Shown here: one piece after another, positions 1-64,000 of the stretch
How positions within the stretch are numbered: position 1 is the stretch's first letter
How the letters are laid out: the number at the start of each line of letters is the position of its first letter
Assembly (NCBI RefSeq): GCF_900112245.1
Contig: NZ_FOYX01000001.1
Span: forward strand, 1,413,856 to 1,477,855
Source: Maribacter stanieri
GTDB taxonomy: Bacteria; Bacteroidota; Bacteroidia; Flavobacteriales; Flavobacteriaceae
DNA: 64,000 nucleotides
Direction: 5' to 3'
The notes under the pieces: generated by a model
What the model saw: the letters and a program-made list of their open reading frames with translations, nothing else
What the model was told of the DNA's origin: nothing
Database searches by the model: none
Translations under genes and position numbers: made by a program

Positions 1-1836
1 CAATGCATAATTTTTAACTAATAACTGGCTTACACCTGCATATTCTAAAATTTGTGGGGCACCACTATCATCTACATATGGGTTTCCGCCAAGGTCTTCT
101 AAAGGAAATCCGTCAGGACCAACCAAAGCTTGATTATCCTCTGTAGCGGTTACTACACCGTAAGTGCCAGATGTCCAGCTTTCTTCTTGTCCTGCTTCAA
201 TAGCATAGTTTTCAAATCTAAGTTCTCCACCAAATGCAACATTTAATCCAGATAAGATATCCTCATAGAAATGCGATGCATCTAAGTTGATCGTATTTTG
301 TAAAAAGCTATGCGTACCCAAGTTCATGTCTGTAGGTGAACTTGGACCAATACTAGCGTTCCACGTATTGAACATACCAAATTTTGCGGAATTATTACCG
401 AAGGTATTACTTAGGTCAAATTCGTAATCTCCTAACATACCTGTTATACCGGTTGCAAGAGAAATATTATATTGGTCATTATATATTTGTGGTCTAAATC
501 CGTTAGGGTATAAATCAAAACTTGCTCTATCAGATTGTGCCGCTCTCCTGTAAAAACAGCTATAAGCATCTGAATATTGATAACCTACATCGCCAAATGC
601 ATAAAAGCTTGCGGTATCTGAAAACGGAGTTTCTAAGTTAAATGCGAAACTCATATTTGTTTTTGCCGGTAGGCCAGAATACGTAGCTACATCTATTTGT
701 TCAATATCTCTAGCGTCCATTAAACCTCTTACGGTTTGTAAAGAAGCTATAGATGCAGCATCGCCCGCAGCTTGTGCGGCAATTAGTTCTGGGTTTGTAA
801 TTATTGGCAAACCTTGTGTTGTTGTTCTGCCATTAGATAGGTACAGGTCATCATAAAGTGGTGCTCTGTCGATACCTAATACTGTTGGTCTAACAGTACG
901 TTCAGATTGTGCTACCATTATTGAAGCATTGAAATAGCCTCCGTTCTCAAAACCGATACCGTAATTACCATCAAATTGAAAATTCTCACCATCCCAACCA
1001 TCTAAAGAACGTGTTAGTTCGCGCTCACCATCTGTTAGGTCAGATTCGTCATAATTGGGTTTGTTCGTGTAAGCACCAGCGGTTAAACTACCAGTAAACT
1101 CACCAGTACCTTTTTTCATTACCATGTTTATTACCCCTGCAATGGCATCTGAACCATATTGTGCAGAAGCGCCATCTCGTAATATCTCAACACGTTCTAC
1201 TCCAACAGATGGAATAAAACGCATATCTACACCAGGACCAGGTGTTCCTGTTTGGTTACCTGCGAGTATTGCCGAAGCATGTCTTCTTTTTCCATTTACA
1301 AGTACAAGCATTTGACTTGCTGCCAAACCTCTTAAACTTGGTTGGCTTACAAAGGAGGATAAATCACCACCACCACTGGTAAATGCGGTAAATGATGGTG
1401 CTGCTGCAGCTAACATTTGTGAAATGTCTTGCTGTGGCATGTTGATAGCATCTTGTGCTATATTAATAACGTCTACAGGTACAGGAGTGTCAAGTTTTGT
1501 GCGTCCTTGTCTTCTTGACCCCACTACCACTGTCTCTGTCAATTGTTGAGCAGATTCTACCAGTGTAGCGTTTATTGTTGTTTTACTATTAACTGGAATT
1601 TCTAATTTGGCATACCCTATAAAGGAGTACACTAAAATGGCGTCACTATCTGCAGTAATGGAATAAAGACCGTCAAAATCTGTAATGACACCTTTTGTGG
1701 TTCCTTTGACCAAAACGTTCACACCGGGCAATGGGCCTTGAGCATCTGATACTTTACCGTTAATTGTAATTTCCTGTGCTTGTGCTACGAATAGTGTAAA
1801 TAGTAACAAGAAGGTTAATGTTAGAATTTTCTTCAT
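1..1836 (-). CDS. TonB-dependent outer-membrane receptor (C-terminus cut off by the window edge)
   Basis: The frame stays open for 612 codons from an ATG at 1836 to the window edge, so the C-terminal part of the barrel is missing. The start is followed by a signal peptide of about 20 residues ending in AQA. Next come a carboxypeptidase-like regulatory domain (about residues 22-95, with DFDG and FIGY motifs) and a plug domain with LVNGKRRHA, VERVEILRDGASAQYGSDAI and AGVINM, which are hallmarks of TonB-dependent receptors. The rest reads as alternating barrel strands. Such receptors import a ligand across the outer membrane using TonB/ExbBD energy. No SusD partner is visible and the substrate is unknown. 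It is divergent from an Lrp-type regulator, which may control it. Confidence 0.93.
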   Translation of the reverse strand, partial: MKKILTLTFLLLFTLFVAQAQEITINGKVSDAQGPLPGVNVLVKGTTKGVITDFDGLYSITADSDAILVYSFIGYAKLEIPVNSKTTINATLVESAQQLTETVVVGSRRQGRTKLDTPVPVDVINIAQDAINMPQQDISQMLAAAAPSFTAFTSGGGDLSSFVSQPSLRGLAASQMLVLVNGKRRHASAILAGNQTGTPGPGVDMRFIPSVGVERVEILRDGASAQYGSDAIAGVINMVMKKGTGEFTGSLTAGAYTNKPNYDESDLTDGERELTRSLDGWDGENFQFDGNYGIGFENGGYFNASIMVAQSERTVRPTVLGIDRAPLYDDLYLSNGRTTTQGLPIITNPELIAAQAAGDAASIASLQTVRGLMDARDIEQIDVATYSGLPAKTNMSFAFNLETPFSDTASFYAFGDVGYQYSDAYSCFYRRAAQSDRASFDLYPNGFRPQIYNDQYNISLATGITGMLGDYEFDLSNTFGNNSAKFGMFNTWNASIGPSSPTDMNLGTHSFLQNTINLDASHFYEDILSGLNVAFGGELRFENYAIEAGQEESWTSGTYGVVTATEDNQALVGPDGFPLEDLGGNPYVDDSGAPQILEYAGVSQLLVKNYAL

Positions 1837-2329
1837 AATCATGTGAGTTTAGTTGTTGCTCAATAGTATGCCTACCTAAAAAGCGTTTCTGTGGTTAACA
1901 GAAATACTAATGGGGGAATACATTATGCGTAAAAGAAAAGTTCCGGACACTTTACAGGTCAATAAATCAGGTTATTAAGTGATTATATGACTTAGACAAT
2001 ATTATAAAATGTTAAAGAAATATAAAAACTTCATACTTGGCTAAGTGTCTGTAATAAAGTATGTTGTGAAGTTTTATTTTAAAAAATAGTTAGGTTTTTT
2101 TTAAAAATCTATTGATAATGCAGCTTTTTGTATATATAGGGTTCAAAAAGTGTCAAATTTATATTATTGCCTAAAAAAGTGCTTTTTATTCTTTTGTCAA
2201 TTTGATTAGGGAATAATAAGTAATACCTCATTTTTTGGTCTTTTTATTGTCATATTTTTACTAAAAAAACTATAACTATAAATTAAATTTGTTAAAACAG
2301 GCTAAAACCTTATAATAGTTCAATGATAG
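1837..2329. other. 493-bp divergent intergenic region
   Basis: This AT-rich spacer lies between the TonB receptor (leftward) and the Lrp-type gene (rightward). I see no ORF or RNA gene in it. It holds a good TAnnTTTG box for the rightward gene (2284-2291). A matching box on the minus strand at 2154-2161 (read as TAAATTTG) could start the receptor mRNA, with an unusually long leader of about 310 nt. Confidence 0.5.
2284..2291 (+). promoter_or_regulatory. Putative -7 promoter box for the Lrp-type regulator
   Basis: TAAATTTG matches the Bacteroidota -7 consensus TAnnTTTG. Transcription would begin near 2297, upstream of both candidate starts (2330 and 2372). The -33 element is weak. Confidence 0.5.
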
Positions 2330-2842
2330 TTGAATTTTTATGCAGTTAATGATTTTAAACTTTTAAAACAGATGAGGAATAAATTAGACCAAGTTGATTT
2401 TAATATTTTAAATATTTTGGCAGAAAATGCACAGACACCTTATACTGATGTTGCCAAAAAATTGATAGTTTCTCCAGGTACGGTGCATATGCGAATGCGT
2501 AAGATGAGAGAAATGGGCTTAATAACTGGTGCAACCCTAAGTCTGAACTATGCTAAAATGGGATGGAAGATGACCATATTCCTTGGTATATTTCTAAGTG
2601 AAATAAGTATGTTTAAAAAGGTAATGGAGCAATTAAATGATATAGAAGAGGTGGTGAAAATACACCACGTTACCGGCAAATACGACATTTTCATCAAAAT
2701 GCATGCAAGAGATAGTTTCCATTATAAACAAGTTTATCAAGATGATATACTTGGCATTGCTGGTATACGTGGTATAGAATCATTTATTTCAATAGAAGAG
2801 AATTTAGAAAGACATATTCAATTTGTTGAAGTAGAAGAATAA
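2330..2842 (+). CDS. Lrp/AsnC-family transcriptional regulator
   Basis: The protein of up to 170 residues has an N-terminal winged-helix HTH (LDQVDFNILNILAENAQ, then VAKKLIVSPGTVHMRMRKM). A C-terminal RAM/AsnC ligand-binding domain follows (VVKIHHVTGKYDIFIKMHARD). Family members form dimers or octamers and respond to amino acids or related metabolites. The longest frame starts at a TTG (2330). An in-frame ATG at 2372 (MRNKLDQVD) gives the usual family N-terminus and is an equally good start. It is divergent from the TonB receptor and convergent with the oxidoreductase gene, only 4 bp away. The receptor is the obvious candidate target, but this is inference from position. Confidence 0.92.
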   Translation: MNFYAVNDFKLLKQMRNKLDQVDFNILNILAENAQTPYTDVAKKLIVSPGTVHMRMRKMREMGLITGATLSLNYAKMGWKMTIFLGIFLSEISMFKKVMEQLNDIEEVVKIHHVTGKYDIFIKMHARDSFHYKQVYQDDILGIAGIRGIESFISIEENLERHIQFVEVEE

Positions 2843-2846
2843 TAAA

Positions 2847-4238
2847 TTATAACAATTTCATTTCGGTTGGGTTCCAATCAACTGGCTGTTTTCTAGAGTA
2901 ACTTTCATTTGCCAATAATGCAGCTCCGGCAGCTCTAAGACCAAATTTTGGGTCTTGTATTACTTTACCGTTTGTTCTTATGTTGGTAAAGAAATTATAA
3001 AAATGATCATAATGTGCTCCCTTATAATCTCTTGGTGCTTGCCAAGTAGTTGTACCAGTGGCTAAATTGCTTAATCTGGTATCTAGTTTTTTAGAGGCGT
3101 ATTCTTTTTTTATTTGTGCTTGCATGTCTTCAGTAAAGGAAATTAAAGAATACCCACTTGGTTCCATACCCAGCTTTGAGCGTTTAACAGTAACTGAATT
3201 TTGACCTATTTCCATTTCACCTTCGGTGCCAATTAGTTTAAAGCCACCACCACCGCCACTACCTGCAATGAAGTTAATACGAAAAGCAGCGTTAAAAGGC
3301 GCATGTGTTTCTGTTTTTGGATAATCATAAAGGGTAATAGATACATCCGGCACATCTCTACCATCTTTCCAATAACGGAGGCCGCCAGTCGCCAAAGCTC
3401 TATTTGGTCCATCAGAACTTATAACATAGTTTAATGTAGAAAATGCATGGACAAATAAATCACCTGCAACTCCGGTACCGTAATCTTGATAGTTTCTCCA
3501 TCTAAAAAAACGATTGTTGTCATAAGCTACTTTTGGTGCACTACCCAAAAATGTATCGAAATCTACTGTTTCTGCATCCGCATCTGTAGGTATTGGATAT
3601 TGCCAAGCTCCTTCTGACGAGTATCTATCATTATACATATCTAGCATAACAATATCACCAATTGCTCCATCTTCATACAATTCTTTTGCCTTTTCATTAC
3701 CTAAAGAAGACATTCCTTGGCTACCTATTTGACAAATTTTGCCAGAACTTTTTTGTGCTTTTATAATTTCTTGTCCTTCATTAAAATTTTGTACCATTGG
3801 TTTCTCACAATATACATGCTTACCCGCTTTTAAAGCGGCAACGGTAATAGTTTGGTGCCAATGGTCTGGTGTAGCAATTAAAACAGCATCAATATCTTTT
3901 CTATTTAGAATTTCGCGATAATCTCGTGTCACGAAAATATTTTGTCCCCATAGCTCTTTTGCACGTTCAAGTCTTCCTGTATATAAATCGCATGCTGCAA
4001 CTATTTTAACGCCATCAACCTGTAATGCAGATTGTGTGTCGTATATGCCTTGAATACCTGTACCTATTAAGGCAATGTTAATTTGATCATTATTTGTATA
4101 GTGCTCAAAAGAATAATTTCTTTTTAATATTTGAATTTTATTTGTAGCGGCAGCCAGTAAAAATGGTGATGTACTTATTGCAGCTGAGGTAAGCGAAGCG
4201 CGTTTTATAAACGATCTTCTCGTATTTTTTTTATTCAT
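2847..4238 (-). CDS. Gfo/Idh/MocA-family oxidoreductase with Tat signal
   Basis: This 463-residue protein has a twin-arginine signal near the N-terminus (NTRRSFIKRAS, Arg7-Arg8) and so is probably exported folded. A Rossmann fold follows, with GxGxxG at residues 59-64. The Gfo/Idh/MocA signature EKP is at 145-147, in YCEKPM, with ATPDHWH just before it. The C-terminal part is a Gfo/Idh/MocA substrate domain containing a Gly-rich loop (AGSGGGGGFK). The family does NAD(P)-dependent oxidation or reduction of sugars and polyols; the substrate cannot be told from sequence. It stands alone, with no sugar-catabolic operon around it. Confidence 0.92.
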   Translation of the reverse strand: MNKKNTRRSFIKRASLTSAAISTSPFLLAAATNKIQILKRNYSFEHYTNNDQINIALIGTGIQGIYDTQSALQVDGVKIVAACDLYTGRLERAKELWGQNIFVTRDYREILNRKDIDAVLIATPDHWHQTITVAALKAGKHVYCEKPMVQNFNEGQEIIKAQKSSGKICQIGSQGMSSLGNEKAKELYEDGAIGDIVMLDMYNDRYSSEGAWQYPIPTDADAETVDFDTFLGSAPKVAYDNNRFFRWRNYQDYGTGVAGDLFVHAFSTLNYVISSDGPNRALATGGLRYWKDGRDVPDVSITLYDYPKTETHAPFNAAFRINFIAGSGGGGGFKLIGTEGEMEIGQNSVTVKRSKLGMEPSGYSLISFTEDMQAQIKKEYASKKLDTRLSNLATGTTTWQAPRDYKGAHYDHFYNFFTNIRTNGKVIQDPKFGLRAAGAALLANESYSRKQPVDWNPTEMKLL

Positions 4239-4441
4239 GTTTTGGTTTGAGTTGAAATTAGTTGTTGTTAGCTACTAAAAATACCAAATTATTATGGTGC
4301 ATAAGGTAGCCTAAACGTGATTATCGGGTAATGTTACAATTTCTAGATAACATATATATTAAAATGAAGTCGTTGGTCTTTATTATTGACCAATGAGCAA
4401 TATTTATGATTTAAATGGCATAATCTTTTTTTAGATCAACG

Positions 4442-4449
4442 TAATTTTG
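4442..4449 (+). promoter_or_regulatory. Putative -7 promoter box for the 4470 gene
   Basis: TAATTTTG matches TAnnTTTG and lies about 20 bp before the TTG start. This supports a short leader and a start at 4470 or 4473. Confidence 0.5.
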
Positions 4450-4469
4450 CATTCGCTTAAAAAAGAGAT

Positions 4470-4928
4470 TTGTTGAAAGATTTACTTATAGCAGCACTTT
4501 GGAGCATCTCCCCATTAGGAGAGGCTAAGGTGGGTATACCTTATGGTCTTCTTCACGGGGCAAATATTTATATGGTCTTCGTAGTATGTTTTTTAGCTAA
4601 CGTTATGGTTTTTCCTATCATGATGTTTTTTTTGAACACCGTTAATAGATCGTTGCTTAAGTGGCATTTTTATAAAAAGAATGCACTTTTTGTAGCAAGA
4701 AGAGCAAAAACAGGCTCTGGCGATAAGATAAAAAAATATGGTTTTTATGGACTCATATTTTTTGTAATGCTGCCTGTGCCTGGTACTGGTGTATACGCGG
4801 GTAGTATTGCTAGTTATCTTTTTAAGTTTGATAGAAAAAAAGCATTCTTGGCTAATACTATAGGTATATTTTTATCATCTTTAATTGTTTGGGCCACTAC
4901 TTTATTGACCATGAAGGGTATGGCTTAA
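4470..4928 (+). CDS. Small multidrug-export-type membrane protein (COG2426 family)
   Basis: This is a 152-residue integral membrane protein with about four hydrophobic segments. The N-terminal motif SPLGEAKVGIPYGLLHG and the central LPVPGTGVYAGSIASYLF are typical of the COG2426 putative small multi-drug export family. The name is historical and transport is not well proven, so the substrate is open. The start is a TTG at 4470 with a second TTG directly after it; no ATG occurs nearby in frame. A promoter-like box ends 20 bp upstream. It appears monocistronic. Confidence 0.85.
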   Translation: MLKDLLIAALWSISPLGEAKVGIPYGLLHGANIYMVFVVCFLANVMVFPIMMFFLNTVNRSLLKWHFYKKNALFVARRAKTGSGDKIKKYGFYGLIFFVMLPVPGTGVYAGSIASYLFKFDRKKAFLANTIGIFLSSLIVWATTLLTMKGMA

Positions 4929-5010
4929 ACCAATAAGGTCTTTTGATTTTATCTTTACATTTTGTGAATAACTAAACCTTGTAATAATTCCATTACCAAG
5001 CTTAGCCCTT

Positions 5011-5018
5011 TAAATTTG
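5011..5018 (+). promoter_or_regulatory. Putative -7 promoter box for the 5034 gene
   Basis: TAAATTTG matches TAnnTTTG. Transcription would start near 5024, giving a leader of only about 10 nt before the ATG at 5034. Confidence 0.5.
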
Positions 5019-5033
5019 CAGCTTTTTTAAGCT

Positions 5034-5387
5034 ATGGATACCCTAAAGATTGGTGATAAATTATATAATGTTGAACAGGACGGATTTAACGATTTTGCAA
5101 GATATTCCTTTTCAGAAGTAGTACGACTTACCGAAACTTTGGCGGTATTAAAAAATGGAGTTAGGCTTATTAATAGACCTAAACAATCATACATAATGGA
5201 AGATGTTGGCTATTCTGTTTCTCGTAACAAAGGTTCGCATTGGCATATTGTTTCTTTAAAAGCTATTAGAAATGCACAGATTGAAAACGAAAAAATTAAG
5301 GTGCATGATTGGTTCGAATCAAAGCAATTTACTTTTAAAGAGAAGCAATATATTTATAATCTTTTTAAAGCAGATGAGACCCAGTAA
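5034..5387 (+). CDS. Hypothetical protein, 117 residues
   Basis: I do not recognise a family. The protein is soluble and mixed in charge, with no signal peptide or membrane segment. It begins MDTLKIGDKLYNV and has a central SVSRNKGSHWHIVSLK stretch that could be a beta hairpin. A promoter-like box directly precedes the ATG and the frame is well formed, so it is very likely expressed. It stands between the COG2426 gene and a candidate small RNA, with no operon partner. A small regulatory or nucleic-acid-binding role is possible but unsupported. Confidence 0.8.
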   Translation: MDTLKIGDKLYNVEQDGFNDFARYSFSEVVRLTETLAVLKNGVRLINRPKQSYIMEDVGYSVSRNKGSHWHIVSLKAIRNAQIENEKIKVHDWFESKQFTFKEKQYIYNLFKADETQ

Positions 5388-5466
5388 AATTCAGAGGCAG
5401 CTTAAGTTGTTATAAGAAATGAACAGACCGTTTTTTTATTAAAAAACCTTTATTACCTTTGCAAGG

Positions 5467-5563
5467 TTGTGTTGTGTCTCAAAGAATATTTGAGGCAATT
5501 GTGTTTATCGGATTACACCGATAGAACCCAATGAAAGGCTTTCCATTAAGGGAGGCTTTTTTT
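5467..5563 (+). ncRNA. Candidate small RNA of about 97 nt with three hairpins
   Basis: A TAnnTTTG box (TACCTTTG, 5454-5461) is followed by a stretch with no ORF that folds into three successive hairpins. Stem 1 pairs 5476-5483 with 5489-5496 (8 bp). Stem 2 pairs 5504-5511 with 5518-5525 (8 bp). Stem 3 pairs 5535-5544 with 5550-5559 (10 bp including G-U pairs) and runs into seven U residues, a Rho-independent terminator. It lacks the conserved SRP-RNA core and is not tmRNA or RNase P RNA. It lies between convergent genes. The identity is unknown; a Flavobacteria-specific sRNA family is possible. Confidence 0.55.
5535..5563 (+). terminator. Rho-independent terminator of the candidate sRNA
   Basis: The 10-bp stem AAGGCTTTCC / GGGAGGCTTT with a 5-nt loop runs directly into a T tract (5557-5563). 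Confidence 0.7.
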
Positions 5564-5572
5564 GTTTTTACC

Positions 5573-6529
5573 CTATAGTCTATGAATGATGTAATGTATT
5601 AAAGAGGCTGCTAGTTTTGCGGTTTGGTCATCAATATCATAGGTAGGGTTAAGTTCCACTACATCTACACCTAACAATTTGCCAGAATCGATGATTAGTT
5701 TTAGACTTTCTAATACCACATCTGGTGCAAATCCCATAGGTGATGCTGCGCTAACTCCGGGTGCAAATGCCGAAGAAAAACCATCTAAATCTATTGTTGT
5801 GTAAACATAGTCTACATCTTCCATAAATTGAATGAGCCGTAGTTGAACGTGCTCTAAATAATTTATACCAAAATGTTTTTGCAGAAGATAATTCACTTTG
5901 TGCTTTTCTGCAAACTCGAATAAATCTTTGGTATTGGCATCTTTTCGGATACCAAGCGCCATATATTTTATAGCCTCATTTTTAGCTTCATGTTCCAGTG
6001 CAATTTGATAAAATGGTGTACCTGAATTATTCCCATTGGTATTTGCCCTAAGATCAAAATGGGCGTCGAAATTGATAATACCTAGTTTTTCGCCATTTTT
6101 TAAATGTTTGGCTAATCCGATATAATGACCATAGGCAAGATCATGACTACCTCCTAGTATAATAGGCATTGTGTCACTTTCTAATAAAAATGAAACAGCC
6201 TTAGCTAAATCATTTTGTAATTTTTCTAAATCTTGATTTTCACATTCTAAATTTCCAAAATCTACTAATTGGGCTACTTCGCTAAGATGGTTAGACATTT
6301 TACCTAATTCTTTACGAATAGCGTCAGGACCCATAGCTGCACCAACCCTGCCTAAATTTCTCTTTACACCTTCGTCACTGCTATAGCCTAATAAAGCAAT
6401 GGTCTTCGTATTAGTAGCTGTAAAAGACTCTTTAATGCTTGATAATTGTACTTTCTCGTGCAGATAGAGTTGCTGATTAGAAGAACGTCCTTTCCAATTT
6501 GCTTTATCCGCTAACTTATAGTTTGACAT
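5573..6529 (-). CDS. hutG: Formimidoylglutamase (HutG, arginase superfamily)
   Basis: The 318-residue protein carries the ureohydrolase metal ligands: GGSHD (His129), FDAHFD (Asp155, His157, Asp159) and TIDLDGF (Asp247, Asp249). These bind two Mn2+ ions. As the last gene of the hut cluster it should hydrolyse N-formimidoyl-L-glutamate to glutamate and formamide, the final step of histidine degradation. Arginase or agmatinase are alternatives within the superfamily, but the hut context favours HutG. It follows hutU after about 170 bp, so it may use read-through or its own promoter. Confidence 0.93.
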   Translation of the reverse strand: MSNYKLADKANWKGRSSNQQLYLHEKVQLSSIKESFTATNTKTIALLGYSSDEGVKRNLGRVGAAMGPDAIRKELGKMSNHLSEVAQLVDFGNLECENQDLEKLQNDLAKAVSFLLESDTMPIILGGSHDLAYGHYIGLAKHLKNGEKLGIINFDAHFDLRANTNGNNSGTPFYQIALEHEAKNEAIKYMALGIRKDANTKDLFEFAEKHKVNYLLQKHFGINYLEHVQLRLIQFMEDVDYVYTTIDLDGFSSAFAPGVSAASPMGFAPDVVLESLKLIIDSGKLLGVDVVELNPTYDIDDQTAKLAASLIHYIIHRL

Positions 6530-6701
6530 ATAATCCTAAATTTAATGAATTATAAAATCTTGAATTTCTTGAAATTCGGGGGAACCTTAAGATTTTACAT
6601 TTTCTGACAACAGAACTGTAAAGTAATACTAATCTTACATTTTTAAAATATTAAAAAGTAATTAAGCTAATTTTTATAGCAATAAAGCAATCACAACCAC
6701 C

Positions 6702-8702
6702 TTAAAATAAATTATCTAAAAGCTTATTCTCAACTAATGTTGGTATGGTAACCTTTAGTGTTTTGGTTCTGTCCATTTCCCTTTGTAAAGCAAACATTGC
6801 TTCTTTATTCCTCGCCCAGCTACGTCTTGCAATTCCGTTATTTACGTCATAAAAGAGCATGTTTTTTAGCTTTCGTTCCGAATCTTTAGATCCATCCAAT
6901 ACCATTCCGAAACCTCCATTGGTGACTTCGCCCCAGCCAACTCCGCCACCGTTGTGTATAGATACCCACGTTGCACCTCTAAAACTATCGCCAATAACAT
7001 TGTGTATTGCCATGTCTGCCGTGAATTTGCTGCCATCGTAAATGTTACTTGTTTCTCTATAGGGAGAATCTGTACCACTAACATCATGGTGATCTCTCCC
7101 CAAAATTATTGGAGCACTTAATTCTCCATTATCGATAGCTTCGTTAAATGCCAATGCAATTTTTGCCCTACCTTCCGCATCTGCGTATAAAATTCTGGCT
7201 TTTGAGCCAACCACCAATTTATTTTGTTCTGCTTCAGATATCCATTTTATATTATCTGATAACTGTTGCTGAATTTCTGTCGGAGCATTTTTCTTAATTT
7301 CCTTTAGTACGCGCAGTGCAATCGCATCTGTCTTTTGTAAATCTTCTATTTTTCCTGAAGAGCATACCCAGCGAAATGGTCCAAAGCCATAATCAAAACA
7401 CATGGGACCTAAAATGTCTTGAACGTAAGACGGATATTTAAAATCAATATTATTTTCTGCCATAACATCTGCACCTGCTCTTGATGCTTCTAATAAAAAG
7501 GCATTTCCGTAATCGAAGAAATAGGTACCTTTTTTGGTATGTAGATTTATGGCATCGGCATGTCTGCGTAACGATTCTTGAACACTTATTTTGAAAGCTT
7601 CTGGATTCTGATTCATCATTTCGTTTGCTTCCTCAAAAGATATCCCGGAAGGGTAATAACCACCTGCCCATGGGTTATGTAACGATGTTTGATCAGAACC
7701 GAGATGTATGAAGATGTCCTCCTTAAAAAAACGCTCCCAAACATCTACCACGTTGCCAATAAATGCTAATGAAACTATTTCTTTTTTAGATTTGGCAATT
7801 TTGGTTCTAGTTACTAAAGTGTCTAAATCTTCAATTAACTCATCTACCCAACCTTGCTCATGTCTTTTCTTTGCTGCAAGCGAATTTACTTCTGCACAGA
7901 TTGTGATGCATTCGGCTATGTTGCCAGCTTTTGGTTGCGCACCACTCATTCCGCCTAAACCTGCGGTTAAGAATATTTTTCCATTGGGATTTTCATCCAC
8001 CTTCAATACTTTTCTAAAAGCATTCATAACTGTTATAGCAGTGCCATGAACAATGCCTTGCGGACCTATATACATATAAGAACCCGCAGTCATTTGACCG
8101 TATTGTGTTACGCCAAGTGCATTGTACTTTTCCCAATCATCTTGTTTGGAGTAATTCGGAATCATCATTCCGTTGGTGACCACAACTCTTGGAGCTTCTT
8201 TTGATGAGGGAAACAAACCCATAGGATGCCCAGAGTAGATATGCAAAGTCTGCTCATTCGTCATTTCAGACAAATACTGCATGGTCAATAGATATTGTGC
8301 CCAATTTTGAAAAACGGCACCGTTACCGCCATAGGTAATTAGTTCTTGTGGATGTTGTGCTACCGCTGGATCTAGATTATTCTGTATCATGAGCATGATA
8401 GATGCAGCATGACTTGTTTTTGCCGGATAATCTGAAATAGCTCGGGCATGCATATCATATGATGGTTGAAAGCGATACATATAAATTCTGCCATACGTCT
8501 GTAACTCTTCAGCAAATTCAGGAGCCAAAACAGCATGCCAGTCCGCCGGAAAATAGCGTAGCGCATTTCTAATTGCCAATTGCTTTTCTTCTTTAGAAAG
8601 TATTTGCTTTCGGTTAGGCGCGTGACTTACCGCTGAAGAACGCTCCTTTTTTGAAGGTAATTCAGTAGGTATCCCCATCTGTATTTGTGCTTTAAAATCC
8701 AT
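6702..8702 (-). CDS. hutU: Urocanate hydratase
   Basis: This 666-residue protein converts urocanate to 4-imidazolone-5-propionate using tightly bound NAD+. Family motifs include TYGGNGAVFQNW (about residues 123-134), GLGGMSGAQPKAG, the SDQTSLHNPWAGGYYP segment and GRDHHDVSG near the C-terminus. It is about 100 residues longer than the proteobacterial enzymes, as in other Bacteroidota. It lies third in the hutH-hutI-hutU-hutG order. The 125 bp before its start hold a REP-like palindrome and a heptamer repeat, unusual inside an operon. Confidence 0.97.
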   Translation of the reverse strand: MDFKAQIQMGIPTELPSKKERSSAVSHAPNRKQILSKEEKQLAIRNALRYFPADWHAVLAPEFAEELQTYGRIYMYRFQPSYDMHARAISDYPAKTSHAASIMLMIQNNLDPAVAQHPQELITYGGNGAVFQNWAQYLLTMQYLSEMTNEQTLHIYSGHPMGLFPSSKEAPRVVVTNGMMIPNYSKQDDWEKYNALGVTQYGQMTAGSYMYIGPQGIVHGTAITVMNAFRKVLKVDENPNGKIFLTAGLGGMSGAQPKAGNIAECITICAEVNSLAAKKRHEQGWVDELIEDLDTLVTRTKIAKSKKEIVSLAFIGNVVDVWERFFKEDIFIHLGSDQTSLHNPWAGGYYPSGISFEEANEMMNQNPEAFKISVQESLRRHADAINLHTKKGTYFFDYGNAFLLEASRAGADVMAENNIDFKYPSYVQDILGPMCFDYGFGPFRWVCSSGKIEDLQKTDAIALRVLKEIKKNAPTEIQQQLSDNIKWISEAEQNKLVVGSKARILYADAEGRAKIALAFNEAIDNGELSAPIILGRDHHDVSGTDSPYRETSNIYDGSKFTADMAIHNVIGDSFRGATWVSIHNGGGVGWGEVTNGGFGMVLDGSKDSERKLKNMLFYDVNNGIARRSWARNKEAMFALQREMDRTKTLKVTIPTLVENKLLDNLF

Positions 8703-8734
8703 CTTTATATTTTTAAGTCTAGAATATTTTAGCA

Positions 8735-8755
8735 GGTTTTCGACTGCGCTCGACC
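8735..8755. repeat. REP-like palindromic element between hutI and hutU
   Basis: The 21-bp element contains the imperfect inverted repeat TCGACTGCGCTCGA, with flanking GG...CC that can pair. GC-rich palindromes of this kind occur as dispersed intergenic repeats in flavobacterial genomes. The base composition stands out from the AT-rich surroundings. I found no second copy in this window. Confidence 0.55.
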
Positions 8756-8776
8756 AGACATTTATTTTATAATTTT

Positions 8777-8830
8777 AACCAACAACCAACAACCAACAAC
8801 CAACAACCAACAACCAACAACTAACAACTA
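8777..8830. repeat. Heptamer tandem repeat (AACCAAC) overlapping the hutI stop codon
   Basis: Six perfect AACCAAC units run from 8777 to 8818, then one AACTAAC variant and a partial unit. The last partial unit provides the hutI stop codon (TAG on the minus strand, 8828-8830). It lies in the transcribed hutI-hutU spacer. Copy number could vary by replication slippage. Confidence 0.85.
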
Positions 8831-10075
8831 CTTATGCCTATCAAAAACCAACGTTCCATTTTTCCAAACCATACATGGTTTTAGATTTCCTTGATAGTAT
8901 AGAATATCTTGGTAATTATCTGAGTGAAATACGGCTAGATCAGCTAAAAGTCCCGCTTCCAATTTTCCTCTGTCTTCTAGTTTCAATGCTGCTGCAGCTC
9001 TTAAAGTGATTCCTGCCAAGACCTCGGCATTTGTTAATTTTTGAAATGTTCCAAGAATACTGGCTTGGGTCAGTAAATCGCCCATTGGTGCAGAGCCAGG
9101 GTTGTGGTCACTCGCGATTGCAAGTGCCGCGCCTGCATCTAACAGTTTACGAGCTGGCGTAAAGTCGCACCCTAAGCCTATTGAAGCTCCTGGTAGTGCA
9201 ACAGAAATAGTATCGCTTTGTGCTAATAATGCTATTTCTGTATCTCCGCTTGCTTCTAAATGATCTGCGCTTATTGCATTAAACTCAACAGCTACTTTAC
9301 TGCCACCTGCAGAAAATTGGTCTGCATGCACGGCAATATCAAAATTCATTTCACTGGCTTTTGAAAAATATGCCTGTATATCATCCGCAGAAAAAGCACT
9401 TTGTTCTATAAAAGCATCAATACGGTGTGTTAGATTTTCTTCTTTAAGAATGGGGAACAGCTCCTCACTGATCATTTTTAAATATTCGATCTCTGAACCA
9501 TCAAAATCTTTGGGTAGCATGTGTGCCGCCAAGCATGTAGAAATTAATTCAGGCAATGCTTCATTATCGGCATTTTTAATAGCACGAAGCATTTTCAGCT
9601 CTTCTGCAACTGTTAGTCCGTAGCCGCTTTTAACTTCTAGGGTAGTCGTTCCATTTTTAAGATGACGATTGGCTCTTTTAATAGTGCTTTTGGTCAATTC
9701 TTCTAAGCTAGACTTCCTGGTTTGGGTAACGGTATCCCAAATTCCGCCACCCGCATGTGCAATTTCTAAATATGATTTTCCGGCATTTCGCATGGCGTAA
9801 TCTTTAGCGCGAGATCCGCCAAAACAAATATGGGTATGTGCATCAACGAAACCAGGTACACAAACGTGATTTCCTTTTAAAGGATGAATCTCTGCTTCTG
9901 GATATGCTATTTTTAAGTCCTCAAAATTACCTGTGGCTAAGATGAGGTTGTCTTCAATTAAAATTCCACCATCTTCAATAATTTCAAGTTCATGGTCAGA
10001 AATGGCTCCTTTAAGATTTATACCTGTCATTGGTATAATCTGTTTAAACGGACCTATTAGTGTTCTATTTTTCAT
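8828..10075 (-). CDS. hutI: Imidazolonepropionase
   Basis: This 415-residue amidohydrolase-superfamily enzyme opens the ring of 4-imidazolone-5-propionate to give N-formimidoyl-glutamate. The metal motif DAHTHICFGGSRA carries His80 and His82. Other family segments are LEVKSGYGL, the metal-site HADQFSAGG and ASDHNPGSAP with the conserved Asp. It starts 4 bp after the hutH stop codon on the same strand, so the two are surely co-transcribed. Confidence 0.97.
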   Translation of the reverse strand: MKNRTLIGPFKQIIPMTGINLKGAISDHELEIIEDGGILIEDNLILATGNFEDLKIAYPEAEIHPLKGNHVCVPGFVDAHTHICFGGSRAKDYAMRNAGKSYLEIAHAGGGIWDTVTQTRKSSLEELTKSTIKRANRHLKNGTTTLEVKSGYGLTVAEELKMLRAIKNADNEALPELISTCLAAHMLPKDFDGSEIEYLKMISEELFPILKEENLTHRIDAFIEQSAFSADDIQAYFSKASEMNFDIAVHADQFSAGGSKVAVEFNAISADHLEASGDTEIALLAQSDTISVALPGASIGLGCDFTPARKLLDAGAALAIASDHNPGSAPMGDLLTQASILGTFQKLTNAEVLAGITLRAAAALKLEDRGKLEAGLLADLAVFHSDNYQDILYYQGNLKPCMVWKNGTLVFDRHK

Positions 10076-10079
10076 ACAA

Positions 10080-11654
10080 CTAGTAGTTTTCGAACTCTTC
10101 TGAGTGTTTTGTTTTTAAAGATATGTTATGTTCTGCTTGAACACGATCTATTACTTTAAGTATTGTCTGATCTTTAATCATAGCAATACCCTTCTCAATA
10201 TCATCTGCAAAAACACGGTCTTTATCTGCAAAAGCAACATGTTCACGTACCGCATTATGTACTTCGTCTAGAAAAACACCGGATTTTAAAGGTTTTCTAA
10301 ATTCAAATGCTTGTGCTGCCGTTAATAGTTCAATTGCCAATATCTTCTCAACATTTCCAATAACCTGCAATGCTTTTCTACCACCAATAGACCCCATGCT
10401 TACATGATCTTCTTGACCTAGAGAAGTAGGAATACTATCTGCACTTGAAGGGAAACAAAGTCCTTTGTTTTCACTTGCCAATGCTGCAGTAGTATATTGC
10501 AAAATCATGTATCCGGAATTTATGCCGGTATCGTTCATCAATAATTTTGGCACTCCAGGACTATTTCCTTCTAAAGATAAATAAATACGTCTGTCCGAAA
10601 TGTTCCCGATTTCTGATGCGGCCAAACAGGCATAATCTAATGCCATAGCTAACGGTTGTCCATGAAAATTACCACCGCTAATGGTCAGTTCTTCATCAAT
10701 GATTACTGGATTGTCCGTCACTGAGTTTAATTCAACTTCTAATAATTCTTTAAGGTGTAACCAGGCAGTTCTTGATGCGCCATGAACTTGCGGAATGCAA
10801 CGAATAGAGTAGGGGTCTTGTACTTTTTCGCAATCTACATGCGCTTCCATAATCTCAGAGCCCTTCAGTAATTTTTTAACCCGTTTGGCTACATGTACGT
10901 TGCCTTTAAATGGACGAAGGGCATGCAGTTCATTGTAAAATGGTTTAACTGAACCTTGTAAACCTTCTATCATCATAGCACCAATAACATCTGCCTGTGC
11001 CAAAATTGAATGAAGTTGGGTAACTACTTTTACAGCATGTGCAGCTATAAATTGAGTTCCGTTAATAAGAGCAAGTCCTTCTTTTGGACCAAGTGCTATT
11101 GGTTCTAGTCCTGTCCGTTCAAAAAGTGTTTTCGTTGTAATGGTTTCGTTGTTATATTCCACTTTTCCCAGTCCAATAAGCGGTAGGAATAAATGGGAAA
11201 GCGGCGCTAAATCTCCCGATGCACCAACTGATCCTTGAGAAGGTACTACCGGAATAGCATTATTATCGATATGCCAGATAATTCTATTTAAGGTTTTTAA
11301 TGCGATACCCGAATAACCTTTTGCCAATGATTGCGCTTTAAGTATTAGCATCAATTTGGCGATATCTTTTGTTATTGGGTCACCAACACCTACACTATGA
11401 CTTTGAAGTATGTTGATCTGTAGAATATTGGTTTCTGATTTTGAAATCTTAGTCGTACATAAGGGTCCAAAGCCAGTATTAATGCCGTAAACAGGATGCC
11501 CCTTGTCTACTATATTCTGCACAATTTCCCAGCTTTTGGTTATTTTATGTTCAGTAGTTTCAGACAGCACAGTAGATAAATTACCATTAACAATCTGCAT
11601 GGCCTTACCTGCGGTTAGCCAATCTTCACCTAATTTAAAAGACTGCACGTTCAT
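10080..11654 (-). CDS. hutH: Histidine ammonia-lyase
   Basis: The first enzyme of histidine catabolism deaminates L-histidine to urocanate. The MIO cofactor triad Ala145-Ser146-Gly147 is clear within GSVGASGDLAPLSHL. The catalytic-loop Tyr56 lies in VYGINTGFGPL, and QDSYS-like and GNFHG motifs follow further on. The length of 524 residues is normal. It is the first gene of the leftward hut operon, and its promoter must lie in the 84-bp gap shared with the divergent LysR gene. Confidence 0.97.
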   Translation of the reverse strand: MNVQSFKLGEDWLTAGKAMQIVNGNLSTVLSETTEHKITKSWEIVQNIVDKGHPVYGINTGFGPLCTTKISKSETNILQINILQSHSVGVGDPITKDIAKLMLILKAQSLAKGYSGIALKTLNRIIWHIDNNAIPVVPSQGSVGASGDLAPLSHLFLPLIGLGKVEYNNETITTKTLFERTGLEPIALGPKEGLALINGTQFIAAHAVKVVTQLHSILAQADVIGAMMIEGLQGSVKPFYNELHALRPFKGNVHVAKRVKKLLKGSEIMEAHVDCEKVQDPYSIRCIPQVHGASRTAWLHLKELLEVELNSVTDNPVIIDEELTISGGNFHGQPLAMALDYACLAASEIGNISDRRIYLSLEGNSPGVPKLLMNDTGINSGYMILQYTTAALASENKGLCFPSSADSIPTSLGQEDHVSMGSIGGRKALQVIGNVEKILAIELLTAAQAFEFRKPLKSGVFLDEVHNAVREHVAFADKDRVFADDIEKGIAMIKDQTILKVIDRVQAEHNISLKTKHSEEFENY

Positions 11655-11701
11655 AGCTTTCTGCTTTCATTATTTAAATTAAAATTAATAACTATTTTTA
11701 A

Positions 11702-11710
11702 TACCTGGTA
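11702..11710. promoter_or_regulatory. Small palindrome between hutH and lysR, possible operator
   Basis: TACC-T-GGTA is a 9-bp palindrome midway in the 84-bp divergent promoter region. It is short enough to be chance, but the position suits a LysR-type regulator acting on both genes. Confidence 0.25.
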
Positions 11711-11738
11711 ATATCAATTTTGTCATCAATCCATAACT

Positions 11739-12641
11739 ATGAGTAATCAAATAGAATTACGTCATCTTACTTATTTTCTAGCGGTAGCGCAAGAATTACA
11801 CTTTAGAAAGGCTGCAGAAAAGTTGTTTATATCACAACCCGGACTAAGTAGACAGATCAAGCAAATGGAAGATATTCTCGAAACCCAATTGTTTGAACGA
11901 AATAAGAAAAAAGTGGCGTTAACACCCGCCGGACATTATTTAAAAACTGAGGTGGAATATATATTCAACCATCTTGAAAAGGTAGAACGGCAATTGAAAT
12001 TAGTGGGTGATGGAAATAGCGGGGAATTAAGAATTGGATTTTTAGGTTCTGCAATGCAACAGGTGATACCACAATTATTATTACAGATAAAGGAAAACTA
12101 TCCTAAGGTAAAAACATCTTTGGAAGAACTATCTAATTTTGCTCAAGTGGATGGGGTTTTAAATGATCAGTTAGATATGGGTTTTGTACGTGTATCAAGA
12201 GTTCCTAGTACTTTAGAAATGAAAACGGTATTTACCGATACCTTTTCATTGGTTTTACCAGAAAGATATCCAATACTTACAAGAGAATTTGAAGGAATGC
12301 ATCAATTCGCAAATGATGATTTTATATTGTTCAGTCAGGCATATAGTCCGTTGTACTATGAAACCATTATAAGTATTTGTAAGGATGCAGGTTTTGCTCC
12401 TAAAATATCACATAAATCTGTACATGCCCATACTATCTTTAAATTGGTTGAGAACCATATGGGAATAGCCATTGTACCCACTTCTTTGCAAAACGGATTT
12501 CAAATGCGGGTGAAATTTATTGAGCTTAAGAATATACCTCAGCGCGCAGAATTATCTGTTATTTGGAAAAAAGAACATACAAATCCTGTTCTAAAGAACT
12601 GCATGGAGCTACTTTTAGATGAAAAGAACAGTTATTTATAA
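11739..12641 (+). CDS. LysR-family transcriptional regulator, probable hut regulator
   Basis: This 300-residue LysR-type regulator starts with the classic winged HTH (LRHLTYFLAVAQELHFRKAAEKL, then ISQPGLSRQIKQME). It continues with a substrate-binding domain of the periplasmic-protein type (about residues 90-290). It is divergent from hutH with an 84-bp shared promoter region, the usual arrangement for a LysR regulator and its target. It is therefore a good candidate for histidine- or urocanate-responsive control of the hut operon. The effector is inferred, not shown. Confidence 0.93.
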   Translation: MSNQIELRHLTYFLAVAQELHFRKAAEKLFISQPGLSRQIKQMEDILETQLFERNKKKVALTPAGHYLKTEVEYIFNHLEKVERQLKLVGDGNSGELRIGFLGSAMQQVIPQLLLQIKENYPKVKTSLEELSNFAQVDGVLNDQLDMGFVRVSRVPSTLEMKTVFTDTFSLVLPERYPILTREFEGMHQFANDDFILFSQAYSPLYYETIISICKDAGFAPKISHKSVHAHTIFKLVENHMGIAIVPTSLQNGFQMRVKFIELKNIPQRAELSVIWKKEHTNPVLKNCMELLLDEKNSYL

Positions 12642-12720
12642 TAGATTATTTTAATAATTATCTAACACCATTTTAGATGGTTAAGGTTTAATTTTACATG
12701 AATCGAGAAAAAGATAACAA

Positions 12721-13278
12721 ATGATATTTGATATAATAAAGAAGAGACGTTCCGTGTTTCCGGTACAATACAATGATAGCCCTATTGCAAAAGAGGATAT
12801 TGAAAAAGTATTGGAAGCAGGTAATTGGGCACCCAACCATAAGTGTACAGAACCATGGCGTTTTAAGGTAATACAAGGTGATGCTAAAAAAAGATTAGGT
12901 ATTTTCCTATCTAAGAAGTATGAGGAATTGGACCCAAAGCCAAAGGCTATGAAGGTTAAAAAACTTCAAGAGAATCCGCAAATGGCAAGTGCTATAATTG
13001 CAATTTGCATGCAAAGAGACCCTAAAGAATCTTTACCAGAATGGGAAGAAGTAGCAGCGGTAGCTATGGCAGTTCAAAACATGTGGTTACAATGTACTGA
13101 AATGGGTATTGGATCGTATTGGTCTTCACCGGGACTCATAAAATATATGGATGAATTTTTGAGTCTTAACGAAGGCGAAAAATGCCTTGGTTTTTTCTAC
13201 ATGGGCAATTTTGATGGCGAATTAACTGAGGGTAAACGAGAGCCAATTGCATCTAAAACAGAATGGATAACCGAGTAA
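12721..13278 (+). CDS. Nitroreductase-family protein
   Basis: The 185-residue protein has the FMN-binding nitroreductase fold. The N-terminal KKRRSVFPVQY supplies phosphate-binding arginines. EAGNWAPNHKCTEPWRF is the central FMN loop, and MGIGSYWSSP sits near the C-terminal half. It resembles the YdjA-type minimal nitroreductases. It would reduce nitro compounds or other oxidised substrates with NAD(P)H, but the physiological substrate is unknown. It faces the DUF456 gene convergently with a 2-bp gap. Confidence 0.92.
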   Translation: MIFDIIKKRRSVFPVQYNDSPIAKEDIEKVLEAGNWAPNHKCTEPWRFKVIQGDAKKRLGIFLSKKYEELDPKPKAMKVKKLQENPQMASAIIAICMQRDPKESLPEWEEVAAVAMAVQNMWLQCTEMGIGSYWSSPGLIKYMDEFLSLNEGEKCLGFFYMGNFDGELTEGKREPIASKTEWITE

Positions 13279-13280
13279 GT

Positions 13281-13796
13281 TTAATTAAAGTAAGGAAATA
13301 AGGCATTACTATGTTCCCAAGCTTTTGAAATGAATAAGCCTAGAAAAACTATGGCTACCATAAATTTCAAAAATGTACCCGTTAAGAATCCTAAAAAAGA
13401 ACCAAAAGCCGCTTTCGTAGCGGTTTTTTTGTCCGCCTTATTTAATAATTCTCCTACTAAAGCACCCACAAAAGGCCATATAATAATTCCGAATGGCCCT
13501 AGTACAGGAAATATTAAGGCAACCAACAATCCTACGGTGGTGCCAATAACTCCCGCCTTTGTGCCTCCAAATTTCTTGGTTCCTATAGCTGGTATTACGT
13601 AATCTAGTCCAAAGACTATTAAAGCAATGGCAAGGGTAATGCCCAAGAATGTCCAATTCATGGTAATTGCACTGGTAGAGTACAACAAAAGTAAACCTAC
13701 CCAACTAATTGGTGGCCCAGGTAACACTGGTAAGAAGCTTCCTAAAATGCCTACGAGCATTAAAATGAATCCTAGAACTAATAAAAATATATCCAT
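13281..13796 (-). CDS. DUF456 family membrane protein
   Basis: The 171-residue protein is almost entirely hydrophobic, with about four membrane segments rich in glycine. The start (FILMLVGILGSFLPVLPGPPISWVG) and the glycine-rich KFGGTKAGVIGTTVGL region are typical of the DUF456 family. No biochemical function is known for it. A divergent BlaI-type gene lies 144 bp away, but there is no reason to link them functionally. Confidence 0.88.
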   Translation of the reverse strand: MDIFLLVLGFILMLVGILGSFLPVLPGPPISWVGLLLLYSTSAITMNWTFLGITLAIALIVFGLDYVIPAIGTKKFGGTKAGVIGTTVGLLVALIFPVLGPFGIIIWPFVGALVGELLNKADKKTATKAAFGSFLGFLTGTFLKFMVAIVFLGLFISKAWEHSNALFPYFN

Positions 13797-13884
13797 TGTA
13801 AAATTTAACTATTGCCTATAAGACTAATATAGGTTGCATTTGTTACATAGACATCAATCAAACATAACTTTTTCAACTATAAAA

Positions 13885-13938
13885 TTAGTTTAAACTAAAT
13901 ATTTAGTTATATTTGAACATCAAACTAAAAGATTAGTT
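13885..13938. promoter_or_regulatory. BlaI-type operator array over the blaI/M56 promoter
   Basis: Three palindromes lie here: TTAGTTTAAACTAA (13885-13898), AACTAAATATTTAGTT (13893-13908) and AACTAAAAGATTAGTT (13923-13938). The last two share AACTAA-N4-TTAGTT and sit exactly 30 bp apart. They flank and abut a -7 box TATATTTG (13908-13915). The final site ends 2 bp before the ATG, so bound repressor would block transcription. BlaI/MecI repressors bind dyads of this size, so autoregulation is the likely reading. Confidence 0.7.
13908..13915 (+). promoter_or_regulatory. Putative -7 promoter box of the first blaI/M56 operon
   Basis: TATATTTG matches TAnnTTTG and lies between two palindromic operators, 26 bp before the blaI-like ATG. 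Confidence 0.6.
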
Positions 13939-13940
13939 GA

Positions 13941-14303
13941 ATGAAACAGTTGACAAAAGCAGAGGAAGAAGTAATGATCGTGTTGTGGGAATTACAGAAA
14001 TGTAACGTAGCATCGATTATTGAAAAATTACCTGAACCGAAACCAGCATATAATACCGTTTCTACAATTGTTCGGATTTTGGAGAGCAAGGGTTTTGTGG
14101 ATCATGAACAGTTAGGGAAAGGGTATTTGTATTTCCCCTTGGTAATGAAATCAGATTACAGTAATCAGTCTATAAATAAACTGGTAGATGGCTATTTTCA
14201 AGGCTCTTTTAAGAGTATGGTTTCTTTTTTTATGAAGAAAAATGATATGAGTCTTTCTGAATTGGAGTCGGTATTGAATGAAATTAAAAAGGAAAAACCA
14301 TGA
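13941..14303 (+). CDS. BlaI/MecI/CopY-family transcriptional repressor (copy 1)
   Basis: This 120-residue winged-helix repressor starts MKQLTKAEEEVMIVLWEL and has the YNTVSTIVRILESKGFVDHE recognition region typical of BlaI/MecI. The C-terminal part is a dimerisation helix with the usual protease-sensitive linker region. Its stop overlaps the ATG of the M56 gene by 4 bp (ATGA), a translationally coupled pair. In the known Bla/Mec systems, the M56 protein senses a signal and causes cleavage of the repressor. Here no beta-lactamase is nearby, so the signal is probably different. Confidence 0.93.
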   Translation: MKQLTKAEEEVMIVLWELQKCNVASIIEKLPEPKPAYNTVSTIVRILESKGFVDHEQLGKGYLYFPLVMKSDYSNQSINKLVDGYFQGSFKSMVSFFMKKNDMSLSELESVLNEIKKEKP

Positions 14304-15766
14304 TACAGTATATTTTGGAGTGCATCGCCTTTCAGCTACTTTTCTTGGTTATTTATGACTTTTTTCTAAAGAAGGAAACCTTTTTTCAATGGAACAGAGT
14401 GTATTTGATCGGAACCTTTGTTTTGTCTTTGATTTTACCATGGGTAAAAATAGAAGCTTTTAAGCAGCAAGTGCCACAAACATTTGCGCGGTATCCTGAA
14501 TATTTATGGGGATTGCAAAACGAAGCAGTTGTAGTTGATAGTAATGATGCAACGTGGTGGAATGTTACTTGGCAAGAGGGTATTCTTTATGGTGGAATGC
14601 TATTGGCATTACTGCTTTTTGGTTTAAAAATTAGACAATTATATCTCTTGAGAAAAAGCGGGGAGAAAGTTATATATCCCTTATTTACCCAAATAGTAAT
14701 AACAAATAGTAACATTGCTTTTTCATTCTTTAAATCCATTTTCATTGGAGATAAAGTATTGAAGATGAAACATGATACTATTATAGCCCATGAATTGGTA
14801 CATATAAAACAAAGGCATACGTACGACTTGTTGTTCTTTGAGTTTATGCGAATTGTAGGCTGGTTTAATCCGCTAGTGTATGTATATCAAAATCGTATTT
14901 CAGAATTACATGAGTTTATTGCCGATGCTCAAGTATCAAAAGAACATAAATCCGATCATTATGAGCAGTTATTAGCTCAAGTATTTCAAACAGAACATAT
15001 ATCATTCATCAATCAATTTTTTACACAATCATTAATCAAAAAACGAATAATCATGTTACAAAAATCAAAATCAAAAAAAGTATGGCAGTTGAAGTATTTA
15101 CTATTAGTGCCTATGGTGTTAGGGATGTTGTTGTATACTAGTTGTGAAGTTGACCCTAAATCTGATAGTAAAGAAACAATCGATAGTACTAGTTTAAAAT
15201 CAAGTTTAGAATTTTCTTATGCCGTTGTTGACGAAGCCCCAATTTTTCCTGGGTGTGAAGATGCAGACGATAAACGAGCTTGCTTTAATGAAAAAATACA
15301 AAAGCATATTAGTAAACATTTTAATTATCCGCAGGCTGCTCAAGATGCTAATATAGAGGGTAGGGTAAATGTTATGTTCAATATAAATTCTGAGGGAATT
15401 ATAGAGAATATTAAACTGCGAGGCCCAGATAAATTACTCGAAGATGAGGTTGAACGTATTATTAAAAGATTACCAGAAATGACACCTGGGAAACATAAAG
15501 GTAAAGCTGTGAACGTGCCTTTTTCGATTCCGGTTCAATTTCAATTACAAGAGGATAATACTGCGAATATGGTTTCTGAAATTTCAGATGATACGGAAAT
15601 GGAGCCATTGTACTATGTTAATGATAGAAAAATTACTAAACTAGAAATGGAAGCTATTGATCCAAATACTATAGAAAGTATTTTTATTCTTAAAGACCAA
15701 AAAGCAATAGATAAATATGGTGAAGAAGGTAGAAATGGAGTAGTTGAAATTAGAATTAAAAAGTAA
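14300..15766 (+). CDS. M56 (BlaR1-like) membrane metallopeptidase fused to TonB_C and plug-like domains
   Basis: The 488-residue protein has N-terminal membrane segments (about 1-50 and 93-110) and the zinc motif His164-Glu-Leu-Val-His168. A further hydrophobic segment lies near 260-280. Instead of a penicillin-binding sensor, the C-terminus has a TonB_C-like domain (about 310-415: CFNEKIQKHI, RVNVMFNI, VPFSIPVQFQL). It ends in a short segment like the TonB-receptor plug end (DKYGEEGRNGVVEIRI). This layout is typical of Bacteroidota M56 proteins whose ligand is unknown. It is coupled to the blaI gene and leads into TPR and lipoprotein genes. Confidence 0.9.
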   Translation: MIQYILECIAFQLLFLVIYDFFLKKETFFQWNRVYLIGTFVLSLILPWVKIEAFKQQVPQTFARYPEYLWGLQNEAVVVDSNDATWWNVTWQEGILYGGMLLALLLFGLKIRQLYLLRKSGEKVIYPLFTQIVITNSNIAFSFFKSIFIGDKVLKMKHDTIIAHELVHIKQRHTYDLLFFEFMRIVGWFNPLVYVYQNRISELHEFIADAQVSKEHKSDHYEQLLAQVFQTEHISFINQFFTQSLIKKRIIMLQKSKSKKVWQLKYLLLVPMVLGMLLYTSCEVDPKSDSKETIDSTSLKSSLEFSYAVVDEAPIFPGCEDADDKRACFNEKIQKHISKHFNYPQAAQDANIEGRVNVMFNINSEGIIENIKLRGPDKLLEDEVERIIKRLPEMTPGKHKGKAVNVPFSIPVQFQLQEDNTANMVSEISDDTEMEPLYYVNDRKITKLEMEAIDPNTIESIFILKDQKAIDKYGEEGRNGVVEIRIKK

Positions 15767-15769
15767 TAA

Positions 15770-16909
15770 GTGAAGCACCTTATTTTTTCAATTCTACTAT
15801 TGTTAATGTTTAAAGCCGAAGCGCAATCTTCGGCTTTAGCTGTTGCAGATAGTTTATACACCATTGGTAATTATTCAAATGCAATTAATGAGTATTCTAA
15901 AGTTGGCGGACTTTCTTCTGCCCTTCAAATTGCAAGAAGTTACAACGCTATTGGTAATTATGAAAAAGCTATTACGCAATACCAATATGTAGTTGGAGAA
16001 GATGTTGAACATCAACTCGCTCAATTTGAACTCGGAAAATTACTGCTGAAAGTAAAAAAATTTGAAGAAGCAAAATCTGTTTTTACTGATTTATCAATTC
16101 TCAATGAAGGCAATCCTGAATTTCAATATTACTTAGGCGAAGCTTATAAAGAACTAAATAAAGCAGATGAGAGTCTAGTTCATTATAAAAATGCTGTAAG
16201 CTTAGATAGTACCCATCTTAGAAGTTTGTTTCAGCTTTCTAAATACTATACCATTAAGCAAGAGCGAGACAAGGCCTTAAAGTACATAATGCAGGGTTTA
16301 GATTATTATGAGAATGATGTATCCCTCATAAATTTGCATGCACTTGTTCTTTTTAATGATTTTCAATTCGAGAAGGCAATTCCACTATTTGAACAAGTTT
16401 TAGAACTAGGGGAAGACAAGGACTATGTTTATCAGAAATTGGGTTATTCTTATAATAAGAATTGGGAGTTCGAGAAAGCAAAGCAAACTTATAAGGTGTT
16501 GTTGAATAGAGATGATACCAATTCACAAACCTATTTTGATTTGGCTAGCGTTTATCAAAAGGAGAACAAATTAGATAGTGCCAAGATTTTTATCAATAAG
16601 GCAATGGATGCTCAAAAGCCGATTTTTGTACAAGGTTATATTGAATTAGCGGGTATAGCCCATCAGCAGAAAGATTTAAAAACAGCATTGAAATTTTACC
16701 AAATGGCTCATCAAGAAGATAAGTCAGACGCTCGTATTTATTATAATATTATAACGGTGTACGATCAATTAGGTTCTGATCTTGGTAAGAAGTTGACGTA
16801 TTATCAGAATTTTCTAAAGCAATATCCTAATGAGCATCCATTCTATTATGAAACTGCTAGAAAACGAATCTCAGAATTAAAGGAGGAAATCCATTTTAGC
16901 AAAGAATAA
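15770..16909 (+). CDS. Exported tetratricopeptide-repeat protein
   Basis: The 379-residue protein starts with a GTG 3 bp after the M56 stop and has a signal peptide of about 19 residues (LLLLMFKAEAQ). The remainder is made of TPR-type helical pairs, for example NYEKAITQYQYVVG, KFEEAKSVFTDLS and NEDKADES-like units, about nine repeats in all. TPR arrays mediate protein-protein contacts. Tight spacing puts it in the blaI-M56 operon, so it probably acts in the periplasm with the signalling pair or with its target. Confidence 0.88.
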   Translation: MKHLIFSILLLLMFKAEAQSSALAVADSLYTIGNYSNAINEYSKVGGLSSALQIARSYNAIGNYEKAITQYQYVVGEDVEHQLAQFELGKLLLKVKKFEEAKSVFTDLSILNEGNPEFQYYLGEAYKELNKADESLVHYKNAVSLDSTHLRSLFQLSKYYTIKQERDKALKYIMQGLDYYENDVSLINLHALVLFNDFQFEKAIPLFEQVLELGEDKDYVYQKLGYSYNKNWEFEKAKQTYKVLLNRDDTNSQTYFDLASVYQKENKLDSAKIFINKAMDAQKPIFVQGYIELAGIAHQQKDLKTALKFYQMAHQEDKSDARIYYNIITVYDQLGSDLGKKLTYYQNFLKQYPNEHPFYYETARKRISELKEEIHFSKE

Positions 16910-16951
16910 ACTCATCAAAAAAATCGTAATTTCACCAGTAGAACAGGTGTA

Positions 16952-17428
16952 ATGAAACGATTAATTTACTTTCTTCTTTTTTTAGGTGTTAGTTCTTGTT
17001 CGTTTTTTGAATCTCAACAAAAACGAACCCAAGAACAGATCGATGAAAAAATGCTCGGTATTGATTGGAGTACTGTAGATTCATATCCGTTGTTCGATTC
17101 TTGTGACGAAGGGGTTACTAAAGACGAGCAAAAAAAATGCTTTGAAGAAACTTTGGCGTCTCATTTTCAAGAAACTTTAAGCGAGTTTGAATTTACGCTT
17201 ACCGATAAAGAGAGTGAGATTGTAGAAGTTATTTTTGTAATTGATACCATGGGTAGAATCAATGTCATTAATATTGAAAAAGATGCGTCTGTATTAACCC
17301 AAATGCCAGAATTTGATGGTGTTATTACGCAAAGTTTAAAGAATCTTCCTAAACTTGCACCCGCTATAAAACAAGCAATTCCGGTGAATACCAAATACCG
17401 GATTCCTGTTCAATTAAAAACAAACTAA
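16952..17428 (+). CDS. Lipoprotein with TonB_C-like domain
   Basis: This 158-residue protein has a lipoprotein signal (FLLFLGVSSC, with Cys16 the likely lipidated residue). The mature part resembles the C-terminal domain of the M56 protein two genes upstream. Both show a CDE/CED motif followed by KKCFEETL or RACFNEKI, then VIFVIDTMGRINV or VMFNINSEGIIEN, and both end RIPVQL or SIPVQF. The shared domain suggests duplication within one operon and a common partner. Its start is 43 bp after the TPR gene. Confidence 0.78.
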   Translation: MKRLIYFLLFLGVSSCSFFESQQKRTQEQIDEKMLGIDWSTVDSYPLFDSCDEGVTKDEQKKCFEETLASHFQETLSEFEFTLTDKESEIVEVIFVIDTMGRINVINIEKDASVLTQMPEFDGVITQSLKNLPKLAPAIKQAIPVNTKYRIPVQLKTN

Positions 17429-17433
17429 GCACT

Positions 17434-17988
17434 TTGGCGAACGAGAAAATAATATTGGGTATTGACCCAGGTACTACTATTATGGGTTTCGGACTCATAA
17501 AAGTGGTAGGTAAAAAGATGGAGTTTATTCAAATGAACGAACTACTACTTCAAAAATATAGCGATCCATACACCAAACTAAAGCTCATATTTGAGCGTAC
17601 CATTGAGTTAATTGACACCTATCACCCAGATGAGATTGCAATAGAAGCACCTTTTTTCGGTAAAAACGTACAGTCTATGCTCAAACTAGGTAGGGCGCAA
17701 GGGGTTGCCATGGCAGCAGGGTTATCACGACAAATACCAATTACAGAATACTTACCCAAAAAAATTAAAATGGCGGTTACAGGTAATGGAAACGCCAGTA
17801 AAGAACAAGTGGCAAAAATGCTACAAAGCGTATTGGGTTTAAAAACATTGCCAAAGAACTTGGATAGTACAGACGGTCTAGCTGCTGCCGTTTGTCATTT
17901 TTATAATGAAGGTAGGGTTGAGATAGGTAAAAGTTATACTGGTTGGGATGCATTTGTAAAGCAAAATGAGAAAAGAGTTAAAAAATAG
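17434..17988 (+). CDS. ruvC: Crossover junction endodeoxyribonuclease RuvC
   Basis: The 184-residue resolvase cuts Holliday junctions with RuvAB. The four acidic active-site residues are visible: Asp11 in GIDPGT, Glu71 in IAIEAPFFG, and Asp144 and Asp147 in LDSTDGLA. The start is a TTG (17434), 5 bp after the lipoprotein stop. No ATG occurs before GIDPGT in frame, so TTG is required. ruvA and ruvB are not in this window. Confidence 0.96.
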   Translation: MANEKIILGIDPGTTIMGFGLIKVVGKKMEFIQMNELLLQKYSDPYTKLKLIFERTIELIDTYHPDEIAIEAPFFGKNVQSMLKLGRAQGVAMAAGLSRQIPITEYLPKKIKMAVTGNGNASKEQVAKMLQSVLGLKTLPKNLDSTDGLAAAVCHFYNEGRVEIGKSYTGWDAFVKQNEKRVKK

Positions 17989-18023
17989 TTTTCAGTGCCA
18001 GTTGGCAGTATCAGTTATCAGCA
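17989..18023 (+). repeat. Left arm of imperfect inverted repeat flanking the S23 gene
   Basis: The arm begins TTTTCAGTG and is rich in CAGT units. It resembles the reverse complement of 18461-18496, downstream of the S23 gene: TTTTCAGTG is identical, and both continue with GGCAGTA, CAGT and TCAG in the same order. It directly follows the ruvC stop. Confidence 0.6.
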
Positions 18024-18086
18024 ATAGCGTTAAGTAATAGGTTTACATATTTAGAAGTAGTACGCGGTAAACAGTAAAAACAATTT

Positions 18087-18452
18087 ATGCAGTTTCAAGA
18101 TTTATTGGCTTATAAAAAGTCTTTTGCATTAGCAATGAAGATTTTTAATATTTCAAAATCCTTTCCTAAAGAAGAGAAATATTCCTTGACTGACCAAATT
18201 AGACGTTCCTCTAGAAGTATAAGTGCTAATATTGCAGAAGCATATCGTAAAAGAAGTTATCCTAAGCTTTTTGTAAGTAAGTTGACAGATAGTGACGCGG
18301 AAAATTCAGAAACTCAAACCTGGCTAGAGTTTGCATTTAAATGTGACTATATTGACCAAATAACATTTAATGATTTTATAAAAGATAGTGAAGAAGTTGG
18401 TAAGCTGTTAAACTATATGATTAATAACCCAAGTAAATTTGGTTCAAACTAA
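18087..18452 (+). CDS. S23-type four-helix-bundle protein
   Basis: The 121-residue protein matches the family of 23S rRNA intervening-sequence proteins. The motif FQDLLAYKKSFALAM is at the N-terminus, followed by YSLTDQIRRSSRSISANIAEA and a C-terminal helix with the EVGKLLNYMI pattern. Members form pentamers and bind nucleic acid; the related bAvd protein serves diversity-generating retroelements. No reverse transcriptase or rRNA gene is nearby. Imperfect inverted repeats on both sides suggest it arrived as a small insertion unit between ruvC and hemW. Confidence 0.9.
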   Translation: MQFQDLLAYKKSFALAMKIFNISKSFPKEEKYSLTDQIRRSSRSISANIAEAYRKRSYPKLFVSKLTDSDAENSETQTWLEFAFKCDYIDQITFNDFIKDSEEVGKLLNYMINNPSKFGSN

Positions 18453-18460
18453 TAACTGTA

Positions 18461-18496
18461 AACTGTTTACTGAATACTGGTACTGCCCACTGAAAA
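18461..18496 (-). repeat. Right arm of imperfect inverted repeat flanking the S23 gene
   Basis: Read on the minus strand this arm also begins TTTTCAGTG and contains CAGT units in the same order as the left arm at 17989-18023. Two further copies of CTGAAAA follow it up to the hemW start. Confidence 0.6.
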
Positions 18497-18511
18497 CTGA
18501 AAACTGAAAAT

Positions 18512-19645
18512 ATGTCCGGTATCTACATCCACATTCCATTTTGCAAACAAGCATGTCACTATTGTGATTTTCATTTTTCTACCACTATGGGGAAGAAAGA
18601 AGCGATGGTGAGTGCATTATGCAGAGAATTGGAACTACGTAAAGATGAGTTCTCTAATGTCCTTGTAGAGACAATCTATTTTGGTGGTGGTACACCTTCT
18701 GTTTTAGAGACTGAGGAAATTGAGCAGCTGATAACTGCGGTTCGTGAGCATTATGATGTTGTAGACAATCCGGAAATTACGTTAGAAGCCAATCCTGATG
18801 ATTTATCTGAAGAAAAAATAATTCAACTCGCAGAAAGTTCCATTAACCGTTTAAGTATTGGTATTCAATCGTTTTTTGAGGAAGATTTAAAACTGATGAA
18901 CAGGGCTCATAATGCCTTAGAGGCAGAAAAAAGTCTTCAACTGGCTAGTGAGTATTTCGATAATATTTCAATTGACCTTATTTACGGCATGCCAAATATG
19001 ACTTTAGAGCGTTGGAAACGGAATATCGATAAAGCACTTGGTTTCGGTATTCCGCATATCTCAAGTTATGCCCTTACGGTAGAGCCTAAAACCGCACTGG
19101 CGAAGTTTGTGGAGGATGGATTGATTACGCCCGCCACCGATGAAGAAACCCAAGAGCATTTTAACTTGTTAAACGATACTTTATTGGCAGCAGGATTTGA
19201 TTGTTATGAAATATCTAATTTTGGAAAACCAGGGTATTACTCTAAGAATAATTCTGCCTACTGGCAGCAGAAAAAATATATAGGTATTGGTCCGTCCGCA
19301 CATTCTTTTGACGGCGTGCGTAGAGGGTGGAATATTAATAACAATCCGAAATACATAAAATCTATAGAACAAGATATAGTTCCTATGGAGGTTGAGGTGC
19401 TTTCTGCTACCGATAAATATAATGAGTATGTAATGACAGGGTTAAGAACGATTTGGGGAGTTTCGCTCACGAGAATTTCTGAAGAATTCGGACTTAAATT
19501 TAAAGATTACGCCTTAATGCAAGCTGATAAATTTATAGAACAACATCTATTATATATTGAAGATGAAATCTTGAAAACTACCAAAAAAGGCATGTTTTTA
19601 GCTGATGGCATTGCTGCAGATTTGTTTATGGTTAACCTAAAGTAA
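18512..19645 (+). CDS. hemW: Radical SAM haem chaperone HemW
   Basis: The 377-residue protein has the radical-SAM iron-sulphur motif CxxxCxxC (Cys11, Cys15, Cys18 in FCKQACHYCDF) at its N-terminus. FGGGTPS, ANPDDL and GIQSF are conserved HemN/HemW family segments. The length and the absence of the second N-terminal domain of HemN point to HemW, which binds haem and loads it onto respiratory proteins, rather than coproporphyrinogen dehydrogenase. Confidence 0.94.
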   Translation: MSGIYIHIPFCKQACHYCDFHFSTTMGKKEAMVSALCRELELRKDEFSNVLVETIYFGGGTPSVLETEEIEQLITAVREHYDVVDNPEITLEANPDDLSEEKIIQLAESSINRLSIGIQSFFEEDLKLMNRAHNALEAEKSLQLASEYFDNISIDLIYGMPNMTLERWKRNIDKALGFGIPHISSYALTVEPKTALAKFVEDGLITPATDEETQEHFNLLNDTLLAAGFDCYEISNFGKPGYYSKNNSAYWQQKKYIGIGPSAHSFDGVRRGWNINNNPKYIKSIEQDIVPMEVEVLSATDKYNEYVMTGLRTIWGVSLTRISEEFGLKFKDYALMQADKFIEQHLLYIEDEILKTTKKGMFLADGIAADLFMVNLK

Positions 19646-19724
19646 CGCTTAAAAAGTTGTAATTTCCTTACTTTAAAGCCAATGTAATTACCCTTTTATT
19701 GGCTTATTGATTGACTAAGAGTAT

Positions 19725-20471
19725 ATGAAGACTACTATAATTTACGAAAACAAAAATTACCACATAGACCTATCTCAACCCTTAGATGTTTCCATACCTA
19801 TTACCGGTAAAAAGGATAATGTAAACGCTTGGTATGTTAAAGCACCAACTATAGAGCCTCATAGAGAAGCTAATTTTACGGGGAGTATATTGGCGGGGTC
19901 GAGTACTAATTTTTATGATATTTCTTTCAATCCACATGCGCATGGAACACATACCGAATGTGTAGGGCATATATCAAAAGAACATCAATCTGTAAATCAG
20001 AATTTAAGGGAGTTTTTCTTTATGGCTGAGGTAATCACTATAACGCCTTTAGAAAACAACCAAGATTTAGTAATTACAAAAGAGCAATTAGAGACAGCAT
20101 TAAAGAATAAGAAGCCAAAAGCATTGGTAATAAGAACGCGCCCAAACCTAGAGGTGAAGATTCATAGACAATATTCAAATACCAATCCGCCTTATTTTTT
20201 AGAAGATGCCATGGTATTTATAAGGGAGTTAGGTGTTGAACATTTATTAATAGACCTGCCCTCTGTAGATAAAGAAAAAGATGGCGGTGAACTATTATCT
20301 CACAAAGCATTTTGGAATTTTAATGGGGATATACGTTTAAGGGCAACAATAACCGAATTTATTTTTGTGTCAGATATTATTATTGACGGACCTTATTTTT
20401 TAAACTTGCAAGTGGCACCTTTTGAAAATGACGCAAGCCCAAGCAGACCGGTGCTTTATAAAATAAAATAA
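19725..20471 (+). CDS. Cyclase-family (kynurenine formamidase-like) metal hydrolase
   Basis: The 248-residue protein has the metal-binding signature HAHGTHTE in FNPHAHGTHTECVGH (about residues 77-90). A second conserved region is DLPSVDKEKDGG. The cyclase family (Pfam PF04199) includes kynurenine formamidase and polyketide cyclases, so a hydrolase of amide or ester bonds is likely. The substrate is unknown and no tryptophan pathway genes are near. DUF4260 follows after 2 bp, making an operon likely. Confidence 0.85.
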   Translation: MKTTIIYENKNYHIDLSQPLDVSIPITGKKDNVNAWYVKAPTIEPHREANFTGSILAGSSTNFYDISFNPHAHGTHTECVGHISKEHQSVNQNLREFFFMAEVITITPLENNQDLVITKEQLETALKNKKPKALVIRTRPNLEVKIHRQYSNTNPPYFLEDAMVFIRELGVEHLLIDLPSVDKEKDGGELLSHKAFWNFNGDIRLRATITEFIFVSDIIIDGPYFLNLQVAPFENDASPSRPVLYKIK

Positions 20472-20473
20472 TT

Positions 20474-20833
20474 ATGAAAAATTTACTAAAACTAGAAGAG
20501 CTAGCATTAATGATACTTGGTATTTTTATGTTCGGGTTACTAGGCTATCAATGGTGGTGGCTGCCAGTTTTAATATTGACTCCAGATATTTCTATGTTGG
20601 GCTATATTGCGAATTCAAAAGTAGGTGCAATTTGTTATAACTTATTTCATCATAGAGGAGTAGCCATACTTTTATACTTTGTGGGAATTTATTTAATGTT
20701 ACCCATTATACAATTAATTGGCACAATTCTTTTTATACATATAGCGATGGACCGTATATTTGGCTATGGACTCAAATATGAAAAGGGGTTTAAGTTTACT
20801 CATTTAGGTGAAATAGGAAATAAAAATGGATAA
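20474..20833 (+). CDS. DUF4260 family membrane protein
   Basis: The 119-residue protein has three to four hydrophobic segments and the conserved LTPDISMLGY and LFHHRGVA motifs of DUF4260. The histidines in HHRG and in FIHIAMDR could bind a ligand. The biochemical function is unknown. It starts 2 bp after the cyclase-like gene and overlaps the next gene by 8 bp, so the three genes form one transcription unit. Confidence 0.85.
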   Translation: MKNLLKLEELALMILGIFMFGLLGYQWWWLPVLILTPDISMLGYIANSKVGAICYNLFHHRGVAILLYFVGIYLMLPIIQLIGTILFIHIAMDRIFGYGLKYEKGFKFTHLGEIGNKNG

Positions 20834-21446
20834 CATTTTCGATACCATTCTCGGCTTAGTTTTAGGTGCTATTGGTATGTACTGGCTTTTTAATTTTTTT
20901 AAAGGCAAAAAGAGCAAAGAGATTACTACACATCAATCAACCGTATTATTAGAAAAGATGAAGAGCGTTTGTAAGTTGATATCTGTAGAGGGTGAGTTTG
21001 CTGAAATCTATAAATATGAAAACGTAAAAGATTTTTTGAGTTTGGTAAGTAGCAAAAAGAAAGCGCTTGTGGTGATAAAGGCAAAAGCCCATATTGGGTA
21101 TGATTTAAGTAAATTGCTAATGCATGCAGATGAAGCTAATAAAAAGATAATTCTAGATAATTTTCCAGAGCCCGAAGTTTTGAGTATTGAACCGGAATTG
21201 GAGTTTTATGATATTAAAAGCGGATTCTTTAATTTCTTTGCGCCAGATGATTTAACCAAACTTAATGCAGAGGCAAAAACACATATACGTGAAAAAATAC
21301 CAGAAAGCGGATTGATGGATACCGCTCGAAAAGAAGCATTGCAAACAGTTTTAATAATGGAAAAAATTGTTGAGACTATAGGGTGGGAGTTGGATTATTC
21401 TGCTCTTAAAATTCCCCAAAAACAAATTGAACTACTAGAAAAATAA
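20826..21446 (+). CDS. DUF4230 family protein, membrane-anchored
   Basis: This 206-residue protein has one N-terminal membrane segment (about residues 7-24: LGLVLGAIGMYWLFNFF) followed by a soluble DUF4230-type domain. VVIKAKAHIGYDLSKL is characteristic of that domain. It overlaps the DUF4260 gene by 8 bp. No function is established for the family. The topology suggests an inner-membrane protein with its main domain outside the cytoplasm. Confidence 0.85.
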   Translation: MDNIFDTILGLVLGAIGMYWLFNFFKGKKSKEITTHQSTVLLEKMKSVCKLISVEGEFAEIYKYENVKDFLSLVSSKKKALVVIKAKAHIGYDLSKLLMHADEANKKIILDNFPEPEVLSIEPELEFYDIKSGFFNFFAPDDLTKLNAEAKTHIREKIPESGLMDTARKEALQTVLIMEKIVETIGWELDYSALKIPQKQIELLEK

Positions 21447-21470
21447 CACCAAACAACTTAGATTTAAAAA

Positions 21471-21866
21471 ATGAAAAACGTAATTTGTATCCTTGTATTA
21501 ACACTAATGGCCACTATAACTTTTGGTCAAAATGATAAAGAAATGACAGAATTCGATTCTAATTTTTCCCATACCGTATTTTTCTGGTTGAAAAATCCTG
21601 ATAATCAGGCAGACCGTACCGCTTTTGAGACTTCATTACGTAAGTTTTTGGATAACTCCGGTTATGCAAAAACAAAATTTATTGGTACACCTCCAAGAGC
21701 TAGCAGAGATGTGGTAGATGGTTCATTTACCTATTCTTTAATTGTAAGTTTTGATTCTGCAGAGTCTCAACAAGCTTATCAGGACGAAGCTCCGCATAAA
21801 CTGTTTATTGCAGACTCGGAAAAGCTGTGGTCTAAAGTAATCGTTTACGATTCAACAGGAATCTAA
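21471..21866 (+). CDS. Exported Dabb-family (stress-responsive alpha/beta barrel) protein
   Basis: The 131-residue protein has a signal peptide of about 19 residues (LVLTLMATITFGQ). A single Dabb domain follows: FSHTVFFWLKNP at its start and SLIVSFDSAESQQAYQDEAPHKLF in the second half. Dabb domains form dimeric ferredoxin-like barrels in small enzymes and stress proteins. The ligand and reaction are unknown. It lies 24 bp after DUF4230 and 9 bp before the GNAT gene, in the same direction. Confidence 0.88.
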   Translation: MKNVICILVLTLMATITFGQNDKEMTEFDSNFSHTVFFWLKNPDNQADRTAFETSLRKFLDNSGYAKTKFIGTPPRASRDVVDGSFTYSLIVSFDSAESQQAYQDEAPHKLFIADSEKLWSKVIVYDSTGI

Positions 21867-21875
21867 AATCAAACT

Positions 21876-22418
21876 ATGACTTTTAGAAAGGCTGCCGAAG
21901 TAGATGTTGAGAAAATAGCAACGTTACATTCGGTAAGCTGGCAGCAAAATTATAGAGACTCTTTTAGTGACCATTTTTTAGATAATCTGGCATTCGAGAA
22001 TAGATTGATTGAATGGAAAAAGCGCTTTGAGCATCCGTCAGATAATCAGTTTGTTTTTATAGCAGAGGAAGATGGCGAGTTCTTGGGTTTTATGTGTGCC
22101 TATTTCAATCATGATGTTCAATATGGAACATTGCTAGATAATTTACACGTAAGTCTTAATACTCAAGGAAAAGGTATAGGTACAAGGTTAATAGCAGCTT
22201 TAGCGGAAGAAATTGTACAACGAAATGGAGAGAATGGCTTCTATTTATGGGTGTTAAATACCAACATTGCTGCAATTAAATATTATGAAAAGATAGGCGG
22301 CGTCGCAATTGAAACTGTTGAATCTAACGATATAGGTGATAAGACATTTTTAAAGATTAGATACTATTGGCAGAATGCCTCAGAGTTTTTAGAAAACGTA
22401 AGAGTCAAAAGATCATAA
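21876..22418 (+). CDS. GNAT-family N-acetyltransferase
   Basis: The 180-residue protein has the GNAT fold. The start is MTFRKAAEVDVEKIATLH. The beta4 strand TLLDNLHVSL leads into the acetyl-CoA phosphate loop TQGKGIGTRLI (Q/R-x-x-G-x-G/A). The later LWVLNTNIAAIKYYEKIGG is the usual C-terminal signature. It would acetylate an amine on a small molecule or protein, with substrate unknown. The next gene starts 1 bp after its stop. Confidence 0.93.
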   Translation: MTFRKAAEVDVEKIATLHSVSWQQNYRDSFSDHFLDNLAFENRLIEWKKRFEHPSDNQFVFIAEEDGEFLGFMCAYFNHDVQYGTLLDNLHVSLNTQGKGIGTRLIAALAEEIVQRNGENGFYLWVLNTNIAAIKYYEKIGGVAIETVESNDIGDKTFLKIRYYWQNASEFLENVRVKRS

Positions 22419-22419
22419 A

Positions 22420-22773
22420 ATGAATGTTGAAGAATACCGAGAATACTGCATTTCTAAAAAAGGAGTAACGGAATCCTTTCCTTTTGATGAGACAACGTTG
22501 GTATTTAAAGTCATGGGTAAAATGTTTGCCCTTTGCGGGTTGGATAATGTTCCACTACGAGTCAATTTAAAGTGTGATCCAGACAGAGCAATAGAACTTC
22601 GCGAAACTCATGACGGTATAATTGAGGGCTGGCACATGAGTAAAAAACATTGGAACACTGTTTACCTAGATCAAATATCTAAAGAACTTACGCTAGAGCT
22701 TATTGATCATTCTTATGATCTGGTCGTTTCTAAGTTAACCAAGAAGGTGAAGTCGCAGTTAGAAGCACTATAG
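22420..22773 (+). CDS. MmcQ/YjbR family DNA-binding protein
   Basis: This 117-residue protein matches the MmcQ/YjbR family: MNVEEYREYCISKKGVTESFPF at the start, KVMGKMFAL in the centre and the HMSKKHWNTVYLD block. The family has a CyaY-like fold and is often called DNA-binding on structural grounds; its role is unclear. It is the last gene of a close rightward run from 19725 and is tightly coupled to the GNAT gene. Confidence 0.92.
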   Translation: MNVEEYREYCISKKGVTESFPFDETTLVFKVMGKMFALCGLDNVPLRVNLKCDPDRAIELRETHDGIIEGWHMSKKHWNTVYLDQISKELTLELIDHSYDLVVSKLTKKVKSQLEAL

Positions 22774-22904
22774 TACTAGGTATCTAAAGCCTTGTATAAT
22801 TAATAAGAAAAGCCTGTTCCCTCACTCAAAAGTATCATTCACTCATTCCTACTTTTTTTCAGTTCCTATTTTTTGGTACTTAATAGTGTATAAAACCACT
22901 ATTC

Positions 22905-23522
22905 ATGAAAAACCACAGATCTCCACAAGAAGTAAATGCCGGTTCTATGGCAGATATCGCTTTTCTATTATTGATTTTTTTCTTGGTCACCACTTCTATA
23001 GAGAATGATGCTGGACTTAACCGTCTAATGCCTTCGAATGATAATGAAGCTATTGTTGATATCAGAGAGCGAAACCTTTTTGAAATTAGTATTAATAATA
23101 GTGATCAAATAATGGCAGAAGAGGAAATCATAAATTCAAAAATCCTTAGAAAGAAAGTAATCGCCTTTATAGATAACGGTGGTTATACATTGGGTATGGA
23201 TGGATATTGTGATTATTGTAAAGGCGACCGTTTACTAGATTTATCTGAAAATCCTGATAAGGCTATTATTTCTATAAAAACACAACGCAATACAAGCTAT
23301 CCGGTTTATGTAGCTGTACAAAATGAAGTGATTGCAGCTTATAACACCTTGCGTAATAGAGAAAGCTTACGATTGTTCAATACCCCTTATGAAAGCATTT
23401 ATTCTGATTATTACAATGAAGAGATCAGTGAGGACCAAAAAGGGCAATTAAAAGAACGTCTTGAAATTATAAGAGCACTTTATCCGCAGAAAATTCTAGA
23501 ACCAGAAACAGTAAATAACTAA
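22905..23522 (+). CDS. ExbD/TolR-type biopolymer transport protein (1)
   Basis: The 205-residue protein has a short basic N-terminus and one membrane segment with the conserved acidic residue (GSMADIAFLLLIFFLVTT, about residues 13-33). A periplasmic domain follows. ExbD proteins form proton channels with ExbB to energise TonB or Tol. The periplasmic domain is longer than in classical ExbD (about 140 residues) and contains a Cys pair (YCDYC). It is paired with a second ExbD 4 bp downstream, and no ExbB is in the window. Confidence 0.9.
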   Translation: MKNHRSPQEVNAGSMADIAFLLLIFFLVTTSIENDAGLNRLMPSNDNEAIVDIRERNLFEISINNSDQIMAEEEIINSKILRKKVIAFIDNGGYTLGMDGYCDYCKGDRLLDLSENPDKAIISIKTQRNTSYPVYVAVQNEVIAAYNTLRNRESLRLFNTPYESIYSDYYNEEISEDQKGQLKERLEIIRALYPQKILEPETVNN

Positions 23523-23526
23523 CACC

Positions 23527-24009
23527 ATGATAAAATTCAACAAGTATCGATCTAGTAAAAGCTTGCCGCCTGTATCAACAGCATCATTACCTGATATTGT
23601 TTTTATACTTCTCTTTTTCTTTATGACGGTTACCGTTATGAAGAATCAGAATTTATTGGTGGAGAATACCTTACCAACCGCAACTGAAACTGAAAAATTG
23701 GACAAGAAAGACCGAATTATAGAAATTTATGTGGGTAGGCCTACTGCAGAAGCCAAGACCAATTTGGGAGATGAGCTCAGAATTCAAATGGATAATAAAT
23801 TTATCACCGTAGATGAAGTAGGCGACTATGCCCTACAAGCCTTGTCGTCAATGCCAGAGCATTTAAAAAGTGTAGCAACAGTATCTATTAAAGCGGATAT
23901 TGGAGTGAAAATGGGTATTATAGAAGACCTTAAAAACGAACTTCGTATGGTGAATTTATTGAAAATAAACTATACCACTTATGAAGGTGCCGCTGTAGAT
24001 AATTTATAG
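23527..24009 (+). CDS. ExbD/TolR-type biopolymer transport protein (2)
   Basis: The 160-residue protein also has one membrane segment with the conserved acidic residue (ASLPDIVFILLFFFMTV, about residues 21-39) and a periplasmic domain. It differs in sequence from the preceding ExbD. Paired, unlike ExbD proteins are common in Bacteroidota and could form a heteromeric stator. The ExbB partner must lie elsewhere. Confidence 0.9.
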   Translation: MIKFNKYRSSKSLPPVSTASLPDIVFILLFFFMTVTVMKNQNLLVENTLPTATETEKLDKKDRIIEIYVGRPTAEAKTNLGDELRIQMDNKFITVDEVGDYALQALSSMPEHLKSVATVSIKADIGVKMGIIEDLKNELRMVNLLKINYTTYEGAAVDNL

Positions 24010-24065
24010 AATGAAATGAATGTTTTAAAAACTGCTTTCCATTTATAGAAACCACTTTCTAAGGT

Positions 24066-24073
24066 TATCTTTG
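24066..24073 (+). promoter_or_regulatory. Putative -7 promoter box of the MutS-like gene
   Basis: TATCTTTG matches TAnnTTTG. Transcription would begin near 24080, which fits translation from the ATG at 24099. Confidence 0.55.
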
Positions 24074-24098
24074 CCTTTTCTATAATAGGTTGATATTC

Positions 24099-25871
24099 AT
24101 GAATAATTTAGAGGAATTTTACACCCAACGCGTACAAAAGTTTGATGAGCTTATAGAAGCCTTAAATAAGAAACTATTTTTATTTAGCACGCTGCGGTTA
24201 CTAATCTTTTTAGGTACCATCGCTGCACTTTATTTCGCTTCGGTAAATGCAAAATATGTAGTTGCCGTATTATTTGTAGGTATACCATTGTTCTTATTTT
24301 TAGTAAGTAAGTACACAAATCTAAAACTTCAAAAAGCTAAAATTGAAGAGTTGCGAAATATCAACTTGGTAGAATTGCAAGTGCTAAAAAGAGACTTTTT
24401 TAAATTGCCTAACGGAAAAGAATTTGCCGATGACATTCATTTTTTCAGTCAAGATATAGACTTGTTTGGTGAAGGTTCTTTTTATCAAATTTCTAATAGA
24501 ACAAAACTTGCTGAGGGTAGCCTTTTATTGGCCGATATCTACAAGGAAAATTCAATAAAAGATATTGAAGAAAAACAAGAAGCTATTGTTGAAATTGGAA
24601 GGAATGTAGATTGGCGACAAGAATTCTCAGCTATGGCCGCTCTAACTAAAACAGAAACATCTACCCATACTATTGTTAAATGGTTAAAGGATTATAAGCC
24701 ATTTGTGCCCAAAGCAATGAAATATATTCCTTTGGTTTTTTCATTATTGTCAGTGGCTATTTTCAGCGCTTATTTTTTAGACCTGTTGCCAGAATCCGCA
24801 TTAATTTTTTGGTTGGCCTTAGGTATGGTCATTGTAGGTGTCTTTACCAAAAAAGTAACAAATTTGGGACAGAGTGCCACCAAAATGAAATCTACGTTTG
24901 ATCAATATAATCAGTTGTTAGCTATGATAGAGCAAACTGATTTTACGACTGATCTATTGAAGAAACAGAAGTTAAGCATCTTAAGTAACGGCGATGATAA
25001 TTCTAAAGTGCTCAAAAAATTCGCGTCTCTTTTAAGTAACCTAGACCGTAATAATAATCTTCTGTATTTAATATTTGCTAATGGGTTTTTTCTACGGTCA
25101 CTAACAGATTGTCTTGCTATAGAAAAGTGGATAGATGAACATGGTAAAAGTGTAGAAATATGGTTCAATACCATTGCATTCTTTGACGCCTATAGTAGTT
25201 TAGGGAATTTTGCTTTTAACCATCCGAATTTTACATATCCGACGATTACAAATGACGGAGTGGTATTGAAATCTAAAAATGCAGGTCACCCGTTATTAGA
25301 CCCAGCAAAAAGTATATTGAATGATATTACTATTGATGGCGGACAGTTTTTTATCATTACTGGTGCAAATATGGCTGGTAAGAGTACATTTTTGAGAACG
25401 GTATCACTGCAGATTATGATGGCAAATGTAGGGTTACCAGTTTGTGCAGAAGCAGTAAGTTATTCCCCTATAAAACTAATTACTAGTATGCGTACCACAG
25501 ATTCATTGACAGATGATGAATCGTACTTCTTTTCAGAATTAAAACGACTTAGTTATATCGTAGATGAAATTAAGACCGATCGCTATTTCATTGTTTTAGA
25601 TGAAATCTTGAAAGGAACAAATAGTACCGATAAGGCTTTAGGTTCAAGAAAATTTGTAGAGCGATTGGTAAAAAGTAAATCTACAGGGATTATTGCTACG
25701 CATGACCTAAGTCTTTGCGAAGTCGCTAATGAGCACCCAGCTGTAAAAAATCATTATTTTGATGCTGAGATAATAGATAACGAATTACATTTCGATTATA
25801 CTTTTAAGGACGGAATCTGTCAGAATATGAATGCTTCTTTTCTCTTAAAAAAGATGGGAATAATTGAGTAA
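24099..25871 (+). CDS. Membrane-anchored MutS-family ATPase
   Basis: I use the ATG at 24099; the frame is open from a TTG at 24090. The protein of about 590 residues has two hydrophobic segments near residues 28-70 and two more near 210-255. The MutS ATPase domain is C-terminal: Walker A GANMAGKST (422-430), the SYFFSEL signature, Walker B FIVLDEI and the switch GIIATHD. It lacks the mismatch-recognition domain I of MutS1 and the Smr nuclease of MutS2. It is therefore unlikely to be the canonical mismatch repair protein, and its DNA substrate and role are unknown. Confidence 0.88.
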   Translation: MNNLEEFYTQRVQKFDELIEALNKKLFLFSTLRLLIFLGTIAALYFASVNAKYVVAVLFVGIPLFLFLVSKYTNLKLQKAKIEELRNINLVELQVLKRDFFKLPNGKEFADDIHFFSQDIDLFGEGSFYQISNRTKLAEGSLLLADIYKENSIKDIEEKQEAIVEIGRNVDWRQEFSAMAALTKTETSTHTIVKWLKDYKPFVPKAMKYIPLVFSLLSVAIFSAYFLDLLPESALIFWLALGMVIVGVFTKKVTNLGQSATKMKSTFDQYNQLLAMIEQTDFTTDLLKKQKLSILSNGDDNSKVLKKFASLLSNLDRNNNLLYLIFANGFFLRSLTDCLAIEKWIDEHGKSVEIWFNTIAFFDAYSSLGNFAFNHPNFTYPTITNDGVVLKSKNAGHPLLDPAKSILNDITIDGGQFFIITGANMAGKSTFLRTVSLQIMMANVGLPVCAEAVSYSPIKLITSMRTTDSLTDDESYFFSELKRLSYIVDEIKTDRYFIVLDEILKGTNSTDKALGSRKFVERLVKSKSTGIIATHDLSLCEVANEHPAVKNHYFDAEIIDNELHFDYTFKDGICQNMNASFLLKKMGIIE

Positions 25872-25921
25872 GAATTAATTATTACTAGATTTAAAATTGT
25901 AAACTTTTTCGATAGCCTTTT

Positions 25922-28321
25922 ATGCAGAGAATTCCATTTTTATTTCTTCTACTATTTACAAATGTATTAATGGCACAAACTGACATTGGTAATAATCTGG
26001 TAAAGGATAAATTTTTAAAATATTTTGAATTACCAAGAGAGACCGTCTTTCTGCATACCAATAAAAGTACCTATATCACAAATGAAGAAATATGGTTTAA
26101 AGGTTATGTTTATGATAGGCATAATAGCAAGCCGTTTCAACAGAGCTCTGCAATACATCTTGGACTATATAATCATGAGGGTAACCAACTTAAAACATAT
26201 CACTTTAGGGCAAAAGACGGATTCTTCAAAGGTAATATAGAGGTAGATTCGGTGTTTGCTAGTGGCACCTATTATCTACGGGCAAGTACCAACTGGATGA
26301 AAAATTTTAAAGAAGATGATTCCTATCTTCAAAAAATTGTAATCCTTAATGAGGAACCTTTAAAAAAACCAGTAGCTGCTACAGGATACGATATTCAATT
26401 TTTACCGGAAGGCGGAAATTTCATAGTAGACGCTCCTAATGTAATGGGGGTTAAGGTTACAGATAGTAATGGGTATGGGGTAAGAATTGTTGAAGGATCG
26501 ATTTTTGATATGAACAATGCCCAAGTAGCTCGATTTTCTACATCAATTTTTGGACTGGGTAAATTTAATTTCAATCCTAAAGCAGGTATGGCTTATGTCG
26601 CTAAATTAAAGTTTAGTGATGGCAGTATGCAAACTGTGGAAATCCAAAAAGCTGAAAATAAAGGAGTGTCTTTTAGTGTTAAAAATGTTGATAAAGACCG
26701 CCTTATAATTAGTTTAACTACCAACAATGCCACAAAAGAGTCTATTCAAGAAGAACCATTTTATTTATTAATTCATAGAGATGGTCATGCAAATAGAATT
26801 CCTGTTACGTTTCCAAAAAACAAACTATTCGTTTCAAAAATTTTAAACAAGGACATTCTTAGTAAGGGTATGAATATCTTAACCCTTTTTGATGCTAATG
26901 GTAAACCCATTGCGGAAAGATTGGTGTTTAACTACGCAGATTTGTTAGATGGAAAATTAAATGTAAATAAGTTGGTTGTAGAGGGCGATTCTATAAAGAT
27001 TCAGCTAAAACTGCAAGAGCCATTTAATGATTTACATAATTTAAGTGTCTCCGTTTTACCAGGTAAAACCATGTCTTACAATCAACAGAATAGTATTTAT
27101 AGCGCATTTTATTTAAAACCTTATGTAAGGGGGTTTATTGAAAATCCCAGTTATTATTTTAAAAATGTTACAGCAAAAAAGGAAAACAATTTAGATTTAT
27201 TGCTAATGACCCAAGGTTGGTCTAAATATGATTGGAATGATATTTTTAAAGGACCGCCAAATCAATTTTATGAATTTGAAAACGGAATAGATTTAGAGGG
27301 AACTATTAACAGTAGGGATATTTCATCAACCAATAAACTATTGGTAAGTTTTCCTGACGATAGAAGTACATACTTAGATATATTAGATAATAGATTTCTT
27401 ATTCAAAAGTATTTTCCTGTTAAAGGCGAAGTATTGAATTTTGCCCTTATTAGTGACAATAAGAAATTGACACAACCCAATATCGATTTAAATATAAGAT
27501 TAGGTGTAATACCTACTAGAATCAATACCGTCCGGAAAGAAAAAGTAGAGCGTATTGTTGCAGATACTGCTAAAGAAGTAGCAGTGCCAGACTTAGTTTA
27601 TGCCGATAATACCATTAGTTTAAATGAAGTTACGGTGGTTGATAATAAAATTAAAAAGACTGTAGAGAATAACGTCTTTATTCCAAAGTATTTAAAAGGC
27701 AAAATGACCGAGGTTACTGAAGATATTGAATTTAATTTCCCTCTAATTAGTGATATTATTAGATCAAGAGGTTATTATGTAAGGGAAGAATTAAGTTTTG
27801 GTAGTACAGACAGGGTAATTATTAGAACTAGAACTGTACAGTCTTTTGATTCTAAAAGGTCAATGCCAGTGCCCGTTATTTACTTGGATAATGTACGTTT
27901 AACAACTTTTGATTTATTATATAGAATGCCAACCAATGAAGTAGAAAGCTTTTTAATTGACAAGACGGGCGCTGGTGAAGGTGTAAGAGGTTCAGCAGGA
28001 GTAATTAGAATTTATACAAGAAGAAGACCTAGAGATTATGATGCTCAGTTTGGTAAAGATGTGAACGTTTTAAACTATAAATTAAAGGAAGGGTTTGAAC
28101 CTGTCAAGAAATTTTACACACCAAAATACAACTCTTATCTGTCTGATGAATTCGAAAATTTTGGTACCATACATTGGGCGCCTGAATTAAAGATGAATGA
28201 AAATGGAATTGCTACTTTCAAAATATTAAACACATTACAAAGAGATATTATCTTTTATATAGAGGGTATGAATGCAAATGGTAATTTAATTTCATCAGAA
28301 CAAAGTCTTATAATCGAATGA
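25922..28321 (+). CDS. Exported MG2-like/TonB plug-domain protein
   Basis: The 799-residue protein has a signal peptide of about 18 residues (LFTNVLMAQ). Near residues 35-160 is an MG2-like domain of the type seen in alpha-2-macroglobulins (FLHTNKSTYITNEEIWFKGYVYD). Long beta-rich segments follow. Residues of about 560-710 resemble a TonB-receptor plug (TISLNEVTVVDN, then GEGVRGSAGVIRIYTRRR), but no beta barrel follows. Proteins of this kind are common in Bacteroidota and have no assigned function; a surface or periplasmic role is likely. Confidence 0.82.
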   Translation: MQRIPFLFLLLFTNVLMAQTDIGNNLVKDKFLKYFELPRETVFLHTNKSTYITNEEIWFKGYVYDRHNSKPFQQSSAIHLGLYNHEGNQLKTYHFRAKDGFFKGNIEVDSVFASGTYYLRASTNWMKNFKEDDSYLQKIVILNEEPLKKPVAATGYDIQFLPEGGNFIVDAPNVMGVKVTDSNGYGVRIVEGSIFDMNNAQVARFSTSIFGLGKFNFNPKAGMAYVAKLKFSDGSMQTVEIQKAENKGVSFSVKNVDKDRLIISLTTNNATKESIQEEPFYLLIHRDGHANRIPVTFPKNKLFVSKILNKDILSKGMNILTLFDANGKPIAERLVFNYADLLDGKLNVNKLVVEGDSIKIQLKLQEPFNDLHNLSVSVLPGKTMSYNQQNSIYSAFYLKPYVRGFIENPSYYFKNVTAKKENNLDLLLMTQGWSKYDWNDIFKGPPNQFYEFENGIDLEGTINSRDISSTNKLLVSFPDDRSTYLDILDNRFLIQKYFPVKGEVLNFALISDNKKLTQPNIDLNIRLGVIPTRINTVRKEKVERIVADTAKEVAVPDLVYADNTISLNEVTVVDNKIKKTVENNVFIPKYLKGKMTEVTEDIEFNFPLISDIIRSRGYYVREELSFGSTDRVIIRTRTVQSFDSKRSMPVPVIYLDNVRLTTFDLLYRMPTNEVESFLIDKTGAGEGVRGSAGVIRIYTRRRPRDYDAQFGKDVNVLNYKLKEGFEPVKKFYTPKYNSYLSDEFENFGTIHWAPELKMNENGIATFKILNTLQRDIIFYIEGMNANGNLISSEQSLIIE

Positions 28322-28329
28322 TATTTTAA

Positions 28330-29331
28330 ATGGATTCATTAACACAAATTGTTCTTGGCGCAGCCGTTGGGGAAGCGGTACTTGGTAAGAAAGTAGGGAA
28401 CAAGGCCATGCTTTATGGGGCTATTGCAGGTACGATACCCGATTTAGATGTAATTACGCGGTATTTTTTAGATACGGTTACAGCTACCGAATGGCATAGA
28501 GGAGTAAGTCACTCCATTTTCTTTTCAATAGTGTTTGCACCCATATTCGGTTGGTTGGTGTGGAAAATTAATAAAAAAGAATCCGCTACTTGGAAAGAGT
28601 GGTCATGGCTCATGTTCTGGGGGCTATTTACGCACCCGGTTTTAGATGCTTTTACTACATGGGGAACCCAATTGTTTTGGCCTTTTAAAACCCGTTTAGC
28701 ATTTCAAAGTGTTTTTGTAATAGATCCACTTTATACGGTGCCATTCATCGTATTTGTTATATTGGCGATGTTTCAAAAACGGACTTCTGATAAGCGCAAT
28801 AAGTATATAAAACTTGGACTATTAATTAGTACTTCGTATTTAATATTGACTTTGGTTTTAAAAGGAGTAGCTTTTCAAAAATTTGAGCAAGGGCTTGAAA
28901 CTCAGAACATATCTTATCGAGAAATAAATACGCGTCCAGCACCTTTGAATACAGTCCTTTGGATGGCTAATATAGAAACGGATGATGCGTACTTAATGGG
29001 CGACTATTCCTTTTTCGATACACAGCCTATCTCGTTTACATCGTATCCTAAAAATCATGAATTACTAGGTAAATGGTCTAGTAACGATAAAATAGAGCGA
29101 CTTATAAAAATAACCGAAGGCTGGTATACGATTACCGAAAATGACGGGCACCTGTATTTTAACGACCTAAGATTCGGACTCATTAGTTTAGACGAAAATG
29201 AAAACCAATTTGCATTCAGTTATAAATTAATACCTGATGGTGATGATTTAATTGTAGAAGAAAGACCGAAGTTCAAAAGAGACGCCAAACGTTTAATGGC
29301 TGCCCTATGGAAGAGAATGTGGGGTAATTAA
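28330..29331 (+). CDS. YdjM/YbcI-type membrane-bound metal-dependent hydrolase
   Basis: The 333-residue protein starts MDSLTQIVLGAAVGEAVLG and carries the conserved acid/histidine positions PDLD, EWHRGVSHS and THPVLDAFTTWGTQLFWP. It has about five membrane segments. This is the PF04307 family, named LexA-regulated hydrolase in enterobacteria. The reaction is unproven; membrane phospholipid metabolism is one suggestion. It is convergent with tamL, with a 3-bp gap. Confidence 0.9.
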   Translation: MDSLTQIVLGAAVGEAVLGKKVGNKAMLYGAIAGTIPDLDVITRYFLDTVTATEWHRGVSHSIFFSIVFAPIFGWLVWKINKKESATWKEWSWLMFWGLFTHPVLDAFTTWGTQLFWPFKTRLAFQSVFVIDPLYTVPFIVFVILAMFQKRTSDKRNKYIKLGLLISTSYLILTLVLKGVAFQKFEQGLETQNISYREINTRPAPLNTVLWMANIETDDAYLMGDYSFFDTQPISFTSYPKNHELLGKWSSNDKIERLIKITEGWYTITENDGHLYFNDLRFGLISLDENENQFAFSYKLIPDGDDLIVEERPKFKRDAKRLMAALWKRMWGN

Positions 29332-29334
29332 ATT

Positions 29335-31659
29335 TTAAAACGGATAACCAATAGCGAAATTTAAGGTCATGTTGTTATCTGCATTCCCAAAAAATGGAGT
29401 ATTCCAACGCTCATTTTCTGGTAAATAGGGAATGCGAAGTGGCGATGCCAAATCTAACCGAATCACAAAACTTTGAATATCCAATCGAAGTCCGAAACCA
29501 ACACCTGCCGCAACTTCTGTTAACCAATCTTTTTCAAATTTACCGTCGGTAAACAATGTTTGAGAAAAACTACTCGTCAATTGATCATCTTCAATCTCAG
29601 AATAATCACCTGTTAACCATACATTACCTGCATCAATAAAAAAGGCTCCTTTTAAATAAGAGAATAAAGGAAAACGATATTCCACATTAGCTTCTAGTTT
29701 TAAATTACCAGATTGGTCAAAATAGTCTGTAGTGGAGTTTTCGGTTTCTGCGTTGAAATTACCGGGTCCTAATGAGCGTATGTTAAATGCACGAACACTA
29801 TACGGACCCCCAGAATAAAACTGCTTTACAAACGGTAAAGTGGTACTATTGCCATAAGGTACTCCCCAACCTGCATAAACGCGAGAAACTAAAGTTTGTT
29901 CTTTTTTCCATCGTAAGTATAGGCGAACGTCGGCATCTACTTTTGCATATTGGGCATATTCTGAACCGAAAATAGTACCGGATCCACCACTAACAAGATT
30001 TAACATGTTTCCTGCTAAATCAAAATTTGTATTAAAATAGATTGGGGTTTCTTTTCCAAGATTAGAGACTTCATCATAGGTGAAACTATATAACAGACCG
30101 GCAATAAATCGTTGCTCAAAACTTTGACTTAAAAACGGATTGTCATCAAGTATGGTTTGAAATTCATCTGTGACATTAGACAATTTCGAATAATTAATGC
30201 TAATAGGGTCTAGTGTATGATATACGTATTGATTTTCTTTCCAAGTGTACCCAAATGAAGCGTTAACCGAACCTAATGTAAACAGTTGGCTACGTTGTAA
30301 AAAATCTACTCCTAATGAAATTTTAGTTTTAGGTACAGCATATTTAAACCTAATAGGTGAAAATGGTATGGACCTGGGTATAACTAAATCTGCGCTTACA
30401 CCACCAGCAATACTACTTAGGCTAGAATTGCTACCACTGGATAGTTGCGATTCGTAACTGAAATTGGCTGAGATACTGAATGTTTCCCCGCCATTAAACA
30501 CATTTCTATTTGTATGGCTCAATAGAATACCAGGACCGGTAAAACCATTAGATTTAGATACAGCTTGTAGCTCCGCTCTAATAGAGCGTTTGGTTAATGG
30601 CGCTAAATATATACTCGCAGCTAAAGAACCGCCATTACCGTCTGTTGCAGTAGTGTCCAACTCAGTGTATTGTATGTTTACATACTTATAACTGCCTAAT
30701 GCAGACAATCTGTTACTCGTTTGTTTTGAGGTATTGGCATCGTACAAATCACCTTCATTGAAGAGCAAGTAAGATTCTAGTAGTTCTGGTTTAAAATACA
30801 GTTCTTTCTGTACAAAATCTATACTGTCTACCTGCGTAACATTCTCTTTTGTCAAGGGCAACGTATCTCCTTCAATAGAATAATTAGGGTAAACTGTTAT
30901 GGAGTCAATAGTGTAGGGGATAGAAGCGCGTGCGGGGACATCTTTTTTAAGTCTTAGAAAAAGATCGAACTTTCTATTCTTGTATTGATTTGTGTCTGCT
31001 TCAAAAATTAAAAGGTCTTCTTGACTATTATAAAATCCTCGTTGTTTAAGTCCGTTGTTTAATAGTGCTCTTTCTGCTTTTAGTAAATCTAAATCAAATC
31101 GGTCTCCTTTTGTAAGAGTTGTTTCGGGTAGCATTTTCTCAATTTCTTTGTAGATAGGCAAAGAGTCAGATTCTAGATTGTAATTTTCTAGAACATATGG
31201 CTCAGGTAAACTTGCAGAATAATTAACCGAAGCAAAATTACCGTCAATTATCGTTTCAGATTCTGATTGACTATAGAGAAATCCGTTATTATCTAACCTA
31301 TTTAATATTAATTCTTCTACACGCTCTGGGTTTACATCTGAAAAATAGACAGGTTCTTCTCCAAAAGATTTATTCAAAAATTTATAAAGGAACCCTGGTT
31401 TTTCTCGTTGAGCCTTGTAATGAAAAAATAGGGCAGGCTTCATTCCTAAAAATGTGGTGTTAGGGTTGGGTTCAATAAGACTTAGTAATTCTGCTTCTAC
31501 CTCTTTCTCATCTTTTATATTGCTCTCTGTTTTAATATCAAGGGCCGCACCAGTATATAATTGTTCACCCTCAGGAATATATTTTTCAATACCGCAGGAG
31601 TAAGCCATCAAGAATACCAAGCAGAATAAGGTTTTATATGTAAGATTATTATTTTTCAA
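29335..31659 (-). CDS. tamL: TamL: TamA/BamA-like outer-membrane lipoprotein
   Basis: The 774-residue protein has a lipoprotein signal (FLVFLMAYSCGIEKY, with a Cys at about residue 22). POTRA-like domains cover the first half (for example VEELILNRLDNNGFLYS). The C-terminal half is a 16-strand-type barrel with the family motif VKQFYSGGPYSVRAFNIRSLGPG, and it ends in aromatic residues. In Bacteroidota this lipidated TamA-like protein is called TamL and works with TamB in outer-membrane biogenesis. Its ATG lies inside the 3' end of tamB, an 11-bp overlap. Confidence 0.9.
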   Translation of the reverse strand: MKNNNLTYKTLFCLVFLMAYSCGIEKYIPEGEQLYTGAALDIKTESNIKDEKEVEAELLSLIEPNPNTTFLGMKPALFFHYKAQREKPGFLYKFLNKSFGEEPVYFSDVNPERVEELILNRLDNNGFLYSQSESETIIDGNFASVNYSASLPEPYVLENYNLESDSLPIYKEIEKMLPETTLTKGDRFDLDLLKAERALLNNGLKQRGFYNSQEDLLIFEADTNQYKNRKFDLFLRLKKDVPARASIPYTIDSITVYPNYSIEGDTLPLTKENVTQVDSIDFVQKELYFKPELLESYLLFNEGDLYDANTSKQTSNRLSALGSYKYVNIQYTELDTTATDGNGGSLAASIYLAPLTKRSIRAELQAVSKSNGFTGPGILLSHTNRNVFNGGETFSISANFSYESQLSSGSNSSLSSIAGGVSADLVIPRSIPFSPIRFKYAVPKTKISLGVDFLQRSQLFTLGSVNASFGYTWKENQYVYHTLDPISINYSKLSNVTDEFQTILDDNPFLSQSFEQRFIAGLLYSFTYDEVSNLGKETPIYFNTNFDLAGNMLNLVSGGSGTIFGSEYAQYAKVDADVRLYLRWKKEQTLVSRVYAGWGVPYGNSTTLPFVKQFYSGGPYSVRAFNIRSLGPGNFNAETENSTTDYFDQSGNLKLEANVEYRFPLFSYLKGAFFIDAGNVWLTGDYSEIEDDQLTSSFSQTLFTDGKFEKDWLTEVAAGVGFGLRLDIQSFVIRLDLASPLRIPYLPENERWNTPFFGNADNNMTLNFAIGYPF

Positions 31660-34600
31660 GGTTCTCCTGTTCTTCTTTTTTCTTCAAATCTTTTTTTGAA
31701 GGTTTATCTTCGGTATTTTCTTTTTTAATGGGACTAAATAACTGACTAAATTTATTGAACTCACGATCAAAAATAAAGGCTACACCAGTAACAATAAGCT
31801 GCCCGTCTATTATATTTTGATATTCTTGTCTTCTAAAGCCCTTAAGTCTATACGTACCCTCTTCGCTTAACAGATATTCTAAAGTTACATTACCTATAAT
31901 TGGAGTTTCGGTTTCACTTGATGAAGCACTGCCTTCTACATCTACTGCACTACCGGCAGTCACAATTAATCTGTCGTTAAAAAGCTTTTTACTGGCATTA
32001 ATGTTTAACTGTGTCCGGTTTTGGGCACTTCCACTTTCATAATCTTCAAAACTATCTAAATCAAAACCTAGCTTAAAACCTGTTTTGCCCAGTAATTTGT
32101 CAGAAATTGTATTCAACTCATTAGAAAGAACCTTGTTTACATTGTTTCTGGCAATAGAAATTGCACCGCCACTACTACCATCACTACCCGTTGTTGGGTA
32201 AAACCTATTAAGAGCCAATAATGAGAATATCTGTTTGTTCAATTCGGATTCTTGCTCATTTAATTGCTGAATACGCCCATAGACGGCACCTCCAAAACTA
32301 CCTTGGGCACTTTCTGGCATATCTAAGGCGAAGGATATTTCTGGTTGTGTTAGCTGCCCGTCAATATTCAAATAAACCAAAAAATCTGTGGCTTGCTGGT
32401 ACGATCCAGATACGTTACTATCTTGCCCGTAACTTATAGATGACATTAATGAAGAAGCCGAGGTTTCAATTTCATAGATGGCCGTAACATCCATTTTAGC
32501 GTCATAGGGATCACCGCTCCAAATTATACTACTGCCTTTTTGTAATTTAAATTCTCTACTTACCAAATTGTACAAACTAGTTCTGTAGAATCCTGAGTTT
32601 AATTCCAATCTCCCCGATAATCTAATGTCTTGATTAGGGTCTATATTTAAATTAAGCGTTGCAGCACCAGACGCCTGTAACTTATCTTGTGTTTTTTCAT
32701 CAAGTACTACTGTAAACTTCGCCTCATTTCCTATTTCTAGTATCGTGTTTATATCCATTCCAGCAAAAAAGGAATTCGATTTTTCGCCATCGTTACGGGT
32801 GAGTATGGCTTCAGGATTTTCACGGTTTACAAAAATTACAACTCCATCTCGCTCTTGAATGTTTAATTGGTCTTGAGGAACAACATAGGTAAGGTCTGTA
32901 ATATCACGTACACGTATTTTTCCATCTATAATAGGTAATTCTAAATTTCCTTTTACAGTTAAATCTGCCTTAATACTTGCAATTCCGTATACGAGTTCAT
33001 CATCTCCTTTTTTGGAATTTAATATTCTAAATTGATCCGTTTTAACGGAAAGATCAAAACCGGGATTATTAAAACTCTTTGTAATTACATTTCCGTCTAC
33101 AGTTAGTTCTCCTTGGTTAATATCATTTATAGTAAATGAGTTGAACGTAGTTTTGTCTTGGTCTATATCTATGAATTGATTGTCTATGGATAATGCAGAT
33201 TTATATGCTGCCAGTGTGAGACCAAAATCGTTGAAATTTATTCTTCCGGAATACTTAGGTTCAGCAAGAGTACCATTTACTAGCAAGCTACCATCTAAAT
33301 AACCTTTGGCATCGGTTAATTGTTTATTAGAAAAACCTTGTATAATATTGGCTTCTAGTTTTTGAATGTCGAGCTCCATATTTAAATCTGCCCTATTTTC
33401 TTTAGCGGTATAATCTCCTGTTAATGTAAGCTCAGCACCTCCATCTTTTAATGCTAAATCAAAATCATAGTCTGATAATGATTTAGAAGATGCATCTAAC
33501 GTTAAAGTACCTAACGGACTTTGCATTACCTGAAAATCTTTAATGTCCATATTTGCTACTAGACCAGATGCGGAATAAGGGTTTAGGATAACAAAGTCTC
33601 CTTCCACTTTTCCTTTTGCCAATGCCTCATCAGGATTAAAAAAACTTAGAAAGGTTTGTAGTTGAAAGTTCTCAAATAAAATGCCAATATGTTCTGTTTG
33701 CATTTTTGGAACCTTATTGGAGATTTCCATTTTCTGGGAATTTCTACTCAAGATTACATTTTTAAAATCTGAAAAGGATTCGGCTATAACGATGCTATTA
33801 TCCTCAGGAATCTCCCATTGCTTTTTATTTAAGATCAAGTCATCGGGATTAATATGAAGCTTTAATGTATCTTTTTGAAAAACCAGTGAAGATTTAATTT
33901 TCATTATTTGAACCGTGTCATTTTTAGAAGTAAAATCTAACAGCAACTCTTTGTTTTTAAGACTGCCAGTTACATAGGTTTGCTTTAGGTTAATTGGATC
34001 ATAAATTAAATCTGCTAGACCCGCAGAGAACTTTAGGTCTAATGAATCGCCTTTTACAAAAGCATTTAAACTATCAACCGAACTACCAGCGTACGCTATA
34101 TGTGGTACTTTAATTTCGGCAGAAATTTTACGTTTTCTTGAGTTGAAACTTGCATCTATGTTCAAGGAATCTAAATCTTCTACTCCGTCAAAAAATACCT
34201 TAGATAAAACAGGAGTAGGTATAACGGCAAGCGCTAGCTTAGCTTCAATGTTTTCATCAGATTCAAAAGTAGAATCTTCTGTAGAGAAGTAATGTTCTAT
34301 TTGTCTTTTTAGTGCATTTGTAATTCGGTTTGGAGAGGCGTTAGATGCTAATTGACCAGTTAAAAAATTACTGTTGATGGTGACATCGGTAATAGAGTCC
34401 TCTATATGGGCTTTTAATACAATGGAAGATACTTGGTATTGTTCATTGTCGGCAATGGCTATACCATCTTCAATATTTGCGTTTACTGTAAAATTAGATG
34501 GCGTGCCAGTATAATTTCCATTGATATTGGCAGCAATTTTAATATTGTTTTTTGTAAGTCCTAGTTTTTGTAAATCTGCACCTATAATATTTGAAGAAAA

Positions 34601-36655
34601 AATAATATCGTTCACTTGCGATGAAAGCACAAGGTTAGAATTGACCTTCATATTCAAATTAGGGTCATCTATGTTTGCTGTAATTGTACCACTACCATCT
34701 TTAAGTTTTCCTGTAATGGCTATCTCATTATAAGCATAACCGCCATATTGAATTTGAGAAATACTGCCATCTATATCCGCATTGAAATTGTTTAATTCAG
34801 AACCTGATCCTTTGCCGTTTATTTTAAGAGATAATTTCCCTAATTGTTCGTTATGTAAAAGTTTCCCTAATTGAAGACTGTCTAAAGAAATAGCACCATT
34901 GAATTTTATGTTTTCTCCATAATTTACAAGTGCATTAATTTGTGCTGATCCTTCCGGAATTTTGATATTAAGATTAGGTCTCACCCAAGTAAGTCCGCCA
35001 GATAAACTTCCTTCCATGTTGATGGTTTCAGGAATGGAAATACTTAATTCTTTAGATGATATTATTTTATCAACAGCTTTTTTAGTGCTTTTGAAGCTAA
35101 TATTGTTCAAATCGTATGAAAGGGAATCTGTATCGGTAAGATTTCTAATACTACCATTTGCGGCTATTAAAGTTTCAGGTCCCCATTGTAATTGGGTATT
35201 AAAATCGTTTACTTCTTTTAAACTTCCTTGCGCATTTAAACTTCCAATTATTGGGTGTATTGAAAGCGAATCTAAGTACTGGTTTTGTACTAAGGTTGAT
35301 GATAATTTCTGAACATCTTCTATCTCTAAAATAAGGTCTGAGATGGAGGCTGATAAAGTGGTTTTTTCAGGACTTCTTATCGCTTCGTTCAATGAATTGA
35401 AATTGATGTTTAGGTCTGCCTTAGCAGAACTTTTATTCATTTGAAATACCATATTTGAAAGAGAGGCATCCGTATCTGTTAGTCCGGCTTTAAATGCTAA
35501 TTGGTCCAAACGTATTCCACTTGGTTCTGAAAACGAGAATTTAGTAACACTTAAATTAACCTTTTCAGGTTCGTATTTAAGATTTTTAGCTAGAAGTTGA
35601 AACTGTTGAATTTTAAATGCGTTTGGGTTAAAAGCGTTTACATCTTGCTTTTGATTATTTAAAGTGTAGCTAATTGTGTTTTCTGCTAAGTCTATATTAT
35701 TTGCGGCAATTATAAATTCTGGCCATTTAAATTCTTTATTTTTAGTGGTAACGGTATCTTCAGACTCAGCGTTGGTCAACTGAAGATGTATCAGTGAATT
35801 TTGAAAGATAAGGTCATTTGTCTCGTATCTGTTTTTAGAAACATCTGCCAGTATTTCTGTTAATTCAACAGTTCCAAGATTCATGTTTGTATTTATCCCA
35901 TCTGGTTTACTGTTATAAATGATATTTAAATCATTGAGATTAAATTCATCAACAGTTATAAATGGTAGTTTGCTAGTAGCGGTATCTTCAGTTACTGGAA
36001 AAGGATGAGATTGTAGGTAAGTGAATTTAGTATTATTTATAGCTAAATCATCCAATGCGAACTTCATTGCATCTAGGTCAAATTTAGTAACATCTAACGC
36101 TAGATCTCCCAAGACAAGTCCAATATTAGTTCCTAAATAGGCGTCAGTATAATCTAGTTTCCAATCGGTTAAATCTAAACTACCTACAGAAATATTCATA
36201 GGTTCTGCTGCGGTGGCAGTAGTATCGGTTGGTGTTGTTAAAGCGTCTAAAAGAAAAATGAAGTTGAACTCTTCTGGATTGTTACCTCTACTGATGTTTG
36301 CCACTACACCTTCAGAAACAACACCGTCAATTGAAAGTTCATTTTTAAAAATTACAGGGTATAACGGAATGTCTGCTTGAAGGGATTTTGAATAGAAAAG
36401 CGTGTCACCTTTGGTATCTTCAAGGTAGATGTTTTCTGCTTGTATATCACCAGAGAACGTAAGGTATATAGTACCAACTTCCACCTTCGTATTCGTTTTA
36501 TCAGAAATGTAAGAAGTGACTTTGGATACGATTAAATTTTGAGCCCAAGGAGTTCTTACAACCAAAACCAAAATAAAAAATAGAAGTAATACTCCGAGAA
36601 TTATTTTTCCTAAGAGTTTTATATATTTTTTAATTTTTTGATTCTTTTCGGTCAT
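31649..36655 (-). CDS. tamB: TamB-like translocation/assembly module protein
   Basis: The protein of about 1,670 residues has one N-terminal membrane anchor (LGKIILGVLLLFFILVLVV) and then long repeating beta strands of the AsmA/TamB type. The C-terminal DUF490/TamB domain (for example GSGGAISIARNN and the closing QLNINASKKLF region) anchors at the outer membrane. TamB bridges the envelope and is linked to lipid transport and barrel assembly. I choose ATG 36655 (MTEKNQKIKKY), giving a normal short cytoplasmic tail. An upstream ATG at 36691 would add 12 residues. It is translationally coupled to tamL. Confidence 0.93.
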   Translation of the reverse strand: MTEKNQKIKKYIKLLGKIILGVLLLFFILVLVVRTPWAQNLIVSKVTSYISDKTNTKVEVGTIYLTFSGDIQAENIYLEDTKGDTLFYSKSLQADIPLYPVIFKNELSIDGVVSEGVVANISRGNNPEEFNFIFLLDALTTPTDTTATAAEPMNISVGSLDLTDWKLDYTDAYLGTNIGLVLGDLALDVTKFDLDAMKFALDDLAINNTKFTYLQSHPFPVTEDTATSKLPFITVDEFNLNDLNIIYNSKPDGINTNMNLGTVELTEILADVSKNRYETNDLIFQNSLIHLQLTNAESEDTVTTKNKEFKWPEFIIAANNIDLAENTISYTLNNQKQDVNAFNPNAFKIQQFQLLAKNLKYEPEKVNLSVTKFSFSEPSGIRLDQLAFKAGLTDTDASLSNMVFQMNKSSAKADLNINFNSLNEAIRSPEKTTLSASISDLILEIEDVQKLSSTLVQNQYLDSLSIHPIIGSLNAQGSLKEVNDFNTQLQWGPETLIAANGSIRNLTDTDSLSYDLNNISFKSTKKAVDKIISSKELSISIPETINMEGSLSGGLTWVRPNLNIKIPEGSAQINALVNYGENIKFNGAISLDSLQLGKLLHNEQLGKLSLKINGKGSGSELNNFNADIDGSISQIQYGGYAYNEIAITGKLKDGSGTITANIDDPNLNMKVNSNLVLSSQVNDIIFSSNIIGADLQKLGLTKNNIKIAANINGNYTGTPSNFTVNANIEDGIAIADNEQYQVSSIVLKAHIEDSITDVTINSNFLTGQLASNASPNRITNALKRQIEHYFSTEDSTFESDENIEAKLALAVIPTPVLSKVFFDGVEDLDSLNIDASFNSRKRKISAEIKVPHIAYAGSSVDSLNAFVKGDSLDLKFSAGLADLIYDPINLKQTYVTGSLKNKELLLDFTSKNDTVQIMKIKSSLVFQKDTLKLHINPDDLILNKKQWEIPEDNSIVIAESFSDFKNVILSRNSQKMEISNKVPKMQTEHIGILFENFQLQTFLSFFNPDEALAKGKVEGDFVILNPYSASGLVANMDIKDFQVMQSPLGTLTLDASSKSLSDYDFDLALKDGGAELTLTGDYTAKENRADLNMELDIQKLEANIIQGFSNKQLTDAKGYLDGSLLVNGTLAEPKYSGRINFNDFGLTLAAYKSALSIDNQFIDIDQDKTTFNSFTINDINQGELTVDGNVITKSFNNPGFDLSVKTDQFRILNSKKGDDELVYGIASIKADLTVKGNLELPIIDGKIRVRDITDLTYVVPQDQLNIQERDGVVIFVNRENPEAILTRNDGEKSNSFFAGMDINTILEIGNEAKFTVVLDEKTQDKLQASGAATLNLNIDPNQDIRLSGRLELNSGFYRTSLYNLVSREFKLQKGSSIIWSGDPYDAKMDVTAIYEIETSASSLMSSISYGQDSNVSGSYQQATDFLVYLNIDGQLTQPEISFALDMPESAQGSFGGAVYGRIQQLNEQESELNKQIFSLLALNRFYPTTGSDGSSGGAISIARNNVNKVLSNELNTISDKLLGKTGFKLGFDLDSFEDYESGSAQNRTQLNINASKKLFNDRLIVTAGSAVDVEGSASSSETETPIIGNVTLEYLLSEEGTYRLKGFRRQEYQNIIDGQLIVTGVAFIFDREFNKFSQLFSPIKKENTEDKPSKKDLKKKEEQENLEK

Positions 36656-36708
36656 ATGGTAAACACTAAAGGATTGAATTCTATCATTCAATTTTCAACT
36701 ATGATATT

Positions 36709-36822
36709 CTATGAACCTAGTTGTGCCATAAAACCTGTAACGATTATAATTAGTAGTACTATTATTATCATAAGGTTATAGAACCTTCTCTTCTTTTTCT
36801 TGGTTTCTTTAAGTGATGCCAT
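36709..36822 (-). CDS. 37-residue single-pass membrane microprotein heading the tam operon
   Basis: The ATG at 36822 opens a 37-codon ORF ending in TAG at 36709. Residues 5-13 are strongly basic (KETKKKKRR) and residues 17-31 are a single hydrophobic helix (IIIVLLIIIV), followed by a short tail. This predicts a type II or N-in anchor with the basic end in the cytoplasm. It lies 17-53 nt upstream of tamB, depending on the tamB start, on the same strand. Length and composition fit a real small membrane protein. I cannot assign a family. Confidence 0.6.
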   Translation of the reverse strand: MASLKETKKKKRRFYNLMIIIVLLIIIVTGFMAQLGS

Positions 36823-37173
36823 AAAATGCAAAGTTAAGTCTACCAATATATAAAATTAGCTTATTTGCAACGAAGATTATCGGTATTCAACATTATGAAT
36901 GTAGCGTACTAATCTAATATCGAACAAATACCTACAGATGAAATGATTCATCGATACTTATTGTTCATTCGTCTATACTTAATTTGACTTAGTCTAAAGC
37001 GACAAATTTTAAAGTCACGTGCGCAATATCTTTGAAGTGTAATTAATGATTGACGAATAAGTTTAGTGTTACTAGTTCAAAATTAATTCTAGAGGCTAAG
37101 CCCATAAAAATTTTAATAGTTGTTCAGGTAGTTCCCCCAAACCGAAGAAGGCCAGTAGAAATATTGGTCTTTT
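36823..37173. other. 351-bp intergenic region with promoter and candidate small RNA
   Basis: This spacer lies between the tamB-side microprotein gene and the DUF4407 gene. I see no convincing protein gene: the open frame from about 37050 rightwards runs antisense through DUF4407 and is probably a shadow. It does contain a TAnnTTTG box and a plus-strand terminator-like hairpin. Confidence 0.5.
37027..37034 (+). promoter_or_regulatory. Putative -7 promoter box of the candidate small RNA
   Basis: TATCTTTG matches TAnnTTTG. No protein gene follows on this strand, so it would drive the short transcript ending at 37175. Confidence 0.4.
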
Positions 37174-37175
37174 TT
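37041..37175 (+). ncRNA. Second candidate small RNA, about 135 nt
   Basis: A TAnnTTTG box (37027-37034) is followed by about 130 nt without a convincing ORF and then by a hairpin. AAGGCCA (37148-37154) pairs with TGGTCTT (37165-37171) and runs into a T tract that reaches the DUF4407 stop codon. The layout matches that of the candidate RNA at 5467-5563. It may be only a terminator for an unseen transcript. I recognise no family. Confidence 0.35.
37148..37175 (+). terminator. Plus-strand terminator-like hairpin
   Basis: A 7-bp stem AAGGCCA / TGGTCTT (one G-U pair) with a 10-nt loop is followed by T residues. The minus strand shows no T run after this hairpin, so it does not serve DUF4407. Confidence 0.5.
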
Positions 37176-38277
37176 ATTTTAAGCCTTTTGTTTGAATGTT
37201 ATGAAAACTGTCTGCTTGTAAACGTAGCAACTCTTCTGCTTTTTTCTTTTTGTATCCGTAAAGTTCTTCTTCTCCCTTTAGATCTTCATATATTTTCTGA
37301 TTTATTTCACTATCAGTTGAAGCGATGAGTTTTCGTTGGGCCAGTTTTTGTTCGACCCAAGTAGAAAGAACGCTTTCTTCCTCTTCTAATTTAATATCAT
37401 ATTCACCTTTAGGTGCTAATAATTTGGCAATTATAGGAGAAGTTTCAATTGCTAAGAACAAAAGAAAAATAAAGAATGATGGTAGCCATGGCAATTCGTC
37501 TAAAGCGGTAATTCTTGCCATTAGACCATCAAAACCATCTATAATTGGTTGTGAATTTTTGACTACTTCTGCATATTCAATATCTAATGTGGCAATTTGA
37601 GATTCTAAGCCTGTTATTTTATCGGAAGTTGCTATTTTTAATTCCTGTAGTTCAGCAAGTGCAGCATCATGTTTTTCTCGTTTCTCAGCATATACAGGAC
37701 CTTTGCCTAATAATTTAGTACCTGCGGTTCCTTCTGCTTCATTTATATAAATATCATACATTGCATTGGTCTCTGCTTCTTTGGTAAGGACTTCTGCTTT
37801 TAAAAGAGCTATGTCTTGATTTAATTGCTCAATTTTTGGAGTGTATTGCAAGGCTAACTGATCTTTGTTCGCCAACGTAAGCTCATTTTTTTGCTCCAAT
37901 AAGACTTGATTGATTTCTTTCTCGAAAATTTTCATTTCCAAAGGTTTCGATATAACGATTGCAATGATTACCGCTAGAATAATACGGGGTGTAGCCTGTA
38001 AAAATTCTTGACCAATATTATCTCGTTTTTTAATGGTTGAAACGATAAAACGATCTAAGTTAAAAATTAGAAGTCCCCAAATGATCCCAAAAAATACAGC
38101 GGCATATACATTGTCAAAGACGGTAAATAGGGCATAACTACTTGCAATAAATGCCATAACAGCTGTAAAGAATACGGTAGCGCCTATACCTGCATATTTG
38201 TTTTGTTCTCCTTTAGAGCAGGTGTTTAATAGTTCTGCATCCGCACCTGAGCAGATAATAAAAAATTTTTGTAGCAT
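37174..38277 (-). CDS. DUF4407 family membrane protein with long coiled coil
   Basis: The 367-residue protein starts MLQKFFIICSGADAELLNTC, a DUF4407 signature, and has three N-terminal membrane segments (about 30-115). A periplasmic coiled-coil stretch follows (about 125-255, rich in K/E/L). A fourth membrane segment (about 270-290) leads to a basic cytoplasmic tail. The LLIFNLDRFIVSTIKK motif after the second helix pair is typical. The function is unknown. It follows the second blaI/M56 pair but is separated by a strong terminator, so it is probably independently transcribed. Confidence 0.87.
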   Translation of the reverse strand: MLQKFFIICSGADAELLNTCSKGEQNKYAGIGATVFFTAVMAFIASSYALFTVFDNVYAAVFFGIIWGLLIFNLDRFIVSTIKKRDNIGQEFLQATPRIILAVIIAIVISKPLEMKIFEKEINQVLLEQKNELTLANKDQLALQYTPKIEQLNQDIALLKAEVLTKEAETNAMYDIYINEAEGTAGTKLLGKGPVYAEKREKHDAALAELQELKIATSDKITGLESQIATLDIEYAEVVKNSQPIIDGFDGLMARITALDELPWLPSFFIFLLFLAIETSPIIAKLLAPKGEYDIKLEEEESVLSTWVEQKLAQRKLIASTDSEINQKIYEDLKGEEELYGYKKKKAEELLRLQADSFHNIQTKGLK

Positions 38278-38346
38278 TTTAATTTGTTTTTTGATTGATG
38301 ATGATGTCTACTGGATGAACGTAACTATTCCATTTTTGGTACGCAA

Positions 38347-38369
38347 AAAGCCCTCGAAAAGAGGGCTTT
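38347..38369 (-). terminator. Rho-independent terminator after the second M56 gene
   Basis: The perfect 9-bp stem AAAGCCCTC / GAGGGCTTT with a 5-nt loop is followed on the minus strand by a T tract. It separates the blaI/M56 operon from DUF4407. Confidence 0.85.
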
Positions 38370-38390
38370 AACATATGTTTGACGTTGTAG

Positions 38391-40394
38391 TTATTTGATT
38401 GTTACAGGTTCTTTGGTAATTCTTACTTCTGCTTTGCCATTTTTCGCTATAGATTCCATATTTAACTCCTTGTTTTTCTTTAGCAGGTCAATGGCTTTAT
38501 CAGACGAGACTTCTTTGCCTTCGTAGAAGAACGTTGCTCCTTTTTTCGCCATATCAATAGCATAGTCTAACGGGGAAGGCGGAGTAGGAGGTGGTGGAAT
38601 ATTGCTTATTTCTTCTTTTTTGACATTAGGACTTGGTGGTGGAGGGATATCACTTTTTTCCCCTCTATGAACCAAAGGTGCATTTGGTGCTGGTGGAGGC
38701 TCAGGGAAATCAGGAAAAGGTTGCGCTGATATCTTTTGCTCATCAGACATTATTTCATAGATATTAGTTAGCTTATCAACATCAGATTTCATGATACGAA
38801 TATTACCGCCTTTTGATATCATGGTATTGTATTTTTTTGCTAAGATATTATAGTCTGCCATTTGCGTTTTTGTAGCAGTTTCTTGATATTCTTTTTTCTC
38901 GTTAAAAACTGTAATGCTTTTAGTTCCTAGCTTCCTAAGTTCCTTTGATATGCTGTCTATTAAAACTGAATCTAAAATCTCTTTTGTGTAAATCTGAACT
39001 CCTAATTTTTTTTGATTTATGGCAGCTGTATATTTTGAATTTAATTTTTCTGAAAGTTCAGCAAATTGAATTAGTTCATCATTAAACCATATCTCGTTTT
39101 CATTTTTAATTTCTAACCATGCAATTTCTAGTAGTGGCTCGTTATAAATATCTAGTTCAAATTCTTTGAATACATTTTTCCTACGAATTACTTTTGCCTC
39201 TTCTACTGTTTTACCATTATATACACTTGGTTTATGTCCGTTTATACTCGATGTTTTATTGCTAAAATGTTCTATTTTAGTAATACCAGTATATTGAATT
39301 TCTGATTGAACCCGTTCAATTAGCTTATACTGATTTTCATCATAAAGAATATTGGCAGTTAGGTAATTCCTAATGATATAAGGTTCTAAGTTTTTGTTTA
39401 TTTTAAAAATCTCCTTTGACAAATTCTCTAATAATACAGGATGATCATTGACTAGTAAATTTCCTGTTTCAGTGATTTCTATGTTTATATCCTTAATTGT
39501 TTTGTGAGCTATTATATTTTTTTGACTAAATCCGTAAAGCATGATTGCTAATAGGGGTAACAATAATAAACTTCTTATTAGAAAGCCCTTTTTCGATGTT
39601 TGTTTTTTCATGATGATAAATCGTTTTTTGATTGATGAATAATTAATGGCATTTGCAATGCCAACTGATTGATGAACATTATAGCTGCCGTTTGATAAGT
39701 ACGACAGTAAGGTGTGTTGATAATTTAATTGGTCCTCGTGATTTTTAAGTACAGCGCTATCGGCTAGAAATTCATGATTTAGTTTTATACTCTTTTTAAA
39801 AAAATATAATACAGGGTTAAACCAGAATAACACTTGTAAAAACTCTATTAGCAATACATCTAAACTGTGTTTTTGTAAGGCGTGTGTTTCCTCATGAAGT
39901 AGTACAGAATTGGGAATGCTTTTGGTTTCAAACTTGTGTTTATTCAGAAAGATGAAATTGAAAAAGGTATGAGGTGGAAGTTGCTGTTTTAGTAATACGT
40001 TTGTAATAGAATTTTGCTTCAGTTTTGGGTTGTTGCGTATACGAGACCATAACTGTATGAGATGGCGAATGAATCTAAACCCGAAACCAACAACGCCAAT
40101 TCCATAAATTGTCCAAAAAACTAATGACCAATTCAAAGGTGATTGCGCAACTTCTTTAGCTATGTTTTGATTCTCAATATTCTGTTCTATAGCTAATACT
40201 TGGGTAGAAACATCGCTAGGTTCTATCTCAATATATTCGGTAAAAACTATGCTAGGTATTATGAATGAGGAAACCAATGTTGCTATTAAAAAAAAACGTT
40301 TAAACTGATGCATGCTTTCGTTTTCTAACAATACCTTGTAGAAAGTTAGAAAGATTGCCATACAGGCGGTAGATTTTAATAGGAAGATAATCAT
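38391..40394 (-). CDS. M56 (BlaR1-like) membrane metallopeptidase (copy 2)
   Basis: The 667-residue protein has N-terminal membrane segments (about 1-22, 33-50 and 90-110). The zinc motif is His167-Glu-Glu-Thr-His171, and a fourth hydrophobic segment lies near 270-285. The extracytoplasmic C-terminal half has no TonB_C domain. It contains a proline-rich linker (FPEPPPAPNAP and similar repeats) before a small C-terminal module (FYEGKEVSSDKAIDLLKK). The blaI-like gene ends 2 bp upstream. By analogy with BlaR1/MecR1 it should sense an envelope signal and inactivate its repressor. Confidence 0.9.
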   Translation of the reverse strand: MIIFLLKSTACMAIFLTFYKVLLENESMHQFKRFFLIATLVSSFIIPSIVFTEYIEIEPSDVSTQVLAIEQNIENQNIAKEVAQSPLNWSLVFWTIYGIGVVGFGFRFIRHLIQLWSRIRNNPKLKQNSITNVLLKQQLPPHTFFNFIFLNKHKFETKSIPNSVLLHEETHALQKHSLDVLLIEFLQVLFWFNPVLYFFKKSIKLNHEFLADSAVLKNHEDQLNYQHTLLSYLSNGSYNVHQSVGIANAINYSSIKKRFIIMKKQTSKKGFLIRSLLLLPLLAIMLYGFSQKNIIAHKTIKDINIEITETGNLLVNDHPVLLENLSKEIFKINKNLEPYIIRNYLTANILYDENQYKLIERVQSEIQYTGITKIEHFSNKTSSINGHKPSVYNGKTVEEAKVIRRKNVFKEFELDIYNEPLLEIAWLEIKNENEIWFNDELIQFAELSEKLNSKYTAAINQKKLGVQIYTKEILDSVLIDSISKELRKLGTKSITVFNEKKEYQETATKTQMADYNILAKKYNTMISKGGNIRIMKSDVDKLTNIYEIMSDEQKISAQPFPDFPEPPPAPNAPLVHRGEKSDIPPPPSPNVKKEEISNIPPPPTPPSPLDYAIDMAKKGATFFYEGKEVSSDKAIDLLKKNKELNMESIAKNGKAEVRITKEPVTIK

Positions 40395-40396
40395 GC

Positions 40397-40762
40397 TTAT
40401 TTTTTTAAGATTTCATTATCTATTAATTTTTTTAATTCTTCCAATTCTGCTTTGCTTAAATCAGTTTCTTGGGTAAAAAAAGATGCGAACTGACTGGCAC
40501 TATCGTTGAAAAAATTCTTAATTAATCCGTTAACATGTTTAGAGAAATAGTCCTTCTTTTTTACTAATGGAAAGTATTCTCTACTTCTGCCAAAGCTCTT
40601 GTAATCAATGAACTTTTTATCGGTCATTCTTTTCAAAAGCGTAGCAACGGTTGTTGTTGCCGGTTTTGGTTCTGGATAAGCATCCAACAAATCTTTCATA
40701 AATGCTTTCTTCTGTTTCCAGAGAATATTCATTAATTCTTCTTCCGATTTGGATAATTGCAT
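40397..40762 (-). CDS. BlaI/MecI/CopY-family transcriptional repressor (copy 2)
   Basis: The 121-residue winged-helix repressor starts MQLSKSEEELMNILWKQ and contains KPATTTVATLLKRMTDKKFIDY, the DNA-recognition part. The C-terminal region is helical and ends in lysines. It precedes the M56 gene by 2 bp on the same strand. The upstream dyads at 40785-40827 have the CTACA...TGTAG pattern of classical Bla/Mec operators, unlike those of copy 1. Confidence 0.93.
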   Translation of the reverse strand: MQLSKSEEELMNILWKQKKAFMKDLLDAYPEPKPATTTVATLLKRMTDKKFIDYKSFGRSREYFPLVKKKDYFSKHVNGLIKNFFNDSASQFASFFTQETDLSKAELEELKKLIDNEILKK

Positions 40763-40784
40763 TTTTCTATAAATTTAGAGCGTG

Positions 40785-40827
40785 TTCTACAAACATAGAA
40801 TAAATATTTTAATTCTACAAGTGTAGA
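40785..40827. promoter_or_regulatory. Two BlaI-type operators over the second blaI/M56 promoter
   Basis: TCTACAAGTGTAGA (40814-40827) is a dyad with 6-bp arms and a 2-bp centre. TTCTACAAACATAGAA (40785-40800) is a related dyad. Centres are 28 bp apart. The second covers the minus-strand -7 box TATGTTTG (40790-40797) and the first covers a TTG 20 bp further upstream, a good -33 match. Both dyads contain TCTACAA, and TACA...TGTA agrees with known BlaI/MecI operators, so autorepression is likely. Confidence 0.75.
40790..40797 (-). promoter_or_regulatory. Minus-strand -7 promoter box of the second blaI/M56 operon
   Basis: On the minus strand this reads TATGTTTG, matching TAnnTTTG, with a TTG 20 bp upstream. 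It lies inside a palindromic operator. Confidence 0.65.
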
Positions 40828-40870
40828 GATTGAATTAATTTTGCCTTAGGGATAGTAGTGAAAAGCCCGC

Positions 40871-40926
40871 ATTCGCTTTTTGCGAAGCGTACTTGTAATG
40901 TATAGCCCGACCCCAATTCTTTGGGG
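40871..40926. repeat. Two short hairpins before the phnA-like gene
   Basis: TTCGC-TTTTT-GCGAA (40872-40886) and CCCCAA-TTCT-TTGGGG (40911-40926) are perfect small inverted repeats in a relatively GC-rich stretch. They may be a dispersed intergenic repeat unit or leader structures. No T tract suggests a terminator. Confidence 0.4.
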
Positions 40927-40982
40927 AAAGACCCTAACGCCCCATGAAAAAGATGTAAATTTGAAACCTAAAACAACCAATA

Positions 40983-41561
40983 ATGAGTGTAAAAGATGAT
41001 TTGGAAGCACGTAGCGGTTCCACATGTGAGCTTTGTACAGGTACCAATAATTTAGAAGTTTTTGAAGTGGAGCCAGTTTCTATTAGTGGAGTAGATTCAA
41101 GTATTTTGGCATGTGAGACTTGTCGTACTCAAATAGAAGATCCGGAGCAAATGGATGCCAACCACTGGCGATGTCTTAATGATAGTATGTGGAGCGAATA
41201 TGATTCTGTAAAAGTAGTTGCGTGGAGAATGTTATCTAGATTAAAATCTGAAGGTTGGCCTAAAGATTTATTAGATATGATCTATCTAGAGCCTGAGGCT
41301 TTAGTTTGGGCAAAAGCAACAGGAGAAGGTTTAGCAGAAGCAGATAAGATAATTCATAGAGATGTAAATGGCGTAATTCTAGAAAATGGTGATAGCGTTG
41401 TTTTGGTAAAAGATTTGAAAATAAAAGGATCTAGCCAAGTTGCCAAACAAGGTACTGCAGTACGTAGAATTTCTTTAGACCGTGAAAATGCAGAATATAT
41501 TGAAGGTAAAGTAGGACCAACAATGACGGTTATAATTACTAAGTACGTTAAGAAAATATAG
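40983..41561 (+). CDS. PhnA-domain protein
   Basis: The 192-residue protein has an N-terminal four-cysteine zinc-ribbon-like part (Cys15-x2-Cys18 and Cys44-x2-Cys47). A C-terminal PhnA/YjdM domain follows (about 125-190: VNGVILENGDSVVLVKDLKIKG). The name comes from linkage with phosphonate genes in E. coli, but the family is not proven to act on phosphonates, and no phn genes are here. It ends at a strong bidirectional terminator. Confidence 0.92.
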   Translation: MSVKDDLEARSGSTCELCTGTNNLEVFEVEPVSISGVDSSILACETCRTQIEDPEQMDANHWRCLNDSMWSEYDSVKVVAWRMLSRLKSEGWPKDLLDMIYLEPEALVWAKATGEGLAEADKIIHRDVNGVILENGDSVVLVKDLKIKGSSQVAKQGTAVRRISLDRENAEYIEGKVGPTMTVIITKYVKKI

Positions 41562-41619
41562 TTGTTGGTAGTTAATTCTTAGAATTAATATATCATCAAC
41601 AAAAGATACTGCTACAATA

Positions 41620-41655
41620 AAATAAACGTCTTTGCTCGCAAAGACGTTTATTTTT
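41620..41655. terminator. Bidirectional terminator between PhnA and M20 genes
   Basis: A perfect stem of about 15 bp (AAATAAACGTCTTTGC / GCAAAGACGTTTATTT, with a TC loop) is flanked by A and T tracts. It can stop both convergent transcripts. Confidence 0.9.
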
Positions 41656-41669
41656 TAATTTACTGTCAA

Positions 41670-43061
41670 CTATTTCTTGGACATTTCAGTGAAATATTCA
41701 TAGAAGTAAGGAATGGTTTCAATTCCTTTAAAGTAATTCCATACCCCAAAATGTTCGTTAGGGGAGTGTATGGCATCACTATCTAGACCAAAGCCCATTA
41801 AAATAGTTTTACTGCCTAATTCCTTTTCAAATAAAGAAACTATGGGTATACTACCACCACTGCGTTGTGGAATTGGTTTTTTGCCAAACGTGTTTTCATA
41901 AGCTTTTGAAGCCGCTTGGTAGGCAATGGTGTCAATAGGGGTAACATATCCTTGTCCGCCATGATGGGGTTTCACTACTACTTTTATACCTTTAGGGGCA
42001 ATAGACTCAAAATGAGTTTTGAACAATTCTGTAATCTCTCTCCAATCTTGATTTGGAACCAAACGCATAGATATTTTAGCAAATGCTTTGCTTGCAATAA
42101 CTGTTTTAGCACCTTCGCCAGTATACCCGCCCCAAATACCATTAACATCTAATGTTGGTCTAATAGAGTTTCTCTCATTTGTAGAATACCCTTTTTCACC
42201 ATACACAGATTCTATATCTAACGCATTTTGATATTTTTCAATACTAAAAGGTGCTTTTGCCATTTCTGCCCTTTCCTCGCTTGAAAGCTCTTCTACCTTA
42301 TCATAAAAACCAGGAATTGTAATATGATTGTTTTCGTCGTGTAGACTAGCAATCATTTTGGTTAAAATATTTATCGGGTTAGCAACCGCACCACCGTATA
42401 ATCCGGAATGTAAATCACGGTTAGGTCCGGTAACTTCTACCTCAACATAGCTTAACCCACGTAAACCTGTTGTAATTGAGGGTACATCATTTGCGATCAT
42501 GCCAGTATCGGATATTAAAATAATATCATTTGCTAGCTTTTCTTTATTTTCAGCAACGTAAATAGCTAAGTTATTACTACCAACTTCTTCTTCACCTTCG
42601 ATCATAAATTTTACGTTACATGGTAATTGATTGGTATTTACCATCAACTCTAATGCCTTTACGTGCATGTACATTTGTCCCTTATCATCACAAGCGCCAC
42701 GTGCAAAAATTGCGCCTTCAGGATGCTTTTCCGTTTTTTTGATTACCGGTTCAAATGGTGGTGAGTGCCATAAGTTAATTGGATCTGCCGGTTGCACGTC
42801 ATAATGACCATATACTAAAACGGTAGGTAAATCAGGATTTATGATTTTTTCACCATATACAATTGGATATCCTGCAGTTTCATGAATTTCAACAATATCG
42901 CAACCTGCCTCCTCTAATCTCATTTTTACTGTATCTGCAGTATCTAAAACATCTTGAGAAAAAGCAGAATCTGCGCTAACAGACTGAATCTTAAGTAGTT
43001 CAATGATTTCATTTAAAAATCGGTCCTTGTTTTCCGATAGATAATTCTTTACGTTTTCCAT
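41670..43061 (-). CDS. M20-family dipeptidase
   Basis: The 463-residue protein has the M20 metal and catalytic motifs: YGHYDVQPADP (His and Asp), GACDDKGQMYMH, and the catalytic Glu pair in EGEEEVGSNN. The dimerisation domain lies in the middle (about 190-350). The C-terminal PQRSGGSIPIVSLFEKELG and GFGLDSDAIHSPNEHFG carry the last ligands. The length fits the M20 dipeptidases related to carnosinase (CNDP type), which cut dipeptides in the cytoplasm. No signal peptide is present. Confidence 0.94.
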   Translation of the reverse strand: MENVKNYLSENKDRFLNEIIELLKIQSVSADSAFSQDVLDTADTVKMRLEEAGCDIVEIHETAGYPIVYGEKIINPDLPTVLVYGHYDVQPADPINLWHSPPFEPVIKKTEKHPEGAIFARGACDDKGQMYMHVKALELMVNTNQLPCNVKFMIEGEEEVGSNNLAIYVAENKEKLANDIILISDTGMIANDVPSITTGLRGLSYVEVEVTGPNRDLHSGLYGGAVANPINILTKMIASLHDENNHITIPGFYDKVEELSSEERAEMAKAPFSIEKYQNALDIESVYGEKGYSTNERNSIRPTLDVNGIWGGYTGEGAKTVIASKAFAKISMRLVPNQDWREITELFKTHFESIAPKGIKVVVKPHHGGQGYVTPIDTIAYQAASKAYENTFGKKPIPQRSGGSIPIVSLFEKELGSKTILMGFGLDSDAIHSPNEHFGVWNYFKGIETIPYFYEYFTEMSKK

Positions 43062-43144
43062 GTACTATTTTATGTGACTTTTGATAAAAGTACAAAAAGC
43101 GTAATTTTTAAATAGCTAAAATTTAGAGAATTGATTTTTTGCGT

Positions 43145-43152
43145 TATATTTG
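43145..43152 (+). promoter_or_regulatory. Putative -7 promoter box of tRNA-Leu
   Basis: TATATTTG matches TAnnTTTG about 38 bp before the mature tRNA 5' end. Confidence 0.5.
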
Positions 43153-43190
43153 CACCCCGATAATCACTATTTAGTGATTTAGGAAAGTAT

Positions 43191-43272
43191 GCAGGCGTGG
43201 TGGAATTGGTAGACACGCTAGACTTAGGATCTAGTGCCGCAAGGTGTGAGAGTTCGAGTCTCTCCGCCTGTA
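43191..43272 (+). tRNA. tRNA-Leu (UAG anticodon)
   Basis: The acceptor arm GCAGGCG pairs with CGCCTGT (first pair G-U) and the discriminator base is A. The anticodon stem CTAGA/TCTAG encloses the loop CTTAGGA with anticodon TAG, reading CUA and other CUN codons. A short variable arm and the T arm GAGAG-TTCGAGT-CTCTC complete the cloverleaf. The CCA end is not encoded. Confidence 0.96.
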
Positions 43273-43279
43273 CAACGAT

Positions 43280-43309
43280 AAAGCTCTTCAGAAATGAAGG
43301 GCTTTTTTT
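43280..43309 (+). terminator. Rho-independent terminator of tRNA-Leu
   Basis: An 11-bp stem (AAAGCTCTTCA / TGAAGGGCTTT, one G-U pair) with a GAAA loop runs into seven T residues. Confidence 0.9.
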
Positions 43310-43419
43310 ATTTTTAATTTCTATTTGCCCATAACAAATCATATTTTCCTTACTGTAAGTTTTAAGTATTATTTACTTCTAATACTATAATTACATTAAC
43401 AGTATAGAAAACACTACAT

Positions 43420-44625
43420 ATGGGTTTTGAAAAAGTATCGTTTACAAATTCTCCAGGAAAACAATTGGCGGCAAGATTAGAGTTGCCCAACAATCAAGCA
43501 GCGCATAGTTATGCCATTTTTGCCCATTGCTTTACATGTAATAAGAATTTTTCTGCTGTTAGAAATATTTCTAGGGCTCTTGTAAATAAAGGTATTGCAG
43601 TACTTAGATTCGATTTTACGGGACTTGGTGAAAGCGAAGGTGATTTTGAAGAAACTAATTTCTCTTCTAATGTTACGGATTTAATAGATGCCGCTAATTT
43701 TTTAGAGGCTAATTATAAAGCTCCTTCATTATTGGTAGGGCATTCTTTAGGTGGCGCAGCGGTAATTTTTGCAGCTTCAGAATTAGAGTCTGTTTTAGCT
43801 GTCGCAACAGTTGGGGCACCATCTTCACCAGCTCATGTACAACATTTGTTTAAATCAAATGTGGCAGAAATAAATGCTACCGGTAAAGCTAAGGTAAATA
43901 TTGGTGGAAGAGATTTTACGATTAAAAAGGATTTTATTGATGATATAGAGTCTAAACCTATGCAAAATGTTCTCAAAAATATGAGAAAACCATTTTTGGT
44001 CATTCATTCGCCACAAGATACCGTAGTGGGTATTCAGAATGCACAAGAATTATATCATTATGCGCACCATCCAAAAAGTTTTGTATCCATAGATAAAGCA
44101 GATCATTTATTAACGAATAACGAAGATTCTACGTATGTGGGTAATGTAATAGCTGGTTGGGCAGCACGATATTTAGATATTCCGAAAAGACAAGAATTGA
44201 AAACTGCACACCAAGTAGCAGTAAGTATCGGTAATGAAGGTTTTACATCTGAAATAGTGTCTGGTAAGCATTTACTGATAGCTGATGAGCCTGTAAGTTT
44301 CGGGGGAAATGATTTTGGACCTTCTCCATATGAATATGTATCATCTGGTTTAGGGGCTTGCACCGCAATGACATTAAGGATGTATGCAACTAGAAAAAAA
44401 TGGGATTTGCAGAAAGTCATTGTCCATGTGGATCACGGTAAAGAACATGCACCTGATTCTGAGAACACATCAGCGGTTAAAAAAATTGATACCTTTAAAA
44501 GGAAAATTGAATTATTTGGTAATTTAGACGATAAACAAAGAAAGAGATTATTAGAAATCGCCGATAAATGCCCTGTTCATAAAACACTTGAGTCGGAAGC
44601 TGTCATTGTAACTGAATTAGTTTAA
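43420..44625 (+). CDS. Alpha/beta-hydrolase fused to OsmC domain
   Basis: The 401-residue protein joins two domains. Residues 1-255 are an alpha/beta hydrolase with the nucleophile elbow GHSLGG (Ser109), FDFTGLGES and a catalytic-type His in DKADHLL. Residues of about 265-401 are an OsmC/Ohr domain with both redox cysteines, Cys314 (GLGACTAM) and Cys384 (KCPVH). OsmC proteins reduce organic hydroperoxides. The fusion could release an ester or lipid peroxide and detoxify it in one protein. DUF427 follows after 20 bp. Confidence 0.94.
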   Translation: MGFEKVSFTNSPGKQLAARLELPNNQAAHSYAIFAHCFTCNKNFSAVRNISRALVNKGIAVLRFDFTGLGESEGDFEETNFSSNVTDLIDAANFLEANYKAPSLLVGHSLGGAAVIFAASELESVLAVATVGAPSSPAHVQHLFKSNVAEINATGKAKVNIGGRDFTIKKDFIDDIESKPMQNVLKNMRKPFLVIHSPQDTVVGIQNAQELYHYAHHPKSFVSIDKADHLLTNNEDSTYVGNVIAGWAARYLDIPKRQELKTAHQVAVSIGNEGFTSEIVSGKHLLIADEPVSFGGNDFGPSPYEYVSSGLGACTAMTLRMYATRKKWDLQKVIVHVDHGKEHAPDSENTSAVKKIDTFKRKIELFGNLDDKQRKRLLEIADKCPVHKTLESEAVIVTELV

Positions 44626-44645
44626 GAGAAATAAATATTTAAAAA

Positions 44646-44927
44646 ATGGTAAAAGCAATTTGGAACGATGTCGTTATAGCAGAAAGTGATGAAACTGTTG
44701 TAATAGAAGGAAATCATTATTTTCCACCTAAGGATATAAAGAAGGAATATTTTAAAGGCACGAAGACACAGACCATTTGTGCATGGAAGGGTATAGCTTC
44801 TTATTATGATTTAGAGGTAAATGGTAAAGTGAATAATGATGCTGCTTGGTATTACCCAGAAATATCAGAACTTGCAAAAGGCATTAAAGGTTATGTCGCC
44901 TTTTGGAAAGGTGTTGAAGTAAAATAA
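44646..44927 (+). CDS. DUF427 family protein
   Basis: The 93-residue protein is a single DUF427 domain: MVKAIWNDVVIAESDETVVIEG, NHYFPPKDI, CAWKGIASYYDLEVNGK and AWYYPEISELAKGIKGYVAFW. No biochemical role is established, though members are often next to redox or stress genes. Here it follows the hydrolase-OsmC fusion by 20 bp, so the two are likely co-transcribed, and a perfect terminator ends the unit. Confidence 0.94.
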   Translation: MVKAIWNDVVIAESDETVVIEGNHYFPPKDIKKEYFKGTKTQTICAWKGIASYYDLEVNGKVNNDAAWYYPEISELAKGIKGYVAFWKGVEVK

Positions 44928-44945
44928 AAGTGAATATTTGGAATA

Positions 44946-44976
44946 GAAAAAGGTCAGCTAATAGCTGACCTTTTTC
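44946..44976. terminator. Bidirectional terminator after DUF427
   Basis: The perfect inverted repeat AGAAAAAGGTCAGCT / AGCTGACCTTTTTCT with a 2-nt loop is flanked by A and T tracts. It ends the OsmC/DUF427 unit and may also end the convergent Cys-rich gene. Confidence 0.9.
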
Positions 44977-44999
44977 TATTTAATTACATAAGTTAATTG

Positions 45000-45248
45000 C
45001 TATGCAGTAGCATTTTGTGGTGCCCAATGGCTGCATGACATGCCTGGTGCTGCTTTTTGTGGATTAGCACAATCGCTTGATTCGAAACGAATACAGGTTA
45101 CACAATTCGTATCATCTTTTAAAGCGGCTTTCATTTCAAAACTATCACACGTATAACTGTTACCAACTTTTACGCCATGAACTTTACAAGTGTTTCCTTC
45201 TACCAAGTTGTCGCAATTAACACAACTATTTCCTAATCTTATCGACAT
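45000..45248 (-). CDS. Small cysteine-rich protein, 82 residues
   Basis: I take the ATG at 45248 (MSIRLGNSCVNC); an upstream ATG at 45269 would add seven residues. The protein has eight cysteines in two similar halves: CVNC...C...C and CVTC...C...C. This spacing suggests metal or iron-sulphur binding, with each half likely holding one site. No membrane or signal segment is seen and I do not recognise the family. Neighbours are the OsmC/DUF427 redox genes, convergent, so a redox or metal role is a guess. Confidence 0.82.
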   Translation of the reverse strand: MSIRLGNSCVNCDNLVEGNTCKVHGVKVGNSYTCDSFEMKAALKDDTNCVTCIRFESSDCANPQKAAPGMSCSHWAPQNATA

Positions 45249-45378
45249 AATCTTATATTTTAAATTCACTTAAAAGTACATTCACATGTGCTTAGAAGCA
45301 ATTTAAATACTTGTCTTACAGTAGTATGTATTTAGATTATTTAAAAATAGCATTTAAAAAACTTATCTTTTTATGAGG

Positions 45379-47757
45379 CTAGAAGTGTTTTTGACCTGAA
45401 AACTCCATTGCTTCTCCTTTTCCAAAACCAAAACTAATACCTAAGGTTACAAAGCGACCTCTTTGACTAAAATCTCTTAAATAGTATTCTGGTTGGCTGG
45501 TAATACTTTCGCTGATACGTGAAGCGAAAACGTCTCTAACACTTAAATTAACTATTGCCTTTCCTTTAAAAATTTTCTTTCGTGCCCCAAAATCCATAAA
45601 TATGTTTTCAGTGATTTCTTGTTGTAACGTTCTATACCCTGAGCGGTAATTTCCAATAAATTCTAAATCAATATCGGCTGGTAATTTAAACTTGCTAGTA
45701 AGTCTTGTGGACCACTGGTCTCCTTTAAAATCAAACGAATTCCCTTCAAAATCTCCTTCTCTGGTAAAGTGACTGTAGTTAAAATCATTCGTAAAAGACA
45801 ACCAATTTGCAGGAATATATTTCGCATTAAATTCAATACCGGTTGTATTGTTAATACCAACATTTTCAGGTCTAGATATACTTACATTGTCTTCAAACGC
45901 TACAATACGTTCCACAACATCTTCTGTATGTCTAAAAAAGACACCAAGATTCATAGAAACCTTGCCTATTTTATAGATACTGGTAACCTCATAACTATCT
46001 GTGAATTCTGCTTGCAAATCTGCATTACCCGTACTAATGCTGAAATTATTTCTAATGTTGTAAAACGGATTTAAATCCCAGAGCCTCGGCCTGAATATAC
46101 GTTTAGAATAGCCTGCTTGCAGCGAAAGGTCATCGTTAACTTTATAGGAAGTATGCCCACTTGGAAAAAGATTACTATACTTTTTATCATTACTGACATT
46201 TGTGTTTTGTAATAGCGTAGCAACATCAGTGTCTTCAAATCGTAATCCTACTTTTAAGCCCCATCTATCACTTTCGTATGCGGTGGTTCCATAAATACCA
46301 AGTACTTTTTGAGTCCATTCAAAAACATTGGTTAAATCAGGATTTTCAATGAAATTTCCACCATTGAAATCACTTATTGCAAAATCATTCTCTACATCGT
46401 TAATTTGATATTGAGCACCCGTTTCAAGAGTAAATTTCTCTGAAAAAGGATGCGTGTAATCTGCCTTGAACGTATATTCTGCTTGGCTAAAATCTGTTCT
46501 ACTACGTTGCATCATATCATCTTCATTACCTATGGTAGTGGTATTTGTAAAATCTGATGTTTGATCTTTTGCAAAAAGATTTCCAGTAGCACTTAATAAT
46601 AAAGACTGCTCATCATTGCCTTCAAAATCTTTTTTATATTGAAGTTCGTATGAGTATTTAGGGTTGGTGGCCGTAGTCAACTCTGTACGCCTAAAAGCAT
46701 CTGTTAATGTGTTGCTAGAATTTAATGTATTAAAAATAGCATCAGCATTTTCTTTTTCCCATTCGTATGCAAAATTTCCGGATAATGTAATTACGTTGAG
46801 GTCGTTAATGTGGTAATCTGTTCCTAGAATAAGATTGAAAAACGTTTCGTTCTTATCATTTTTTCCAATGCTGCTAATATAAGTGTCATCTATAAGATTC
46901 CTATTTTCGGTCTCCTCGTCACTAGGAAACGTTCTGCGACCAAAACCTAACTGGCTAAATAGATTGAATTTTTCTGTTCTTCGGTTAAGACTTAAACCAA
47001 TACTATGATTGTTAGGTATGCCCGTATTTAAAGTTACGGCACCATTCAACCCTTTTTTCTCTTCTTTTTTAAGTACTATATTGATGATGCCAGAAGTACC
47101 TTCTGCATCGTATTTTGCAGATGGGTTTGTAATTACCTCAATACGCTCTATCATATCTGCCGTTAAGGTTCCCAAAGCATTTCCCTGCTCATTGGCTATT
47201 ACAGATGGCTTGCCATTTATAAGCATTTGTACACCTTGGCTACCTCGTAAACTTATTTGTCCTTCAATATTTACATTAACTGACGGTACATTGTTCAAAA
47301 CTTCTAATGCGCTGGCACCCGTACTACTTAAGTCTGCACCTACATTAAAAACGCGCTTATCTAATTTAAAAACGGTCTGGCTAATTTCGCCTTGCACTAC
47401 AACTTCATCCAATTGCTGGGAATCTTCTGCAATAGCTACCGTACCTAAATCAATTTTACCGTTTACAATTTTAGGATTGTCAAACCTTTTGGTAGTGAAA
47501 CCTATAAAACTGACTTCAATATAAAATTCTTGTGCATTGATTTCTAACACAAAGCTCCCATCTTGTAGGGTGGTAGTGCCTACAATAGGTTTTTGGTCTG
47601 TAGGATTCCCAACTAAAACCGTTGCAAATTCAATAGGGCCACCGTCATTAGCTTCTACTATTTTACCGGTAATAGTTGTTGTATTTTGAGCTATTAAAGT
47701 ATTGACGCCTATAAATGAAACGAACAATAATGTTAATAAAGTAAGTTGATTATGCAT
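45379..47757 (-). CDS. TonB-dependent-receptor-like outer-membrane beta-barrel protein
   Basis: The 792-residue protein has a signal peptide (LFVSFIGVNTLIAQ), a carboxypeptidase-like regulatory domain (about 28-110) and a plug domain (about 125-230: SALEVLNNVPSVNVN, IERIEVITNPSAKYDAEGTSGIINIVLKK). A barrel of the OMP_b-brl_3 type (about 380-790) follows. No SusD-like partner is near. It is divergent from a LytS/LytTR two-component pair across 158 bp that contain four phased boxes, so the pair likely controls this receptor. The ligand is unknown. Confidence 0.92.
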   Translation of the reverse strand: MHNQLTLLTLLFVSFIGVNTLIAQNTTTITGKIVEANDGGPIEFATVLVGNPTDQKPIVGTTTLQDGSFVLEINAQEFYIEVSFIGFTTKRFDNPKIVNGKIDLGTVAIAEDSQQLDEVVVQGEISQTVFKLDKRVFNVGADLSSTGASALEVLNNVPSVNVNIEGQISLRGSQGVQMLINGKPSVIANEQGNALGTLTADMIERIEVITNPSAKYDAEGTSGIINIVLKKEEKKGLNGAVTLNTGIPNNHSIGLSLNRRTEKFNLFSQLGFGRRTFPSDEETENRNLIDDTYISSIGKNDKNETFFNLILGTDYHINDLNVITLSGNFAYEWEKENADAIFNTLNSSNTLTDAFRRTELTTATNPKYSYELQYKKDFEGNDEQSLLLSATGNLFAKDQTSDFTNTTTIGNEDDMMQRSRTDFSQAEYTFKADYTHPFSEKFTLETGAQYQINDVENDFAISDFNGGNFIENPDLTNVFEWTQKVLGIYGTTAYESDRWGLKVGLRFEDTDVATLLQNTNVSNDKKYSNLFPSGHTSYKVNDDLSLQAGYSKRIFRPRLWDLNPFYNIRNNFSISTGNADLQAEFTDSYEVTSIYKIGKVSMNLGVFFRHTEDVVERIVAFEDNVSISRPENVGINNTTGIEFNAKYIPANWLSFTNDFNYSHFTREGDFEGNSFDFKGDQWSTRLTSKFKLPADIDLEFIGNYRSGYRTLQQEITENIFMDFGARKKIFKGKAIVNLSVRDVFASRISESITSQPEYYLRDFSQRGRFVTLGISFGFGKGEAMEFSGQKHF

Positions 47758-47824
47758 ATTAAAAGTTGATGAGTTTGTATGTAAAGATGCATTTTACTTT
47801 TATGTTTTAATAGCTAAATTCTGC

Positions 47825-47895
47825 AAACGACAAATGTTATAGTGTAAACGACATCGTCATATTAAATGGCGTTTACCAGTAATTTATTGTCGTTG
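47825..47895. promoter_or_regulatory. Four phased LytTR-type boxes between OMP gene and LytS/LytTR genes
   Basis: Related 8-bp boxes start at 47825 (AAACGACA), 47846 (AAACGACA), 47867 (TGGCGTTT) and 47888 (TGTCGTTG). They are spaced exactly 21 bp apart, two helical turns each. The first two are direct repeats and the last two are the inverted form (AAACGCCA, CAACGACA). LytTR-domain regulators bind pairs of direct repeats about two turns apart, so two dimer sites in opposite orientation serving the two divergent genes is the simplest reading. Confidence 0.7.
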
Positions 47896-47915
47896 ACGGT
47901 TTTGTTGAATTGCTT

Positions 47916-48971
47916 ATGTCTGTAAAACGTTATTTTTATAAGATGACCTTTATCCCATTTTTTAAAAATACAACTAGAAACGAAATTCTTTTTCAGATTC
48001 TATTGCATATTGTGGTATTTTTATTTTTTTCTTTTGATAGGTATGAACCTGAAATTCAAGGGTTTAAAATCGTGACTTTTCTTAACTATGCCTTGGGTGC
48101 CCTTGTGATAAATTATGTGTTGTTACCTCGATTCTTCTATCAAAAAAAATACATTCTCTTCTTTTGTTGTGTAGCTGTTTTGGTAAGTATAATTATGGCT
48201 TTTGAAGAACTTGTTTTGGAACAAATATACTATCCAGATACAAGGGCAAAATTTTTCCCCGGGGTAGTTTATAGTCTATTAGATGTAATGCCCGTAATTT
48301 TGATTTTAGTGGGATTTAAATTTGCATGGGACGCCTCTATAAAACAGTTGGAAGTGGAGGAGCTTAGGACGTCGGTCAAAGAAAGTGAATTGTTATTTTT
48401 AAAGTCCCAGATAAACCCGCATTTTTTGTTCAATAATCTGAATAATCTATATTCATATGCCATAGAACAATCGCCTAAGACACCATCTATTATACTTGAG
48501 CTATCTTCGGTTTTGCGGTATATGCTATATGACTGTAGGGCCAAATTTGTTGGACTGGGAAAGGAAATTGAACATTTGAAAAATTTTACCCAGTTGAATG
48601 AATTACAGATTGAAGAAAGAGGTAAGGTAAGTTTTCAAACAAAACATATTAAAGACAATTATGAAATTGCCCCTTTAATTTTATCTGTTTTTATAGAAAA
48701 TGCATTTAAGCATAGTACGGCTAGCCAGGCCGATGGTATATTTATAGATGTAAATATTTCATTAGATGATAAAGGATGTTTAAATTTTGAATGTAGAAAC
48801 TCCTTTTTAGAAACTACAAATACAGATAAGCTTTCTCATGGTATAGGTCTGCAGAACGTAAAAAAACGATTACAACTTTTATATCCCAATGCACATAAAA
48901 TGTACATTAATGAAGATCAAAATATATACTACGTTCATTTGAAGTTAATGTTAACACAAGGTAGCATATGA
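47916..48971 (+). CDS. LytS/YehU-type sensor histidine kinase
   Basis: The protein of about 351 residues has four membrane helices (about 20-140), then a His_kinase (LytS-type) domain with FLKSQINPHFLFNNLNNLYSYAI, where His169 is the phosphoacceptor, and a HATPase_c-like end (FIENAFKHS, GIGLQNVKKRL). The open frame extends to a TTG at 47910, but I use ATG 47916. Its stop overlaps the response regulator start by 4 bp (ATGA). The sensor has no obvious extracellular ligand domain, so a membrane-embedded signal is likely. Confidence 0.93.
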   Translation: MSVKRYFYKMTFIPFFKNTTRNEILFQILLHIVVFLFFSFDRYEPEIQGFKIVTFLNYALGALVINYVLLPRFFYQKKYILFFCCVAVLVSIIMAFEELVLEQIYYPDTRAKFFPGVVYSLLDVMPVILILVGFKFAWDASIKQLEVEELRTSVKESELLFLKSQINPHFLFNNLNNLYSYAIEQSPKTPSIILELSSVLRYMLYDCRAKFVGLGKEIEHLKNFTQLNELQIEERGKVSFQTKHIKDNYEIAPLILSVFIENAFKHSTASQADGIFIDVNISLDDKGCLNFECRNSFLETTNTDKLSHGIGLQNVKKRLQLLYPNAHKMYINEDQNIYYVHLKLMLTQGSI

Positions 48972-49675
48972 TAAAGTGCATTATTATAGAAGACCAACCA
49001 CCAGCACAAAGAGTGTTGAAAAAATATATTTCTGATATTGGAAACTTAGCGCTTAAAGCTACTTTTGCCGATGCCCTGTCAGCTATAGATTTTTTAAAGA
49101 CCAATACCATAGATTTGATTTTTTTAGATATTCATTTACCTAAAATTTCGGGTATTGATTTTTTAAAAGTTGTAAAGCACCAACCTAGCATAATATTAAC
49201 TACGGCATTTTCAGATTATGCTTTGGAGAGTTATGAATATGATGTGGTAGACTACCTACTTAAACCATATTCCTTTGAACGTTTTGTACAAGCGGTCCAT
49301 AAGGTGCCTACTAAAACTTCAGCCTTTTCTAAAAAGAATAAAGGTGTGGGGAATAATGAATTTACAGACGTAGTGTTTATCAAATCTGGATATGAACACA
49401 TCAAAATAGAAGTAGATGACATTTGTTACATTCGTTCAGATGCAGATTATACTGAAATTCATACGAAAGACCAGAGACATCTCTCTCAAGAAACATTACG
49501 TTACTGGCAAGAATATTTGGATTCACAAAAATTCTCAAGAATACATAAATCGTACATATTAAATATTTCAAAAATCCTTAAGATAACAGGTAATCAAATA
49601 CAGTTAGAAGAAAATATTCTTCTTCCTATAGGTAGGGCTTATAAGGAGGATTTTATGAATAGTATTATAAAATAA
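48968..49675 (+). CDS. LytTR-family response regulator
   Basis: The 235-residue protein has an N-terminal receiver domain with phosphoacceptor Asp54 in IFLDIHLPKISG, conserved Lys in YLLKPYSFERF, and a C-terminal LytTR DNA-binding domain (about 130-235: EVDDICYIRSDADYTEIHT, FSRIHKSYILNISKI). It is translationally coupled to the LytS gene. It probably binds the phased boxes between its operon and the outer-membrane receptor gene. It ends where the convergent DUF1593 gene ends. Confidence 0.95.
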   Translation: MIKCIIIEDQPPAQRVLKKYISDIGNLALKATFADALSAIDFLKTNTIDLIFLDIHLPKISGIDFLKVVKHQPSIILTTAFSDYALESYEYDVVDYLLKPYSFERFVQAVHKVPTKTSAFSKKNKGVGNNEFTDVVFIKSGYEHIKIEVDDICYIRSDADYTEIHTKDQRHLSQETLRYWQEYLDSQKFSRIHKSYILNISKILKITGNQIQLEENILLPIGRAYKEDFMNSIIK

Positions 49676-51097
49676 TTAAGGGGTAACTGTAACTATAACC
49701 CGTTTATATCTAGATAGTGCGGGAGAGCCTTTGTCGGTTACTTTTAGTATAAAATGTAATGTTTCTTTCTTTGTTACTTTAGGTGCGGTGGCATGAACAA
49801 TATGAACATTGTCGGCACCTAGATTAATTTTTTCTTTATATGAGCTTTCTTCAGGATAGTGAAACCATAAAAAGCTCAAATTATCTCCATCTGGATCTGT
49901 AGAGTCTAATGCATCTAAAGTGAACGCTTGACCAGATTTCACTTCAAATTCTTGGGGATGACTTAATACAGGTACAGGAGGGTGATTAGCATTTTCAAAG
50001 CTCATGGTACACCAATCCATACGAGCGGCAAAATCATTGTTAAAATCATCTCTCCAGCGCCAAAGTGTTTCTTTGAACCCTGTAAATGAAGTAGAATCAG
50101 GTTTAACGGATCTGCCATATTTAGATGGTATGTGTGGTGTGTAGTTATCAATTGCATTAGTCCAAATAGCCCGTTTTTCAGCCCCAATCTCAACTATGGA
50201 GTTCCCTTTTTTTGTTTTGGAAAAATCTGGTTTGTATAGCTCATAACGCCCACCCCATGAACCCCAATTAGGATGTTCAGATTCGTTTAGTCCATTTGGT
50301 ATCAACGATAAAAATGCCGGTGTATCTCCTTCAACGCCCCATGCAACATCTGGGTATATTGCACCTAGTGGACCATGGTTTTGTTGAATGTTATCTGCTA
50401 GCCATTCATTACTAATGGTTGTGTTATCTATACCCTTTATAAAAGTATTGACTCCCGTCCACGTAGCGTCTTCATAATTATCACCAGGGGATACTATATA
50501 GAAAACATCAGGAAAATTGTTTCTAATCCATAATCCGCTATCATCTTGATCGGAAATAGTATATACTCTAAGTTTAGAAATCAACTTTTTAGCATCTTTT
50601 ATGCTTTTTGTGTTTTTTATTTTATGTAGGGATTGTGCTAAGGTGTTTACACCGCCCCAAACAGATATCCAAAGAGGGCGGTCATCATCTTTTTCCAACT
50701 CGCTTATTATCCAATCAGAACCTTCAGAATCCATTCCATCTCCAACTCCAGTCATGCCATATTTTGGTAAGCCTTCTTTAATAATTGAGCGTAAAGCTTC
50801 TGCAGATGGATAATCTTTTTGATGTTTAAGAAGGTTAGGTTGTATTTTGCCATATGCATCAACTATTTTTTCAATAGAATTTGGGTTAATAGTAGTTTGC
50901 ATCCAACAAGACGTAGTAGCGACAATTCCTTTAATGTCGATTTCATTTGCGTAGAGAAATAAACGTACAAATGATTGTGTGTCATCTGGGTCTGCTTCAA
51001 TATCAGAAAGTATAATTACCCTATTTTTTTTAGTTGTTTGGGATAATGATGATTGAATTGTTAATAGGGCTAAACAGAGTAATGTAAATTTTTTCAT
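49676..51097 (-). CDS. DUF1593/Sde182-type nucleoside-hydrolase-like exported protein
   Basis: The 473-residue protein has a signal peptide (ALLTIQSSLSQ). Residues of about 22-340 are a DUF1593/Sde182 nucleoside-hydrolase-like domain (RVIILSDIEADPDDTQSFVRLFLYANEIDIKGIVATT, with the Asp cluster typical of the fold). Residues of about 380-473 are an Ig-like C-terminal domain (LDSTDPDGDNLSFLWFHY). The family was named from cellulose-binding Sde182, so it is linked to polysaccharide use, but the reaction is unproven. It is divergent from the propeller regulator. Confidence 0.88.
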   Translation of the reverse strand: MKKFTLLCLALLTIQSSLSQTTKKNRVIILSDIEADPDDTQSFVRLFLYANEIDIKGIVATTSCWMQTTINPNSIEKIVDAYGKIQPNLLKHQKDYPSAEALRSIIKEGLPKYGMTGVGDGMDSEGSDWIISELEKDDDRPLWISVWGGVNTLAQSLHKIKNTKSIKDAKKLISKLRVYTISDQDDSGLWIRNNFPDVFYIVSPGDNYEDATWTGVNTFIKGIDNTTISNEWLADNIQQNHGPLGAIYPDVAWGVEGDTPAFLSLIPNGLNESEHPNWGSWGGRYELYKPDFSKTKKGNSIVEIGAEKRAIWTNAIDNYTPHIPSKYGRSVKPDSTSFTGFKETLWRWRDDFNNDFAARMDWCTMSFENANHPPVPVLSHPQEFEVKSGQAFTLDALDSTDPDGDNLSFLWFHYPEESSYKEKINLGADNVHIVHATAPKVTKKETLHFILKVTDKGSPALSRYKRVIVTVTP

Positions 51098-51277
51098 TGG
51101 TATTTAGGTTGTGTACCACAAGTTAATTAATAACTTATAAATGCTTTTAAGTTGTTATAAAAATTAATCAAGAAATATGACATGCTACTTTAGTGTCAAG
51201 GAATTTCAATGCACTTAATATAATGTCCAATTTTAAATATCTTATATTTAAATTCAACAAATTTCATCTCCCCTTCA

Positions 51278-54082
51278 ATGATATTGAAATCTTATTTTAG
51301 TGTAATATTTCTTTTTACATTGTGTATTTCAGCGCAAGAGTTGCCGCCAATACAGAATTTTACTCCTATAGAATATAATGCCGGTAATCAAAATTGGTCT
51401 ATAGACCAATCTAATGATGCCTCTGTGTACTTAGCCAACAATAGTGGTTTATTGGCATTCAACGGTACATCGTGGAAGTTATATCAAGTTCCTTACGGTA
51501 CTCCTGTAAAATCCGTTAAGGTTGTTGATGATAGGGTTTACACTGGTAGTTACATGGAATTTGGATATTGGAAAGGAAATGAATTTGGGACTTTAGAATA
51601 CACTTCACTATCAGCTCATTTAAATACTTCCCTTATAGAAGATGAGGATTTTTGGAATATTACGCATTTTAAAGATTGGATTTTATTTCAATCCTTAGAT
51701 AGAATTTATATCTACAATGTTAAGAATGCTTCATTTGAAATATTGGAGGCAGAGACCGTAAGTCCTAAAATATTTGAAGTTGGAAATAAATTATACTTTC
51801 AAAAAATTGGTAAAGGTTTATATACGCTAGATAATGGAATACCTATTTTGGTATCTGATGATGCAGTTCTTAAAAATACGGGTATTGTTGGTGCTTTTCA
51901 ATCCGCAACTAAAATTCTAGTAATTACGGAACTTGGAGTATTTTATTATTTAGATGGTTCTCAGCTGATAAAACGGGAAATATCAGCAGAAATAGATTTA
52001 TCAACAACCAAAATTCATAGTACTTTACGTCTAAATGATGGTTCTATTATATTGGGAACGATATCTAAAGGTATCTTTCATTTAGATGCTAATGGGATGT
52101 TGATAAGGCATATTAATCAAGAAAAAGGGCTAAACAATAATACAGTATTATCATTATTTCAAGATTACGACCAAAATTTATGGCTGGGGCTAGATAATGG
52201 TATAACCATCATAAATTTAGACTCACCATTTAAAGAATATATAGATCATGTTGGTGCTATTGGTGTTGTGTATACTGCTAAGAAATTAGGTAACATTTTA
52301 TATTTAGGTACTAATCAGGGTTTATTCTATAGAAGAACCTTTGGGGTAGATGGGTTTCAACTTGTAAATGGTACACAAGGCCAAGTATGGTTATTAAAAG
52401 AAATTGACGGTACATTGTTCTGTGGTCATCATAACGGTACTTACGTTATAGAAAATGAAAATGCAACCAAGATTTCTAATGAACCAGGAACTTGGGATAT
52501 TCAATCATTAAAAAACCATGAAGATTTATTGATACAAGGAAACTATAAAGGTTTAAGTGTATTGGAACGAAAAAATAATCAATGGCAATACCGTAATGAT
52601 ATTATAGGATTTGATAATTCTAGTAGGTTTTTTGAATTTGTTGGGGAACATCATTTACTTGTAAATCATGATTATAAAGGGATATTCGATTTAACGGTTG
52701 ATTCAGAATTTACTAAAGTCATAGAAAGCAATCATAAAGAATCTAAAGGTATTGGTTCAAGTTTGGTTCGCTATAGAGATGAAATTGTTTACAGTACTAT
52801 AAACGGAGTTTTTAAATATAATGCGGAACAACATGATTTTCTGAAAGACTCTGTACTGACCACTAAATTCTTTAATACTGATGAGAGTATTGTTGGTATT
52901 CTACAATCCACCAATAATTCAGAAAGGTTATGGGGATTTACAAATGATAATATAATTAGTGTTTCTAATGGGCATTTAAGTAATGAACCACAAACAGTAA
53001 AAATTCCAATTCCTAAATCTTTTAGACGCAGTATGGGTGTCTTGGGTTTTGAATCTGTGGTTCATTTAGAAAAGGAACTTTATTTAATTGGAATCTCTAA
53101 TGGTTACGTCACTTTAGATTTACAAAAAGTAAAACAGAAAGATTATCAAATACATATTAATTCCATTTATAGAAAAACACACGAATCCCCTAAGGTGGAT
53201 ATTGTTCTTAATGATACTCAAGAATTTAAATATGCAGAGAATACTATAAATTTTAATTACAATGTTACCGAGTATGATAAGTACACAGAGGTATACTACC
53301 AGTATGAATTAAATGGGTTGTATGATGAATGGAGTAGTTGGTCAACAAACCCTAATGTTTCCTTTGAAAATTTACCATATGGTTCTTATGAATTTAAAGT
53401 AAGAGCAAGAGTGGGCAATGAGTTATCTAAAAACATAGCCACTTATGCGTTTGTTATACAACGACCTTGGTATATATCTTACTGGGCAATTTTATGTTAT
53501 ATTTTACTTGGGGCTCTGCTTTCTGTTTTAATTCATAAACTATATAGAAACCATTATAAAAGGCAGCAGCAGCAACTCATAAAAGAAAATCAAAGGCTTT
53601 TAAAACGTAAAAAATTAAAAAGCCAAAAGAGAATTATTCAAATTAAGAATGAGCAGTTACAAGAGTTGGTTGAAAGTAAGAATAGAGAATTGGCAATCTC
53701 TACCATGAGTATTATAAAGAAGAATGAATTTTTAAATTCAATCAAAGACAAGTTGAAAAAGAGTGATGAAAATCCTCAAATAAAATCAGTTATTAGAACT
53801 ATAGATAGAAATATTAATAACGTTGACGATTGGAAGTTTTTTGAAAATGCTTTTAATAATGCCGATAAAGACTTTTTGAAAAATGTAAAAGAGAAGCATC
53901 CAGATTTATCTGCAAACGACTTGAGATTGTGCGCATACTTAAGATTGAATTTATCCTCTAAAGAAATTGCTCCACTTTTAAATATATCTGTTAGAAGCGT
54001 AGAGGTGAAAAGGTATCGTTTGCGAAAAAAAATGAATTTAGCACATGAAGCTGGTTTAACCGAGTATATCATCAATTTATAG
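51278..54082 (+). CDS. Transmembrane two-component-like regulator: beta-propeller, Y_Y_Y and LuxR-type HTH
   Basis: The 934-residue protein joins, in order, a signal peptide, a long periplasmic beta-propeller region (about 20-640, with WLGLDNGITIINLD-type blades), a Y_Y_Y domain (about 670-725) and one membrane helix (about 730-755). A basic coiled coil (about 758-850) and a LuxR-type HTH at the C-terminus (870-930: LSANDLRLCAYLRLNLSSKEIA, SVRSVEVKRYRLRKK) follow. No kinase or receiver domain is present. It therefore likely senses a sugar in the periplasm and acts directly on DNA. The GH16 gene starts 306 bp downstream. Confidence 0.9.
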   Translation: MILKSYFSVIFLFTLCISAQELPPIQNFTPIEYNAGNQNWSIDQSNDASVYLANNSGLLAFNGTSWKLYQVPYGTPVKSVKVVDDRVYTGSYMEFGYWKGNEFGTLEYTSLSAHLNTSLIEDEDFWNITHFKDWILFQSLDRIYIYNVKNASFEILEAETVSPKIFEVGNKLYFQKIGKGLYTLDNGIPILVSDDAVLKNTGIVGAFQSATKILVITELGVFYYLDGSQLIKREISAEIDLSTTKIHSTLRLNDGSIILGTISKGIFHLDANGMLIRHINQEKGLNNNTVLSLFQDYDQNLWLGLDNGITIINLDSPFKEYIDHVGAIGVVYTAKKLGNILYLGTNQGLFYRRTFGVDGFQLVNGTQGQVWLLKEIDGTLFCGHHNGTYVIENENATKISNEPGTWDIQSLKNHEDLLIQGNYKGLSVLERKNNQWQYRNDIIGFDNSSRFFEFVGEHHLLVNHDYKGIFDLTVDSEFTKVIESNHKESKGIGSSLVRYRDEIVYSTINGVFKYNAEQHDFLKDSVLTTKFFNTDESIVGILQSTNNSERLWGFTNDNIISVSNGHLSNEPQTVKIPIPKSFRRSMGVLGFESVVHLEKELYLIGISNGYVTLDLQKVKQKDYQIHINSIYRKTHESPKVDIVLNDTQEFKYAENTINFNYNVTEYDKYTEVYYQYELNGLYDEWSSWSTNPNVSFENLPYGSYEFKVRARVGNELSKNIATYAFVIQRPWYISYWAILCYILLGALLSVLIHKLYRNHYKRQQQQLIKENQRLLKRKKLKSQKRIIQIKNEQLQELVESKNRELAISTMSIIKKNEFLNSIKDKLKKSDENPQIKSVIRTIDRNINNVDDWKFFENAFNNADKDFLKNVKEKHPDLSANDLRLCAYLRLNLSSKEIAPLLNISVRSVEVKRYRLRKKMNLAHEAGLTEYIINL

Positions 54083-54102
54083 TTTCCTCAACACTAGGTA
54101 AA

Positions 54103-54124
54103 ATTACCACAACATTACCACAAC
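54103..54124. repeat. Two tandem 11-bp repeats before GH16
   Basis: The unit ATTACCACAAC occurs twice in tandem. Eleven base pairs is about one helical turn, so adjacent copies would face the same side of the DNA. Confidence 0.55.
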
Positions 54125-54152
54125 ATTCTCTCTTGGCTAAAGCAAAGTCAGA

Positions 54153-54182
54153 TTTATATCAATTTTGATTAATTGATATAAA
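54153..54182. promoter_or_regulatory. Perfect 12-bp inverted repeat upstream of GH16, candidate operator
   Basis: TTTATATCAATT (54153-54164) and AATTGATATAAA (54171-54182) are exact reverse complements around a 6-bp centre. The element is AT-only apart from two G/C bases per arm pair and has no T tract after it, so it is unlikely to be a terminator. It lies between the HTH regulator gene and GH16 and would suit a dimeric HTH protein. Confidence 0.6.
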
Positions 54183-54388
54183 TACCTGCTATTATTGACG
54201 ATTTATTATTATTTAGATGCAATTTTTGAATTGTATGTTTTTTGTATGGGTTAATATTTCGGAATTGGTAATCGGCTAAATTATATTGCAATAGCACGAA
54301 CTTGATGAAATGGAATCATAAAATTTTATGTTTCAAGTGTTTTATTAAGTAGAGAAATAATTAACTCAAACTTTAAATTAACAAGATT

Positions 54389-56491
54389 ATGAAAAAAATT
54401 ATGTATTTAATTTTAGCAATGTTTACGGTTTTTATGAGCTGTGATAATGACGATGTGGACATTCCGCCTACGCCAACAGCACCAACAAATCTTTCTGTAA
54501 CAACAGTAATAAGTGGTGACGGTTCAGGAGAAGTCACCTTTAATGCATCTGCCGATGATGCCCGGTTTTATCATTTTGATTTTGGTGATGGAACCAAAGG
54601 TTTGTCAAAGACAGGAAGTATAAGTAAAAAGTACGAAATGGTAGGTGATAATACCTATACCGTAAAAGTTACTGCAGGCTCTGGAAGTGCTCAAACTACC
54701 TCAGAGACCTTTGATGTCTCAGTAACACTTTCATTTACCGACCCAGAAACGGTTTCTTTTCTAACTAACGATTCTTCAAAAACTTGGTTTTTAGCAGCTT
54801 CACAACCTGGGCATTTAGGACTTGGTCCGGCTAGAGAAGGCATTGATGGTGATTGGTGGTATCCAAAATGGTATTCTGCTTCAGCATTTGAGAAATGTGG
54901 CTCTGAAGATTCTGATTGTCTTTGTGATGATGAACTTACTTTTTCTGTTGAAGAGAACGGTACTATGTCTTACACTTTGGACAATAAGGGGCAAACATAT
55001 TTTAATGTTGGTCACAAGGCAGTCGTAGGTGGTGCAGAAGATATTGATTTTTGTTACGAGTTTGATACTTCTGGAGCTAAGGCGGTAGCTCTTTCACAAG
55101 TATCTGGAAATGTACCTGAGGATCAAACTACTGGTATTCAATTGAATTTTTCTGATGAAGGATTTATGGGGTATTACGTAGGGTCATCTACCTATGAAAT
55201 ACTTTTTATTAGTGATACTCAATTATATGTTAGAACATATGATACGGAGAATGCGGATTTAGCTTGGTATCATAAATTTACATCTGCTGCCGCGGTTGAC
55301 GGCGGTGAAGAAAGTTTGGAGACCATTTATACTAATTTGGTATGGTCTGATGAGTTTGATGTTGATGGTGCACCTAATCCTGCAAATTGGACGTATGACC
55401 TTGGAGCAGGTGGCTGGGGTAACGGTGAAGCTCAAGAATATACAGATAGCTCGGATAATGTAATTGTGGAAGATGGCGTTCTTAAGATTACGGCACGTAG
55501 TTCAGGTGCTGTGGGTGGAGCAGTTCATTATTACGATGATGTGACCTTGGTAGCAACTGGCGGCGAAACGGCTAGTGTAGAAAATTTTGAAGGTGATGCA
55601 CCGGCATTTACAGATTTTGGAGGTGTTTCAACTGCAGTTATCGATAATCCAGATGCATCTGGTTTAAATACATCAAGTACAGTCGGAGAATCTACCAAAA
55701 ATAGTGGAGCTGAGGTTTGGGGCGGATCTTTCTTTGATATTACTTCGCCATTAGATTTAGTGACATTTTCTAGTATGGAGATTAAGACTTGGTCACCTGC
55801 AATAGGTGCGGTGGTTCGCTTGAAAATTGAAAATCAGGCAAATGCAGATGAGTTTTTTGAAGTAGATGCCAATACAACTGTTGCTGAGTCTTGGGAAACG
55901 CTAACCTTTGATCTTAGCTCGGCTCCTGCATTTAATTATGATAGAGTAGTGTTGTTCTTTGATTTCGGAGTAAGTCCTTCGGGTGATGCAGCTTATACTT
56001 CTGCTAGAATTAAATCTGAAAATTTATTTGAATTCACATATGGTAGAGTAGAGATTAGAGCAAAACTTCCTTCAGCTGGTGGTACTTGGCCTGCACTTTG
56101 GGCATTAGGTGCCAATTTTGATGAAGTAGGATGGCCTGCAACGGGTGAAATAGATATTATGGAGCATGTAGGTAACAACAGCAATACTATTAGCAGTGCG
56201 TTACATTATCCTGGTAATTTTGGTGGTAATGCAGTTGTAGGTAGTACTTCTGTAGAAACCGCAACGTCAGAATTTCATAACTATACAGTTGAATGGACTC
56301 CAGATAGTATTAAGTTCGTAGTTGATGGGGAGCTTGTCCATAATAGTTTAGTCAATAGTGCAACTACACCTTTTAATAGTGATTTCTTCCTAATTATGAA
56401 TATTGCAATGGGTGGCACACTAGGTGGAGCTATTGATGCTGAATTTACTCAAGATACCATGGAGGTTGATTATGTAAGGGTTTACCAATAG
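54389..56491 (+). CDS. GH16 laminarinase-type lipoprotein with a domain inserted in the catalytic domain
   Basis: The 700-residue protein has a lipoprotein signal (LAMFTVFMSC, Cys18). A PKD-type domain (about 30-112, FDFGDGT) and a second beta-rich domain (about 120-305) follow. GH16 begins near 316 (LVWSDEFD, GGWGNGEAQEYT). It is interrupted after about residue 372 by a 160-residue beta-rich, CBM-like segment and resumes near 534 (YTSARIKSENLFEFTYGRVEIRAKLP). The catalytic motif GEIDIMEHVG (about 585-594) carries nucleophile and acid/base glutamates. It should cut beta-1,3-glucan or mixed-linkage glucan at the cell surface. Confidence 0.93.
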   Translation: MKKIMYLILAMFTVFMSCDNDDVDIPPTPTAPTNLSVTTVISGDGSGEVTFNASADDARFYHFDFGDGTKGLSKTGSISKKYEMVGDNTYTVKVTAGSGSAQTTSETFDVSVTLSFTDPETVSFLTNDSSKTWFLAASQPGHLGLGPAREGIDGDWWYPKWYSASAFEKCGSEDSDCLCDDELTFSVEENGTMSYTLDNKGQTYFNVGHKAVVGGAEDIDFCYEFDTSGAKAVALSQVSGNVPEDQTTGIQLNFSDEGFMGYYVGSSTYEILFISDTQLYVRTYDTENADLAWYHKFTSAAAVDGGEESLETIYTNLVWSDEFDVDGAPNPANWTYDLGAGGWGNGEAQEYTDSSDNVIVEDGVLKITARSSGAVGGAVHYYDDVTLVATGGETASVENFEGDAPAFTDFGGVSTAVIDNPDASGLNTSSTVGESTKNSGAEVWGGSFFDITSPLDLVTFSSMEIKTWSPAIGAVVRLKIENQANADEFFEVDANTTVAESWETLTFDLSSAPAFNYDRVVLFFDFGVSPSGDAAYTSARIKSENLFEFTYGRVEIRAKLPSAGGTWPALWALGANFDEVGWPATGEIDIMEHVGNNSNTISSALHYPGNFGGNAVVGSTSVETATSEFHNYTVEWTPDSIKFVVDGELVHNSLVNSATTPFNSDFFLIMNIAMGGTLGGAIDAEFTQDTMEVDYVRVYQ

Positions 56492-56511
56492 AATTAATTT
56501 AATAAAAAGGG

Positions 56512-56545
56512 AAGCCGTCAAATTCATTTTTGACGGCTTTTTTGC
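56512..56545 (+). terminator. Rho-independent terminator of GH16
   Basis: The stem AAGCCGTCAAA / TTTTTGACGGCTT, with a short loop, is followed by a T tract. It ends the GH16 transcript. Confidence 0.88.
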
Positions 56546-56710
56546 TTGTAATTTATAAGGCTATTAGTAAAACGATTTGTTGAATTGGATTTAAAAGTGA
56601 GGTAAAAGAGTATTCAAGTTAATCCAGCATAGAAACTTGATAATATCCATGTTTTGTATTGTTATACATTAAATAACCTTTGCATAATAATATTGCAAAT
56701 AATTTAAAGA

Positions 56711-56821
56711 ATGAAAAATAATAAGGTTTACCCTACCATATGGCAAACAATGCCGTTCTCACTTGATGTGCTGGATATATGGAAAAGAAGACGAAAGTCA
56801 AAATCAAGATTGACGAAGTAA
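56711..56821 (+). CDS. Tiny ORF, 36-residue basic protein
   Basis: An ATG at 56711 opens 36 codons to TAA at 56819-56821. The product is MKNNKVYPTIWQTM..., has two Trp residues and ends in a cluster of Arg/Lys (WKRRRKSKSRLTK), so it is strongly basic and soluble. A loose promoter-like CCTTTG lies 30 bp upstream. A strong terminator begins 28 bp after the stop codon. This layout supports expression, but the family is unknown and chance cannot be excluded. Confidence 0.4.
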   Translation: MKNNKVYPTIWQTMPFSLDVLDIWKRRRKSKSRLTK

Positions 56822-56849
56822 TTATAGATTACTTTATTTTTTTAAAATA

Positions 56850-56877
56850 AAAAAGCCCCTTTTTAAAGGGGCTTTTT
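56850..56877. terminator. Bidirectional terminator between tiny convergent ORFs
   Basis: AAAAAGCCCCTTT / AAAGGGGCTTTTT is a perfect inverted repeat with a T tract on each strand. It can end the plus-strand tiny ORF and the minus-strand 40-residue ORF. Confidence 0.88.
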
Positions 56878-56918
56878 GTTAAAGTATTTTTTTAACAATA
56901 GGGTATGGTTTTAAAGGG

Positions 56919-57041
56919 TTAGACAATCCCGATTAGGGCTAAAAAGGCTCCTACTGCAACAACTGCTAAAAAAGCATTCATTGCAATAATGAGGATGGAT
57001 AGATAAGTTTCTACCCCTGTTTTAAATGATAAATTGTTCAT
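56919..57041 (-). CDS. Tiny membrane protein, 40 residues
   Basis: The ATG at 57041 opens 40 codons to TAA at 56919. It begins MNNLSFKTGVETYL and is then hydrophobic (ILIIAMNAFLAVVAVGAFLAL), a single membrane helix of about 22 residues. The terminator at 56850-56877 lies 42 bp after its stop. The layout and length resemble the 45-residue ORF at 57268-57405 on the same strand; both have a [ST]GV motif before the helix. The function is unknown. Confidence 0.5.
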   Translation of the reverse strand: MNNLSFKTGVETYLSILIIAMNAFLAVVAVGAFLALIGIV

Positions 57042-57267
57042 AACATTACCTACTTTAAAGTTACACTACTAAAGTTAGTTGAATTAAGCAACATTTATAT
57101 ACTTAAAGTGGTAAAAACTTACAAAATCGATGTAAAACCTTACTTTTTTGTGGTATGGGATTGTGAAAAAGCGCATTTCATCTATTAAAATTACATTTAA
57201 TCGATATGTAGTTTGTTTGGATTGTTCAAAAGCAAACTACCAACTTGTAAGTTTAGTTATGATAGAC

Positions 57268-57405
57268 CTATTTAATTATTCCCAACCAATCTGCTATTCC
57301 TGCTAATGGCACTGCTAAAAGTATAATGACTAAGCATGTAATCATTAATTTAAGAAATCCGTTGAGTATTTTAACTCCTGAAGTTAGTTCTTGTTCCATA
57401 ATCAT
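57268..57405 (-). CDS. Tiny membrane protein, 45 residues
   Basis: The frame opens at ATG 57405, or at ATG 57399 two codons later, and ends in TAG at 57268. The product begins MIMEQELTSGVKILNG and has a hydrophobic segment (LMITCLVIILLAVPLAGIA) with a charged end. It has the same organisation as the 40-residue ORF downstream on this strand and may be a diverged paralogue. It follows waaA by 177 bp. The function is unknown. Confidence 0.45.
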   Translation of the reverse strand: MIMEQELTSGVKILNGFLKLMITCLVIILLAVPLAGIADWLGIIK

Positions 57406-57581
57406 AGTTCTATTGTTCTGTACTCAATATAGGTATATCTGCCTTAAAGTACTGTGGAATAGGACTGTAAAATCGATTAACGTATCATATTATCAGTGCA
57501 AAGTATGAAATGAGAGGCTTCGAGAGCTCAAATTAATATTTTAGATTATAAAATAATAGCGCTAAGATAATTGAAGATTTC

Positions 57582-58829
57582 TCAATTTTTTACAGGAAAA
57601 ACTGACTTTAATTCATCTACGATTCTTTTTGTAGCTCCAGCTTTTTCTTGAATATAATTGGCATTGATTTGTCCTATTTTCAACCGATACTTATTATTTT
57701 CAGAATAAGTATTTACAAGATTATTGAATTGACTTGAATCTTTTATAGAATTTACACCGCCCAGTTGAACTAATTCTTCCGCCTCTGCGAATCCATTAAA
57801 ATTTGGGCCTATAATAACAGGTATACCAAAAACGGCAGGTTCTAAGGTATTGTGTAAACCAGTAACAAAACCACCACCAACATATGCTAGATCGGCATAG
57901 CTGTAGATTTTGGTTAATATGCCAATAGTGTCAATTATAAGGACTTCATAGTCTTCAATCGCAATGTTCTCCAATTCGGAAAAACGAGCCACAGGTTTTT
58001 TTATAGCTTCAATTATTTCCTCAACATGTTTGTTTTTTATAGTATGTGGTGCAATAACAAATTTGATGGGTAGCGAAGTGTTATTTATATATTCTACTAT
58101 CAACTTCTCATCTTCTGGCCATGTGCTTCCCAATACAAAACAAAATTGATTTTGTTTGAAATGCGCCATAAATTCCAGTGAATTATTGCGGTCTAAAATT
58201 TCAGTGACCCTATCAAATCGGGTATCTCCTGCTACAGTTACATTTTTGAAATCAATTGAATTTAATAACTCTTTGGACTTTTTATTTTGAACAAAGAAAT
58301 GTGAGAAATTGGTTAATGCTTTTCTCATAAAACTTCCATACCATTTAAAGAAATTTTGGTTGTTTTTAAACAGGGCAGAAATTAAAAATGTTGGTGTATT
58401 TACGCTGTTTAATGCAGCTAAATAATTTGGCCAAATTTCATATTTAATAAATATTGCTAAATCAGGGTGTGCCGCTTCTAGAAATTTGTGGACATTTTTT
58501 TTAGTGTCCAGAGGTAAATAACAAATGACATCAGCAACTTTACTATTTTTTTTCACTTCATATCCTGATGGGGAAAAGAAAGTAAGTAAGAATTTATGAT
58601 TTGGGTATAGAAGTTTCAGTTTTTCCATAACCGGTAGGCCTTGCTCATATTCACCTAAAGACGCTGCATGTATCCATATAACCTTATCGGTTTTTGAAAT
58701 GGTATCTTTAATAAGATTAAATGTTTCTTTTCTTCCATTAACAAACAATGAAAGTTTAGGGTTTACCAATGCCAGCAACTTAAGAATTGCAGACGCACTA
58801 ATGACAATAAGATTATAAAGAAAGTACAA
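57582..58829 (-). CDS. waaA: 3-deoxy-D-manno-octulosonic acid (Kdo) transferase WaaA
   Basis: The 415-residue protein is the Kdo transferase (KdtA/WaaA) of lipid A-core synthesis. It has an N-terminal membrane anchor (about 4-25) and the glycosyltransferase-N motif WIHAASLGEYEQGLPV. In the C-terminal half are LGSTWPEDE and the GGGFVTGLHNTLEPAVFGIPVIIGPNF sugar-nucleotide region. It adds Kdo from CMP-Kdo to lipid IVA at the inner membrane. It is divergent from the DegT-type aminotransferase gene, 90 bp away. Confidence 0.95.
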   Translation of the reverse strand: MYFLYNLIVISASAILKLLALVNPKLSLFVNGRKETFNLIKDTISKTDKVIWIHAASLGEYEQGLPVMEKLKLLYPNHKFLLTFFSPSGYEVKKNSKVADVICYLPLDTKKNVHKFLEAAHPDLAIFIKYEIWPNYLAALNSVNTPTFLISALFKNNQNFFKWYGSFMRKALTNFSHFFVQNKKSKELLNSIDFKNVTVAGDTRFDRVTEILDRNNSLEFMAHFKQNQFCFVLGSTWPEDEKLIVEYINNTSLPIKFVIAPHTIKNKHVEEIIEAIKKPVARFSELENIAIEDYEVLIIDTIGILTKIYSYADLAYVGGGFVTGLHNTLEPAVFGIPVIIGPNFNGFAEAEELVQLGGVNSIKDSSQFNNLVNTYSENNKYRLKIGQINANYIQEKAGATKRIVDELKSVFPVKN

Positions 58830-58887
58830 ACTGATGCTTTTGGGCTAAATTACGTTTCTTTCCATAAAATTAGTGTCGCCTGTTTCG

Positions 58888-58895
58888 TATTTTTG
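58888..58895 (+). promoter_or_regulatory. Putative -7 promoter box of the aminotransferase gene
   Basis: TATTTTTG matches TAnnTTTG. Transcription would begin near 58901, giving a leader of about 19 nt before the ATG at 58920. Confidence 0.5.
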
Positions 58896-58919
58896 TATCA
58901 CTTCATGTAATTTCAAGAG

Positions 58920-60074
58920 ATGAAAAAGATACAAATGGTAGACCTTGGCGGTCAATACCAAGAAATAAAAGATCAGGTAAATACTTCTATTACCCAAATA
59001 TTAGAAACTTCGGCATTTATAAATGGTCCAGAGGTTCATGCATTTCAAAAGGAATTAGAGGAATATCTTCAGGTTAAACATGTAATTCCGTGTGCAAATG
59101 GTACTGATGCACTTCAGATAGCTATGATGGGGCTAGGTCTTAAACCTGGTGACGAGGTTATTACAGCAGATTTTACTTTTGCCGCTACCGTAGAGGTAAT
59201 TGCATTATTGCAATTAACCCCTGTTCTAGTAGATGTATATCCAGACACTTTCAATATTGATATAGAAGCCATAGAAAAAGCAATAACGCCAAAAACGAAG
59301 GCAATAGTGCCTGTACATCTTTTTGGCCAATGTGCTAATATGGATGCTATACTTGATTTGGCTAAAAAGCATGATTTGTTTGTAATTGAGGATAATGCAC
59401 AAGCAATTGGCGCTAAATATCTTTCAAAAGACGGTACAAAGCATATGGCAGGTAGTATGGGGCATGTTGGTGCTACATCATTTTTTCCTTCTAAAAATTT
59501 AGGTTGTTATGGCGACGGTGGTGCAATTTTTACAAATGATGATGAACTGGCGCATACATTACGTGGTATTGTAAATCATGGTATGTATGAACGCTACCAT
59601 CATGATGTGGTAGGAGTAAACTCAAGACTAGACTCTATACAAGCAGCGGTGCTACGAGCTAAACTGCCGAAATTAGATGGTTATTGTGAGGCTAGAAGAA
59701 ATGCTGCACGTGCCTACTCAAAAGCATTTGAGGGACAAGAACATATTATTACTCCGGTTACTGTAAATAATTGTGAAGGTATTTGTGATGTTTGTGATTG
59801 CCATGTTTTTCATCAGTATACTTTAAGAATTACAAATGGAAAAAGAGATGAATTAGGACAATTTTTAGCTAAAAATGAAGTTCCATTTGGCGTATACTAT
59901 CCAATTCCGCTACACAAGCAAAAAGCTTACGTAGATGAAAGATATAACGAAGAAGATTTTCCGATAACTAATCAGTTAGTGAAAGAGGTTATTTCGTTAC
60001 CGATGCATACCGAACTTGATGAAGAACAGATCAACTACATTACTCAGTTGATTATCGGTTTTGTTAATGAATAG
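58920..60074 (+). CDS. DegT/DnrJ/EryC1/StrS-family aminotransferase
   Basis: The 384-residue PLP enzyme starts MKKIQMVDLGGQYQEIKDQV and has the PLP-site residues in ANGTDALQIAM, EDNAQAIGA and the Schiff-base Lys192 in FFPSKNLGCYGDGG. The family makes amino sugars for lipopolysaccharide or capsules. Odd: a Cys-rich insertion at residues 285-294 (CEGICDVCDC, four cysteines) lies before the HVFHQYTL segment and could bind metal. galE follows after 44 bp, and waaA is divergent, supporting a surface-glycan role. Confidence 0.92.
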   Translation: MKKIQMVDLGGQYQEIKDQVNTSITQILETSAFINGPEVHAFQKELEEYLQVKHVIPCANGTDALQIAMMGLGLKPGDEVITADFTFAATVEVIALLQLTPVLVDVYPDTFNIDIEAIEKAITPKTKAIVPVHLFGQCANMDAILDLAKKHDLFVIEDNAQAIGAKYLSKDGTKHMAGSMGHVGATSFFPSKNLGCYGDGGAIFTNDDELAHTLRGIVNHGMYERYHHDVVGVNSRLDSIQAAVLRAKLPKLDGYCEARRNAARAYSKAFEGQEHIITPVTVNNCEGICDVCDCHVFHQYTLRITNGKRDELGQFLAKNEVPFGVYYPIPLHKQKAYVDERYNEEDFPITNQLVKEVISLPMHTELDEEQINYITQLIIGFVNE

Positions 60075-60087
60075 TTGCAACGTTTTT

Positions 60088-60095
60088 TAACTTTG
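60088..60095 (+). promoter_or_regulatory. Possible -7 promoter box of galE
   Basis: TAACTTTG matches TAnnTTTG 24 bp before the galE ATG. galE may thus have its own promoter besides read-through. Confidence 0.4.
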
Positions 60096-60118
60096 ATAAT
60101 CTTCAAAAAATATAGTAA

Positions 60119-61135
60119 ATGAAAGTATTAGTAACTGGTGGATTAGGATTTATAGGGTCGCATACTGTAGTGGAGCTTCAAAACAAAGGTTTTGATGTTG
60201 TCATTATAGATGATTGTTCAAATTCTGATGAAAATGTACTTGATGGTATACAAGCGATTACCGGAAAGAAGCCACTTTATGAGAAGCTAGATTTAAAAGA
60301 AAAACATAAGGTTGAGGACTTTTTTCAAAGGCACCAAGACGTTGAAGGTGTTATTCACTTTGCTGCTTCAAAAGCTGTGGGTGAAAGTGTAGAGAAACCA
60401 TTATTGTACTATGAAAATAACATTGGTACTTTAGTATATATTTTGAAAGAACTTTGTAATAAAAATAAAGCGAGTTTTATCTTTAGTTCTTCTTGTACAG
60501 TATATGGTCAGGCAGATAAAATGCCAATTACAGAAGATGCGCCTGTAAAGGTTGCCGAATCTCCATATGGTAATACCAAGCAAATGGGCGAAGAGATTAT
60601 CTCAGATACCTGTAAAGTTACACCTAGTTTAAATGCTATAGCATTGCGCTATTTCAACCCAATGGGAGCTCATCCTAGTGGAGAAATAGGGGAGTTGCCA
60701 AAAGGTGTTCCGCAGAATTTGGTTCCATTCATTACACAAACGGGTATTGGACTTAGACAAGAGTTATCTGTATTTGGGGATGACTATCCTACGCCAGATG
60801 GTACATGTATTAGAGACTATATTTATGTTGTGGATCTAGCAAAAGCCCATGTTGTTGCTTTAGAACGTTTATTGAACGGTAAAAATGAAGCTAACTATGA
60901 GGTTTTCAATGTAGGTACGGGAACTGGAAGTTCTGTTTTGGAAGCAATACAAAGTTTTGAGAAAGTTTCTGGTAGAAAATTGAATTATAAAATTGTAGAT
61001 AGAAGACCTGGGGATATTACGTCAGCTTATGCAGATACTACAAAAGCAAATAAGGTATTGGGCTGGAAAGCGGAGTATACTTTAGAAGAAGCCATGAATT
61101 ATGCATGGATCTGGGAGCAGAAAATACGTGACTGA
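60119..61135 (+). CDS. galE: UDP-glucose 4-epimerase
   Basis: The 338-residue short-chain dehydrogenase-type enzyme interconverts UDP-glucose and UDP-galactose. It has the NAD loop GGLGFIGSH (residues 7-15), the Ser/Thr site FSSSCTVYG and the catalytic YxxxK (YGNTK). Conserved LRYFNPMGAHPSGEIGE and GDGTCIRDYIYVVDLA-type segments follow. It supplies galactose for surface glycans and galactose use. It lies 44 bp after the aminotransferase and ends at a strong terminator. Confidence 0.96.
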   Translation: MKVLVTGGLGFIGSHTVVELQNKGFDVVIIDDCSNSDENVLDGIQAITGKKPLYEKLDLKEKHKVEDFFQRHQDVEGVIHFAASKAVGESVEKPLLYYENNIGTLVYILKELCNKNKASFIFSSSCTVYGQADKMPITEDAPVKVAESPYGNTKQMGEEIISDTCKVTPSLNAIALRYFNPMGAHPSGEIGELPKGVPQNLVPFITQTGIGLRQELSVFGDDYPTPDGTCIRDYIYVVDLAKAHVVALERLLNGKNEANYEVFNVGTGTGSSVLEAIQSFEKVSGRKLNYKIVDRRPGDITSAYADTTKANKVLGWKAEYTLEEAMNYAWIWEQKIRD

Positions 61136-61157
61136 TTTTTTACGGTTTAACAATATT

Positions 61158-61191
61158 AATAAGGGGAAATATAGCTATATTTCCCCTTATT
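61158..61191. terminator. Terminator after galE (bidirectional palindrome)
   Basis: ATAAGGGGAAATATAG / CTATATTTCCCCTTAT is a perfect 32-bp palindrome, then a short T-rich stretch. Confidence 0.8.
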
Positions 61192-61211
61192 TAATTTAAA
61201 GACCACCTTTT

Positions 61212-62483
61212 ATGAAAAATTCTTTACTAGTTTTATTCTTACTTATTTTCACGGTAACATCTGCCCAAGACACCTACCTTCAATGCGGTAAAATTGTGGA
61301 TGTTGAATCAGGTAAAATATTGTCTGAGAAGACCATCTTCATTTCAGGAAAGAAAATAAAGGAAATTAAGAATGGTTATGTGGTTGGTAGTGCCGCTGAT
61401 CAAGTGGTAGATTTAAAATCTAAGACAGTCTTACCTGGGTTTATAGATATGCATGTTCATATTGAAAGTGAGTCTAGTCCATCTAGGTATTTAGAAGCTT
61501 TCACCAAAAACGAAGCTGATGTAGCATTTCAATCTACGGTTTACGCAGAAAAAACATTAATGGCCGGTTTTACCACGGTACGTGATTTGGGTGGGTCAGG
61601 AGTTAATATTGCACTTAAGAATGCCATTAACAAAGGTACAATTGTAGGTCCTCGCATTTTTACTGCAGGTAAAGCTCTTGCTTCTACGGGTGGTCATGCC
61701 GATCCAACTAATGGAAGAAGTAATGAGTTAATGGGTGATCCAGGTCCAAAAGAAGGTGTTGTTAATTCTCCTGAAGATGGTAGAAAAGCTGTTCGTCAAC
61801 GTTACAAAGAAGGTGCAGATGTTATTAAAATAACTGCTACTGGCGGAGTATTAAGTGTTGCAAAAAGTGGTCAAAATCCTCAGTTTACTATTGAGGAAAT
61901 AAAGGCGATTACAGAAACTGCTAATGATTACGGTATGCTTACTGCCGCACACGCACATGGCGACGAAGGTATGCAAAGAGCCATTTTAGGTGGAATTAAA
62001 ACAATAGAGCATGGAACATTGATGTCTGAGGAAACTATGGACTTAATGATAAAACACAATACCTATATGGTGCCAACAATATCTGCAGGTCAAGAAGCGG
62101 CGAGATTGGCAAAAATTCCTAATTATTTACCACCCGTAGTTGCTAAAAAGGCATTGGAAATTGGACCAAAATTGAATGCCACTTTTGCCAAGGCTTATAA
62201 AAAAGGTGTAAGTATGGCTTTCGGTACAGATTCAGGTGTATCGCCTCATGGAGATAACGCAAAAGAGTTCGTTTACATGCATAAAGCTGGTATGCCAATA
62301 ATTGAAACGTTACGTTCGGCAACTATTACCAATGCAATGCTTTTAGGTGAAAATGAGCGAGGTCAAATTAAAGAAGGTTATATAGCTGATATTGTAGCTG
62401 TAAATGAGAATCCTCTAAACAATGTAGAAACACTTACAGATGTAATTTTTGTAATGAAAGAAGGTGTTGTTTACAAGAAATAG
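61212..62483 (+). CDS. Exported amidohydrolase-family protein
   Basis: The 423-residue protein has a signal peptide of about 18 residues (LLVLFLLIFTVTSAQ), so it acts in the periplasm or is secreted. The metal-site motif HVHIES carries His81 and His83. ADVIKITATGGVLS, HAHGDEGMQRAI and FGTDSGVSPHGDNAKEF supply further ligands. It belongs to the imidazolonepropionase-like amidohydrolases, many of which are Xaa-Pro or Xaa-Arg dipeptidases. The substrate is not clear. Confidence 0.92.
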   Translation: MKNSLLVLFLLIFTVTSAQDTYLQCGKIVDVESGKILSEKTIFISGKKIKEIKNGYVVGSAADQVVDLKSKTVLPGFIDMHVHIESESSPSRYLEAFTKNEADVAFQSTVYAEKTLMAGFTTVRDLGGSGVNIALKNAINKGTIVGPRIFTAGKALASTGGHADPTNGRSNELMGDPGPKEGVVNSPEDGRKAVRQRYKEGADVIKITATGGVLSVAKSGQNPQFTIEEIKAITETANDYGMLTAAHAHGDEGMQRAILGGIKTIEHGTLMSEETMDLMIKHNTYMVPTISAGQEAARLAKIPNYLPPVVAKKALEIGPKLNATFAKAYKKGVSMAFGTDSGVSPHGDNAKEFVYMHKAGMPIIETLRSATITNAMLLGENERGQIKEGYIADIVAVNENPLNNVETLTDVIFVMKEGVVYKK

Positions 62484-62527
62484 CTAAGTTGATAATTACT
62501 TTTTTATTTAATAGTTAGAATTGGTGC

Positions 62528-62881
62528 ATGAATTTAAATGTTGATACTAGTGAGCAATTAATGCAAGTGGCATTAGATGATTTACTTTTTGATAAATTGA
62601 TGCTCCAAATAGAAAAGGATTTTGTCCTTGCCAATATCCCTTTGGGAATATCTAATGAACTAAACGCAACCCAGTTAATAGTACTTATTAAAGAGAAAGT
62701 ATACTACTTAATGATGGAGCATTTTGCTGAATACCTTAATCTTATGTATATCATTGATATTCCTGAAAAAGAATTCGAAAATATAGAGGTTACAGATACC
62801 GTAGATGTCTCTGGCCAGGTTACTTTCTTAATTCTTAAAAGAGAATATAAAAAGGTATGGTATCGAAATAAATATAAGTAA
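62528..62881 (+). CDS. Hypothetical protein, 117 residues
   Basis: I do not recognise a family. The protein is acidic to neutral, soluble and mostly helical in its first 80 residues (SEQLMQVALDDLLFDKLMLQIEKDF). A beta-like end follows (DVSGQVTFLILKREYKK). No signal peptide or membrane segment is visible. It lies 44 bp after the amidohydrolase and is convergent with the NagX-like gene. Confidence 0.75.
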   Translation: MNLNVDTSEQLMQVALDDLLFDKLMLQIEKDFVLANIPLGISNELNATQLIVLIKEKVYYLMMEHFAEYLNLMYIIDIPEKEFENIEVTDTVDVSGQVTFLILKREYKKVWYRNKYK

Positions 62882-62896
62882 TGCTGAATTTTATAA

Positions 62897-64000
62897 TTAC
62901 ACTTTCACGTAAAACCCTTTTTTATCCATTATGTAGCCAACAAACCAGCAGGTTAGCATAACCCATAAGGCAAATAGTAACGATCCAACATAATCACCTG
63001 CCACGGCAATAAAAACATTGTTTGCAATCCAATTATATAAAGTGGTTCCTTTCATTGAAATTTCAGCTAGACTAATAATGAATAGTTCAGATAATAAATA
63101 AATGAATAAAGTGTTTCTGCCAAACACTTCAAAAAAGTACGTCCATTTTCCAGGTTTAGACATATCTAATAAATAAATCAAAATGGCAATTACAAATATG
63201 TCAATTCCACTTGTAAGTAATACAAACGAGCTAGTCCAAAGTTTTTTATTAAAAGGTAGCGTTAAATCCCAAGCAAATCCTGCAATAATTAAAAGTCCGG
63301 CAATCATTATAAGTTTGGCAATTGTTTCAAAATTTTGCCCGTTTTTCTGAATGAATTTACCAGTAAAATAACCAGCAATAACATTTACAATGGCAGGTAA
63401 AGTGCTTAGTAGGCCTTCTGGGTCAAAAGCAATACCTCCATTGCCATGGTACATGTGGTCAGCGCCAATAAGTGATTTGTCAAGTTTTAAAACTGCATTC
63501 CCGGTTAAGGTTAAGTCTCCAAATGCAAGTAATATTATATGATAGCCAACTAATGCCAATGCACTGAAAATTAAAACACTTCGTGTTTTGAAATAATGAA
63601 GAAGAATAGAAGCTAATAAATAACAAAGGGCGATGCGTTGTAATACGCCAAAAATTCTAGTTTCTGCAATAGGTTTTAGACCACCATCTTCAAAGAAAGG
63701 AAACCAATACATCAAGAAGCCTAATAAGAAAATAATAGAGAAACGTTTAAATATTTTTTTTAAGAAAGCACCGCTTCCCATGGCTTCGTACTTCTTCATA
63801 CTAAAACTCATGGCATTACCAACTACAAACAAAAATGTAGGGAATACTAAATCGGTGAGCGTAAATCCGTTCCAAACGGCATGATTTAAAATTCCAAAAC
63901 TGGTGTCGCCATTGCCTGGTGAATTTACAATTATCATGAGAGCAACATCCATGCCTCTAAAGACATCTAATGATAGATATCTATTTTTTAATTTATTCAT
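62897..64000 (-). CDS. NagX-like acyltransferase-family membrane protein (DUF5009/HGSNAT type)
   Basis: The 367-residue protein starts at the last base of the window (ATG at 64000, MNKLKNRYLSLDVFRGMDVALMIIVN) and looks complete. It has about ten membrane helices. The LSLDVFRGMDVALMIIVNSPG N-terminus is shared with NagX and with the lysosomal heparan N-acetyltransferase family (COG4299). NagX is found in GlcNAc-use operons, but no nag genes are here. The role may be transmembrane acetylation of a sugar. Confidence 0.88.
   Translation of the reverse strand: MNKLKNRYLSLDVFRGMDVALMIIVNSPGNGDTSFGILNHAVWNGFTLTDLVFPTFLFVVGNAMSFSMKKYEAMGSGAFLKKIFKRFSIIFLLGFLMYWFPFFEDGGLKPIAETRIFGVLQRIALCYLLASILLHYFKTRSVLIFSALALVGYHIILLAFGDLTLTGNAVLKLDKSLIGADHMYHGNGGIAFDPEGLLSTLPAIVNVIAGYFTGKFIQKNGQNFETIAKLIMIAGLLIIAGFAWDLTLPFNKKLWTSSFVLLTSGIDIFVIAILIYLLDMSKPGKWTYFFEVFGRNTLFIYLLSELFIISLAEISMKGTTLYNWIANNVFIAVAGDYVGSLLFALWVMLTCWFVGYIMDKKGFYVKV

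Follow-up and report, generated by a model that had tools for sequence, protein, structure and literature searches.

The locus studied here raises the question of which genes are controlled, and by which regulator, through four related boxes lying between a gene for a TonB-receptor-like OMP and a LytS/LytTR gene pair of Maribacter stanieri. In the window, i.e., the whole stretch of 64,000 nucleotides that was analysed, the OMP gene is on the minus strand (45379..47757) and encodes a 792-aa protein with CarbopepD_reg_2, Plug and OMP_b-brl_3/TonB_dep_Rec barrel domains. On the plus strand, a gene for a LytS-like histidine kinase (47943..48971; 342 aa, His_kinase PF06580) adjoins a response regulator gene (48968..49675; 235 aa, receiver PF00072 and LytTR PF04397), an arrangement that defines a LytS/LytTR two-component system. 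Residues D9, D54 and K99 of the regulator are invariant across its 14 copies in the genus. ATG 47943 is the most probable start of the kinase, because its orthologs start there and the predicted +1 falls there; with this start, the gap between the OMP and kinase genes measures 185 bp, and not 158 bp as given in the preliminary description. Our analysis makes it highly probable that this gap is a dual LytTR promoter, self-activating as in agr P2/P3 and built of mirror-image halves, and the regulator encoded by the adjoining operon is very probably the protein that would bind both of them.

The 8-bp boxes start at 47825 and 47846 (both AAACGACA), 47867 (TGGCGTTT) and 47888 (TGTCGTTG), the first two being identical and the last two inverted, as had been described. 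Once oriented, the repeated unit extends beyond these 8 bp and is of 10 bp, TG[T/G]CGTT[T/G][A/G]C. Pair A is composed of a proximal unit (box 1, 47823..47832, TGTCGTTTGC) and a distal one (box 2, 47844..47853, TGTCGTTTAC), both on the minus strand and pointing left, to the OMP gene, while pair B is composed of a distal unit (box 3, 47867..47876, TGGCGTTTAC) and a proximal one (box 4, 47888..47897, TGTCGTTGAC), both on the plus strand and pointing right, to the LytS/LytTR operon. Within each pair, unit starts are 21 bp apart and the spacer is of 11 bp; the 10-bp units of pairs A and B are 13 bp apart. As documented LytTR sites consist of repeats of 9-11 nt separated by spacers of 11-13 nt (PMC4847170, excerpt), both pairs have the geometry of LytTR direct repeats and are predicted to be bound as such. 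When 8-bp boxes are scored at 21-bp steps with the last two inverted (maximum 32), the window gap reaches 30/32, a score attained by 0/20000 versions of these 185 bp with shuffled bases. Across the 4.46 Mb of the home genome, the pair pattern with at most 3 mismatches is found in these two places, one per strand, and no further match at this threshold was found; a backward-read control pattern also gives 2 matches, so that the number of matches is uninformative and their places are informative. The matrix scan of the home genome, which covered the 64-kb window with a threshold of 12, gave one weak extra match (at 24584, score 12.5).

Each pair is followed by a candidate promoter. In a flavobacterium, positions -12 to -5 are occupied by the -7 element TAnnTTTG (PMC9723704, excerpt), and a -7-like element is present 33 bp from the proximal unit both on the OMP side (47782..47789, minus strand, CATCTTTA, score 5.0/7) and on the kinase side (47931..47938, plus strand, TATTTTTA, score 6.0/7), each of them being imperfect. 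It is this identical distance that makes the two halves mirror images. The predicted +1 of the OMP gene is 47777, which leaves a 20-nt leader, and that of the kinase gene is 47943, i.e., the A of the ATG itself, predicting a leaderless mRNA. In the family as a whole, a TAnnTTTG-type element, as expected of a Bacteroidota sigma-A promoter, is found at a fixed distance of 32-33 bp past the proximal unit on 77/81 kinase sides and 51/80 OMP sides, for a shuffle expectation of about 2.4 per position; the remaining 29/80 OMP sides are without a good -7 element at this distance. The -33 region is poorly conserved, which fits activator-dependent promoters. Among kinase upstream regions, the first in-frame ATG is exactly at the predicted +1 in 56/87 and within -1 to +2 of it in 71/87, no in-frame ATG having been found in 7/87. 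In F. psychrophilum, leaderless mRNAs represent 5.5% of those mapped (PMC9723704, excerpt).

We propose that the LytS-like kinase would phosphorylate the LytTR regulator, encoded by the second gene to the right, and that the phosphorylated regulator would bind each pair as a dimer whose polarity points to the promoter served, where RNA polymerase would be recruited. The design on each side would be two 10-bp units 11 bp apart, then 32-33 bp, then the TAnnTTTG-type -7 element. Pair A would thereby switch on the TonB-receptor-like OMP, and pair B the kinase and the regulator themselves, creating a positive feedback. The observations on which this model is based are the boxes, their orientation, their 21-bp period, the 32-33 bp to the -7 element on both sides, and the linkage between pairs and genes across the phylum.

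This linkage was established with the relatives of the regulator. A close ortholog (E <=1e-85) is present in 13/36 genomes of the genus, including the home genome, amounting to 14 copies with 62-94% identity to the regulator of the window. Wider draws of genomes were poor in orthologs (9/395 and 5/395, the home genome being included in each, 20/396 in another order and 1/8 in one genus). In the contig scan, the best 80 of 305 relatives were retained, so that counts lean to close relatives; among these best 80, records are labelled Flavobacteriaceae, Saprospiraceae, Lewinellaceae, Cytophagales and others. A motif-free test, searching upstream of the kinase for 9-bp repeats with at most 1 mismatch at spacings of 12-44 bp, was applied to 79 regions reduced to 71 non-redundant ones. 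A direct repeat at 21 bp is found in 37/71 regions, compared with 0-7 at every other spacing, and in shuffled regions the mean is 2.45 at 21 bp (maximum 7) and 1.5 to 3 across spacings. This is the only family test independent of the matrices, which were trained on at most 71 of the regions that they score. Conservation of the boxes and of their 21-bp spacing in orthologous gaps, the check that had been set beforehand, is thus observed.

The set was then enlarged with 28 loci from further genomes and 13 from the genus, giving 122 loci, of which 2 were too short and 23 were dropped as near-duplicates. Of the 97 remaining regions, with matrix cut-offs of our own choice (8 for pair A, 10 for pair B), 83 have a recognisable pair A and 91 a recognisable pair B, with 81 having both. 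The highest of 568 shuffle scores is 5.1 for pair A and 15.0 for pair B, so that some weak pair B calls may be due to chance. Pair B is unrecognised in 6/97 regions (L141, L183, L194, L196, L201 and L207). The four-box mirror layout, considered as unusual in the preliminary description, is therefore common in the regulator's own family, as 81/97 regions display it; it is also found outside, since S. aureus agr has AgrA direct repeats before each of its divergent promoters, P2 and P3 (PMC4227749, excerpt). Within the 36 genomes of the genus, the pair pattern gives 27 matches versus 52 for the backward control, so that, here again, only their places are telling: 12/27 lie in OMP/kinase gaps, and the 23 genomes without a regulator ortholog hold 7 matches, none of which is in an OMP/kinase gap. 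This cross-genome comparison supports the earlier proposal of two back-to-back LytTR-type direct-repeat sites, one for each predicted promoter and linked to this regulator.

The pairs also appear to follow their genes. Pair A is present in 73/73 regions with a divergent OMP match and in 10/24 regions without such a match, the other 14/24 being devoid of it; OMP matches for L188-L215 are based on a flank of about 300 bp, and Kriegella aquimaris (L159) is included in the 73, as in the 81, though its assigned pair A is probably false. In this species, the OMP gene lies about 1.4 kb from the kinase and has its own pair at L159:2066, and the kinase also has a pair; the inter-pair distance of 101 first attributed to L159 was rejected as a wrong assignment. 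Half of the ten regions with pair A and no OMP match are Eudoraea-group loci (L138, L145, L152, L169 and L170), in which the pairs are 25 bp apart. A PepSY_TM-like gene, so named by likeness to a scanned protein, adjoins the array in L138, L145 and L152 (genes were viewed in four of these loci, L169 excepted). As for the five others, L171 has another large upstream gene and L163, L190, L197 and L212 are short loci or contigs. OMP relatives of 30-34% identity, in tandem downstream of the regulator (L128, L147 and L183), each have their own pair and -7 element, and the pair B that belongs to the kinase in L183 reaches a score of only 7.1. OMP genes that have moved away thus retain their own pair. 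When the 80 named loci (717865 bases) were scanned with the matrix, 14 extra pairs scored above 17; 8/14 have a good -7 element (>=5/7) at 31-34 bp, and the other 6 have none and may be due to chance.

One Maribacter genome (G001) is informative as to the loss of the system. Its OMP, 90% identical to that of the window, has neither the kinase nor the regulator next to it, and the search for a regulator ortholog in this genome gave none (best match E 1.3e-47). Its OMP gap contains no pair above a matrix score of 12, and inspection by eye shows that the proximal unit retains 9/10 bases and the distal one 4/10. In the window, a Sde182-like gene belongs to the same stretch as the kinase and the regulator, and a gene for a Y_Y_Y/LuxR-type protein is found at 51278-54082; in G001 (L218), the whole kinase/regulator/Sde182-like stretch is absent between the OMP and Y_Y_Y genes. 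Several results count against the main model: the persistence of the proximal unit in G001 without the regulator, the 19 LytTR domains of the home genome, which make another binder possible, the 6/97 regions without a recognised pair B, the presence of pair A in 10/24 regions without an OMP match, and the imperfect -7 element on the OMP side.

Whether the two pairs work separately or together is a further question. It had been suggested that one regulator could loop or bridge both promoters. An obligate bridge is disfavoured, as each pair occurs alone, in 10/97 regions for pair B and in 2/97 for pair A, where no pair B was recognised, and as displaced genes have a pair of their own. The 21-bp phasing initially attributed to all four boxes holds, and is conserved, inside each pair, and it does not extend to the step from box 2 to box 3, which is local: the facing units are 11-16 or 24-26 bp apart in 62/81 regions. 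Of the 81 regions with both pairs, 27 have an A-to-B distance of 11-16 bp, 35 one of 24-26 bp, 4 one of 4 bp and 15 another value, with 17-23 bp occurring in 1/81; the other distances include 7, 7, 22, 29, 38, 49, 49, 72, 83 and at least 100, their assignment being unsure in several cases. The four regions of the 4-bp class (L148, L167, L174 and L178) show a possible further kinase-side unit at another 21-bp step, and this class may belong to the 25-bp class.

One tentative possibility is that the four boxes form a single cooperative switch, in which two dimers, back to back and in contact, would make the receptor and sensor promoters fire together. The concentration of the distances in two classes speaks for it, as does their constancy: in regions with an OMP start, the standard deviation of the A-to-B distance is 1.0 bp in the 27 short-class regions and 0.7 bp in 28 long-class ones, versus 4.8 and 17.8 bp, respectively, for the stretch between pair A and the OMP start, although starts projected by tblastn add scatter to this comparison (the pair-B-to-kinase standard deviations are of 12-20 bp for that reason). 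The inter-pair spacing looks to be under selection, kinship being uncorrected in this comparison. Spacers of 14 bp resemble one another hardly more than shuffled sequences do (0.293 vs 0.274), but in those of 25 and 13 bp the resemblance exceeds that of shuffled ones (0.363 vs 0.268 and 0.385 vs 0.325), so that the constancy may partly reflect common descent. Roughly one helical turn separates the two classes. A quick tree of 66 regulators implies 5 switches between them, of which well-supported branches force at least 2; on a fuller tree of 97 regions with all labels, 10 changes are needed for the short class and 13 for the long one. The same spacing recurs beside other genes, namely 14 bp between YceI and beta-lactamase-family genes in Maribacter arcticus and 25 bp beside the PepSY_TM-like gene in Eudoraea. 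Against the cooperative switch, 15/81 regions are at other distances, mostly off helical phase, periods of 11 and 11.5 give a concentration at least as good (R 0.81 and 0.82) as a period of 10.5 does (R 0.77), with kinship uncorrected, and each pair is also found alone. A helical phasing between pairs is not claimed, given these 15/81 regions and the small number, 2 to 5, of independent switches. On balance, we consider it doubtful that a tetrameric switch, with dimers at about 14 or 25 bp, couples the receptor and sensor promoters and is portable to other divergent gene pairs.

The reading of two self-activated promoters was also weighed against the possibility that the boxes are bound by another regulator, either another LytTR protein or the Y_Y_Y/LuxR-type protein. 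The 19 LytTR domains of the home genome leave room for the former, and the Y_Y_Y gene still adjoins the OMP gene in G001, where the proximal unit persists. However, G001, which is without the regulator ortholog, has lost the pair despite the presence of both the OMP and Y_Y_Y genes, and the genus matches lie in OMP/kinase gaps in 12/27 cases, while none of the 7 found in the ortholog-free genomes is at such a gap. In addition, the units show the GTT core and the two-turn period of LytTR sites. Binding by another regulator thus appears improbable. Slightly less probable still is that the pairs are repressor sites through which the regulator would shut both promoters: the sign of the control is not given by binding sites alone, but 32-33 bp lie between the end of the pairs and the -7 element, so that neither this element nor the start is covered, and the poor conservation of the -33 region is that of activator-dependent promoters. 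Finally, a chance arrangement or a decaying, functionless repeat, for which we found no support in our data, can practically be dismissed, as no shuffle reached the score of the window and the array is kept across several Bacteroidota families.

The dual self-activating promoter that we favour can be compared with known systems. Its identity with a LytTR Regulatory System (LRS), in which a membrane partner inhibits the LytTR regulator, was considered and ruled out, the partner being here a His_kinase. By definition, the LytTR regulator of an LRS has a membrane protein as its partner in place of a kinase (PMC6193735, excerpt). The LRS-like operons of Bacteroides have 11-bp repeats with an 11-bp spacer, 11 bp before a promoter with the -7 element TATCTTTG (PMC6193735, excerpt). 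They share with the present sites the 11-bp spacer, the position of the repeats upstream of a TATCTTTG-type promoter and a presumed autoactivation, and the distance from the repeat to the -7 element is of 34 bp, as summed from a table row of the excerpt, versus 32-33 bp here. They differ by their membrane-spanning LytTR protein and its NfeD/DUF2154 partner, whereas a receiver-LytTR protein, a His_kinase partner and a second, divergent target are found here. In E. coli, YpdB belongs to a LytS/LytTR-type system that activates a gene, yhjX, via a 10-bp direct repeat, but the excerpt of PMC4847170 describes one target promoter, whereas a site precedes each of two divergent promoters in our case.

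The closest likeness is with S. aureus agr P2/P3, in which a LytTR regulator uses direct repeats upstream of two divergent promoters, one of them driving its own operon, with promoter-proximal repeats centred near -60 (PMC4227749, excerpt). The same layout is found here, a direct repeat preceding each divergent predicted promoter, one of which would drive the regulator's own operon. The differences are that the AgrA sites are separated by SarA sites in agr, where the second product is RNAIII (PMC4227749, excerpt), whereas in our case a spacing of 11-16 or 24-26 bp between pairs prevails, the promoters are of the Bacteroidota type and the other gene encodes a TonB-receptor-like OMP. The general design, of the agr kind, is thus already known, and the same design recurs in many distant relatives. 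No description of this system or of its sites in Bacteroidota was found in a search by title and abstract start, with subscription literature mostly outside it. With our results, the divergent, self-activating design known from agr is extended to a distant phylum whose promoters differ. They also provide a cis code that can be read across Bacteroidota for a LytTR regulator, TGTCGTTNRC-N11-TGTCGTTNRC-N32/33-TAnnTTTG, which could serve to list, from sequence alone, the genes targeted by a scattered receptor/sensor system. As the two sites are tightly spaced, coupling between the promoters can be tested directly.

A few loci deserve mention in their own right. Maribacter arcticus has a second copy of the kinase and regulator, in a neighbourhood with five pairs above a score of 27 (L216:3734, 6350, 12846, 12894 and 15088). 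The pair at L216:15088 is the second-copy kinase's own, and the other four have a good -7 element. One pair is at the start of a DUF5916 gene, another lies about 400 bp before a BD-FAE esterase gene, which is followed by a GH3 gene, and two back-to-back pairs, 14 bp apart, constitute the four-box array between the YceI and beta-lactamase-family genes. On a second contig of this species, a pair precedes a GH3 gene (L217:6636; -7 score 4.5/7). The M. arcticus kinase beside the OMP is split over two frames (L111:3476-4501), and in the second copy the kinase occupies a single open frame of 342 aa. In L182, two separate kinase matches (1810-2589 and 3716-3943), with about 1.1 kb between them, look like pieces of an interrupted gene; this locus, labelled Thalassovita, a pseudomonadote, is probably a misbinned Bacteroidota contig. 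In Aureispira (L163, L168 and L187), the regulator is tail to tail with the kinase, and pair B can thus not feed back there through a shared operon; the array, with 25-26 bp between pairs, is retained upstream of the kinase, and the OMP gene is divergent in L168 and L187.
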